Source: a virus. From it: DNA of 31,023 nucleotides. Each line of letters starts with the position of its first letter. Position 1 is the stretch's first letter. The DNA lies in the IMG/VR virus record IMGVR_UViG_3300009703_000070, positions 1 to 31,023 of that record; one strand, given 5' to 3'. The translations under genes and the position numbers were made by a program. This document shows positions 1-31,023 of this stretch, piece by piece. The notes beneath the pieces are model-generated. The model saw nothing but the letters and a program-made list of their open reading frames with translations. It made no database searches and was not told the origin of the DNA.

Positions 1-303
1 GATGTAGCTAAAGAAGTTGTTGAAACAATCGCTAAGAAAAATATGTCAATGAGAGAAGCTTTGGCAAAAGTTTGGGATAATGGATATGATAAACTTAAAA
101 ATAATAATCCATTTGAAGGTTTTGGCGCAAACACACCTACATCTAACCAAGGTGTACAAACTGTTAAAAGAGATCAAGCTGCACCTAAAATGGGTAATGC
201 CTCTGGTCCTAACAGATCAAACCCAAATAAGAAACCAGTAAACGCTTCAAAAACTGATACAGGTAAGCCAGTTACTAAAGTTGAAATAAACCCTAAGGTA
301 TAA
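1..303 (+). CDS. 3' part of a CDS entering from the left edge, unknown function
   Basis: The reading frame is open from base 1 and ends at TAA 301-303, so this is the C-terminal 100 residues of a gene that may start upstream. In-frame ATGs at 43 and 49 lack a convincing ribosome binding site, so I treat the gene as 5'-truncated. The visible part has a short charged helical start (MREALAKVW) followed by a long low-complexity stretch rich in Asn, Lys, Pro and Thr that looks disordered. It lies 5 bases before the nucleotidase gene. I do not recognise the family; a virion or scaffold-associated protein would fit the neighbourhood, but that is only context. Confidence 0.6.
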   Translation, partial: DVAKEVVETIAKKNMSMREALAKVWDNGYDKLKNNNPFEGFGANTPTSNQGVQTVKRDQAAPKMGNASGPNRSNPNKKPVNASKTDTGKPVTKVEINPKV

Positions 304-307
304 TTCA

Positions 308-817
308 ATGAAACACCTGGTTGAATTACAGGTTGTCTCTGAGCAAGAAGATTTACCTACGATCTATTGTGATATGGACCAGGTATTGTGTAACTTTCTC
401 AAAGGCGCTGACGATGCGGTAGGAGGTAACTTTGTTACCATGAACTCTGCTGAGCGTTGGAAAAAACTCAATCAGACTAAAAACTTTTGGGCAAACCTAG
501 AGTGGATGCCTGGTGGGAAACAATTATATAGATTTATATCTAGATATGACCCCCATATCCTATCTGCATATGCAGGTAAGGACAAAAACTCTAGAGTGGG
601 TAAGATGAAGTGGTTGACTAAAAACACTAAAGTTCCTAGAGGGAAGATACATTTAGTTGTTAGAAGTCAAAAAAAAGACTTTGCAAAGGGTAACAATCTA
701 TTGATTGATGACTATGAAAAGAACATAAAAGAGTGGGAAAGTGCTGGTGGGCAAGGAATATTGCACACAAACACTAATAAAACTATACAAGAGCTGAAAA
801 AATTAGGGTTCAAATAG
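308..817 (+). CDS. HAD-superfamily 5'(3')-deoxyribonucleotidase-like protein
   Basis: Predicted to dephosphorylate deoxynucleoside monophosphates in the cytoplasm, adjusting nucleotide pools during infection. HAD motif I is seen as CDMDQVL, with the nucleophile and acid/base aspartates at residues 22 and 24. A motif II-like LSA lies near residue 86, Lys-rich motif III candidates near 122-127, and motif IV as LLIDDYEKN with Asp134/Asp135. The length of 169 residues fits small NT5C-type enzymes, which are common in T4-like cyanophages and pelagiphages. The gene sits just upstream of a late promoter and structural genes and ends 2 bases before that promoter, so it probably belongs to the preceding transcription unit. 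Substrate preference cannot be read from sequence. Confidence 0.8.
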   Translation: MKHLVELQVVSEQEDLPTIYCDMDQVLCNFLKGADDAVGGNFVTMNSAERWKKLNQTKNFWANLEWMPGGKQLYRFISRYDPHILSAYAGKDKNSRVGKMKWLTKNTKVPRGKIHLVVRSQKKDFAKGNNLLIDDYEKNIKEWESAGGQGILHTNTNKTIQELKKLGFK

Positions 818-818
818 T

Positions 819-826
819 TATAAATA
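819..826 (+). promoter_or_regulatory. T4-type late promoter TATAAATA
   Basis: Exact match to the T4 late promoter core TATAAATA (NATAAATA in T4-like cyanophages). It lies directly after the nucleotidase stop and about 43 bases before the ATG of the structural gene at 869, a sensible distance. Recognition would need the phage late sigma factor and sliding clamp system, which are not in this window. Confidence 0.75.
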
Positions 827-868
827 ATAGAAAGTAAAATTACTAATAAGTAAAAAAGGAGAAATCAA

Positions 869-1492
869 ATGGGATTATGGGGAACAGACGCAGACGCAAC
901 TGATAACAAACCTAAAAATCTGACAACTGATACTAACTCCGATTACGCAAAAAAAGATGTTTTCGCAAACAAATCAGGTTGGGTGCGAAGAGCAGGTACT
1001 GCAGCTAATGGTAACGATAACGCAGACGCTCAAGAAGAAGTTTTGGTTGCGATCGGTGATTTATCAGGTGCATCATCAACTACTGGTTTAAAAGCACCTA
1101 CAATATCTTCAACTAGATTTATTGTTGGTACAACAGCGAATACTGACTTTACAGCTAATGATGCTAACGCACAAATAGATGTAGAAGTAACTTACGATGA
1201 AGAGGTTACAGTTAATACTTCAGGTGGTACACCAACACTTGTAGTTGCTAACAATGACGCTTCAGGTGGAGGTTACGGTAACTTAACATTAACTTACCTT
1301 GCTTCAGAATCAACTGCTAACTCACTAAGATTTAGAAAAACATCTGCTGGTATTGGTAATACAGACGTATTAACAATCGGTGGTTCAAACATTGTATTGA
1401 ACTCTGGTACAATCGTTGATACAGCAGACGGTTCAACTGCAGCTTCGCTTGCATTTGGAACAGTTGGCGCAAGTAAAACAGTAAGTTCGTAA
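869..1492 (+). CDS. Probable virion structural protein
   Basis: A 207-residue protein whose N-terminus (MGLWGTDADATDNKPKNL) and following 'YAKKDVFANKSGWVRRAGT' segment match a pattern I associate with conserved virion proteins of T4-like marine phages. The rest is rich in Thr, Ser, Gly, Asn and short hydrophobic strands, as in beta-rich capsid-decorating or tail-associated proteins. A good ribosome binding site (AAAAGGAG, 8 bases before the ATG) and an exact late promoter 43 bases upstream both support late, high-level expression. No enzymatic motif or signal peptide is seen. The exact virion location (head, neck or tail) cannot be decided here. Confidence 0.65.
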   Translation: MGLWGTDADATDNKPKNLTTDTNSDYAKKDVFANKSGWVRRAGTAANGNDNADAQEEVLVAIGDLSGASSTTGLKAPTISSTRFIVGTTANTDFTANDANAQIDVEVTYDEEVTVNTSGGTPTLVVANNDASGGGYGNLTLTYLASESTANSLRFRKTSAGIGNTDVLTIGGSNIVLNSGTIVDTADGSTAASLAFGTVGASKTVSS

Positions 1493-1498
1493 TAGGCA

Positions 1499-1506
1499 TA
1501 TAAATA
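1499..1506 (+). promoter_or_regulatory. T4-type late promoter TATAAATA
   Basis: Second exact TATAAATA in an intergenic gap, 33 bases before the ATG of the coiled-coil gene at 1539. Being intergenic and at a similar distance to the next gene as the one at 819 argues against chance, even in AT-rich DNA. Confidence 0.72.
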
Positions 1507-1538
1507 GATTATATTATATAATATAGGAGTGATATATA

Positions 1539-1853
1539 ATGAGTGAAGACAATAAAGATTCTAATCTTGGTGTTAATGCACTAAAGAATAGAATTGAAAA
1601 GTTAGAAAGTGACGTGAAAAATGTCACGACCCAAATCAATGATTTGGAAAAGAAAAAAATCGAAGCATTAGCTTTGTTGAACGCACTACAAGGTGCTAAA
1701 CAACAATGTAACATGTTTCTACAAGAAATTAATAATGAAGGTAGTGGAAGTTCAGAAAGTGTAGGAGATATGGGAAGTCTAGGCGGACCACCTCCAACAA
1801 AAGAAGAACTTGAAATACAAAAGCAAAAAGAAGCTGGTATTTCAACCACTTAA
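1539..1853 (+). CDS. Small coiled-coil protein, unknown function
   Basis: 104 residues. Residues about 14-66 form an evident coiled coil with heptad-like spacing (LKNRIEKLESDVKN, then LEKKKIEALALLNAL). A Gly/Ser/Pro-rich linker and a charged C-terminal tail follow. The gene has its own late promoter (1499) and a GGAG ribosome binding site, so it is probably made late, and its neighbours are structural proteins. A role in assembly or as a minor virion component is possible but inferred from position only. The minus-strand frame over the same bases is a shadow. Confidence 0.6.
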   Translation: MSEDNKDSNLGVNALKNRIEKLESDVKNVTTQINDLEKKKIEALALLNALQGAKQQCNMFLQEINNEGSGSSESVGDMGSLGGPPPTKEELEIQKQKEAGISTT

Positions 1854-1860
1854 TTATTGA

Positions 1861-1878
1861 TTGTGGTACATGCCACAA
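1861..1878 (+). terminator. Intergenic hairpin, possible weak terminator
   Basis: A 6-bp perfect stem (TTGTGG / CCACAA) around a 6-base loop, starting 7 bases after the stop at 1853. There is no T-tract directly after it. A second, weaker CCCC/GGGG pairing lies at 1887-1904. Either could attenuate transcription or stabilise a 3' end. Confidence 0.35.
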
Positions 1879-1923
1879 GTAACATTCCCCAAATACATGA
1901 GGGGTTTATAAAGGAGAGCCAAA

Positions 1924-2400
1924 ATGGCAGATAAAAAAATAACGGCGTTAACTGACCTTTCAACAGGTATAGCTGGTGCTGACTTATTACACGTAATCGA
2001 TGACCCAAGTGGAACACCGATTAACAAAAAAGTTAGTGTTACTAACTTTATTAACAACTTACCATCTTTCATTGGATTTTCAAATTCAGTAGAAGATATA
2101 TCAGATGGTACGCAAACTGCGATATCTGTATCAACTGCTTTGACACTTTTACAAACAGCTGGTACAAACGCAACTACACTTGCTAACGGAACAGTAGTTG
2201 GTCAAATCAAAATCATCGTTCACGACACAGACGGTGGTTCAACTGAGATGACACCTGCGACTCCATTAGGATTTGTAAACGCCGACTTCGTAACTGCTGG
2301 AGATACATTAACTTGTATGTGGACAGGTGCCGCATGGGTAGTTCTTGCATCACACGCTGCAGCTGCCGATACTGGTGTTGCTGAGGTATCAGACGACTAA
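1924..2400 (+). CDS. Probable virion/tail-fibre-type structural protein
   Basis: 158 residues. The N-terminal part ([10 protein letters not shown], then [15 protein letters not shown] and KKVSVTNF) is the phrase commonly found at the start of phage tail-fibre and tail-associated proteins. The remainder is Thr/Gly/Ala-rich and beta-like, with a DTDGG turn and a hydrophobic '[12 protein letters not shown]' strand near the C-terminus. The gene is preceded by AGGAG and followed by a strong hairpin. Two upstream late promoters could reach it. It is too short to be a complete fibre, so a small fibre-like or head-decoration protein is likely. Confidence 0.55.
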
Positions 2401-2411
2401 TATTTAATAAT

Positions 2412-2438
2412 TACTTGGGGCGTTTATCGCCCCAGGTA
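2412..2438 (+). terminator. Stable intergenic hairpin (terminator-like)
   Basis: An 11-bp stem with one G-U pair: 2412-2422 pairs with 2428-2438 around a 5-base loop TTTAT. The core GGGGCG/CGCCCC is notably GC-rich for this AT-rich genome. It starts 12 bases after the stop of the structural gene. No long U-tract follows, so it may act as a 3'-end stabiliser or partial terminator rather than a classical intrinsic terminator. Confidence 0.55.
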
Positions 2439-2455
2439 CTATTAAGGAAAGATAA

Positions 2456-2890
2456 ATGAAGTCATTTAAGAATTACATAGCTGAGGACGGAGTAAACACT
2501 ACTCAACAATCACCATCTATTGACGGCACAGATATTAATCCAGCTGCTTTAGAAAACCCATCAGTAGTAAGAGCTTTAAACGCATACGTTGGAGCTATTG
2601 CTAGAGTGGCACATGAATTACCAGAACAAGCAATCACTCACATAAGACATAAACTTATGAGAGTTGGTTTACAGTTCGGTGCTACACCTGTTATGGAAGG
2701 TGAAAAAGGAAATTTCTCATTACCATTATCTTTATTCGGTGGAAGATTCGGAAAAGATGAAAACACACCATTTGGTGAGTTTATCAATGATGATGGTATA
2801 TCTCATAAAGTAGAAGGTGGTCTATCGATTAACTTTAATTATGAGATGCAAGAGGATAATACTTGTAAGATTACTGCTAGAATTGCATAA
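2456..2890 (+). CDS. Conserved T4-like phage protein, unknown function
   Basis: 144 residues opening with MKSFKNYIAED, a start shared by several small prohead- or virion-associated proteins of T4-like marine phages. A helical region (residues about 30-75, including ARVAHELPEQ) precedes a Gly/Phe-rich segment around LPLSLFGGRFGKDEN. No catalytic motif, signal peptide or membrane segment is seen. AAGGAAAG precedes the ATG. It heads a group of four closely packed genes up to 4461 that follow the hairpin at 2412-2438. Function is not assignable; head assembly is a guess from context. Confidence 0.55.
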   Translation: MKSFKNYIAEDGVNTTQQSPSIDGTDINPAALENPSVVRALNAYVGAIARVAHELPEQAITHIRHKLMRVGLQFGATPVMEGEKGNFSLPLSLFGGRFGKDENTPFGEFINDDGISHKVEGGLSINFNYEMQEDNTCKITARIA

Positions 2891-2901
2891 ATATTAACAT
2901 T

Positions 2902-3264
2902 ATGTACGAGAAGATTAACTCGGAAAATGTTATTATGTTCGCAATTCGAAACTACAACAATCCACAATGCGAGGGAGAGTTGGAGTTTTACGATGATCTA
3001 AAACGATTCAAGTATATCAAACGTCTTTTCAAAAAATACGTTGATACAAATGTTCTCAAAGAACGTCTTTTATTAAATCACTTCATAGTTTTAAGAAATG
3101 TTTTTGGACCAGATGCTTCTGTTACTTTATTATTATATAAAGTAGAAAAAGATCATTGGCATATTCTAAAATCATTCTTACTTTATCTAAATATGATAAA
3201 AGAGGATGAGTTAGGGGAAGTAAAACATGACCCATTTGTTCTCGAAGAATTAAGGAAAATCTAA
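2902..3264 (+). CDS. Conserved T4-like marine phage protein, unknown function
   Basis: 120 residues, mostly helical and charged, with Tyr/Phe/Leu-rich segments (RFKYIKRLFKKYV, then LNHFIVLRNVFG). It resembles a family I recall as conserved in T4-like cyanophages next to the two following genes, but I know no function. The stop codon overlaps the next start (TAATG), so the two are translationally coupled. The CATAAATA at 2886-2893 is late-promoter-like but only 9 bases from the start codon, so I do not use it as evidence. Confidence 0.55.
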   Translation: MYEKINSENVIMFAIRNYNNPQCEGELEFYDDLKRFKYIKRLFKKYVDTNVLKERLLLNHFIVLRNVFGPDASVTLLLYKVEKDHWHILKSFLLYLNMIKEDELGEVKHDPFVLEELRKI

Positions 3265-3890
3265 TGGGTAGAGCGATAGACTTATTTGTTACATACAGAT
3301 TTATTAAATTACTTACAACGTCATTCGAAAAAACGGATGCGTTTAAACTTGGTATCATTGATAAAGATGGTAATCGTATAATGAAAGATAGTGTATCTAG
3401 AGGAAAGATACCAGCAGTAGCCTTAGAAAAAACTCAAGAAAAAAACGCATATACTATTTTACACAAATTAGTATTCAATATCAAAAAAATATTTCAAAAA
3501 GTTCCTGGTCTTAGAACAAAAGTAGGTACATATGCAGCTGCATTGTTCTTACTAAAAGATACATTTAAAGAAAGTGTGTCAGACCCAGATATGTTTGAAA
3601 CTGAATTCGTTAAGTATTTAAAAGAAAATAACATAGAAGTAGATGGTGAAATATCAGAGGAAGTTATAGGATTTGGAGAGATACTACCTAAGGGTGAATA
3701 TGTATTGAAACAAGATATCCTAAATAAAGAAGAGGAAGAGTTAACTGCTAAGAAAGGTGATACAGTCATAGCATTTGAAGACGAACCACCAGTAGATACA
3801 GTTTTAGGAGTTGATATCTTTGCAGTTATACATGAAAAAACAAAAGAGAAAATTTATGTTTCTCTAGAGGATTTAGATGCCAAAAACTAG
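3264..3890 (+). CDS. Conserved T4-like marine phage protein, unknown function
   Basis: 208 residues. The N-terminal half (YRFIKLLTTSFEKTDAFKLG, then helical YTILHKLVFNIKKIFQKVPG and a small hydrophobic stretch near GTYAAALFLLKD) matches a pattern I associate with a conserved T4-like cyanophage protein encoded in this position. The C-terminal half is acidic and beta-like. The start overlaps the preceding stop by one base and the end overlaps the next gene by 14 bases. No signal peptide or catalytic motif is seen. Function unknown. Confidence 0.55.
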   Translation: MGRAIDLFVTYRFIKLLTTSFEKTDAFKLGIIDKDGNRIMKDSVSRGKIPAVALEKTQEKNAYTILHKLVFNIKKIFQKVPGLRTKVGTYAAALFLLKDTFKESVSDPDMFETEFVKYLKENNIEVDGEISEEVIGFGEILPKGEYVLKQDILNKEEEELTAKKGDTVIAFEDEPPVDTVLGVDIFAVIHEKTKEKIYVSLEDLDAKN

Positions 3891-4461
3891 AAAGTCATTT
3901 ACTGAAAAGAAAATAAGAGCTGAAAAAGAGCCATTGTTTCAAGAAGTAAACCCATACACAGGTCAACAAATTAAAATAGAAGATGCACCAGCAAATGCTA
4001 CAGGTGCAGCTGTTGCTGGAACAGGTGATGATAGTTCAGTGGTTGTTGTTAGAAAACCTAAAAGAAAAGATAAAGAAACAAAAATGATGCTTGATGCAAG
4101 AACTAAAGTATATAAATTACATGCACAAAGGTTATCAGATAGAAGAGCAAAAAGATTAGAGCAACTAAAAAAATCTAATTTTAAAGAAAGTGTATTATCA
4201 TCTATAAACGAGTTTGATAGAGAGAGTGATTTAGTTGAAAACAATCTAGAGGTATTAAAACAAATTGTAAAGAGAAAACAAAATAAACCTTTAAAATTTT
4301 CAAATGGTCAAATGAAAGTTGACTTAATGACAGCTTCTGCGATAATGGCTGTTTATGATAAAGTCAATACAGCTAACAAAGGCAAAATTGATAGAATGGT
4401 TAATGGTGACAAAAGACAGTTTATGAAAATGGCTGATACTGCATTTAAATTAGCAAGATAG
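3877..4461 (+). CDS. Conserved basic T4-like phage protein, unknown function
   Basis: 194 residues, strongly basic and helical, with many Lys/Arg clusters (VRKPKRKDKETK near residues 58-69; RRAKRLEQLKK near 89-99). The N-terminal 55 residues look disordered (Ala/Gly/Asp-rich). The C-terminal part holds VDLMTASAIMAVYDKVN, a helical segment I have seen in conserved cyanophage hypotheticals. It overlaps the previous gene by 14 bases and forms a coupled trio with it and the gene at 2902. Nucleic-acid or scaffold interaction is possible from charge alone. Confidence 0.55.
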   Translation: MPKTRKSFTEKKIRAEKEPLFQEVNPYTGQQIKIEDAPANATGAAVAGTGDDSSVVVVRKPKRKDKETKMMLDARTKVYKLHAQRLSDRRAKRLEQLKKSNFKESVLSSINEFDRESDLVENNLEVLKQIVKRKQNKPLKFSNGQMKVDLMTASAIMAVYDKVNTANKGKIDRMVNGDKRQFMKMADTAFKLAR

Positions 4462-4477
4462 ATAATGAGGTTTTATT

Positions 4478-5131
4478 ATGATACTAGCATCGGGTTGTTC
4501 TTTTACAGACGATAATCGCAATTCACATTTGGTCACTTGGCCGCATCTAATCGCAAAAGCAAAAAATACAAAAGCAACCAATTTAGGTTTAAGAAGAACT
4601 GGTAATGAGTTCATGGCAGATAGAGTAATTGAAGAATTACATAAAGACATAATTGTATATGATGAAGTTTACATATTATGGTCAGGTCTTGGAAGATACC
4701 ATTATAAAATTAAAGATAATAGTTATACACATCTTACTTTATCAAACTATAATTATTTGATAATGCCAAATCAAAATTTTCAAATAGGTCCACATCACTT
4801 TGTAGATAAGTTTATGCATACCGTGTATAAAACTCAATGTATATGCGAAAAAATGAGGGTTAAATTAACTCAAATGCAGGCTTTAATATATCCTTATGGT
4901 AAAGAGAACGATAAATACAAGACAAGCGATTTATGTAAAGCGATAATCGAACATCCTTTATATGATCACATAACCAACTTTATTGGTTGGCCGATGTTTA
5001 AGGATATTGGAGGCAAGTATTGGATTGACAGAAATAATTACGAAGATCAAGAATATTTTGATTCTTCAGGTCACCCAACTCAAAAAGGTCATCAAAAAAT
5101 AGCTGATACTTTTTTAAACAAGGGAGAATAG
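4478..5131 (+). CDS. SGNH/GDSL-hydrolase-like protein
   Basis: 217 residues. The N-terminus reads MILASGCSFTDD, a phage-type variant of SGNH block I (Gly-x-Ser, with Ser8 as candidate nucleophile). The C-terminus has SSGHPTQKGHQKIAD, matching block V with candidate catalytic His199. The canonical Asp three residues before that His is replaced by Ser196, with Asp195 one position earlier, so the dyad is degenerate. Family members cleave esters or acetyl groups from sugars and lipids. The protein has no signal peptide, so a cytoplasmic substrate is implied. Ribosome binding site ATGAGG. The assignment rests on motif ends; the middle is not diagnostic. Confidence 0.55.
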   Translation: MILASGCSFTDDNRNSHLVTWPHLIAKAKNTKATNLGLRRTGNEFMADRVIEELHKDIIVYDEVYILWSGLGRYHYKIKDNSYTHLTLSNYNYLIMPNQNFQIGPHHFVDKFMHTVYKTQCICEKMRVKLTQMQALIYPYGKENDKYKTSDLCKAIIEHPLYDHITNFIGWPMFKDIGGKYWIDRNNYEDQEYFDSSGHPTQKGHQKIADTFLNKGE

Positions 5132-5133
5132 AT

Positions 5134-5295
5134 ATGTTTAATTGGATAAAAGGAAGAGTGAAAGAAATGTCATCATGGTCAGGTGCTAGTTTAATAGCAT
5201 TTGGAATGTTGGTAATTCTTGGAGGCCCATTCGTAAAGATAGCTGCATATGCGGCAGTTGCTTGGGGCGTATGGTCAATATATAGAAAAGACTAA
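5134..5295 (+). CDS. Small membrane protein (holin candidate)
   Basis: A 53-residue ORF starting 3 bases after the preceding stop, with GGGAG upstream. It has a charged N-terminus (KGRVKEM) and then two short hydrophobic stretches, residues about 18-32 and 35-51, which could form a hairpin of two membrane segments or one long one. It ends in RKD. It lies directly before the spanin pair, so a holin or pinholin role is attractive, but no holin family signature is visible. It could also be an unrelated small membrane protein. Confidence 0.5.
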   Translation: MFNWIKGRVKEMSSWSGASLIAFGMLVILGGPFVKIAAYAAVAWGVWSIYRKD

Positions 5296-5312
5296 TCACT
5301 CAAATAGAATTT

Positions 5313-5702
5313 ATGTTTAAAATTTATGGCATTATATTAATTATTGGTATCGTAGGTGCAATTGGCTTTGGTGCGAAATACTACTACGATACCACTCAAA
5401 ATAAAATTGCAGTCTTGCAAGACAGCAACGCAAAACTAGAACTTGTCGCTGAAACTAATCAAAGTACAATCAATAGACTACAAGAAGATAACGCAAAAAT
5501 GAATGAGTTATCTAAGGAGTTGCAATCAGATTTAGCAGAGGCAACTAAGTATAAAGACGAATTAATAGAAAAATTACAAAAACATGATCTTACTAGATTG
5601 TCACTAAAGAAACCTGGTTTGATTGAGAAAAGGATAAACAATGGAACTAAAGAACTTTTTGAAAGTTTTGAGTCTCTTACTGGTAACACTACTACTGACT
5701 AA
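5313..5702 (+). CDS. Rz-like inner-membrane spanin (i-spanin)
   Basis: 129 residues with one N-terminal membrane segment (residues about 4-21, GIILIIGIVGAIGFG) followed by a long periplasmic coiled coil (residues about 25-95, with repeated NAKL/NAKM and ELIEKLQK heptads). The segment around HDLTRLSLKKPGLIEKRIN resembles conserved i-spanin-like proteins of T4-like marine phages. Spanins fuse inner and outer membranes as the last step of lysis. The next gene, a lipoprotein, begins inside this one in another frame and overlaps by 62 bases, the classic Rz/Rz1 arrangement. No strong ribosome binding site is visible. Confidence 0.72.
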   Translation: MFKIYGIILIIGIVGAIGFGAKYYYDTTQNKIAVLQDSNAKLELVAETNQSTINRLQEDNAKMNELSKELQSDLAEATKYKDELIEKLQKHDLTRLSLKKPGLIEKRINNGTKELFESFESLTGNTTTD

Positions 5703-6045
5703 TTGTAGTACGTTTAAATTACCTACAAAAACAGTAGTAAAAACTGAATATATTGAGAAAAATATACCTTTACAATCACACCCTAAACCCCTTAATATGC
5801 AGAATGTCGAATGGTATGTTGTAACAGAGCAAAATTTTAATGAGTTTATTACTAAATACAAGAAAGAACATGGTGAAGAGTGGGTATTCTATGCGATATC
5901 TGTAAGAGGATATGAAGCGATGGCGTTGAATATGGCAGATATTAAGAGATATCTAGAACAAAATCAAAAATTAATTATATACTATGAAAAGGCTGTGCAA
6001 CCAAATTTAGAAGAAAGTACAAAAGAAGATGGCAAAAAAGAATAA
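5641..6045 (+). CDS. Rz1-like outer-membrane spanin lipoprotein (o-spanin)
   Basis: 134 residues with a short signal peptide ending in the lipobox LLTNC (Cys22), predicting export and lipid anchoring in the outer membrane. A Pro/Thr/Lys-rich stretch (KLPTKTVVK) follows, then a conserved domain with NVEWYVVTEQNF and RGYEAMALNMADIKRYL, which I recall from spanin-like lipoproteins of T4-like cyanophages. It starts in the +1 frame inside the i-spanin gene and overlaps the next gene by 17 bases. Together with 5313-5702 it should bridge the periplasm and fuse membranes at lysis. It is longer than lambda Rz1. Confidence 0.72.
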   Translation: MELKNFLKVLSLLLVTLLLTNCSTFKLPTKTVVKTEYIEKNIPLQSHPKPLNMQNVEWYVVTEQNFNEFITKYKKEHGEEWVFYAISVRGYEAMALNMADIKRYLEQNQKLIIYYEKAVQPNLEESTKEDGKKE

Positions 6046-6502
6046 ATTTAACGGTCTATTATCAAGTCAATTTAAAAGACCTAATAAATGGAAACTAACT
6101 AAATCATTAACTTTTAAGACTGACCTTTGGAAAGAGGAAATCGCCCTATTTAAGAAAAATAAAGTAGATATTAAATGGGATAAAGACACTATGACTGTAC
6201 CAAAGGGATATATAACAGACATGGCATCCGTACCAAGAGCAGCATGGGCGTTTATTGCACCATTTGATGTTGCAAGAGCGGCAGTTTGTCATGATATTAT
6301 GTACGAAAAATTAAATGCAAGAAAAAAAGATATAAATACTAAAGAATTTAGATTAATGAGATCAATTGCTGATACAGTATTCATGAATGGTATGAATGCT
6401 TCAGAGCCGCCAGTAAGATCATGGAAAAAATTTGCGGCGTATTGGGCAGTTAGAATGTTTGGATGGTCTGCAATTAAAAGTTCAGCGCCAAGAAAATGGT
6501 AA
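6029..6502 (+). CDS. DUF1353 family phage protein
   Basis: 157 residues. The central segment VPKGYITDMASVPRAAW (residues about 57-73) and the following AAVCHDIMYE are the recognisable DUF1353 signature: a Thr-Asp-x-Ala-Ser-x-Pro-Arg motif then a His-Asp pair. The family is common in tailed phages, often near lysis or tail genes, and has no established biochemical role that I know. The C-terminus is helical (WAVRMFGWSAI). It overlaps the o-spanin gene, which suggests co-expression with the lysis genes; a cell-wall-related function is possible but unproven. Confidence 0.75.
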   Translation: MAKKNKFNGLLSSQFKRPNKWKLTKSLTFKTDLWKEEIALFKKNKVDIKWDKDTMTVPKGYITDMASVPRAAWAFIAPFDVARAAVCHDIMYEKLNARKKDINTKEFRLMRSIADTVFMNGMNASEPPVRSWKKFAAYWAVRMFGWSAIKSSAPRKW

Positions 6503-6514
6503 TAGGAGTAAAAA

Positions 6515-7411
6515 ATGGCTAAATATTTCTGTATAAGTTCACCAGCAGTCTGCTATGATGATCTAGTACAATATTATGTAATGAAACAATTATTAGAAGA
6601 TGTAGCAGTGGCAAAAGCTGATGACGCATATTACAGTCAAATGGCTAATGACTTCACAAAAACTGTAGGAACACAAAGCGGTTCAGACAGTTGGGGTTAT
6701 AATAGATATATACCATCTTGGAAAAGAGAATATGCAGTTGGTACAATAACTGGCTATACAAACGATCAACTTAAAACTCAATTAGACACAGATTTTAATA
6801 GTATAAAATATGGAACTGCAATAGGTAGTTCAGCGTCTCATGTTACAACTGCTATGGCTAACGATGGCCTACTTGATACAGAAGGTGACCCAGCTGATTC
6901 TGGTTTAAAAGGAACAGCTTTTCAAGTGGTAAATACAAACGGACCATCAATTCATCAAGAACCTTATTCAAATGCTATAACATCTACTGCAGCTTACGAT
7001 AAATTATACACAGCAACAGATGTAAAATTTATTTACATAGATTTCTATGACAAGTTTTCAACTCACTTTGACACGTGGTGGAATAAATTAAGTTTAACAA
7101 AGTCTGGTGATTCAACTTGGCAAACAAATAAAGCTGATTACAAAGCAGATGTTAGAAATAACATGGGCACTCAATCATTTAGTTCAGATGAGGGACCAGG
7201 CACAGCTACAAAAACTTGGCACACTTGGACTATGGGTTATCCAACTCATCCTAGTGGAACTGCTGATGATAGAGTTTATGTATTACCTATTGATAAACTT
7301 TTAGATAAAGATGCTACAACAATGTCTGAACTTGCTACATTTTTAGGTGTTAACGTTAGCACAAATGCAAATAATATCATAGACGAATATAAATCTTTTA
7401 CAACAGTTTAA
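6515..7411 (+). CDS. Orphan 298-residue protein, unknown function
   Basis: The translation has no family I recognise. It starts MAKYFCISSP after a TAGGAG ribosome binding site. The body is rich in Thr, Ser, Asp and Trp/Tyr, with segments such as IYIDFYDKFSTHFDTWWNK and KTWHTWTMGYPTHPSG. The C-terminus, with VYVLPIDKLLDK and ELATFLGVNV, superficially resembles the end of sulfotransferase-like or kinase-like proteins ('FLGV' followed by a helix), but no P-loop or PAPS motif is visible. No signal peptide. Its stop overlaps the next start. It could be a virion protein or an enzyme; I leave it open. Confidence 0.55.
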   Translation: MAKYFCISSPAVCYDDLVQYYVMKQLLEDVAVAKADDAYYSQMANDFTKTVGTQSGSDSWGYNRYIPSWKREYAVGTITGYTNDQLKTQLDTDFNSIKYGTAIGSSASHVTTAMANDGLLDTEGDPADSGLKGTAFQVVNTNGPSIHQEPYSNAITSTAAYDKLYTATDVKFIYIDFYDKFSTHFDTWWNKLSLTKSGDSTWQTNKADYKADVRNNMGTQSFSSDEGPGTATKTWHTWTMGYPTHPSGTADDRVYVLPIDKLLDKDATTMSELATFLGVNVSTNANNIIDEYKSFTTV

Positions 7412-7665
7412 TGATTACTTTCTGGTTCTTTTTATTGAAGGCATCAGCTTCAGCAATTTTAGGTCAATCTACAAATGCTTGGTTTAAAAAAACTAAAGTT
7501 GGTATTTGGTTTTATGCAAAAGTAGATGCGTTCTACACATGGGCTGCAAAAAGATATGATATCGAGATCGCAACTAAAGAGGAAAGAGCGATGAAAAAAT
7601 ATCCTTATCTTATGAAAAGAATAAACGATATCGAAAAAGATATCAAGAAACTCAAGAAAAAATAA
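7411..7665 (+). CDS. Small protein with hydrophobic N-terminus and basic coiled coil
   Basis: 84 residues. Residues 3-19 (TFWFFLLKASASAILG) are hydrophobic and could be a short membrane anchor or signal. A Trp/Tyr-rich middle (FYTWAAKRYD) and a Lys-rich helical C-terminus (NDIEKDIKKLKKK) follow. It is coupled to the orphan gene by a TAATG overlap. I recall similar small proteins from T4-like marine phages without a function. The next early promoter begins 3 bases after its stop, marking the end of this transcription unit. Confidence 0.55.
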   Translation: MITFWFFLLKASASAILGQSTNAWFKKTKVGIWFYAKVDAFYTWAAKRYDIEIATKEERAMKKYPYLMKRINDIEKDIKKLKKK

Positions 7666-7667
7666 CC

Positions 7668-7696
7668 TTGACAATCCTCATATAATCTGGTATTAT
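7668..7696 (+). promoter_or_regulatory. Sigma70-type early promoter (TTGACA-17-TATTAT)
   Basis: TTGACA at 7668-7673, a 17-base spacer, and TATTAT at 7691-7696. The context AACCTTGACAAT is the same as at the promoter at 30551. Transcription would start near 7703-7705, on or within two bases of the ATG of the lipoprotein gene. A separate perfect -10 hexamer TATAAT at 7681-7686 lacks a matching -35; if it were used, it would give a leader of about 12 bases. Confidence 0.75.
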
Positions 7697-7704
7697 ATAA
7701 CACA

Positions 7705-7875
7705 ATGAGACAAATATTTTTAACATCGATGTTTATATTACTACTAACTGGTTGTGGTAGTAAAAAAATATTACCTACACCTGTGGGTGAATTAAAAGCA
7801 TTAGATAATTTTTGGAAAGTATTAGGTGGCAAAAAGTCTGTTGAAGAAGTGAAGAGCGATTCCGAAAAACAATAA
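7705..7875 (+). CDS. Small lipoprotein, unknown function
   Basis: 56 residues. A short basic start and hydrophobic core end in the lipobox LLTGC (Cys17), predicting a mature lipoprotein of 40 residues with a charged C-terminus (KKSVEEVKSDSEKQ). It is the first gene after a strong early promoter, with no room for a ribosome binding site, so it is probably translated from a leaderless message. Early lipoproteins in phages can act in superinfection exclusion or membrane modification; nothing in the sequence decides this. It is smaller than the o-spanin at 5641 and not obviously related. Confidence 0.62.
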   Translation: MRQIFLTSMFILLLTGCGSKKILPTPVGELKALDNFWKVLGGKKSVEEVKSDSEKQ

Positions 7876-7878
7876 ATA
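7871..7878 (+). promoter_or_regulatory. Late-promoter-like AATAAATA
   Basis: One mismatch to TATAAATA but fits the broader NATAAATA form described for T4-like cyanophages. It overlaps the lipoprotein stop and lies 22 bases before the ATG at 7901, which has its own AGAGGGA ribosome binding site. In AT-rich DNA this could be chance. Confidence 0.35.
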
Positions 7879-7900
7879 GCTAGTATAAAGAGGGAAGAGA

Positions 7901-8347
7901 ATGCCAGATAAACTAGCTACAGACGTAGAAATACTGAAAAGAGAAGTTGCTGACATGAAGTTAATTCATGGCAGATTAGATAACGCAATCACAAAAATTA
8001 CAGATGTGTCTAATTCTATTAATAGAATGTTGGCTGTGCATGAGGAAAAACTAGCAAGTCAAGAAGACGCAATTTCAAGACAAGAAAAAGATACTGTCGA
8101 AAGAAAACAAGAATTTAATAAAGACGTAGAGATCATACACGAAAGAATAAGAACCACTAAAGATGAACTTTCTACTATGATGTCAAAACAACACGAAGAA
8201 CAAAGCACGGCTATCAACTCAATAAAAAAAGACTTAAAAGATAGAGTTGGTGTATTAGAGAGATGGCGTTGGTTATTGATCGGAGGTTGTATTGTTATTG
8301 GATTTATCATTCACAAAATGATGAATTTTAGTATTACAATAGCATAA
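7901..8347 (+). CDS. Coiled-coil protein with C-terminal membrane anchor
   Basis: 148 residues. Residues about 8-120 are a nearly continuous charged helical region with coiled-coil spacing (EILKREVADMKLIHGRLDNAI is typical of its start; NSINRMLAVHEEKLASQED further on). A single membrane segment (residues about 124-139, WLLIGGCIVIGFII) lies near the C-terminus. This tail-anchored layout places the coiled coil in the cytoplasm or periplasm depending on insertion. I recall homologues as conserved hypotheticals in T4-like cyanophages. It ends 5 bases before the primase promoter. Function unknown. Confidence 0.6.
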   Translation: MPDKLATDVEILKREVADMKLIHGRLDNAITKITDVSNSINRMLAVHEEKLASQEDAISRQEKDTVERKQEFNKDVEIIHERIRTTKDELSTMMSKQHEEQSTAINSIKKDLKDRVGVLERWRWLLIGGCIVIGFIIHKMMNFSITIA

Positions 8348-8352
8348 AACCA

Positions 8353-8381
8353 TTGACAATTACTACCTAATTGAATATAAT
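8353..8381 (+). promoter_or_regulatory. Perfect sigma70-type promoter (TTGACA-17-TATAAT) of primase gene
   Basis: TTGACA at 8353-8358 and TATAAT at 8376-8381 with the optimal 17-base spacer: both hexamers match consensus. A six-base discriminator would put transcription start at 8388, the A of the primase ATG, giving a leaderless transcript. Confidence 0.8.
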
Positions 8382-8387
8382 GACAGC

Positions 8388-9407
8388 ATGGATTATCTTG
8401 AACAAAAGTATATACTATTACTATCCTCACAATTAAGTCTATTTAAAAAGAAATCAAACGCTCTCTTTAATTTTAGATGCCCCTATTGTGGTGACTCCCA
8501 AAAACATAAAACAAAGGCAAGAGGATATATCTTTCCTAAAGGAAACTCTTATATCTATAAATGTCATAATTGTAGTGTATCAACATCAGCATCTAAACTA
8601 ATAAAATATGTTGATGAAAAATTATACAATCAATTTGTAACAGAAAAGTATAGAGAAGAAAGAACACCAAAAGATATTGCAACTGGCAGTAGAATAGATA
8701 GTAACAAGTTATCCACACCTATTAAACAATTATTAAAAGAAGCCAACTCACCATTAAGAAGTTTAAAAAAAGTTTCTCAATTACAACCTGAGCATTTAGC
8801 GAAACGATTTGTCACAGACAGAAACATACCTTTTAATAAACATTATAAAATTTATTATGCTCCACAGTTTTATAAGTGGGTAAATACGGTGGTTGAAAAT
8901 AAGTTTTCTAGTTTACAAAACGATCATCCTAGATTGATATTACCATTCTACGATGCAGATGGTCGCATGTTTGCTTTTCAAGGAAGAGCTCTTGGTCTAG
9001 AAAATCCAAAATATATAACTATTAAAGTAAATGATGAGAAAGAAAAGATATATGGTTTAGATGATGTTGATTGGTCTAAAACAGTTTATGTTGTTGAAGG
9101 TCCAATTGATAGTTTATTTTTAGATAATTGTATTGCAACTGCTCAATCTGATTTAAGAGTAAAAGGTGATAAAGTAGTTTTAATACCTGATAATGAACCA
9201 AGAAATGAACAAGTGATAAAACAAGTAAGTAGATATATAGATGAAAACTATGATGTTGTTATTTGGCCAAGTGATATAAAAGAAAAAGATATTAACGAAA
9301 TGGTCTCATCTGGTAAAACAGAAAGAGATATTAAAGATATTATTGCTCGTAATACTTTCAATGGTTTACTAGCTAGAACTAAGCTGAGTGCTTGGAAAAG
9401 GATTTAA
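8388..9407 (+). CDS. DNA primase, T4 gp61-like (zinc ribbon + TOPRIM)
   Basis: Synthesises RNA primers for lagging-strand DNA synthesis, working with the gp41-type helicase (not in this window). The N-terminal zinc ribbon is CPYCGDSQK with Cys31/Cys34 and KCHNC with Cys59/Cys62. The TOPRIM core includes VYVVEGPIDS with the catalytic Glu237, then LIPDNE near 265-270. Its length of 339 residues is close to T4 gp61. The only possible start before the zinc ribbon is the ATG at 8388, which sits right at the expected transcription start of a perfect promoter. The gene is followed by nrdA with only a 2-base gap. Confidence 0.88.
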   Translation: MDYLEQKYILLLSSQLSLFKKKSNALFNFRCPYCGDSQKHKTKARGYIFPKGNSYIYKCHNCSVSTSASKLIKYVDEKLYNQFVTEKYREERTPKDIATGSRIDSNKLSTPIKQLLKEANSPLRSLKKVSQLQPEHLAKRFVTDRNIPFNKHYKIYYAPQFYKWVNTVVENKFSSLQNDHPRLILPFYDADGRMFAFQGRALGLENPKYITIKVNDEKEKIYGLDDVDWSKTVYVVEGPIDSLFLDNCIATAQSDLRVKGDKVVLIPDNEPRNEQVIKQVSRYIDENYDVVIWPSDIKEKDINEMVSSGKTERDIKDIIARNTFNGLLARTKLSAWKRI

Positions 9408-9409
9408 AA

Positions 9410-11173
9410 ATGTCAGAAAAGTACTTGGGAGTTAGTATTGACCTATCAAGAGATAAATTATTATCAAAACAAGCAGAAAAATTATTAAAAGATTATTATT
9501 GTCTAAGTGAAGAAAAATCACCACAACAAGCATTCGCAAGAGCAGCCAAAGCATATTGCTATGGAGACAACAAACTAGCACAAAGAATTTATGATGGTGC
9601 AAGTAAAGGTTGGTTTATGTTTGCATCACCAGTATTATCAAACGCACCAATCAGCACTAAAAAAATAAAAGCATTACCGATATCTTGTTTCTTATCATAT
9701 GTACCAGATAGTCTAGATGGTCTAATAGATCATACAGCAGAATTAAGATGGTTATCTGTTAAGGGTGGTGGAGTTGGTGGACATTGGTCAGCAGTTCGTT
9801 CAGTATCAGATATTGCACCAGGCCCAATACCATTTTTACATACAGTTGATGCAGATATGATAGCATATCGACAAGGTAAAACACGTAAAGGTTCATATGC
9901 AGCTTACATGGATATATCACACCCTGACATAGAAGAGTTTCTTACAGTAAGATTACCAACTGGTGACATAGGTCGTAAATGTTTAAATTTACATAACGCA
10001 GTAAATGTAACAGATGAATTTATGAATGCTGTAAAAGAAGGTAAAGAATGGCATTTAAAAGACCCAAATGATGGCACTATTAGAACTACAATGTCAGCAA
10101 GAAAACTTTGGGAAAAAGTTTTAGAAGTTAGATTTAGAACTGGCGAACCTTATGTAAATTTTATAGATACTGCAAATAAACATTTACCAAAAACACAAAA
10201 AAAACTAGGACTAAAGATAAATGGTTCTAATTTATGTAATGAAATACATCTAGCAACAAATGATGATAGAACAGCTGTTTGTTGTTTATCATCTTTAAAT
10301 TTAGAAATGTATGATGAGTGGAAAGATACAACACTTGTAAGAGATTTAATACATTTTTTAGATAACGTGTTACAATTTTTTATAGATCACGCACCAGATG
10401 TCTTACACAAAGCAAAATATTCAGCAACAAGAGAAAGAAGTTTAGGACTTGGTGCTATGGGTTATCACTCATATTTACAAAAAAATAATATACCTTTTGA
10501 AAAATCAGATGATATAAATGAAGAGATATTTGATTTTATTAAACATGAAGCAGTAGAAGAATCTAAAAGACTTGGAAAAGAAAAAGGTGAGGCACCTGAT
10601 ATGAAAGGAACTGGTATGCGTAATGCACACTTACTAGCAATTGCACCTAATGCTAATAGTTCTATGATTGTTGCAACTTCACCTAGTATAGAACCTAATA
10701 AAGCAAATGCATACACACATAGAACAAGAGCTGGTTCACATTTAATAAAGAATAAATATCTGGTCAGCTTGCTAGACAAATACGATATGAATAAGACGGA
10801 AGTATGGACAAGCATTATAACAAATGGTGGGTCAGTACAACACTTAACTTTTTTATCTAACGAAGAGAAAGAAGTATTTAAAACAGCAGTTGAAATTGAC
10901 CAAATAAAATTAGTAGGACTCGCAGGTCAAAGACAGAAACATTTATGTCAAGGTCAATCTTTAAATGTTTTCTTTCCAGCAGGTGCGTCTAAAAAGTATC
11001 TTCAAAAGGTACATTTTAAAGCATGGGAAAATGAGTGTAAAGGATTATATTATTTAAGAACAGAAACATCTAAGAGAGCAGAGAATATAGCTTCAAAAGT
11101 TCAATTAGATAAATTAAGAGACATATCTGATATTAAAAAAGATGAAGATGAGTGTGTCTCTTGTCAAGGATAG
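9410..11173 (+). CDS. nrdA: Ribonucleotide reductase class I, large (alpha) subunit
   Basis: Reduces ribonucleoside diphosphates to deoxy forms for phage DNA synthesis. Seen: active-site NLCNE with Asn274, Cys276 and Glu278; the disulphide-forming Cys93 (ISCFLS) and Cys291/292 (AVCCLSSLN); adjacent Tyr547/Tyr548 on the radical path; and a C-terminal CVSC shuttle pair (Cys582, Cys585). I chose ATG 9410 because GGAAAAGG lies 8 bases before it; the frame extends to TTG 9392 but that would overlap the primase. At 587 residues it is much shorter than the roughly 760-residue E. coli enzyme and begins without the ATP-cone, so dATP feedback inhibition is probably absent. Confidence 0.93.
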   Translation: MSEKYLGVSIDLSRDKLLSKQAEKLLKDYYCLSEEKSPQQAFARAAKAYCYGDNKLAQRIYDGASKGWFMFASPVLSNAPISTKKIKALPISCFLSYVPDSLDGLIDHTAELRWLSVKGGGVGGHWSAVRSVSDIAPGPIPFLHTVDADMIAYRQGKTRKGSYAAYMDISHPDIEEFLTVRLPTGDIGRKCLNLHNAVNVTDEFMNAVKEGKEWHLKDPNDGTIRTTMSARKLWEKVLEVRFRTGEPYVNFIDTANKHLPKTQKKLGLKINGSNLCNEIHLATNDDRTAVCCLSSLNLEMYDEWKDTTLVRDLIHFLDNVLQFFIDHAPDVLHKAKYSATRERSLGLGAMGYHSYLQKNNIPFEKSDDINEEIFDFIKHEAVEESKRLGKEKGEAPDMKGTGMRNAHLLAIAPNANSSMIVATSPSIEPNKANAYTHRTRAGSHLIKNKYLVSLLDKYDMNKTEVWTSIITNGGSVQHLTFLSNEEKEVFKTAVEIDQIKLVGLAGQRQKHLCQGQSLNVFFPAGASKKYLQKVHFKAWENECKGLYYLRTETSKRAENIASKVQLDKLRDISDIKKDEDECVSCQG

Positions 11174-11186
11174 GAAAGGTAACGAA

Positions 11187-12509
11187 ATGGACGTACAAAT
11201 ATATACAACACCAACTTGTGGTTATTGCTTACAAGCAAAGAATTGGTTTAATGAACATGGAATAGAATACGTTGAGCATACAATGACAACGGAAGCAGAG
11301 AGATTAGAATTTTATCAAAGAGTAAACAATACTCAAGAAAAATTATTAAGTAATAAAGAGGATGTTGAACAAGTAAGACAAGTTGCCTCTGTGCCACAAA
11401 TATTTGTAAATGGTGAACGTATTGGTGGATACGCAAACTTATTACAAAGCTCTGAAAAGATTTTAAAAAAAAGAGGTGGTAGTTTAACAAAATTTAGCGA
11501 AGCATATAAGCCATTTCATTTTCCCTGGGCGGTCGAGTTTGTACAGAAACACGAAAAAGTTCATTGGATTGAAGACGAGGTAGATTTAGCAGATGATGTA
11601 ACAGATTGGAAAGGTGGACGTGTAACTGAATCTGAAAAAGATTTTATTACTAACGTTTTAAGATTATTTACTCAATCAGATGTTGCAGTAGGACAAAACT
11701 ACTATGACCAATTTATTCCAAAATTTAAAAATAACGAGATAAGAAATATGCTTGGTTCTTTTGCAAGTAGAGAAGGTATACACCAAAGAGCATATGCATT
11801 ATTAAACGAAACACTTGGTCTACCAGATGAAGAGTTTCATGCTTTTATGGAATACAAAGAAATGTCAGATAAAGTAGATTACATGATGAGCTCAGATGTA
11901 ACTACTAAAAAAGGTTTAGGTTTAGCACTAGCAAAATCTGTATTTAATGAAGGCGTATCTTTATTTGCATCTTTTATAATGTTATTAAACTTTCAAAGAT
12001 TTGGAAAGATGAAAGGTTGTGGTAAAATAGTTGAGTGGTCAGTAAGAGACGAGTCAATGCACGTTGAAGGTATCGCACATCTATTCAGAGCATATTGTGC
12101 TGAAAATGCTAGAATTGTTGATAATGATTTTAAAAAAACAATTTACGAAATGTCAACAAAGATTGTAGACCTAGAAGATAAGTTTATTGATTTAGCATAT
12201 AAAAATGGTGACATAGAAGGTCTTCCAAAAAAAGATGTTAAAAAATATATTAGATACATAACAGATAGAAGACTTTTACAATTAGGATTAAAAACTAATT
12301 TTAAAGTTAAAGACAATCCTATTCCATGGTTGGAGTGGATTTTAAATGCAGCAGACCATACTAACTTTTTTGAAAACAGAGTAACAGAATATGAAGTTGC
12401 TGGTTTAACAGGTAGGTGGGATGATGCATACGAAGAAAAACCAGGTGAAGAGTGCGACCCTGTAACTGGCGTATGTGAAGTGCCTTTACCGAAAGAAATG
12501 ACTAACTAA
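11187..12509 (+). CDS. nrdB: Glutaredoxin-NrdB fusion: ribonucleotide reductase small (beta) subunit
   Basis: 440 residues. Residues 1-95 are a glutaredoxin domain with CGYC (11-14), the cis-Pro VP (69-70) and a GGY motif (80-82). The rest is the ferritin-like radical subunit with metal ligands Asp165, Glu196, His199, Glu255, Glu289 and His292, and radical Tyr203 in the EGIHQRAY motif, so a class Ia-type diiron-tyrosyl enzyme. The start is ATG 11187, 7 bases after AGGAAAGG; the frame is open further upstream but without a ribosome binding site. The fused glutaredoxin could reduce the NrdA C-terminal cysteines directly. Glutaredoxin-NrdB fusions are known in some bacteria. Confidence 0.92.
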   Translation: MDVQIYTTPTCGYCLQAKNWFNEHGIEYVEHTMTTEAERLEFYQRVNNTQEKLLSNKEDVEQVRQVASVPQIFVNGERIGGYANLLQSSEKILKKRGGSLTKFSEAYKPFHFPWAVEFVQKHEKVHWIEDEVDLADDVTDWKGGRVTESEKDFITNVLRLFTQSDVAVGQNYYDQFIPKFKNNEIRNMLGSFASREGIHQRAYALLNETLGLPDEEFHAFMEYKEMSDKVDYMMSSDVTTKKGLGLALAKSVFNEGVSLFASFIMLLNFQRFGKMKGCGKIVEWSVRDESMHVEGIAHLFRAYCAENARIVDNDFKKTIYEMSTKIVDLEDKFIDLAYKNGDIEGLPKKDVKKYIRYITDRRLLQLGLKTNFKVKDNPIPWLEWILNAADHTNFFENRVTEYEVAGLTGRWDDAYEEKPGEECDPVTGVCEVPLPKEMTN

Positions 12510-12667
12510 TGAGAAAAACTATTTTATGTAACGCTTGTGATGCAAGTTATACCATATCTTATGATATGGATGACGAACTATATAAGAATAAGTTTTGTCC
12601 ATTTTGTGGCGAAGAGATACCTGAGAATGAATACAATATAGACGAGATAGAAGACATAGAGGAATAG
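12509..12667 (+). CDS. Small zinc-ribbon protein
   Basis: 52 residues, start codon overlapping the nrdB stop (TAATG). Two cysteine pairs, CNAC (Cys7/Cys10) and CPFC (Cys30/Cys33), form a clear zinc ribbon with a 19-residue spacer. An acidic tail (DEIEDIEE) follows. Such miniature zinc-binding proteins are frequent in T4-like phages and often unassigned; they can bind nucleic acid or host transcription machinery. Coupling to nrdB suggests early or middle expression. The function is not known. Confidence 0.62.
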   Translation: MRKTILCNACDASYTISYDMDDELYKNKFCPFCGEEIPENEYNIDEIEDIEE

Positions 12668-12670
12668 CAT

Positions 12671-13324
12671 ATGAACTTTGTAGCAAACTTACCACATATT
12701 AAGTGTTATGTAAAAAAAGAATATCTAAGAGATTTAGAAGACGGTCATGGTGAGTTTGTTGATGCAACAATCATAGCTGTTAAATCAATTCAAGGACGAG
12801 CATTATACTTTGAGGCATATCTACCAGAGTATGGTGCTTGTTTCGATAAGTTTCCATTGTCAGCTTTTGTATGGAAAAAAGATATTGTAGAAAGTGAACA
12901 ACTACCTTTAGACGTATTAGAGTTGTGGGATGCATTTAGTTATGAGGTACAAGTTTGGAAAAAAGTATTACTAGCTAATTGTGATGTAGATATAATGTTA
13001 AAAGGTGGTGGTAGAATGAAAGGTGAATATTTGTTTTCTATAGATAGTTGTCATAGTGATTTAAATACACCAAATCTAAATCTATCAGAGGTACCAGAAG
13101 AACATAAACAATTTAATTTTGGTAAATTAGATAACGGTCAATTTTTTGCACAACCAAATAATAGAATGTTATGGTACGAACAATCTAGTACGTCATCAGA
13201 TTTAAAAAGACCAGACTTCAAAGTATCAACTAGATACTTTACTTGCGAACAAGAACGTAAGTGGGCTTTTGGTGATGACGACAATTACTTTTACAAAGAA
13301 AAGAAAAGAGAAGATGTCGAATAA
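12671..13324 (+). CDS. Conserved marine T4-like phage protein, unknown function
   Basis: 217 residues, opening MNFVANLPHIKCYVKKEYL, a start I associate with a protein conserved in T4-like cyanophages downstream of nucleotide metabolism genes. It is mixed alpha/beta with several Trp/Tyr/Phe clusters and a distinctive KGGGRMKGEYLFSIDSCHSD segment (residues about 110-129). No signal peptide, membrane segment or catalytic motif is recognised. It overlaps the next small gene by 11 bases. Conserved position next to ribonucleotide reductase hints at early expression. Confidence 0.6.
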   Translation: MNFVANLPHIKCYVKKEYLRDLEDGHGEFVDATIIAVKSIQGRALYFEAYLPEYGACFDKFPLSAFVWKKDIVESEQLPLDVLELWDAFSYEVQVWKKVLLANCDVDIMLKGGGRMKGEYLFSIDSCHSDLNTPNLNLSEVPEEHKQFNFGKLDNGQFFAQPNNRMLWYEQSSTSSDLKRPDFKVSTRYFTCEQERKWAFGDDDNYFYKEKKREDVE

Positions 13325-13496
13325 ATATTGTTTAAACTGTGGTCAAGTACATGGAGAAATTTTTAATAGAGTAGGCACAGATGATGTTTATGTACCATTA
13401 CCTCTGTGGCAAAAAGTAAAAGACTATGATGGTAGAGAATATCAAATAGAAGTATGTAAGGTAGCGAGATATGAAAACACAATCAGCGAAAGCTAA
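13314..13496 (+). CDS. Small protein with CxxC, unknown function
   Basis: 60 residues from ATG 13314, which follows AGAGAAG; an in-frame GTG at 13269 would overlap far into the previous gene and I reject it. The N-terminus CLNCG (Cys6/Cys9) is half of a zinc ribbon, with a further Cys near residue 48 (VCKVARY), so metal binding would need other ligands. VYVPLPLWQKVKDYD gives a compact central part. It overlaps both neighbours, in a chain of small coupled genes. Confidence 0.55.
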   Translation: MSNKYCLNCGQVHGEIFNRVGTDDVYVPLPLWQKVKDYDGREYQIEVCKVARYENTISES

Positions 13497-13821
13497 AGGT
13501 CGTAGATTACAACAATGGGTAAGAGACCAACTTATAGATAAATTAATGATTAGTGAGGAAGACATAGAGTCTAGGTCTATGGGTGCCTCAGGTGAAGACT
13601 TAATGATGGCAAAAGATGCCAGACGTAAATTTCCATATAGTATCGAATGTAAAAATGTTGAAAAAGTAAATGTATGGGAGTCTTATGAACAAGCGAAAAG
13701 TAATGCAAAGAAAGGTGAACCATTAGTAGTAATCAAAAGAAATAAATCTAAACCTTTGGTAGTTGTTGATGCAGAATATTTTATTAATAACCATAAACCA
13801 AATTGTGTTGAAGATTTATGA
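13471..13821 (+). CDS. PD-(D/E)XK-type nuclease-like protein
   Basis: 116 residues. The motif order fits small PD-(D/E)XK nucleases: a basic N-terminal helix (KGRRLQQWVRDQL), then GASGEDLMM with candidate Asp43, then a beta strand ending SIECKN with Glu59-x-Lys61, and a helix with Gln74 (YEQAKSNA), as in Holliday-junction-resolvase or lambda-exonuclease-like folds. A C-terminal strand (PLVVIKRN) completes the core. Probable role: DNA processing, host DNA degradation or recombination. I recall similar small endonucleases in T4-like cyanophages. It overlaps the upstream gene by 26 bases. Confidence 0.62.
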   Translation: MKTQSAKAKGRRLQQWVRDQLIDKLMISEEDIESRSMGASGEDLMMAKDARRKFPYSIECKNVEKVNVWESYEQAKSNAKKGEPLVVIKRNKSKPLVVVDAEYFINNHKPNCVEDL

Positions 13822-14069
13822 ACCACGTATTTAAACACCCAAACTACTATAAAAATTTAAGAAAGATGAATGACTTCGAAAAAGAAGAAAAAACATCAGG
13901 TGGTGCTGTATTTGAAACAGGTGTTAAACAATCTAAAGAAAGTAAAGCAATCAGAAAAATTGCACAACCATTAATGGACAAGTATTGGAAAGATAGCGTT
14001 ACTAATTTACATAGAATATACAAAGTTGCTGAATATTTACATAAGAGAAGTAAAAGACATGGTAAATGA
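13818..14069 (+). CDS. Small basic protein, unknown function
   Basis: 83 residues, start overlapping the nuclease stop (ATGA). Charged and helical, with KNLRKMNDFEKEEKT and a basic C-terminus (LHKRSKRHGK). The GGAVFETG patch in the middle breaks the helices. No recognised family. The tight coupling to the nuclease gene suggests the two are made together; a nucleic-acid-binding partner would fit the charge but is not shown. Confidence 0.5.
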   Translation: MNHVFKHPNYYKNLRKMNDFEKEEKTSGGAVFETGVKQSKESKAIRKIAQPLMDKYWKDSVTNLHRIYKVAEYLHKRSKRHGK

Positions 14070-14229
14070 TTTACTAGAAGATTTAAAAAAATTAAGAAAT
14101 GATATGGTTGCTAAAAATTATCCATATCAACAACTAACAAACTTAATATATAAGTGGGAAGATAAATTAAGTGGACAAAAAACAGAAAGTGAAAAACTAC
14201 AAGATAATTTAGAACCAATTGATGAATAA
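14059..14229 (+). CDS. Small coiled-coil protein, unknown function
   Basis: 56 residues from ATG 14059. The frame could be read from TTG 14026, but the ATG is preceded by GAGAAG and is the better start. It is helical throughout: MVNDLLEDLKKLRNDMV, then a second helix around YQQLTNLIYKWEDKL, and an acidic tail. Overlaps with both neighbours (11 and 8 bases) indicate translational coupling. Function unknown. Confidence 0.5.
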   Translation: MVNDLLEDLKKLRNDMVAKNYPYQQLTNLIYKWEDKLSGQKTESEKLQDNLEPIDE

Positions 14230-14380
14230 CAATATATTATTTTATTTACTTATACTATACGCTACTGTATTTTGGTCATTTAGATTGGGAAATCTAATTG
14301 CATTAAAAACTAAAATATCAATACCAACATTTTTATTTTTTATGGCATTATTTAAATTAGTATGGAGTAGTTATGCTTAA
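14222..14380 (+). CDS. Small two-helix membrane protein
   Basis: 52 residues with two hydrophobic stretches, residues about 5-20 (ILFYLLILYATVFW) and 33-48 (ISIPTFLFFMALFKLVW), separated by a short basic loop. It overlaps the preceding and following genes by 8 bases each, which supports its being real. It lies at the junction between replication genes and the sugar cassette. It might be a membrane component related to the latter, or a holin-like protein; the sequence does not decide. Confidence 0.5.
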   Translation: MNNNILFYLLILYATVFWSFRLGNLIALKTKISIPTFLFFMALFKLVWSSYA

Positions 14381-15095
14381 CATATGTTTTGTGAAGTTTG
14401 GTGATAAAGTTCAAGGTTTTGATGCAGATAAACTTTTATATGATATGATTGAACCCATAATTAATAATGTAAAAGAAGATTTTGAAATATGGGTTGCCAC
14501 TGACAGACCAATATATAATATAACACTTAATCCAAAAATTAATTATATTCCTTTAACTAATCAAGACATAAAAGAACATGGTCATTGGACAAAGATATTT
14601 TTCTTTGACCCATCATATATAAAAGCAAAAGAGGGTGATACTACTGTTATCATGGATATTGATATGCAATGGAAGAAAGACCCAACACCTGTCCTCACAT
14701 ACCCAGTAAAACTTGGTGAGTTTGTTTCTATGGATAGATGGTGGAAAAGTGACCCAATGCCAATCAGCGGTAACTTATATAAGTTTAATTCATATGATTT
14801 TAAGTTTGTATATGATAACTACATGGAAGATTACAAGAAACATAAGAAGTATTATTATGAGAATAAAATAGTGCAGATGCCACAAGAAGGTGAACAGTAT
14901 TTTGTTTATGATCAGATAAAAGACAAATCACCTTGGTTCAATGTAAAACTGCAACCAGCAGAATGGTGTATGAAGATTCACTTAAAAAATGAAGAGAGAC
15001 AAAAAATGTATGAGGATAAATTTAAAGAAGTTACTGGTAAGGAGTATGGTAAGTGTATATTTGATGCGATATGGACTTATGAAAATATAAAATGA
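14373..15095 (+). CDS. GT-A-like glycosyltransferase
   Basis: 240 residues. The start, LNICFVKFGDKVQGFD, and the strand-helix pattern fit a GT-A fold, with the metal-binding Asp-x-Asp at residues 95-97 (VIMDIDMQWKKDP). A typical GT-A acceptor-side segment (GEQYFVYDQIK, then a Trp/Cys/His cluster) follows near residues 172-205. Predicted to transfer a sugar, possibly from the nucleotide sugar made by the genes downstream, onto a glycan, lipid or protein. GGAG lies 6 bases before the ATG. First gene of a six-gene chain with overlaps or tiny gaps. Donor and acceptor are unknown. Confidence 0.6.
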   Translation: MLNICFVKFGDKVQGFDADKLLYDMIEPIINNVKEDFEIWVATDRPIYNITLNPKINYIPLTNQDIKEHGHWTKIFFFDPSYIKAKEGDTTVIMDIDMQWKKDPTPVLTYPVKLGEFVSMDRWWKSDPMPISGNLYKFNSYDFKFVYDNYMEDYKKHKKYYYENKIVQMPQEGEQYFVYDQIKDKSPWFNVKLQPAEWCMKIHLKNEERQKMYEDKFKEVTGKEYGKCIFDAIWTYENIK

Positions 15096-15952
15096 ACATA
15101 ATATTTGGAGCAGGTAAATTTAGTAATGTACATCTTAAGGTATTAAAAGAAAAAGGAATACGTAAAGCTATACTTGCAAAAAAATCATCTTGGACAGATA
15201 AACAAAAACAAGAGTTTAAAAATAAACATGATGACATGAAACTCTTCTTTGATAATCAACCAAATATTTATAATGAAACAATTCATATAGTTACCCCTAG
15301 CAAAACACATGCGAAAGTTTTATACGAAAATAAAAATGCAAAAAAAATTTTTATTGAAAAACCAGCAGTTTTATTTAACTCAGATAGTGATTATATATTA
15401 AGTAATAAAGTAAATGAATTAATATGGCAATATGGATTAGTTGTATATCAAAATGATTGGTTATCACAAACACTACATTATAGAATTAATAAAGGCAAAC
15501 CTTATTCAATAGATTTTACGTATCATGTTAAGAACCCTAATAACGAAGATCACATAACAGAGATAGCAAGTCATGCTATGATACTGTTAAGTAAATGGTG
15601 TAGTGTTAATAGTAAAATTAAATTAAACTTTGAAAGTATTGGTGATCAATATACTGTTTTAAATTTTACAATAGATGACATAAAAGTTCATTTAAATATG
15701 TCAAATGGATTAAGAGATAAAAGTTTTTGGTCATTAAAAATAGACGATGAGTATTTTTCTACAGATAATATAGGACATGCTTTAATGTCAAATACAATGA
15801 ATGTAATGTTAAAAGATTTAAAACCTTTTACTGATTGGTATGAATCTAGTTGGTTAATACATAAGCTTAGATTAATAAAAGATGAAGATTTATATCAAGA
15901 GCATTTGAAAGGATATTATGAAAAGAATAAAGAAACTAGAACCAAGTATTAA
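15092..15952 (+). CDS. Gfo/Idh/MocA-family oxidoreductase
   Basis: 286 residues. The N-terminal Rossmann start (MNIIFGAGKFSNVHL) has a Gly-x-Gly dinucleotide motif, and IHIVTPSKTHAKVLYE followed by FIEKP (Glu89-Lys90-Pro91) is the diagnostic family signature. The C-terminal half would be the substrate-binding beta-sheet domain; it contains ITEIASHAMILL, where the family often has a catalytic His. The usual role is NAD(P)-dependent oxidation or reduction of sugars or nucleotide sugars. Start overlaps the previous stop (ATGA), and the end overlaps the cupin gene by 35 bases. It is a little shorter than typical bacterial members. Confidence 0.75.
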   Translation: MNIIFGAGKFSNVHLKVLKEKGIRKAILAKKSSWTDKQKQEFKNKHDDMKLFFDNQPNIYNETIHIVTPSKTHAKVLYENKNAKKIFIEKPAVLFNSDSDYILSNKVNELIWQYGLVVYQNDWLSQTLHYRINKGKPYSIDFTYHVKNPNNEDHITEIASHAMILLSKWCSVNSKIKLNFESIGDQYTVLNFTIDDIKVHLNMSNGLRDKSFWSLKIDDEYFSTDNIGHALMSNTMNVMLKDLKPFTDWYESSWLIHKLRLIKDEDLYQEHLKGYYEKNKETRTKY

Positions 15953-16298
15953 TCCAGCTACATTTAAAGATGGTAGAGGTATAATACAAACTTACTTTCC
16001 TCAAGATAAAAATATTGTAGAATGGAATTATATAGTTACTTTAAAAGACTCTGTAAGAGGACACCACTATCATAATGAGTTTGATGAGTATGTAATGTTT
16101 GTAGAGGGCGAAGGTGTATATACTGAATATACAGGCGATAAAGAGTATGTAACAACTGTTAGTGCTGGAACTTGTTTATACATACCCTCAGGTGTACCAC
16201 ATACATTTTATCCTACGGCAGATTGTAAAATGGTAGCAATGATTACTAAACGTTGGGATGATTGTAAAGAACCAATAACTAAATTTAAAATAAAATGA
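15918..16298 (+). CDS. Cupin-domain protein, possible sugar isomerase/epimerase
   Basis: 126 residues forming a single cupin barrel. Motif 1 is [20 protein letters not shown], with metal-ligand candidates His50, His52 and Glu57; motif 2 is [12 protein letters not shown] with His95. The N-terminal [11 protein letters not shown] resembles small cupins that act on dTDP- or GDP-linked keto sugars (RmlC/FdtA-like). In a cassette with Gmd it could isomerise or epimerise a 4-keto-6-deoxy sugar. AAAGGA precedes the ATG. It could instead be a small binding cupin with another ligand. Confidence 0.65.
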
Positions 16299-17302
16299 AG
16301 AGAGCTATAATATTTGGTATAACAGGTCAAGATGGTTCTTACTTAGCAGAATTATTATTAAAAAAAGGTTATACAGTTCATGGCGTTATAAGAAGATCAT
16401 CTACTTTTAATACGTCAAGATTAGATCATATCTATCAAGAACCATTTCAAAAAGATAGAAACTTTATACTTCATTATGGGGATGTGACAGACTCTTTATC
16501 AGTATCAAGAATTGTAAAAAATGTACAACCACATGAAATATATAATTTAGCAGCTCAGTCTCACGTTGCAGTATCTTTTGAAATACCTGAATACACAGCA
16601 AACGCAGATGCTATCGGTCCATTAAGAATTTTAGAAGCAATTAAGTATCATGGACTAAAAACAAAATTTTATCAAGCTTGCACCTCAGAAATGTATGGTT
16701 CAAGTCCGTCACCACAAAATGAAAATACACCAATGCATCCAGCAAGTCCTTATGGTGTAGCAAAACTATATGCATATTGGATTACTAAAAACTATAGAGA
16801 TGCGTATGGCATCTTTGCCTGTAATGGAATATTATTTAATCATGAAAGTCCTAGACGTGGTGAAACTTTTGTTACAAAAAAAATAGTTTCTGCATTAACT
16901 AAAATAAGAAATACAGAACCTAAAATATTATATCTTGGAAATCTTAATGCAAAAAGAGATTGGGGTCATGCAAAAGATTATGTTGAGGCAATGTGGTTAA
17001 TGTTACAACAAGATAAACCAGATGACTTTGTTATTGCAACAGGTAAACAATACTCTATAAAAGATTTTGTTAATATGACAGCAGATGAATTAGATATGGA
17101 TATCACTTGGAAAGTTGGAGAGGACGGTGAGGAAAGAGGTTATTATAAAAATAAAGCTGTTGTTCAATGTAGTCAAAAATACATTAGACCTTTAGATGTA
17201 AATACTTTGATGGGTGATGCTACTAAAGCAAAACAAATATTAAAGTGGAAACCTAAACACGATATAAAATCTTTGATAAAGGATATGATAAACAATGCTT
17301 AA
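16295..17302 (+). CDS. gmd: GDP-mannose 4,6-dehydratase
   Basis: 335 residues of extended SDR fold. It converts GDP-mannose to GDP-4-keto-6-deoxymannose, the precursor of GDP-fucose, GDP-rhamnose and GDP-perosamine. Seen: the NADP-binding [15 protein letters not shown] (residues 8-22), the family-typical [15 protein letters not shown] (33-47), the catalytic Ser131/Glu132 in QACTSEMYG, Tyr153-x-x-x-Lys157 in SPYGVAK, and [17 protein letters not shown]. The motif match is high enough to name the enzyme. It is coupled by overlaps to the cupin upstream and the SDR downstream. Phage-encoded Gmd is known in marine T4-like phages. Confidence 0.92.
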
Positions 17303-18185
17303 TATAGTAATGACAGGTGGAAATGGATTTTTATTAGGAAATTATATTAAAGATTATAATCATAATTTTATTGCACCTAAAAGTACAGAGGTTAATTGGG
17401 TTACAGGTAAAGGTATTGATACTTTACCAGATAAACCAGATGTCTTTATTCATAGTGCTGCGATATATGGTGGATTACCTTTTAATCAAAACAATCCAAA
17501 AAGAGTGTTATTAGACAATACTAAAATGAGTGTAAATGTATTTGAATATATTTTTAAAGCAAAACCAAAAAAAGTTATAATGATAGGGAGTTGTTGTGCA
17601 TATCCAAATAGAGATGAAAAATTTACAGAGGATATGTTAGGAGAAGGTAGACCACAAAGTACAGTTGAGTTATACGCAATGAGTAAATTATGGCATTTAG
17701 CTGCGTGTGAGCGTTTAGTAGATGATTGGACTTGTTTAGTATTAGCAAATATGTATGGTTTAGGTGAGATATATAAACATGAAGAGTCCTCACACGTTAT
17801 TGGTTCAATAACAAAAAAGATAATGAAAGCAAAAGAGGATAATACGGATGTTCAATTACTAGGAACTGGCACACCTACAAGACCTTTAGTATATGTGAAA
17901 GATGTATGCGATGTTATAGATTTTTTTGCTACAAGTCGTTATACACCAAATGGTGCATATAACGTTGGAGAGGAAGAAGGCATTACTATAAAAGAAATGG
18001 CAGAAACTATAGCAGATGTATTACAATATAAAGGTAAAATTTTATGGGGAGACCCTAAAGATAATGGTTCATTACATAGAGCTATGAATTATGATAAGTT
18101 AAATAAAATACATCCTTATAGAATAAGGACTACATTAAGAGAAGGTTTAAATGAAAGTATTAGTTTTATCAGCTCACCCAGATGA
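17295..18185 (+). CDS. GDP-L-fucose synthase-like SDR epimerase/reductase
   Basis: 296 residues. Cofactor loop TGGNGFLLG (7-15), then GSCCAYP (98-104), where the Ser99/Cys101 spacing matches the active-site Ser and Cys of GDP-fucose synthase, and the Tyr127-x-x-x-Lys131 pair in [16 protein letters not shown] and [11 protein letters not shown] also match that family. Next to Gmd, the likely product is GDP-L-fucose or a close 6-deoxyhexose. It overlaps gmd by 8 bases and the deacetylase by 35. Sequence length is slightly below E. coli Fcl. A related 4-reductase activity is possible. Confidence 0.82.
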
Positions 18186-18729
18186 TTTAGAATTATCTTG
18201 TGGTGGTACAATTTCTAAAATGAAATCTATGGGTGCAACTATAGATAATTTTATTCTTTGTCCTTATCAAGATCATAAAAAATATCTAACTACAACATCA
18301 GCAATATTAGGATTTAACCCAATACTAAACGAGGAAAAAGAAAGACCAAAACTAGATCATAACTTAATAGGTAAAATAGAAAAACAATTAGATATGCCAA
18401 GTTATGATTTACTTATAACTCATTGGAAAGAAGATTGGCATCAAGACCATAGAATATGTCATGATGTAGCAAATACATTAAGACGTAAACAACCATTAGA
18501 AGTTTGGTATATGAATGCTTTTACTTATTGTCAAAAATATACTACTTTTGAAGCAAATGTATTTTCTGATATATCAAATCATTTTATAAACAAAAGAAAA
18601 GCAATAGAATGCTATAAGAACGTAAACTCTAGATGGGTTGATGATGTTGAGGCCATGTCTAAATTTAGAGGTTCTTTTATTAACGTAGAACACGCAGAGG
18701 TCTTTAAAGCAGATACTATATTGTTCTAA
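18151..18729 (+). CDS. PIG-L/LmbE-family deacetylase
   Basis: 192 residues. The N-terminal [13 protein letters not shown] (8-20) gives the family's zinc-binding His9 and Asp12 with catalytic Asp11, and HWKEDWHQDHR (91-101) supplies the third ligand His100. Members remove N-acetyl groups from GlcNAc-containing glycolipids, mycothiol precursors or polysaccharides. As the last gene of the sugar cassette it may modify an amino sugar on the host surface or on a phage-made glycan. AGAGAAGG lies before the ATG. The protein is a little shorter than typical members but the motifs are intact. Confidence 0.82.
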   Translation: MKVLVLSAHPDDLELSCGGTISKMKSMGATIDNFILCPYQDHKKYLTTTSAILGFNPILNEEKERPKLDHNLIGKIEKQLDMPSYDLLITHWKEDWHQDHRICHDVANTLRRKQPLEVWYMNAFTYCQKYTTFEANVFSDISNHFINKRKAIECYKNVNSRWVDDVEAMSKFRGSFINVEHAEVFKADTILF

Positions 18730-18740
18730 TAAATATATCT

Positions 18741-19022
18741 ATGGATTTATTTTTTACACTTCTAGTCGAATTTGGATTACCTGTAGCATCAGCTACAGTA
18801 ATGGGAGTTTTCATATACATCATTCTTAAATACATATTAGATTCAGTAATAGGTCAAGTTAATAGTATTCATGGTATCATCATGGGATTGGATAATAGAA
18901 TAAAAACAATGAACAATGACATGATAAAACTAGACGTACAGATATCAGAGGCATTAGACTTAAAACAAGATGAGGACAGAATCGCTAGAGCAGATGGTAA
19001 GACAGATGCACGAAAGGATTAA
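18741..19022 (+). CDS. Membrane/coiled-coil protein, copy 1 of tandem pair
   Basis: 93 residues: an N-terminal membrane segment (residues about 5-30, VEFGLPVASATVMGVFIYIIL) and a cytoplasmic or periplasmic helical domain (GLDNRIKTMNNDMIKLDVQI). It aligns without gaps to the next gene over about 70 residues, sharing MGxFIYxIxK, GLxxRI and NDxIxL. The arrangement suggests tandem duplication and a hetero-oligomeric membrane complex. It lies between the sugar cassette and the curli-like cluster. An AATAAATA at 18728-18735 is too close to the start codon to serve as its promoter. Holin is possible but unsupported. Confidence 0.6.
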   Translation: MDLFFTLLVEFGLPVASATVMGVFIYIILKYILDSVIGQVNSIHGIIMGLDNRIKTMNNDMIKLDVQISEALDLKQDEDRIARADGKTDARKD

Positions 19023-19270
19023 TGACAGTTGTTGAAATACTAAATCAATATGGATTTGCCACACTAGCAGCTGTGGCTATGGGATACTTTATATATTTCA
19101 TATACAAATTTACTACAGAAAATATCAAGAAAAAGTTAAGTGAGGCAAATGTCGCACTAATTGGATTACTAGACAGAATTAGAATGCTTGATAATGACTT
19201 AATTAGACTACGATCTAAGTTACAGACAGCAAGACAGATCAAAGAAAATCAAAAAAAGAAAAAAGATTAA
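19022..19270 (+). CDS. Membrane/coiled-coil protein, copy 2 of tandem pair
   Basis: 82 residues, start overlapping the previous stop (TAATG). Membrane segment at residues about 10-30 (GFATLAAVAMGYFIYFIYKF), then a charged helical region (LLDRIRMLDNDLIRLRSKL) and a Lys-rich tail. It is clearly paralogous to the gene before it, with the same motif spacing but little sequence identity outside the shared positions. The two are translationally coupled, consistent with a fixed stoichiometry. The intergenic gap to CsgF is only 27 bases, so they may be transcribed with the curli-like genes. Function unknown. Confidence 0.6.
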   Translation: MTVVEILNQYGFATLAAVAMGYFIYFIYKFTTENIKKKLSEANVALIGLLDRIRMLDNDLIRLRSKLQTARQIKENQKKKKD

Positions 19271-19297
19271 TCACCCATTTTCCTAAATAATAGTACT

Positions 19298-19780
19298 ATG
19301 AAAACACTTAATATGGTGTTTATGGGCCTATTGTTTTATGTGTTTTCGACTTCCATAATCACAGCTTCAGAATTGGTACATGAATTTAAGAACCCGTCAT
19401 TTAGTGGTAATGGGTATTCTAGTCATGTATTATCTATTGAACAATTACAATTCAATAGAAAAAAAGAAATAAAAGATGATGAAAAATCTGCAGCTGCAGC
19501 CGCAGAAAGAAAAGCGAATAATACTACTATCAATAAGTTTATTAAGAACGTTGAAAGTAGAATATATGCAAACTTATCAAAACAGTTAGTAGATAATATG
19601 TTTGGTACAAGTTGCGATAGTAGCACAACAACTTGCCCGACAAGTGGTACTGCTAATGTAGAGGGTTCTACGATATATTGGGTAAAGGACTCATCTACTG
19701 AAATAATTACACTAACGATTACAGACCCAAATGGTAATGTAACCACAATGTCTGTACCATTAGGTGACTTTAACTTTTAA
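19298..19780 (+). CDS. CsgF-like curli assembly protein
   Basis: 160 residues. A signal peptide (1-23, ending IITA) leads to a mature N-terminus, SELVHEFKNPSFSGNGYSS, which matches E. coli CsgF's FRNPNFGGNP segment, the part that inserts into the CsgG pore. A following SIEQLQFNRKK matches CsgF's NSAQAQN region. An Ala/Lys/Asp-rich linker, a helical part and a C-terminal beta hairpin (ITLTITDPNGNVTTMSV) complete the CsgF layout. It is 22 residues longer than E. coli CsgF, and has a Cys pair (Cys106, Cys113) in the extra part. It lies directly before csgG, and would act at the outer membrane. Confidence 0.82.
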   Translation: MKTLNMVFMGLLFYVFSTSIITASELVHEFKNPSFSGNGYSSHVLSIEQLQFNRKKEIKDDEKSAAAAAERKANNTTINKFIKNVESRIYANLSKQLVDNMFGTSCDSSTTTCPTSGTANVEGSTIYWVKDSSTEIITLTITDPNGNVTTMSVPLGDFNF

Positions 19781-19786
19781 GGATAT

Positions 19787-20623
19787 ATGAAATTATTATT
19801 AGTTTTATTATTAGGATTTATATTGTCAGGTTGTGCGTCAACTCAATCTAATAAAATAAAACATGGTGCTGAACCTTATATTGAGGGAACAACAACACTT
19901 GAGAAGTTAAAAGAAATACCTGATTTAGATCAACCGCAGATAACAATTGCGGTATACGAATTTACAGACCAGACAGGTCAGAGAAAACCAAACCCAAACT
20001 TTTCTCAACTGTCAACTGCTGTGACGCAAGGACCAGATGTCTGGGTCATAAGTGCTTTGAAATCAGTCAGTAATGGCGATTGGTTCAAAGTGGTAGAAAG
20101 AAAAGGATTGTCAAATCTAGTCAAAGAAAGACAATTGATTAGATCAACAAGAGAGTTATATGATGGCGAGAGAGATAATGTTTTAAAACCATTAGTCTTC
20201 GCTGGATTAATTGTTGAAGGTGGTATTGTAGGATATGACAGCAATGTTGCAAGTGGTGGCGTTGGTGCAAGATATTTTGGAATAGGACTAAGTGAACAAT
20301 ATCGTACAGACCAAGTAACAGTTTCGTTAAGACTCGTTGCAGTACAAACAGGTGAGATATTATTATCTGTTTCAGCAACAAAAACAATTGCTAGTTATAG
20401 TAAGGGTGGTGATGTATTCAGATTTTTAGATATGAGCACAAAAGCATTAGAGTTTGAATCAGGTCAAGCAACAAATGAACCTGTTAATTATGCAATAAGA
20501 ACAACAATAGAACACGCTGTACTACAAATGATATATGAAGGTGTTAATAAAAAATTATGGAAAATGGAAGGCGTTAAATCAATAATAACTGAGCCTAAAA
20601 TTTCAGGTTCAATAAGAGGATAA
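19787..20623 (+). CDS. CsgG-like outer-membrane curli secretion channel lipoprotein
   Basis: 278 residues, one more than E. coli CsgG. A lipoprotein signal ends in LSGC (Cys16). Conserved CsgG stretches include VYEFTDQTGQRKPNP (56-70), FKVVERKGLSNLVKERQLIR (100-119), GYDSNVASGGVGARYFGIG (149-167) and TGEILLSVSATKTI (188-201). It should form a multimeric beta-barrel pore that exports unfolded amyloid subunits. In the pore constriction loop, E. coli Tyr51, Asn55 and Phe56 align to Asn69, Gln74 and Leu75 with one extra residue, so gating may differ. The gap to CsgF is only 6 bases. No CsgE is visible nearby. Confidence 0.92.
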   Translation: MKLLLVLLLGFILSGCASTQSNKIKHGAEPYIEGTTTLEKLKEIPDLDQPQITIAVYEFTDQTGQRKPNPNFSQLSTAVTQGPDVWVISALKSVSNGDWFKVVERKGLSNLVKERQLIRSTRELYDGERDNVLKPLVFAGLIVEGGIVGYDSNVASGGVGARYFGIGLSEQYRTDQVTVSLRLVAVQTGEILLSVSATKTIASYSKGGDVFRFLDMSTKALEFESGQATNEPVNYAIRTTIEHAVLQMIYEGVNKKLWKMEGVKSIITEPKISGSIRG

Positions 20624-20626
20624 AAC

Positions 20627-21310
20627 ATGAAAACATTAATTAAATTCGTTATGTGTTTGATGATGTTTTCGCCAGTATTGGCAAACGATATTTATGTTAC
20701 ACAATCAGGTAATACTTTAACTTTTGATGTATTGCAAGATGGTCAAAATAACACAATAGGTTCATCTGGTACACCATCAACTGTAACAGGTGCTACTACA
20801 AATATGAACATTGACCAAATTGGTAACTCTAACGTATTAACCTTTGATATTAATGGTGCATCATATACAGGTACATTTAGCACGACTGGTAACAGTAACG
20901 ATATTGATTTAAAATGTGATAGTGGTGGGTCTAACTCATCGTGTGCTAACGTTACAGCATCAATTGTATGGGTTGGTTCATCTAACGATATTGATATAGA
21001 TGTTGGTGAAACTTCAGATGCAACAGGTGCTACAATTAATATATCAGGTGCATCTGGTAGTGACTCAAATGTTGTGGCTGGAACAATAGATGGTACAAGT
21101 GTTATCTTTACTTTATCAGTAAACGGTGACACAAATAATTTCTTGGTTGATATAGACGGAGATGGTGATAGTATAGGTCACACTTACATACACACTCATA
21201 CGGGTTCTATTGCAGATGTAGATATTACACAATCAGGTATCTACGATAATATGATTACTTTAACAACAAGTGGTGATAACCACAATATCGATATTATACA
21301 GAGAGACTAA
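20627..21310 (+). CDS. Secreted curlin-repeat (amyloid-like) protein, short
   Basis: 227 residues. A signal peptide ends at SPVLA (residue 19). The mature protein has irregular curlin-type strands with Asn, Gln and Gly at turns: VTQSGNTLTFDVLQDGQNN (24-42), MNIDQIGNSNVLTFDI (60-75) and VDITQSGIYDNMITL with IDIIQRD (198-227). The middle is Ser/Gly/Asp-rich with two Cys residues (97, 106). Such repeats form cross-beta amyloid fibres in CsgA and CsgB. Starting 4 bases after the CsgG-like gene, it is the natural export substrate. Repeat regularity is lower than in CsgA, so a nucleator (CsgB-like) role is also possible. Confidence 0.75.
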   Translation: MKTLIKFVMCLMMFSPVLANDIYVTQSGNTLTFDVLQDGQNNTIGSSGTPSTVTGATTNMNIDQIGNSNVLTFDINGASYTGTFSTTGNSNDIDLKCDSGGSNSSCANVTASIVWVGSSNDIDIDVGETSDATGATINISGASGSDSNVVAGTIDGTSVIFTLSVNGDTNNFLVDIDGDGDSIGHTYIHTHTGSIADVDITQSGIYDNMITLTTSGDNHNIDIIQRD

Positions 21311-21311
21311 T

Positions 21312-21416
21312 ATGGGTACATTAACATTTATATTATTTGTAGGAATGGTAATATATGCGGCTCGTAAGTTTTATACTTGGGTTCATACTCTTAACCCTTA
21401 TATCTTTACAAAGTAG
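21312..21416 (+). CDS. Possible 34-residue membrane peptide
   Basis: A short ORF starting 2 bases after the curlin stop and ending inside the FecR gene in another frame. Residues 4-16 (LTFILFVGMVIYA) are hydrophobic enough for a membrane segment. There is no clear ribosome binding site beyond AGAGA. It may be a real coupling peptide that carries ribosomes to the FecR start, or a chance frame. Low certainty. Confidence 0.3.
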   Translation: MGTLTFILFVGMVIYAARKFYTWVHTLNPYIFTK

Positions 21417-22473
21417 TCTTGCATCTATAGGTCAAGTTTCTTTATACGAAGGTAATGCAGCTATCGATAGAAAAGATGGTGATCAAGGTATTACCGTAGA
21501 AAAAAATTTAGATGTATTTTCATATGATACTGTAAAGACAGGTAATGGTAAAGTTGGTATAGAATTTATCGATAATACTAGAGTTGATGTTACTGAACAT
21601 TCTAAACTTCTTATTGATGAATTTGTTTATGACCCAAATACTAAAAAAGGTAAACTTTCATTAAAAGCAAAACTAGGCACAGTAAGATATGCCTCAGGTC
21701 AAATTGCAAAAAACTCAGCAACAGATGTATTAATAACAACACCAACAGCTACGATTGGTGTTCGTGGTACTGATTTTACAATGACGATAGATGAGATAGG
21801 TTCATCTACAATTATTCTTTTACCAAGTTGTGATACAAATGGCAATTGTTTTGTAGGTGAGATTAGTGTTGAGTCAGATGCAGGTCAAGTAATATTAAAT
21901 CAAGCATTTCAAGCAACAGTGGTTGATACAGTTTCTAGTAAACCATTAACACCTGTACTTTTAGAGTTAGATGAAGAAATGATTGGTAATTTGTTAATTG
22001 TATCTAAACCAGCTGCAATAGAACAAATGCAAAATGAAGAGGGATTAAATGAAGTCGCAGATGCTTTAGATATTGATTTCTTACAATTTGATGATTTAGA
22101 AGTAGATCATCTTGAAGAAGATGAAAGTCAATTTGCAACAGGTCTTGACATAGATTTTTTAGAACAAAACTTTTTAGCAGATATCTTAGCACAAATTAAC
22201 AAAGAATTAGCAAAGTCAATGAGGTCAGAATTTGAGAAACAAAAATCAGTTGGTGATATTCAACTAGGAAAAAATACTGAGACTGGTGTTATAATATTAG
22301 ATGAAGACCCTCAATGGGTATGGATAAGAGAAGATGCAAGTGGTTCATATATAGAATTAAGACTTGATAAAGAGTATGGTTATGTTCTAAATATAATTCA
22401 AGGGGAGTTTGAACAATACGATTTCGAACTAGGAGGCGTGGATAATGCGATCACCATACAACAAATTAATTAG
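21355..22473 (+). CDS. FecR-domain exported protein
   Basis: 372 residues. A signal peptide (about 1-24, ending SSLA) predicts export. A FecR domain spans about 55-145: YDTVKTGNGKVGIEFID, then TRVDVTEHSKLLIDEF, and TTPTATIGVRGTDFTM (128-143), the family's signature. An acidic repetitive part around 225-275 contains two similar ALDIDFLQF/GLDIDFLEQ segments. The last 30 residues (NIIQGEFEQYDF, then DNAITIQQIN) resemble a curlin repeat. FecR-domain proteins are often encoded next to CHASE2 cyclases in bacteria, as here. It may act as a periplasmic sensor, cap or adaptor. Overlaps the next gene by 29 bases. Confidence 0.82.
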   Translation: MRLVSFILGFILLTLISLQSSLASIGQVSLYEGNAAIDRKDGDQGITVEKNLDVFSYDTVKTGNGKVGIEFIDNTRVDVTEHSKLLIDEFVYDPNTKKGKLSLKAKLGTVRYASGQIAKNSATDVLITTPTATIGVRGTDFTMTIDEIGSSTIILLPSCDTNGNCFVGEISVESDAGQVILNQAFQATVVDTVSSKPLTPVLLELDEEMIGNLLIVSKPAAIEQMQNEEGLNEVADALDIDFLQFDDLEVDHLEEDESQFATGLDIDFLEQNFLADILAQINKELAKSMRSEFEKQKSVGDIQLGKNTETGVIILDEDPQWVWIREDASGSYIELRLDKEYGYVLNIIQGEFEQYDFELGGVDNAITIQQIN

Positions 22474-23914
22474 TGTTTTATTAGGCGCACTATTATTAGG
22501 TGTTCTTATTTTATTTAATGCTCGTGCTTATGCTAACACAGCACATATACAATATACTGATACCAATATGTACAATAAAATAAAAGGTGAATTGGAAAGT
22601 GAAGGTTATACAGTTACGGGTACAAGTGGTGGGTCAGTAAGTTTAAGTGATTTTACTGGCAAAGATTTACATATCAATGTTGCAGGTAACAACAACTGTG
22701 GTAACAATTGTAAAACAGCATATGAAACTTATATAGGTGCAGGTGGTAATGTTATTATTGCAGGTGATGGCACTCATAATTCAAATAGGTCAGGTAGTAT
22801 TGAGGCTCTTATAGAAAGTAAATTAAATGTTGGTGCGATTACATTATTTACTAATAATGCAAACTACTTAGCACACGCACATGGTAGTCAATATTCAGAT
22901 ACATCTAATTATTGGGTTACAAGAAACGTATTTAGAATGACCTCAGGTGGTACACCATTAGCTGATAATTCTAGTGGCAGTCTTAGCACTTGGAGAAACT
23001 GGGCAGTATATAGTTATGGTAGTAATGGTGGTAAACTAATAGTAACATTTGACCAGGCACAATTTAATCATACTGGTAATAACAACAGCTCAACTTGGTC
23101 TACAAGATTTTATAACTTCTTAACAACAACACTATCACATGAAAGTGTAACATCAGCAACCATAAACATAACACCAACAACAAGTCAATCATCCATAATT
23201 ACAACTGATAAAGCAAAAACAGGTAATGGTGTAAAGATGAATGTTGATGGTGATAGCAATACCATTAATATCGAACAACACGGTGAGAATAATTTTATCA
23301 TAGGAACAGATTGGTCAAGCGATAGTCAAATTACGGGTAACAATAATGTTCTTAATATCGATCAAGGAAACGTAACTACAAGTGGTAATAGTGGTAACAA
23401 TGGAATTGCGTTAGATGTAACAGGCAATACAAATACACTTAATATATCTCAAGGTGATTATGGAACTGACACAGGCGATCATAGAATATGGTTAGATATT
23501 GATGGTAATACAAACACAATGACATTGACACAAAGAAATGATGGTACAACTTCAAGTGAGCATTACATGAATTTAGATATAGATTCAGGTTCAAATATTA
23601 TCACAATGCAACAACTTGATAATGGCGATAAAACATTATTCCTAGATATAAACAATTCTAATAATACAGTAGATATAACTCAGTCTGGCACAGGTGAACA
23701 CTTTTTAGACTTAAAATTAGATACAAGTAACTACGCTCACGATGTTGATATAACACAACAAGGTTCAGGTAATCATGCAGGTCGTGTTGAATTAGATGGT
23801 TATTCTACTGATTTTGATTTGATGCAACAAGGTTCTACTGATCAAGATTACAATATAAATATGACTTGTGGCACAGTTTCAGGCTGTACGTTATCAACAA
23901 CGCAAGGTAATTAA
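22445..23914 (+). CDS. Large secreted protein with C-terminal curlin repeats
   Basis: 489 residues. A signal peptide ends near ARAYA (30). Residues about 33-235 form a globular N-terminal domain with HIQYTDTNMYNKI and GGNVIIAGDGTHN (100-112), reminiscent of ThuA/glutamine-amidotransferase-like folds, no catalytic residue confirmed. Residues about 262-475 hold eight curlin-type motifs, Asn-x-x-x-Ile/Leu-x-Gln, with Gln at 278, 307, 336, 363, 390, 413, 439 and 462, so spaced 23-29 residues. AGGAGG at 22431-22436 lies 8 bases before the ATG. A plausible adhesin-like amyloid, exported by the CsgG-like pore. Confidence 0.75.
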   Translation: MRSPYNKLISVLLGALLLGVLILFNARAYANTAHIQYTDTNMYNKIKGELESEGYTVTGTSGGSVSLSDFTGKDLHINVAGNNNCGNNCKTAYETYIGAGGNVIIAGDGTHNSNRSGSIEALIESKLNVGAITLFTNNANYLAHAHGSQYSDTSNYWVTRNVFRMTSGGTPLADNSSGSLSTWRNWAVYSYGSNGGKLIVTFDQAQFNHTGNNNSSTWSTRFYNFLTTTLSHESVTSATINITPTTSQSSIITTDKAKTGNGVKMNVDGDSNTINIEQHGENNFIIGTDWSSDSQITGNNNVLNIDQGNVTTSGNSGNNGIALDVTGNTNTLNISQGDYGTDTGDHRIWLDIDGNTNTMTLTQRNDGTTSSEHYMNLDIDSGSNIITMQQLDNGDKTLFLDINNSNNTVDITQSGTGEHFLDLKLDTSNYAHDVDITQQGSGNHAGRVELDGYSTDFDLMQQGSTDQDYNINMTCGTVSGCTLSTTQGN

Positions 23915-25752
23915 TGAAATTTTTAACACATTGGACTACAGCATTTATAACATTATTTTTTCTTACTTACATAGGTTTACAAGACATATCATTCAAAGAA
24001 ACTCTAAGACTTAAATCATTTGATTATCTTCTAGCAAATGAAGAGAAGTCGCAATCTCAAGACATAACAATCATAACAATAGACGAACAAGCAATAGAGA
24101 AGTATGGTCAATGGCCTTGGCCTAGAGAAACACTTGCTAAACTAATTATAGATTTACGACAAGCACAAACAGGTATAATTGTTATGCCTATCTTGTTTTC
24201 AGAGTCAGATAGATTTGATGGTGATAAAGTATTTTGTGAAACACTAACTTATGGAACTGTTATAGCACAAACAGGTACAACACAAAAAAGAACATCTAAC
24301 CCAGTACCAAGAGGAGTTGCAAAGATAGGAAACCCATTATCATTTTTATTTGAATGGCCTGGAATGGTTGGTCCATTACCAGAACTAGCAGAATGTGCTA
24401 ATGGTGTAGGAGTAATTAATACAGCACCAGAGATAGATGGTGTCGTTAGAAGAGTACCATTATTAATGAAAATAGGTGATGAAGTATATCCTAACATGGC
24501 GATTGAAACAATAAGAGTTGCAGTAGGTGACCCTAGTTATCAAGTTAAGGCAGATGAGTTTGGTGTTATTGCAATGAGAGTACCTGGTTTCGATACAATC
24601 AAAACAGATGCAAATGCTAGAATATGGATTAGGTGGAACAAAAAGTTTAAAACTATATCAGCAGCTAGTAATGATTTTTCACAAGCTGCAGGCACTACAG
24701 TTATTATCGCAATGACGGCAGAGGGATTAGGTGGTGTAGTTGCAACACCAACTGGTGAACAATATGATTATACAATATCAGCAAACACATTACAAACTGT
24801 TTTAGATGGTGAGACTATCAAAAGATATGATGCGTTTTATGAATTACTAATTGCATTTATAGTAGGTATTGCCATGATTGTTTTAGTAAGATATTCAGCA
24901 TATTGGATAATAGGACTTGCAATTATATTTGTATCTGTATCATTACCTGTATATACAAATATGTTTTTTGTTCAAAACTTAATGTTAGTAGATGTAACAT
25001 GGATACTACTTACATTTTTAGTAGTTGCTTTTCATAGTACGTTTTTAAGATTTATATTAGAGTTTAAATTAAAACAACAAATAAGAAAACAGTTTGAGAA
25101 GTATCTAGACCCTAGACAAGTAGCAATATTAGTCAAAGACCCTAGTAAATTAAAACTTGGTGGTGAAAGAAAAGAGATGAGTTTCTTGTTCATGGACATT
25201 GTAGGTTTCACACCAATATCAGAATACTATAAGAACAATGATGACCCAGAGGGATTGGTCAATGTCATTAACGATTATTTAAATCGTATGAGTAAGATAG
25301 TACTAAAGAATGGTGGAACGATAGACAAATACATGGGTGATTGTATCATGGCATTTTGGAACGCACCATTGGATTGTCCTAATCACGCAGAGATGGCAGT
25401 CAAGACATCTATTGAATGTGCTGAAGAGACAGATAGAATTAAGAAAGAGTTTAAGGAAAAAGGATTACCAGATATCAATATAGGTTCTGGTGTTAATACT
25501 GGTACTTGTATAGTTGGGAATATGGGTAGTGAGATGAGACTAGACTATTCTGTTATTGGGGATGCAGTTAATCTGGCCGCAAGACTAGAAGCACAAACTA
25601 GGAACTACAAAGACGAGAATGGTAAAGTTACACCTACTTTATATTCATCATATACAAAAGAACAATTAGAGAACATTAAATCAATAGAAGTAGATAAAAT
25701 AAAGGTCAAAGGAAAAGAAGAATTGATTACAATCTTCAAACCTGATGTTTAG
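23914..25752 (+). CDS. CHASE2-transmembrane class III nucleotide cyclase
   Basis: 612 residues. A membrane segment (about 7-24), an extracytoplasmic CHASE2 sensor (about 30-300, with TIDEQAIEKYGQWPWPRE at 55-72), three membrane segments (about 306-378), a short linker, and a class III cyclase domain (about 415-612). Active-site residues are present: metal-binding Asp428 (FMDIVGF) and Asp476 (YMGD), base-recognition Lys472 and Ser546, transition-state Asn553 and Arg557 (VNLAAR). Lys plus Ser/Thr at those sites favours ATP, so cAMP. The start overlaps the curlin-protein stop (TAATG). It is a full-length enzyme that would act in the inner membrane. Ligand unknown. Confidence 0.92.
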   Translation: MKFLTHWTTAFITLFFLTYIGLQDISFKETLRLKSFDYLLANEEKSQSQDITIITIDEQAIEKYGQWPWPRETLAKLIIDLRQAQTGIIVMPILFSESDRFDGDKVFCETLTYGTVIAQTGTTQKRTSNPVPRGVAKIGNPLSFLFEWPGMVGPLPELAECANGVGVINTAPEIDGVVRRVPLLMKIGDEVYPNMAIETIRVAVGDPSYQVKADEFGVIAMRVPGFDTIKTDANARIWIRWNKKFKTISAASNDFSQAAGTTVIIAMTAEGLGGVVATPTGEQYDYTISANTLQTVLDGETIKRYDAFYELLIAFIVGIAMIVLVRYSAYWIIGLAIIFVSVSLPVYTNMFFVQNLMLVDVTWILLTFLVVAFHSTFLRFILEFKLKQQIRKQFEKYLDPRQVAILVKDPSKLKLGGERKEMSFLFMDIVGFTPISEYYKNNDDPEGLVNVINDYLNRMSKIVLKNGGTIDKYMGDCIMAFWNAPLDCPNHAEMAVKTSIECAEETDRIKKEFKEKGLPDINIGSGVNTGTCIVGNMGSEMRLDYSVIGDAVNLAARLEAQTRNYKDENGKVTPTLYSSYTKEQLENIKSIEVDKIKVKGKEELITIFKPDV

Positions 25753-25843
25753 TATATACGAAAAAATAATAGGATATTGTATATTAGCTTACATGTGTTA
25801 TATTTTGGTCTGTATGGTATTAGGTACTTTTGATCTCATATAA
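25745..25843 (+). CDS. Possible 32-residue membrane peptide
   Basis: An ORF whose ATG overlaps the last codons of the cyclase gene. Most of it (residues 7-27, IIGYCILAYMCYILVCMVLG) is hydrophobic and Cys-rich, as in a single-span membrane peptide. No good ribosome binding site is visible, so translation would rely on coupling. It could be chance; it ends just before a GC-richer intergenic region. Confidence 0.3.
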   Translation: MFSIYEKIIGYCILAYMCYILVCMVLGTFDLI

Positions 25844-25846
25844 ATA
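25839..25846 (+). promoter_or_regulatory. Late-promoter-like TATAAATA
   Basis: Exact TATAAATA, 4 bases before the ATG at 25851. If it worked as a T4-type late promoter, transcription would begin about 6 bases downstream, at or near that ATG, giving a leaderless message. It overlaps the end of the small ORF 25745-25843. Function uncertain. Confidence 0.4.
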
Positions 25847-25850
25847 GGTC

Positions 25851-25985
25851 ATGGCAAAAGGACTATACGGCAACACTCAAGATTATAGAAAATCAGCACC
25901 TAAGAAAACAACTATAGGTAGTAAGAAAAAAAGATATCACAAATCATCTTTAAATAAACAAAAAAGACGTAGATTAGGACTATAA
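25851..25985 (+). CDS. Small very basic protein, unknown function
   Basis: 44 residues, about a third of them Lys or Arg, with a conserved-looking start (MAKGLYGNTQDYRKSAPKK) and a basic tail (KQKRRRLGL). The composition fits an RNA- or DNA-binding peptide or ribosome-associated protein. No usual ribosome binding site precedes it, while an exact late-promoter motif lies 4 bases upstream. I recall similar tiny proteins in marine T4-like phages but no function. Confidence 0.5.
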   Translation: MAKGLYGNTQDYRKSAPKKTTIGSKKKRYHKSSLNKQKRRRLGL

Positions 25986-26005
25986 TCAAAGAATCACTAA
26001 AAATA

Positions 26006-26046
26006 GACACGCTCAGCGACACGCTAGCGGGTATTTTAACCCCTTT
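26006..26046 (+). terminator. GC-richer hairpin cluster, possible terminator
   Basis: Within the 162-base gap 25986-26147. CGCT-C-AGCG at 26010-26018 and the palindrome CGCTAGCG at 26022-26029 follow each other, with GACACGCT directly repeated at 26006 and 26018. GGGT/ACCC (26029-26032 with 26039-26042) then forms a short stem followed by CTTT. Together these could end transcription of the curli-like operon or bind a protein. No T-tract of normal length is present. The rest of the gap up to the promoter at 26098 holds no feature I recognise. Confidence 0.4.
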
Positions 26047-26097
26047 CCATAGTAAGATACCCCCCAAAAATACAGTAAAATCAACGTTTTTTAATGG

Positions 26098-26126
26098 TTG
26101 ACAATACCCTCTATACCTGTTAGATT
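26098..26126 (+). promoter_or_regulatory. Sigma70-type early promoter (TTGACA-17-TAGATT)
   Basis: TTGACA at 26098-26103, 17-base spacer, -10 TAGATT at 26121-26126 (4 of 6). It shares TTGACAAT with four other promoters here. The transcript would begin about 15 bases before the AGAGAGG ribosome binding site of the gene at 26148. It opens the right-hand early module. Confidence 0.65.
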
Positions 26127-26147
26127 ATAGGAGTAAGAGAGGTTATT

Positions 26148-26354
26148 ATGAAAAACAAAAAAACAAACAAATCATTTTTAGGGGATTTATATATGTCTAA
26201 ATTTTCTGTAAATGACAAAACAAAGAACGAAGAGATATTTGACAAGAATTTAGAAGTATTGTCAGATGAAAATGATATAATTAGTGAAGAGGATTATTAT
26301 CTTGCAGATGCACTTGCTCAAGACGGACAAGATATTGAGGAGTACGCAATATAA
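26148..26354 (+). CDS. Small acidic early protein, unknown function
   Basis: 68 residues with a basic start (MKNKKTNKSF) and a strongly acidic C-terminal half (SDENDIISEEDYY). AGAGAGG lies 5 bases before the ATG, and the same ribosome binding site with GTTA spacer precedes the gene at 30606. An in-frame ATG at 26193 is a weaker alternative. It is the first gene of an early-promoter unit; early small acidic proteins in T4-like phages often target host proteins, but nothing specific is seen. Confidence 0.55.
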   Translation: MKNKKTNKSFLGDLYMSKFSVNDKTKNEEIFDKNLEVLSDENDIISEEDYYLADALAQDGQDIEEYAI

Positions 26355-26551
26355 TGAAAACACTATCAAAACAAGACATTTCTAATTTCGCAACAAATAT
26401 CGGATTAGAAGAGATTGAAAGTATAAAGAGAATAGAAGAGAGGATTGCCATTGCAAAGAAAAAACTATTTTCTAAAGGAAAAACTTTACATGAAATAATA
26501 TGTGAAAATTTGATTGACAAAGAACTAAAGGGAGGTTATAATGCAAATTAA
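26354..26551 (+). CDS. Small helical protein, unknown function
   Basis: 65 residues, start overlapping the previous stop (TAATG). It is helical throughout, with ISNFATNIGLEEIESIKRIEE and IAIAKKKLFSKGKTL. It overlaps the next gene by 11 bases; its last codons (KGGYNAN) carry that gene's ribosome binding site GGGAGG. No known family recognised. Confidence 0.5.
   Translation: MKTLSKQDISNFATNIGLEEIESIKRIEERIAIAKKKLFSKGKTLHEIICENLIDKELKGGYNAN
26514..26542 (+). promoter_or_regulatory. Consensus promoter overlapping a ribosome binding site
   Basis: TTGACA at 26514-26519 and TATAAT at 26537-26542 with a 17-base spacer: a full consensus match. But the -10 overlaps the start codon at 26541 and the spacer contains GGGAGG. 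It cannot serve the gene at 26541 from its own ATG; it might drive the genes from 26815 on, or be fortuitous. Confidence 0.4.
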
Positions 26552-26813
26552 ATTAGGTGATATAATTACAGACGAAAAAGGTAGAACAGGTGAACTAAAC
26601 AATATTGGTATCGCAATTAGAAAAGAAGATATCGCAGCTGAAGATGATAATTCTTTAAGTGCAAAAGAATATGATACTGATTTAGGATACACAGGTGCAG
26701 TAACATTTGGTGGTTCTAATTGGTGTTATTTCGATCAGATAAAAGAAGTATCAACAAAAGATGATTCAGATGTTGATATTGCAATTGAACAAGCAAATGA
26801 ATGGTGGAAATAA
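26541..26813 (+). CDS. Small protein, unknown function
   Basis: 90 residues. Strand-rich start (MQIKLGDIITDEKGRTGEL) followed by an acidic middle and a Gly/Trp patch (AVTFGGSNWCYFDQIKEV); the C-terminal helix is acidic (VDIAIEQANEWWK). GGGAGG lies 5 bases before the ATG. The pattern of a small beta-barrel-like fold is suggestive, but no family is recognised. Its last 50 bases are also covered by an alternative reading of the next gene, which I reject. Confidence 0.5.
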   Translation: MQIKLGDIITDEKGRTGELNNIGIAIRKEDIAAEDDNSLSAKEYDTDLGYTGAVTFGGSNWCYFDQIKEVSTKDDSDVDIAIEQANEWWK

Positions 26814-26814
26814 T

Positions 26815-27066
26815 ATGAAAAACTTTTTAATAGGAGTTGTAATAACATTATTGATTATAACATCTACAGCTTCAATATTGGTTGTAAATAAATTAAATGA
26901 TATTCAATCTTCTATAGAAGATTTAAAAGTTGCAACAGAATTATTAGAGGATAATTTAAATAAAAAAGTACATATCAAATCAGATAAGTTAGATACAGTA
27001 CTAAATGATTTTATGATAAATGCTTTTAACGCAGCTAATCAAGAATTAATTAACAAAAACAAATAG
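26815..27066 (+). CDS. Small membrane-anchored helical protein
   Basis: 83 residues from ATG 26815, which follows the preceding stop by 1 base; the longer frame from 26761 would lie mostly inside the preceding gene. One N-terminal membrane segment (residues 3-22, FLIGVVITLLIITSTASILV) leads to a helical, charged domain (IQSSIEDLKVATELLEDNL). This is an anchor or uncleaved signal followed by a periplasmic coiled coil. It lies directly before the bS21-like gene. Confidence 0.55.
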   Translation: MKNFLIGVVITLLIITSTASILVVNKLNDIQSSIEDLKVATELLEDNLNKKVHIKSDKLDTVLNDFMINAFNAANQELINKNK

Positions 27067-27070
27067 GAGG
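27065..27070 (+). promoter_or_regulatory. Strong Shine-Dalgarno AGGAGG deciding a TTG start
   Basis: A perfect AGGAGG lies 4 bases before TTG 27075. There is no ATG in frame for about 48 codons, so this site sets the start of the bS21-like protein. A maximal anti-SD match for a gene whose product would sit beside the anti-SD helix of 16S rRNA is notable. Confidence 0.65.
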
Positions 27071-27074
27071 TCTC

Positions 27075-27392
27075 TTGAGACAAGAACAATCAAAACCACG
27101 AAGACAATTTAAAAGTTTTAATAATTTTAATAAACCTTTTAAGAAAAAAGAGTTTAAAAAGTTTCCAAAAGATGAGGGATTAAAAGTAACAGTACGTGGT
27201 GATAAACCAGAAGACTTAATGAAGGCAATGAAAAAATTCAAAAGAATTGTAAAAGAATCTGGTATATTGCAAGAGTACAAAGATAAACAATACTTCCAAA
27301 AGCCATCAGAGAAAAAAAGACTAAGAAAAAAACAAGGTATTCAAAGGTGGAAAAGAGAAAGACAAAAAATATTCAATGAAAGAGGATATTAA
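27075..27392 (+). CDS. Ribosomal protein bS21 homologue with N-terminal extension
   Basis: 105 residues from TTG. The segment LKVTVRGDKPEDLMKAMKKF (36-55) followed by KRIVKESGILQEYKDKQYF (56-74), then KPSEKKRLRKK, aligns with the whole core of bS21 (E. coli: RENEPFDVALRRFKR, AGVLAEVRRREFYEKP). The first 35 residues are an extra basic, Phe/Asn/Lys-rich tail that E. coli bS21 (71 residues) lacks. bS21 sits on the 30S platform near the anti-Shine-Dalgarno helix and aids initiation, so the phage copy may replace host bS21 and bias translation. Phage bS21 genes are known, including in pelagiphages. The end overlaps the next gene by 17 bases. Confidence 0.85.
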   Translation: MRQEQSKPRRQFKSFNNFNKPFKKKEFKKFPKDEGLKVTVRGDKPEDLMKAMKKFKRIVKESGILQEYKDKQYFQKPSEKKRLRKKQGIQRWKRERQKIFNERGY

Positions 27393-27792
27393 AAAATCAA
27401 CCAACATCATAAAAGGACCATGGACTCTTACAGAGACTATGAAGAAGAGAGCAGCTAATGCCTCTACAGATTGGGCAAAAAAAGAGAAAATGGCAGCAGA
27501 CTTTGTGTTTGGCGAGGAACTAACAGAAGCGATATGTGTTAAGATGATACAATCGTTGAGTGATAATAAGGTTGATCTCGCAGATAAAGACTTTCAAAAA
27601 TATCTTCCTTTTATCAATGAAACAATAAAAAGTTATATAATGAAAACTAAAGGATATACACATCCTTTACAAGATTTTATTAATGCAATCATGGTGAATA
27701 CAACCCTTGACAATTCAACCACTTTAAATTATAATGTCTTAGATATAAAAATAATAAAAAGAATATTGAAAGACATTTATGGCAAAAAATAA
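27376..27792 (+). CDS. Conserved T4-like phage protein, unknown function
   Basis: 138 residues. Helical, with a Lys-rich start and KGPWTLTETMKKRAANASTD near residues 13-32, AADFVFGEELTEAICVKMIQ in the middle and KIIKRILKDIYGKK at the end. I recall similar genes next to RNase H in T4-like marine phages without a function. It overlaps both neighbours (17 and 14 bases). A consensus promoter for the following genes lies inside its 3' end at 27707-27735. Confidence 0.55.
   Translation: MKEDIKKSTNIIKGPWTLTETMKKRAANASTDWAKKEKMAADFVFGEELTEAICVKMIQSLSDNKVDLADKDFQKYLPFINETIKSYIMKTKGYTHPLQDFINAIMVNTTLDNSTTLNYNVLDIKIIKRILKDIYGKK
27707..27735 (+). promoter_or_regulatory. Perfect sigma70-type promoter (TTGACA-17-TATAAT)
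   Basis: TTGACA 27707-27712 and TATAAT 27730-27735 with a 17-base spacer, inside the preceding coding region. It has the TTGACAAT form of the other early promoters. Transcription would begin near 27742, about 37 bases before the ATG at 27779, and would continue into RNase H. Confidence 0.75.
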
Positions 27793-27994
27793 AGAATATC
27801 ACTTCTATAATGACTCTGGTTTTTCTGAAAAAATTGAAGCATTAGGTTTCAAAAGAGCAGTAAAAACAATACAAAATAAACTAGATTTAAAAGAAAATAA
27901 ATCCATTAATATAGAGTATATAAATAAAAGAGGAAATGAAATTAATCGTGCTGTCAAGTTACCGATAGGACGAAGTAAAAAATTAGGTAGGTGA
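27779..27994 (+). CDS. Small protein upstream of RNase H, unknown function
   Basis: 71 residues, basic. FYNDSGFSEKIEALGFKRAVKTI (residues about 9-31) is helical, followed by a strand-like INIEYINKRGNEINRAVKLP. It ends in a basic tail (GRSKKLGR). It is the first gene after the promoter at 27707 and is separated from RNase H by a single base. No recognised family. A small DNA-replication accessory protein would fit the neighbourhood. Confidence 0.5.
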   Translation: MAKNKEYHFYNDSGFSEKIEALGFKRAVKTIQNKLDLKENKSINIEYINKRGNEINRAVKLPIGRSKKLGR

Positions 27995-27995
27995 T

Positions 27996-28844
27996 ATGAT
28001 CATTCTTGACATGAATCAAATTAGTGTTGCTAGTTTGATGATGCAATTGAATATGGAAAAGTCGAATACTGTAGATGAAAATATGGTACGACATATGATT
28101 TTGAATTCTGTACGAATGTATAGAACTCAATTTGTAAAAGACTATGGTGAAATAGTTTTAGCATGGGATTCAAAACATTATTGGCGTAGAGATTATTTTC
28201 CTCACTACAAAAAGAATAGACGAAAAGCTAGAGATAAAGATGGCAAAGATTGGGAGTCTATTTTTAATTGTTTAAATAAAATTAAACAAGAACTAAAAGA
28301 CTATTTTCCATATAAAAATATTGAAGTGCATGGTGCAGAAGCAGATGATGTAATTGCAACTTTAGTAAAAGAATATCCTAACGAGCAAATCATGATTGTG
28401 TCTGGTGACAAGGATTTCATACAACTACAAAAATTTTCTAATGTAAAACAATATAGTCCAATACTAAAAAAACACGTAAATGGTGAAGACCCTAACGACT
28501 ATATAAAAGTACATATACTAAAAGGTGACCCGTCTGATGGTGTTCCAAATGTATTGTCTAACGATGATGTATTTGTAGAAGGTCTAAGACAAAAACCTTT
28601 AACAAAGAAAAAAATTGAAGCGTGGAAAGATGGCGATTTTACAGGTAAGATTGTTAATGATAATATTATACGTAATTATGAACGTAATAAAAATCTCATT
28701 GACTTAGAATGTATACCAAGTGAACTCTATCAAAATATTAAAACCACTTTTCAAGAAGCCAAATGTGGCGACAAAAGCAAAATGTTAACTTACTTTATTC
28801 AAAATAGATTAAAAGAGTTAAGAGAATCAATAGGAGACTTTTAA
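27996..28844 (+). CDS. rnh: RNase H / 5'-3' exonuclease (FEN family), T4 Rnh-like
   Basis: Removes RNA primers and flaps from lagging-strand fragments. 282 residues against 305 in T4. Acidic metal-binding residues are in place: Asp5 (MIILDMNQ), Asp58 (LAWDSK), the cluster Glu115, Asp117, Asp118 (HGAEADDVIATL), Asp138 and Asp140 (VSGDKDFIQL), and Asp178/Asp181 (KGDPSDGVPNVL, the helix-hairpin-helix side). A basic arch region (RRDYFPHYKKNRRKARD) lies between. AGGTAGG precedes the ATG. Stop and next start overlap. Together with the primase it supports a T4-type replisome. Confidence 0.92.
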   Translation: MIILDMNQISVASLMMQLNMEKSNTVDENMVRHMILNSVRMYRTQFVKDYGEIVLAWDSKHYWRRDYFPHYKKNRRKARDKDGKDWESIFNCLNKIKQELKDYFPYKNIEVHGAEADDVIATLVKEYPNEQIMIVSGDKDFIQLQKFSNVKQYSPILKKHVNGEDPNDYIKVHILKGDPSDGVPNVLSNDDVFVEGLRQKPLTKKKIEAWKDGDFTGKIVNDNIIRNYERNKNLIDLECIPSELYQNIKTTFQEAKCGDKSKMLTYFIQNRLKELRESIGDF

Positions 28845-29341
28845 TGTCAAGAGAACCAATAACAAATAATATGGGCCAGGTCGTAGATAATAGTTCAGCA
28901 ACACTATTATTCTCTGAGGTTTTAGACAAGGTACATAAAGCAAAAACAAAATCTCAAAAAGTTAAAATACTTAGAGATCATAACAACGCATCTTTAAGAA
29001 TGATTATCAAATCATCTTTCGACCCTAAAATAAAATGGGCAATGCCTAGTGGTGATGTTCCTTTCATGCCAAACGATGCACCTGCTGGTACAGATCATAC
29101 AAGACTAGCGATTGAAGCAAAGAAACTATATCACTTTATTGAAGGTGCAGATAACGATACGCCTAAAGTTAAAAAAGAGAATATGTTTATTCAAATGCTA
29201 GAGGGATTGCATGAGTCAGAAGCAAGACTTGTTATCGCAGCTAAAGATAAAAAACTACATCAAGTTTACAAAGGATTAAGTAAAGAAGTTGTTAAAGAAG
29301 CTTTTAATTGGAATGATGACTTTGTAAATCCAAATTCATAA
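28844..29341 (+). CDS. Conserved T4-like phage protein (possibly DUF6433), unknown function
   Basis: 165 residues. VLDKVHKAKTKSQKVKILRDHNNASLR (starting near residue 26), the turn FDPKIKWAMPSGDVPF, and a C-terminal helix pair (ENMFIQMLEGLHESEARLVI) match a protein I recall immediately downstream of RNase H in T4-like cyanophages; the DUF number is from memory. No enzymatic motif is seen. The start overlaps the RNase H stop (TAATG) and its own stop overlaps the next start, so it is co-translated with replication genes. Confidence 0.65.
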   Translation: MSREPITNNMGQVVDNSSATLLFSEVLDKVHKAKTKSQKVKILRDHNNASLRMIIKSSFDPKIKWAMPSGDVPFMPNDAPAGTDHTRLAIEAKKLYHFIEGADNDTPKVKKENMFIQMLEGLHESEARLVIAAKDKKLHQVYKGLSKEVVKEAFNWNDDFVNPNS

Positions 29342-29892
29342 TGAACAAAACAGATTATATTGAAACTTATGAAAATAAATTAGATAGCAAAACTTGTAAT
29401 ACTTTGATATCTTATTTTGAACAAAACGCATTATGGGATACTTCAACCTTTTCATCTAATACAAAAAATACTGGTAATAATAGTGTTAGTATGAAAGAGT
29501 ATTGGATTACACCAAAAGATCAATACTATGATGTGTTATCAAAAGCTTTTAAGCGTGGTGTAGATGAGTATATAAAAAAACATACTCGTATAACACCAGT
29601 TGCATACACAGCTTTTAGATTAAATCATTATACAGAGGGTGGCTTCATGAGAAACCATGTAGATAATATTTACAAAAGTCATGGTCAACAATATGGATAC
29701 CCTCACTTAACTTCTTTAATATTTTTAAACGACAACTATGAAGGTGGTGAATTTGTAATGTGTGATGAAACATACAAACCAAAAATCAAGCAGGGTTCAG
29801 CAATTGTATTCCCTAGCAATTTCATGTTTGATCATGAAGTAAAAAAAGTTACAAAAGGAAATCGATACAGCGTAATGACGTGGATTATGTAA
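29341..29892 (+). CDS. 2OG-Fe(II) oxygenase (prolyl-4-hydroxylase-like)
   Basis: 183 residues. The double-stranded beta-helix iron ligands are His106-x-Asp108 (MRNHVDNIY) and His165 (FMFDHEVKKV), with the 2-oxoglutarate-binding Arg175 (KGNRYSVMTWI) ten residues later. HYTEGGFM and SLIFLNDNYEGGEF match the P4H-like fold. Such enzymes hydroxylate amino-acid side chains or nucleobases using O2 and 2-oxoglutarate, and are widespread in marine T4-like phages. Substrate unknown. Overlaps both neighbours by a single base (TAATG), and the next gene also encodes an oxygenase of a different type. Confidence 0.85.
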   Translation: MNKTDYIETYENKLDSKTCNTLISYFEQNALWDTSTFSSNTKNTGNNSVSMKEYWITPKDQYYDVLSKAFKRGVDEYIKKHTRITPVAYTAFRLNHYTEGGFMRNHVDNIYKSHGQQYGYPHLTSLIFLNDNYEGGEFVMCDETYKPKIKQGSAIVFPSNFMFDHEVKKVTKGNRYSVMTWIM

Positions 29893-30545
29893 TGACATAT
29901 TGTACAGGTAGACTTCAACATCAAAGAATATTCCCTACACACATTTTTTCATGCGATAATTTTTATCCATATCACGATGAGTTATTATCAGTTATTAATA
30001 AACAATACGATAATGATAAAACTTATATTTTAAAAATTGATGGTACAAAAGAAAAAGTAAATAACTGGCAATCAAAACCAGACTTACACAAATCAGAAAA
30101 TTTTAAACAGTTTGCAGAATACATAATTGAAGCAAACAAAGAAGTAATTAGAGATAGATTACAATACGAGTTTGATGATATTCGTATTACTGACATGTGG
30201 GCAAATCATTTAAAACCAGGTGAGTATCATCCACCACATACACATAGCAATAACGTATGGTCTGGTGTATGGTATGCAGACGCAGAGCAAACTTCTGGTA
30301 TATGTTTTGCAGACCCAAAAGTTCAAGCAAATGTAATTGTGCCGTCAAGTAAATCTAGTGTAGATAACGCAACAGTATTACAATACACGGCAAAAACGAA
30401 TCGAATCTATCTATTTCCTAGTTGGTTATATCATTGGGTACCTGCTCTACAAGGGAACAAAACTAGAACATCTGTATCTTGGAATATACAACTTATAGGA
30501 AACGTAGGAAAATCAACACATTTTCAGAGTGCTTTTTTCGAATAA
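29892..30545 (+). CDS. 2OG-Fe(II) oxygenase (TIGR02466-like)
   Basis: 217 residues. EYHPPHTHSNNVWSGVWY (111-128) gives the first iron ligands (among His116 and His118), FPSWLYHWVPAL (175-186) the distal His181, and KTRTSVSWNIQL (190-201) the 2-oxoglutarate Arg192. The family name is from memory; the pattern HxH then 'LFPSWLxH' is characteristic. I place the start at ATG 29892, which overlaps the previous stop as TAATG; a GTG 12 bases upstream is the alternative. It is only distantly similar to the enzyme before it, so the two are not a recent duplication. Substrate unknown. Confidence 0.8.
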   Translation: MTYCTGRLQHQRIFPTHIFSCDNFYPYHDELLSVINKQYDNDKTYILKIDGTKEKVNNWQSKPDLHKSENFKQFAEYIIEANKEVIRDRLQYEFDDIRITDMWANHLKPGEYHPPHTHSNNVWSGVWYADAEQTSGICFADPKVQANVIVPSSKSSVDNATVLQYTAKTNRIYLFPSWLYHWVPALQGNKTRTSVSWNIQLIGNVGKSTHFQSAFFE

Positions 30546-30550
30546 TAACC

Positions 30551-30579
30551 TTGACAATATACCCTAGTTTTGATATTAT
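30551..30579 (+). promoter_or_regulatory. Sigma70-type early promoter (TTGACA-17-TATTAT)
   Basis: TTGACA 30551-30556, 17-base spacer, TATTAT 30574-30579. It shares the bases AATAACCTTGACAAT with the promoter at 7668. The predicted start near 30586 leaves a leader of about 20 bases that contains the AGAGAGG ribosome binding site at 30594-30600. Confidence 0.75.
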
Positions 30580-30605
30580 GAGTATATAAACAAAGAGAGG
30601 TTAAT

Positions 30606-30989
30606 ATGATAAAAGTAGAGAAAACAGCAGATACACTATTCAGAGGTATCGATAACATGATGGCAGGTGCCAAAGAAGACTACATTAAGATGTCAACTGT
30701 TGGTGGTAAAGAGTTATCAGGTTATTCAAAAGAACAAGTTGATGGTTGGGATGACAAGATCAAAGTAAAAGCTGGACAAAAATATATTAAGATTGTGCAT
30801 GACACAGGTGTGTTTGCATTTGTTAATATTCACGATAATGCTAAATTCAAGAAAGGTGATATCTTCAAAGCTGCGGGTTACAACAAACCTGCTTTAAACT
30901 CAGCAAGAGGAAATGTTTTAGAAGGTAACTATTATATACAATGGCAGGGTCCTTTATACATGGATAGTCAAAGACGATTGAGAGGTTAA
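30606..30989 (+). CDS. Early-promoter protein, unknown function
   Basis: 127 residues. N-terminal helix with TADTLFRGIDNMMAGAKED, then a beta-rich part (KVKAGQKYIKIVHDTGVFAFVNI at its start) and a Gly/Asn/Ala-rich C-terminal region (AAGYNKPALNSARGN, then GNYYIQWQGPLYMD). The protein probably folds as a small single domain with a helical N-terminus; no family is recognised. It has its own strong early promoter and a perfect-spaced ribosome binding site, so it is likely expressed soon after infection. The next ORF starts 1 base after its stop. Confidence 0.6.
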   Translation: MIKVEKTADTLFRGIDNMMAGAKEDYIKMSTVGGKELSGYSKEQVDGWDDKIKVKAGQKYIKIVHDTGVFAFVNIHDNAKFKKGDIFKAAGYNKPALNSARGNVLEGNYYIQWQGPLYMDSQRRLRG

Positions 30990-30990
30990 T

Positions 30991-31023
30991 ATGAAACATT
31001 TATATGCAATAATATTTTGTCTA
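30991..31023 (+). CDS. 5' end of a CDS leaving the window
   Basis: ATG 30991 follows AGAGGTTAAT, the same ribosome binding site context as the genes at 26148 and 30606. Only 11 codons are visible (MKHLYAIIFCL), which look like the start of a signal peptide or membrane segment. It is probably co-transcribed with the gene at 30606. Confidence 0.5.
   Translation, partial: MKHLYAIIFCL

Follow-up and report, generated by a model that had tools for sequence, protein, structure and literature searches.

The window analysed here, a 31,023-nucleotide stretch of viral DNA (IMG/VR record IMGVR_UViG_3300009703_000070), carries a well-supported phage-borne curli-type export system together with predicted amyloid-type subunits. 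A first-pass annotation had described six tightly packed genes at 19298-25752, and all six open reading frames are present there; three junctions leave gaps of 6, 3 and 44 bases, and at the other two the genes overlap by 29 bases and by 1. The conserved unit is larger, however, because two small genes immediately upstream accompany the six in almost all related loci that extend over them, making eight genes in all:

18741..19022, + strand: up1, 93 aa, opens the unit (phrog_18771, E 1e-33)
19022..19270, + strand: up2, 82 aa, paralogue of up1 (phrog_18771, E 4e-29)
19298..19780, + strand: CsgF homologue, 160 aa (Pfam CsgF 8.3e-15)
19787..20623, + strand: CsgG homologue, 278 aa, lipobox LSGC (Pfam CsgG 3.9e-55)
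20627..21310, + strand: first curlin-like subunit, CsgB-like, 227 aa, headless (NCBIfam CsgB 1.7e-4, sub-threshold)
21355..22473, + strand: exported FecR-domain protein, 372 aa (FecR 3e-9; phrog_37870)
22445..23914, + strand: second curlin (P0007), signal peptide, exchangeable head and curlin stalk
22532..23164, + strand: head domain of the second curlin, alpha/beta in a low-confidence AlphaFold2 model
23165..23911, + strand: curlin stalk of the second curlin, strand repeats of 23-29 residues, C-terminal cap C-x5-C
23914..25752, + strand: CHASE2 sensor with class III nucleotide cyclase (CHASE2 2.3e-39; Guanylate_cyc 3.3e-19)

The CsgF, CsgG, FecR, CHASE2 and Guanylate_cyc matches all exceed curated Pfam cut-offs, bearing out the HMM support anticipated for CsgG and CsgF and the call of a FecR-domain protein. 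The CsgG homologue contains the signature GYDSNVASGGVGARYFGIG picked out in the first-pass annotation, matches E. coli CsgG structures (3x2r/6l7a; phmmer 1.5e-52) and, by homology, is predicted to be an outer-membrane secretion pore of the lipoprotein type. In the CsgF homologue, which has a signal peptide by inspection and the FKNPSF segment reported earlier, the Pfam match spans nearly the whole profile, and the N-terminal F-x-N-P-x-F-x-G-x-G is kept across phage and Hyphomonas CsgF proteins (alignment A10); a profile search against PDB sequences returned no true match for CsgF.

Repeat strands occur in both proteins that had been read as curlin-repeat proteins, although in the second (gene 5 of the six) only the second half is curlin. 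Both it and the first curlin (gene 3) match general curlin models weakly; gene 5 reaches E 0.04 against Pfam Curlin_rpt and its homologue in phage HTVC008M 5e-8. In the C-terminal half of gene 5, six N-x-h-x-h-x-Q strands recur every 23-29 residues (shuffle p 0.0002), and this stalk has a BFVD match to phage proteins named 'Curlin associated'. The first curlin carries hxhxQ strands (p 0.0006) and conserved ends, ANDIYVTQSG at the N-terminus and VDITQSG...DIDIxQxD at the C-terminus (alignment A9).

Upstream, up1 combines a single N-terminal hydrophobic segment with a likely coiled coil, aligns to up2 at ~25% identity with F24, L50, R53 and D60 invariant, and like up2 finds only coiled-coil matches in the PDB. 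Judged by position, up1 is probably one of the ORFs named 'histidine kinase' in a published pelagiphage module (PMC9599517). That name is unsupported for the position-matched small genes of the window: none of 18 up1/up2 family members matched HisKA or HATPase in Pfam at E<=10, and we rejected a kinase assignment for proteins of this size lacking a detectable kinase domain. Small phage holins were likewise considered and dropped, Pfam giving no match.

The gene cluster itself is not new. The pelagiphage T8SS module (PMC9599517; partial in PMC7029224) consists of small upstream genes, CsgF, CsgG, CsgA/B, FecR, CsgA/B and adenylate cyclase in the order seen in the window, an order also found in HTVC008M (KC465899, 7562-13807; CsgG 80%, cyclase 81% identical) and Melnitz (MZ577097, 50731-56876; CsgG 57%, cyclase 47% identical). 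The first-pass annotation had stated correctly that curli genes are reported in pelagimyophages, but the whole six-gene set, FecR and cyclase included, was already published (PMC9599517). Gene order is kept in >100 viral loci, upholding the expected synteny, and because it occurs in cultured phage genomes the cluster is not a chimera with bacterial DNA, the objection the annotation had raised against itself. The source phage most likely infects SAR11, an abundant ocean bacterium. A Gp23 search for phage typing found the gene in 3/20 records, mostly as fragments, too little to type the phages.

Compared with the E. coli curli operon (csgBAC/csgDEFG), the window shares CsgG, CsgF and curlin repeats and adds FecR, a CHASE2 cyclase, up1/up2 and a headed curlin. 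CsgE, CsgC and CsgD are found neither among the scanned ORFs of the window, outside which the remaining phage genome lies, nor in the published pelagiphage modules (PMC9599517). A bacterial counterpart lies on a 705-kb contig of Hyphomonas sp. TMED17 (L087, 9486-15509), where csgF, csgG, a curlin, fecR and a CHASE2 cyclase are co-directional; that operon has a single headless curlin and no up1/up2, and its CsgG is 44% identical to that of the window. No match to the late-promoter motif (TATAAATA) was found upstream of the cluster and its counts equalled chance, which led us to discard late-promoter control, and sigma-70 promoter and terminator scans gave background levels only.

All cluster genes are under purifying selection (dN/dS 0.07-0.18), with a higher value for the head of the second curlin (0.31, against 0.13 for the stalk). 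Freshwater fonsimyophages do without the cluster (PMC7029224), as would suit a vestigial or mobile passenger with no present function, but purifying selection on every gene largely refutes that reading, and order conserved across divergent phages together with published expression of the curli-module genes in ocean metatranscriptomes (PMC9599517) leaves it scarcely credible. The same selection, acting on five genes besides CsgF, two curlins among them, weighs against a role for the CsgG(F) outer-membrane pore in uptake or as a lysis trigger, with a diverged CsgF unpaired from CsgG (PMC9004378). Such a pore finds support in a single AlphaFold comparison published for the CsgF of Melnitz (PMC9004378) and in the lack of CsgE among the scanned ORFs; set against a CsgF that covers nearly the full Pfam profile and retains F-x-N-P-x-F-x-G in phages and Hyphomonas alike, we consider it quite improbable.

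What is new here is an exchangeable head on the second curlin, with swapping of the head as a cassette; the text of PMC9599517 contains none of the words 'lectin', 'PA14' and 'adhesin' and mentions neither the head nor its swapping. Residues ~30-240 form a separate globular domain ahead of the stalk. In the window, this head has b-a-b-a-b secondary structure in its low-confidence AlphaFold2 model, with the IFT52 N-terminal domain as best Foldseek match (E 0.011), suggesting at low confidence an alpha/beta fold resembling GIFT or glutamine amidotransferase domains; Pfam finds no PA14 in it. Among 63 distinct phage proteins, 35 bear a head and 28 are headless, so the head is not essential, and it is absent from all 26 bacterial curlins examined. 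The three phages compared above already differ at this point, HTVC008M having a PA14 head, Melnitz none and the window an alpha/beta head.

Several unrelated head families (alpha/beta, PA14, F5/8 type C and others) occupy this one operon slot, with PA14 above its Pfam cut-off in cultured HTVC008M and also present in locus L055, and an F5/8 type C head in L262 (1.4e-10). Single-linkage clustering of full heads had merged families through a shared linker, and the families were therefore redone on the first 165 residues and with hhalign. Close pairs of loci capture the exchange directly: L015 and L019 are 98.7% identical in csgF, 99.3% in csgG, 99.6% in the first curlin, 99.2% in fecR and 97.6% in the stalk, but only 29.8% in their heads, with sharp boundaries at the DNA level. 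In L054 and L055, >99% identical in csgG, fecR and the cyclase, the second curlin is a headless 297-aa protein in one and a PA14-headed 443-aa protein in the other. Heads thus pass from phage to phage as cassettes, and the remainder of the unit stays fixed.

Between and beyond the two curlins lie the candidate signalling components. FecR, the ferric-citrate regulator, comprises a cytoplasmic anti-sigma N-terminus, a transmembrane segment and a periplasmic FecR domain. The phage protein has its FecR domain at residues 58-148, right after the signal peptide, and because it lacks the cytoplasmic anti-sigma part it is not a Fec-type regulator; it is likely to act in the periplasm or at the cell surface, partnering either the fibre or the CHASE2 sensor. 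Its C-terminus reads NxITIxQ in nearly all homologues, a segment where the AlphaFold2 model is uninformative (pLDDT about 30). We rejected this end as a curlin repeat, profile-profile probability being <1% against both curlins.

The terminal gene encodes a CHASE2 sensor (about 23962-24867) and a cyclase domain (about 25171-25734) whose active site is complete, as first reported: two metal-binding Asp (D428, D476), the substrate Lys (K472) and the transition-state Arg (R557) are invariant in alignment A3. Its best PDB matches are adenylate cyclases (3r5g CyaB, 3.5e-41), and prediction of an adenylate-cyclase-class enzyme is well supported. The first-pass annotation had spoken of attached cAMP signalling; the enzyme half of that proposal stands, but the receptor side is weak: 7/117 SAR11-order genomes encode a cNMP_binding domain, each time within a long ORF (six of 870 aa, one of 372 aa), and three phage genomes encode none (0/3). 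Since SAR11 so rarely has this domain, cAMP would have no obvious receiver. Class III cyclases were found in 0/114 SAR11 genomes. The findings as a whole suggest that a surface organelle and a cyclase missing from the host's own genome can be brought in by a virus. A FecR-domain gene sits in 8 of 20 alphaproteobacterial CHASE2-cyclase neighbourhoods, several adjacent and divergent, a count that comes without a background rate, and csgG occurs in none of them; recruitment of the FecR/CHASE2 pair from neighbourhoods of this type is suggestive only.

We propose that the unit is a self-sufficient, phage-encoded type VIII system that would equip the infected cell with an adhesive fibre on its surface, one whose specificity can change, a reading to which we give even chances. 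CsgG would form the outer-membrane pore and CsgF, by homology, would gate it or couple it to the fibre; the headless first curlin would nucleate or form that fibre, and the second, once assembled, would hold its N-terminal head outward on the curlin stalk. Interchangeable unrelated heads, some of carbohydrate-binding type, point to specific adhesion: the head, as the binding part of the fibre, may attach to glycans or neighbouring cell surfaces and so keep the infected cell at new host cells or particles, where progeny meet hosts. The exported FecR protein and CHASE2 cyclase might sense fibre or periplasmic state. A fuller version, somewhat short of evenly balanced, is an adhesin-display system operated by phages that infect SAR11 and other aquatic bacteria: a fixed curli operon offers the second curlin as a cassette slot, heads are recombined like tail-fibre tips, letting the infected cell seize particular neighbours or surfaces, and the state of the fibre is relayed by the periplasmic FecR/CHASE2 cyclase as a nucleotide signal, the host itself lacking a class III cyclase.

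A surface-sugar cassette lies directly upstream of the unit, which we count in favour of the adhesive fibre; it would also fit superinfection exclusion, proposed in PMC9599517 and in the first-pass annotation, whereby an amyloid coat and the neighbouring sugar genes mask receptors from competing phages and heads fine-tune coat attachment. Such a coat is possible, but a passive one requires no exchangeable binding heads, and it leaves unexplained why unrelated heads swap on one subunit while the fibre machinery stays fixed; we judge it unlikely. General carbohydrate-binding folds among the heads would also suit a fibre that fastens the infected cell, lysis debris or virions not to sibling hosts but to particles or other organisms, for dispersal or sinking, but the host cells are planktonic and we hold this to be rather improbable.

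Counting against the adhesive fibre itself, neither cytograms nor TEM showed clumping upon Melnitz infection (PMC9004378). The Melnitz second curlin being headless, that result concerns the headless version. A head of 200-500 residues must also cross the narrow CsgG pore unfolded, no CsgE gate is present in the scanned ORFs or published modules, and the fold of the window's head is of low confidence. Engineered CsgA-VHH fusions are nevertheless exported and displayed on curli (PMC9477280), and a headed curlin is therefore physically plausible. Like the second curlin, these fusions place a folded binding domain on a curlin subunit; they are artificial and carry it C-terminally, whereas the phage protein is natural and carries it N-terminally, a natural display system relevant to curli engineers. 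What curli genes do in ocean phages has been a puzzle since 2020; the swapped-head second curlin makes the question concrete and testable, its swappable head suggesting a purpose-built sticky fibre.

T4-like genes for primase, ribonucleotide reductase and exonuclease mark the window as phage DNA; among cultured phages it is closest to Pelagibacter phage HTVC008M, a kinship that points to the likely host. The six consecutive ORFs called in the first-pass annotation are present exactly as described, and its assignments of CsgF, CsgG, FecR and a CHASE2 cyclase were borne out by Pfam (CsgF, 8.3e-15; CsgG, 3.9e-55; FecR, 3e-9; CHASE2, 2.3e-39, with nucleotide cyclase, 3.3e-19). The CsgG additionally matched solved E. 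coli CsgG structures at 1.5e-52. The first curlin (20627-21310) matched NCBIfam CsgB at 1.7e-4, below cut-off, with strand motifs also supporting its identity, while the second is supported by six N-x-h-x-h-x-Q strands that recur every 23-29 residues in its C-terminal half (p 0.0002) and by its HTVC008M homologue (Curlin_rpt, 5e-8). Judged by gene order in related loci, however, the unit comprises eight genes, not six, the additional two (up1 and up2) lying at its upstream end; these two and the second curlin are placed as follows:

18741-19022 and 19022-19270: up1 and up2, phrog_18771 paralogues that accompany csgF-csgG-curlin-fecR-curlin-cyclase in related viral loci covering the region
22445-23914: second curlin, with a signal peptide, a globular head of ~210 residues (22532-23164) and a curlin stalk

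One clade (L054-L062) has the order up-csgF-up-csgG, and some more distant loci have one or zero up genes inside the fetched flank. The up proteins are 82-93 aa long; each has a single hydrophobic segment followed by what is likely a coiled coil. By position, they are most likely the one or two genes that PMC9599517 names histidine kinases, but kinase models matched none of 18 family members, even at E 10. All genes are under purifying selection, with dN/dS between 0.07 and 0.18 and a value of 0.31 for the head. Directly upstream lies a further group of genes:

15092-18729: surface-sugar cassette (oxidoreductase-like; cupin sugar isomerase-like; GDP_Man_Dehyd/epimerase, 3e-139; second epimerase; PIG-L de-N-acetylase)

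The cluster as such was already known, since CsgF/CsgG and an unexplained cluster were described in pelagimyophages, with sibling capture proposed (PMC7029224, 2020), the full set including FecR and cyclase was reported in myo- and podophages and found expressed in ocean metatranscriptomes (PMC9599517, 2022), and the cluster was also described in OM43 phage Melnitz (PMC9004378, 2022). What may be new is the exchangeable head of the second curlin, although an earlier report is possible, preprints and most subscription papers lying beyond our search.

Across related phages, the stalk and a C-terminal Cys-pair cap recur, whereas the N-terminal part differs in kind: an alpha/beta head in the window phage and others, a PA14 head over the Pfam cut-off in HTVC008M and L055, an F5/8 type C domain in L262 (1.4e-10), heads outside named domain types in further phages, and none in Melnitz, L008, L064 and others. 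Several unrelated head families emerged from profile-profile comparison; all that the alpha/beta and PA14 groups have in common is a linker of 38 residues, and modules recur among some of the remaining groups. In similarity-biased samples, heads were present in 35 of 63 distinct complete phage proteins versus 0 of 26 bacterial curlins (Fisher p 1e-7, uncorrected for relatedness). An AlphaFold2 model of the second curlin, of modest quality (mean pLDDT 60), predicts a head of strands alternating with helices, whose closest counterparts are amidotransferase-like folds and the GIFT domain at the IFT52 N terminus (best E 0.011), and a stalk of regular strand pairs (pLDDT mostly 70-80) matching phage proteins named 'Curlin associated'; the FecR model was too poor for use. 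Eight more divergent phages with the same cluster (L245, L257, L261, L262, L265, L267, L268 and L283) carry large multi-module heads of up to about 500 aa, with modules in common.

Heads are exchanged as a cassette, and the swap is directly visible in sequence. Between L015 and L019, contigs of two different metagenomes, CsgF, CsgG, the first curlin and FecR are 98.7, 99.3, 99.6 and 99.2% identical, and the second curlin is 100% identical in its signal peptide and 97.6% in its stalk but only 29.8% in its head; at the DNA level, identity is about 50% within the head and 94-100% on either side. L054 and L055 are at least 99% identical in csgG, fecR and cyclase, yet one second curlin is headless and the other PA14-headed, and between HTVC008M and L042 the entire gene is replaced amid surroundings 91-95% identical. 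The L041 head is 94% identical to that of the window, with CsgG at only 79%. The interval between fecR and the second curlin holds other genes in two loci: a SoxY-SoxZ fusion with signal peptide in L038 (12692-13432; SoxY 5.8e-25, SoxZ 2.6e-15), possibly a sulfur-metabolism gene, and, in L072 (11382-17254), where the second curlin is short, a pair of large genes whose products (507 and 1446 aa) resemble structural or fibre proteins of phages.

The sequences themselves show the gene content and order, the selection, the diversity of heads and their exchange as cassettes; from these we infer that the curli-type subunits would assemble into a fibre displaying the head for binding, with the FecR protein and CHASE2 cyclase acting as a putative sensor. 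An adhesive fibre with exchangeable specificity is the most likely reading, at roughly even chances; by analogy, engineered CsgA-VHH fusions, which are displayed on curli (PMC9477280), support the feasibility of exporting a headed curlin. Use of the unit for superinfection exclusion appears unlikely, and for particle attachment somewhat less likely again. The Melnitz study, which saw no clumping of cells, favoured a pore related to lysis (PMC9004378), a role we rate the least probable of these three rivals; because the Melnitz second curlin is headless, the clumping result does not test the headed form of the proposed adhesive fibre.

An alphaproteobacterial origin has been put forward (PMC9599517). 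On a 705-kb Hyphomonas contig (L087 9486-15509), we found csgF-csgG-curlin-fecR-CHASE2 cyclase with one headless curlin, although FecR and cyclase have been stated in print to be missing from bacterial curli (T8SS) operons. The find suggests that the phage unit derived from an operon of this kind, to which the head-bearing second curlin and up1/up2 were added. CsgG is nearly absent from SAR11-order genomes (one strong match in 247), and the lone match sits in a Pelagibacter MAG, on a contig of 3 kb that looks phage-like. Three contigs of a 'Rhodobacteraceae' MAG (L084, L178 and L179) carry the cluster including up1/up2; they are probably phage contigs binned together, a hint of more host groups.

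Class III cyclases were found in 0 of 114 SAR11-order genomes. Since cNMP-binding domains occur in only 7 of 117, each time within a long ORF (six of 870 aa and one of 372 aa), and in none of three phage genomes searched, the phage cyclase is left without a recognised receiver; the long ORFs (L145-L148, 870 aa in most), present in a minority of these genomes, are a candidate cAMP receptor. A precedent for the cyclase's anatomy comes from Sinorhizobium meliloti, in which deleting CHASE2 from a cyclase gives constitutive cAMP and the Clr targets under study included SMc02177, a protein with a FecR domain (PMC5498481). Further precedents are the Hyphomonas operon and 8 of the 20 neighbourhoods of alphaproteobacterial CHASE2 cyclases, which have a gene for a FecR-domain protein close by. 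Finally, 2OG-Fe(II) oxygenase genes lie near the cluster in the window (29341-29892) and in L025 (18265-18876).

Follow-up and report, generated by a model that had tools for sequence, protein, structure and literature searches.

A CHASE2 class III cyclase with a FecR-domain partner in the curli cassette of a marine phage

Introduction

The closest described counterparts of the locus studied here are curli gene cassettes of Pelagibacter phages, treated in PMC9599517, which we take to be Wittmers et al. 2022. According to the accessible parts of that 2022 paper, the cassettes of Pelagibacter podo- and myophages comprise genes for HK, CsgF, CsgG, CsgA/B, FecR, CsgA/B and adenylate cyclase, are of alphaproteobacterial origin and are expressed in metatranscriptomes, with FecR and cyclase not always present in phage curli regions; import through the pore and a link to iron via FecR are proposed. 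Its main text contains neither the word CHASE nor the word C-terminal, and two further papers that treat curli genes (PMC7029224 from 2020 and PMC9004378 from 2022) do not use the word cyclase in their accessible parts. The cultured Pelagibacter phage HTVC008M carries a cyclase (AGE60353.1) that is 81% identical to the protein described below and is annotated 'adenylate/guanylyl cyclase', and the OM43 phage Melnitz carries one (QZI94833.1) of 47% identity. The phage cyclase gene itself is therefore not new, since such phage genes have already been reported; a sequence-only reading of the present stretch of DNA, which had put forward a full-length CHASE2 adenylate cyclase in a virus, was anticipated in this respect by the HTVC008M annotation and by the cyclase that the accessible text of PMC9599517 reports in pelagiphage curli cassettes. 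A full-text literature search for a phage CHASE2 adenylate cyclase yielded only unrelated papers, and in the accessible part of PMC5192318 the ligands of CHASE2 are called unknown. What we add is the conservation of the gene and the selection acting on it, counts for the association of FecR with CHASE2, an exchange of catalytic heads and a tail motif common to FecR and curlin proteins.

Results

The window, by which we mean the whole analysed stretch of 31,023 bases, is an IMG/VR viral record, perhaps a fragment, and derives from a marine phage; phage-type primase and ribonucleotide reductase genes as well as a T4-type RNase H lie within it. The features of its curli cassette are as follows.

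18741..19022, + strand: small protein of 93 aa whose N-terminal stretch is hydrophobic (phrog_18771, unknown function; hydropathy)
19022..19270, + strand: second small protein, 82 aa, of the same family as the 93-aa protein (phrog_18771)
19298..19780, + strand: CsgF (PF10614, E 8.3e-15)
19787..20623, + strand: CsgG outer-membrane pore (PF03783, E 3.9e-55)
20627..21310, + strand: first curlin-like protein, 227 aa (C-terminal motif; match to the CsgB model at E 1.7e-4, short of the model cut-off)
21355..22473, + strand: FecR-domain protein, 372 aa, with a signal-peptide-like N terminus (PF04773, E 3e-9)
22369..22470, + strand: C-terminal tail of the FecR protein, aa 339-372 (pair of curlin-like strand motifs at a spacing of 21 aa)
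22445..23914, + strand: second curlin-like protein, 489 aa (weak Curlin_rpt match PF07012, E 0.042, below cut-off)
23914..25752, + strand: CHASE2 class III cyclase, 612 aa (ATG start)
23962..24867, + strand: CHASE2 sensor domain, aa 17-318 (Pfam PF05226, E 2.3e-39)
25171..25734, + strand: class III cyclase catalytic domain, aa 420-607 (PF00211 Guanylate_cyc, E 3.3e-19)

The order on one strand is CsgF, CsgG, curlin, FecR, curlin, cyclase, so that the FecR gene stands one gene away from the cyclase. The 93-aa protein sits where published accounts put 'HK', if the two correspond; a Pfam search found no kinase domain in either small ORF at this place, returning nothing up to E 5 for the first and a sole match at chance level (E 0.22) for the second. 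The second curlin-like protein shows a run of hydrophobic-x-hydrophobic-x-Q motifs at a spacing of 23-29 aa. Its stop codon overlaps the cyclase start as TAATG, which the sequence-only reading took as a sign of shared function; the linkage of the two genes stood up as a conserved gene order, but the overlap itself is not conserved, the gap measuring 8 nt in HTVC008M and 15 nt in Melnitz. A shared function is therefore better argued from gene order than from the overlap, which varies between phages. Occurrences of TATAAATA numbered 7 versus 7.4 expected and sigma-70-like sites near the cassette 43 versus 54.6 expected, and Rfam gave no match at gathering scores. With megablast, 8% of the query was covered by HTVC008M, corresponding to the cyclase gene. 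SAR11 is suggested as the possible host of the window phage, and in a host and receptor scan of genome contigs each of the five loci obtained came from a Bacteroidota or Omnitrophota bin.

The cyclase ORF matches phrog_35576 (unknown function) with 1048 bits, and both of its domains lie well over their Pfam cut-offs (CHASE2, 136 versus 26.3 bits; Guanylate_cyc, 69.6 bits versus a curated 21.9). An AlphaFold model of the 612-aa protein (mean pLDDT 85.2, pTM 0.67, 31 aligned sequences) runs from an N-terminal helix (8-23) through an alpha/beta sensor and helices 307-327, 330-355 and 362-394 to the cyclase fold. The CHASE2 receptor layout of N-terminal transmembrane (TM) helix, CHASE2, three TM helices and output domain is hence complete, with hydropathy at the cut-off used flagging only the three helices after the sensor and not the N-terminal one. 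With intact layout, domains over cut-off and phage-type neighbours, the view of a full-length CHASE2 cyclase in a virus was borne out, and the structure prediction and superposition that had been proposed placed the catalytic domain on Pseudomonas aeruginosa CyaB (3r5g) with a Z score of 25.4 and an rmsd of 1.5 over 185 residues at 38% identity. The CHASE2 part found no match in the PDB by sequence, nor among the whole-model matches listed, which does not in itself make it a new fold.

Lys together with Ser/Thr is the class IIIb adenylate pattern. The six residues named beforehand (D428, K472, D476, S546, N553, R557) each stand at the position given and all fall within the catalytic domain; we take them to be the two metal-binding Asp, the purine-recognizing Lys with its second residue, and the catalytic Asn and Arg, and we assume Lys472 with Ser546 to be of the adenine type. 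The preference for cAMP over cGMP read from the latter two residues was upheld in part: the residues speak for it, but the structural match does not settle the matter, since the guanylyl cyclase Cya2 (2w01; Z 24.1) comes close behind CyaB and is almost level in score with the adenylate cyclases. We read the window protein as a working receptor-type class III cyclase whose product would most likely be cAMP.

At least 599 viral stretches encode a relative (599 of the 600 pattern-matched stretches listed). D428, K472 and D476 were kept in 82/82 sequences of a first set, and the metal Asp pair, the Lys and the Arg in all 159 phage sequences longer than 560 aa (139 distinct), a set made up of the window and 158 of 165 relatives' loci, leaving out six cut by contig ends and L086, the sole locus of the 165 with the cyclase split in two ORFs; L020 was dropped from the sequence sets as the same phage as L082. 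Just two active-site patterns occur among the 159, K..S..N (81 sequences), the window type with Ser546 and Asn553, and K..D..S (78 sequences), the Melnitz type with Asp and Ser; one sequence of each is gapped at a further site, position 599. Activity of the Melnitz-type head is doubtful, because Ser replaces the catalytic Asn. Purifying selection on the gene is strong: median dN/dS (Nei-Gojobori) was 0.091 overall, with values of 0.045, 0.081 and 0.168 for the cyclase part, CHASE2 and TM2-4, respectively, over 36 disjoint pairs that include near-copies and were drawn, after saturation filtering, from 136 pairs at 88-98.5% identity.

Judging by sequence comparison and trees, catalytic heads have been exchanged between sensor lineages. 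The window and Melnitz are 60% identical in CHASE2 and 36% in the cyclase part, the window and L087 39% and 82%, Melnitz and L181 33% and 84%, and L155 joins a Melnitz-like sensor (72%) to a third head, 59% identical to the Ensifer and CyaK heads. The head label changes once on the cyclase tree and four times on the CHASE2 tree (two of them forced by starred branches), and a single change of head label appeared in 0/200 bootstrap trees of a carefully built CHASE2 tree with 36 phage rows, hand-picked from 158. CHASE2 data rejected a single clade of D/S rows (p-AU 0.011, a test involving long branches), and cyclase data rejected the main CHASE2 clade (p-AU 3e-31), both groups having been named after the trees were inspected. 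Between the window and L003, dS was 0.58 in CHASE2 and 0.14 in the cyclase part, as expected from a recent head exchange. We did not find such exchange described in the accessible parts of the literature on these phage cassettes.

The constant partner of the phage cyclase is FecR, which the sequence-only reading had not named. Among 92 testable loci with at least 3.5 kb upstream, taken from 160 cyclase loci (two scans), FecR preceded the cyclase on its own strand in 89, and in the other three the cassette was inverted beside the cyclase, giving linkage in 92/92; starting from CsgG as query (80 loci), FecR was present in 38/38 loci with at least 2.5 kb downstream, and FecR and cyclase both in 19/19 with at least 5.5 kb, all these counts leaning to close relatives of the query and including near-copies. 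L023 is without CsgG solely because its flank stops short of the CsgG position. In phage record MW574966 (bases 1-50000 of 59769), where we sought the podoviral cassette, no listed gene was so labelled.

The FecR protein model has a mean pLDDT of 66.3, confident in the FecR part and below 50 in the tail. The tail carries a motif, hydrophobic-x-hydrophobic-x-Q, as a rule with two residues beyond the Q, which ends 118 of 121 distinct phage FecR proteins, incomplete ORFs being left out of the tail counts; internal stretches of 14 residues show it at a rate of 9.2% and shuffled tails at 13.2%. Of the 118 proteins, 108 have a second copy 21 or 22 residues before the first; among representatives of less than 70% identity, 36/39 have the terminal motif and 29 the second one at that distance. 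By class, the terminal motif in viral loci was seen in FecR (117/120), the first curlin (125/126) and the second curlin (51/88), versus CsgF (0/115), CsgG (1/127), cyclase (2/133) and other ORFs (46/1418, a class that includes ORFs that are not genes). None of five bacterial FecR neighbours examined had it. A FecR-tail HMM gave no curlin match of significance (E 0.71 and 1.2 at best), so the motif may represent mimicry or an export signal.

On 16 bacterial plasmid records, hand-picked from search matches, mostly alpha- and betaproteobacterial and several of them inter-related, a FecR domain lay within 3.2 kb of 18/18 CHASE2 places, versus 0/32 within 4 kb of cyclase domains lacking CHASE2 on the same records. 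Seven of the 18 CHASE2 proteins (W10 twice, W11, W12, W13, W14, W16) showed no cyclase domain in this search, which argues that FecR pairs with the CHASE2 sensor and not with the cyclase. Searching the plasmids with phage FecR by tblastn gave no match, though the HMM finds FecR domains there. All four alphaproteobacterial plasmid csgG loci that we chose out of 54 records lacked an annotated FecR or cyclase gene within 6 kb. In Sinorhizobium meliloti, the FecR gene beside cyaD1 is dispensable for the perception of a plant signal, according to the accessible part of PMC5498481, which speaks against FecR being the ligand of CHASE2 domains in general.

A cNMP-binding domain (PF00027) was absent from the window, HTVC008M, Melnitz and five further virus records, so that any cAMP receptor would have to come from the host; the bacterial bin holding L088 has eight such domains. 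The metallophosphatase family was absent from the window and G001 and gave one match each in HTVC008M and Melnitz, neither identified as a cAMP phosphodiesterase.

Discussion

We propose, tentatively and with a rough probability of 45%, that the cyclase is the cAMP-making signalling end of a FecR-CHASE2 pair which reports the state of the curli export line to the host. Curlin proteins and FecR would be exported to the periplasm, where FecR, with the tail motif it has in common with the first curlin protein, may engage the CsgG/CsgF/curlin line. The FecR domain would contact CHASE2 at the inner membrane, altered export or assembly would switch the cyclase dimer, and the resulting cAMP might act via a host receptor. 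Control of host physiology by the cyclase, envisaged by the sequence-only reading, is conceivable on these terms. A bolder version, which we regard as rather improbable, would see here a circuit across the membrane, put together by phages, that controls the quality of a secreted amyloid and in which a FecR imitating a curlin strand couples the pore to a CHASE2 cyclase with swappable heads, the sensor being kept matched to FecR.

Among the alternatives, a plain host-takeover enzyme is unlikely but deserves serious consideration: the cAMP it makes during infection would redirect transcription in the host, and it would sit in the cassette through joint transfer and expression, not for the sensing of curli. 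The intact catalytic residues, the strong selection on the gene and the failure to find a phage receptor in the records searched are in line with this idea, but the sensor is under selection as well (dN/dS 0.081) and FecR lies alongside in all 92 testable loci; the idea fits less well because an unregulated enzyme would need neither a selected sensor nor FecR. We are somewhat more doubtful of a second alternative, namely that CHASE2 senses an environmental ligand, for instance a metal or a small solute arriving via the CsgGF pore, with FecR as a relay and curli as a mere fibre. Import through the pore and the iron link of FecR, as proposed in the accessible part of PMC9599517, would agree with it, but the terminal motif common to FecR and the first curlin protein speaks for the fibre line, and the ligand is still putative.

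A cyclic pyrimidine (Pycsar-like) cyclase, or an anti-defence decoy, in place of a cAMP enzyme is very improbable. PADLOC PycC models do match (best E 2.3e-24), but the matches span only parts of the shared class III fold, the record has no cNMP-binding effector (PF00027), the top-ranked solved relatives are CyaB/CyaC-type cyclases, and Lys472 and Ser546 are of the adenine type. Bacterial contamination or a decaying passenger gene, as relatives on bacterial plasmids and the split gene in the phage-type locus L086 might have suggested, is refuted by the identity of only 22-33% to those plasmid relatives, among the matches listed, that span 80% or more of the query, versus 81% to a cultured phage, and by an ORF of more than 560 aa with intact residues in 158/165 relatives' loci, six of the others being cut by contig ends and one split.

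Should the reporting role of the FecR-CHASE2 pair hold true, a lytic phage would supply, beyond an enzyme, a sensor that ties an outer-membrane export line to the second-messenger signalling of its host, and CHASE2 would gain a testable partner, FecR, in bacteria and phages alike. The tie to FecR suggests a testable way in which the cyclase might work.

Compared with known systems, the window protein has the class III fold and active site in common with P. aeruginosa CyaB (3r5g) and Spirulina CyaC (1wc1), the solved parts of which, unlike the window protein, are without CHASE2. S. meliloti CyaD1, CyaD2 and CyaK likewise combine CHASE2 with a class III cyclase; a FecR domain lies 3.2 kb from cyaK and, by locus tag in the accessible sources, a FecR gene beside cyaD1. 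The catalytic part of CyaK is 40-46% identical to the window, its sensor only 24%, and the cAMP receptor Clr is known there, unlike in the phage system. In a Burkholderia biofilm operon, a FecR/LysM protein adjoins a CHASE2 protein whose output is a histidine kinase (accessible part of PMC5192318). Campylobacterota clusters, as far as the accessible text of PMC9239204 goes, have a CHASE2 cyclase with a FecR-domain protein, as in the phage, but the partners named are a phosphodiesterase and TPR proteins and not curli genes. The cassettes of HTVC008M and Melnitz follow the same order as the window, CsgF-CsgG-curlin-FecR-curlin-cyclase, Melnitz differing in that its similar sensor (60%) bears another catalytic head (36%).

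Genes flanking the curli cassette

Directly upstream of CsgF, the window carries a pair of short reading frames, and a further gene cluster lies before them:

18741-19270, two small ORFs (93 and 82 aa)
14373-18729, nucleotide-sugar epimerase-like genes, a cupin gene and a PIG-L deacetylase-like gene

The two small ORFs are related to one another, having phrog_18771 in common, and relatives were present in 42 of the 70 loci with enough flank. In a 2022 paper on pelagiphage curli cassettes (PMC9599517), this cassette place is named histidine kinase; a kinase domain was looked for in both ORFs and not found. Their N-terminal stretch is hydrophobic. The epimerase-cupin-deacetylase cluster may perhaps have a role in surface sugar change. 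Elsewhere in the window, a single ORF (11142-12509) joins an N-terminal thioredoxin-like domain to a ribonucleotide reductase small subunit.

Related cyclases in other loci

L083:10001-12052, cyclase of the type found in the OM43 phage Melnitz; relatives in L104-L183
L276:230-4344 (Methyloprofundus plasmid), adjoining CHASE2 cyclase, FecR-domain ORF and annotated CRP/FNR cyclic AMP receptor gene

Four contigs binned as Bacteroidota MAGs (L085, L086, L087 and L088) hold phage-type cassettes or cyclases and probably come from phages, having been assigned to the wrong bin; the cyclase gene of L086 is split between two ORFs. In the Melnitz-type cyclases the catalytic Asn is replaced by Ser, and the C terminus is longer by about 70 residues, the Melnitz protein itself comprising 683 aa. 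The Methyloprofundus trio is a compact bacterial version of the FecR-CHASE2 cyclase arrangement, its annotated CRP/FNR gene likely encoding the receptor for the neighbouring cyclase.
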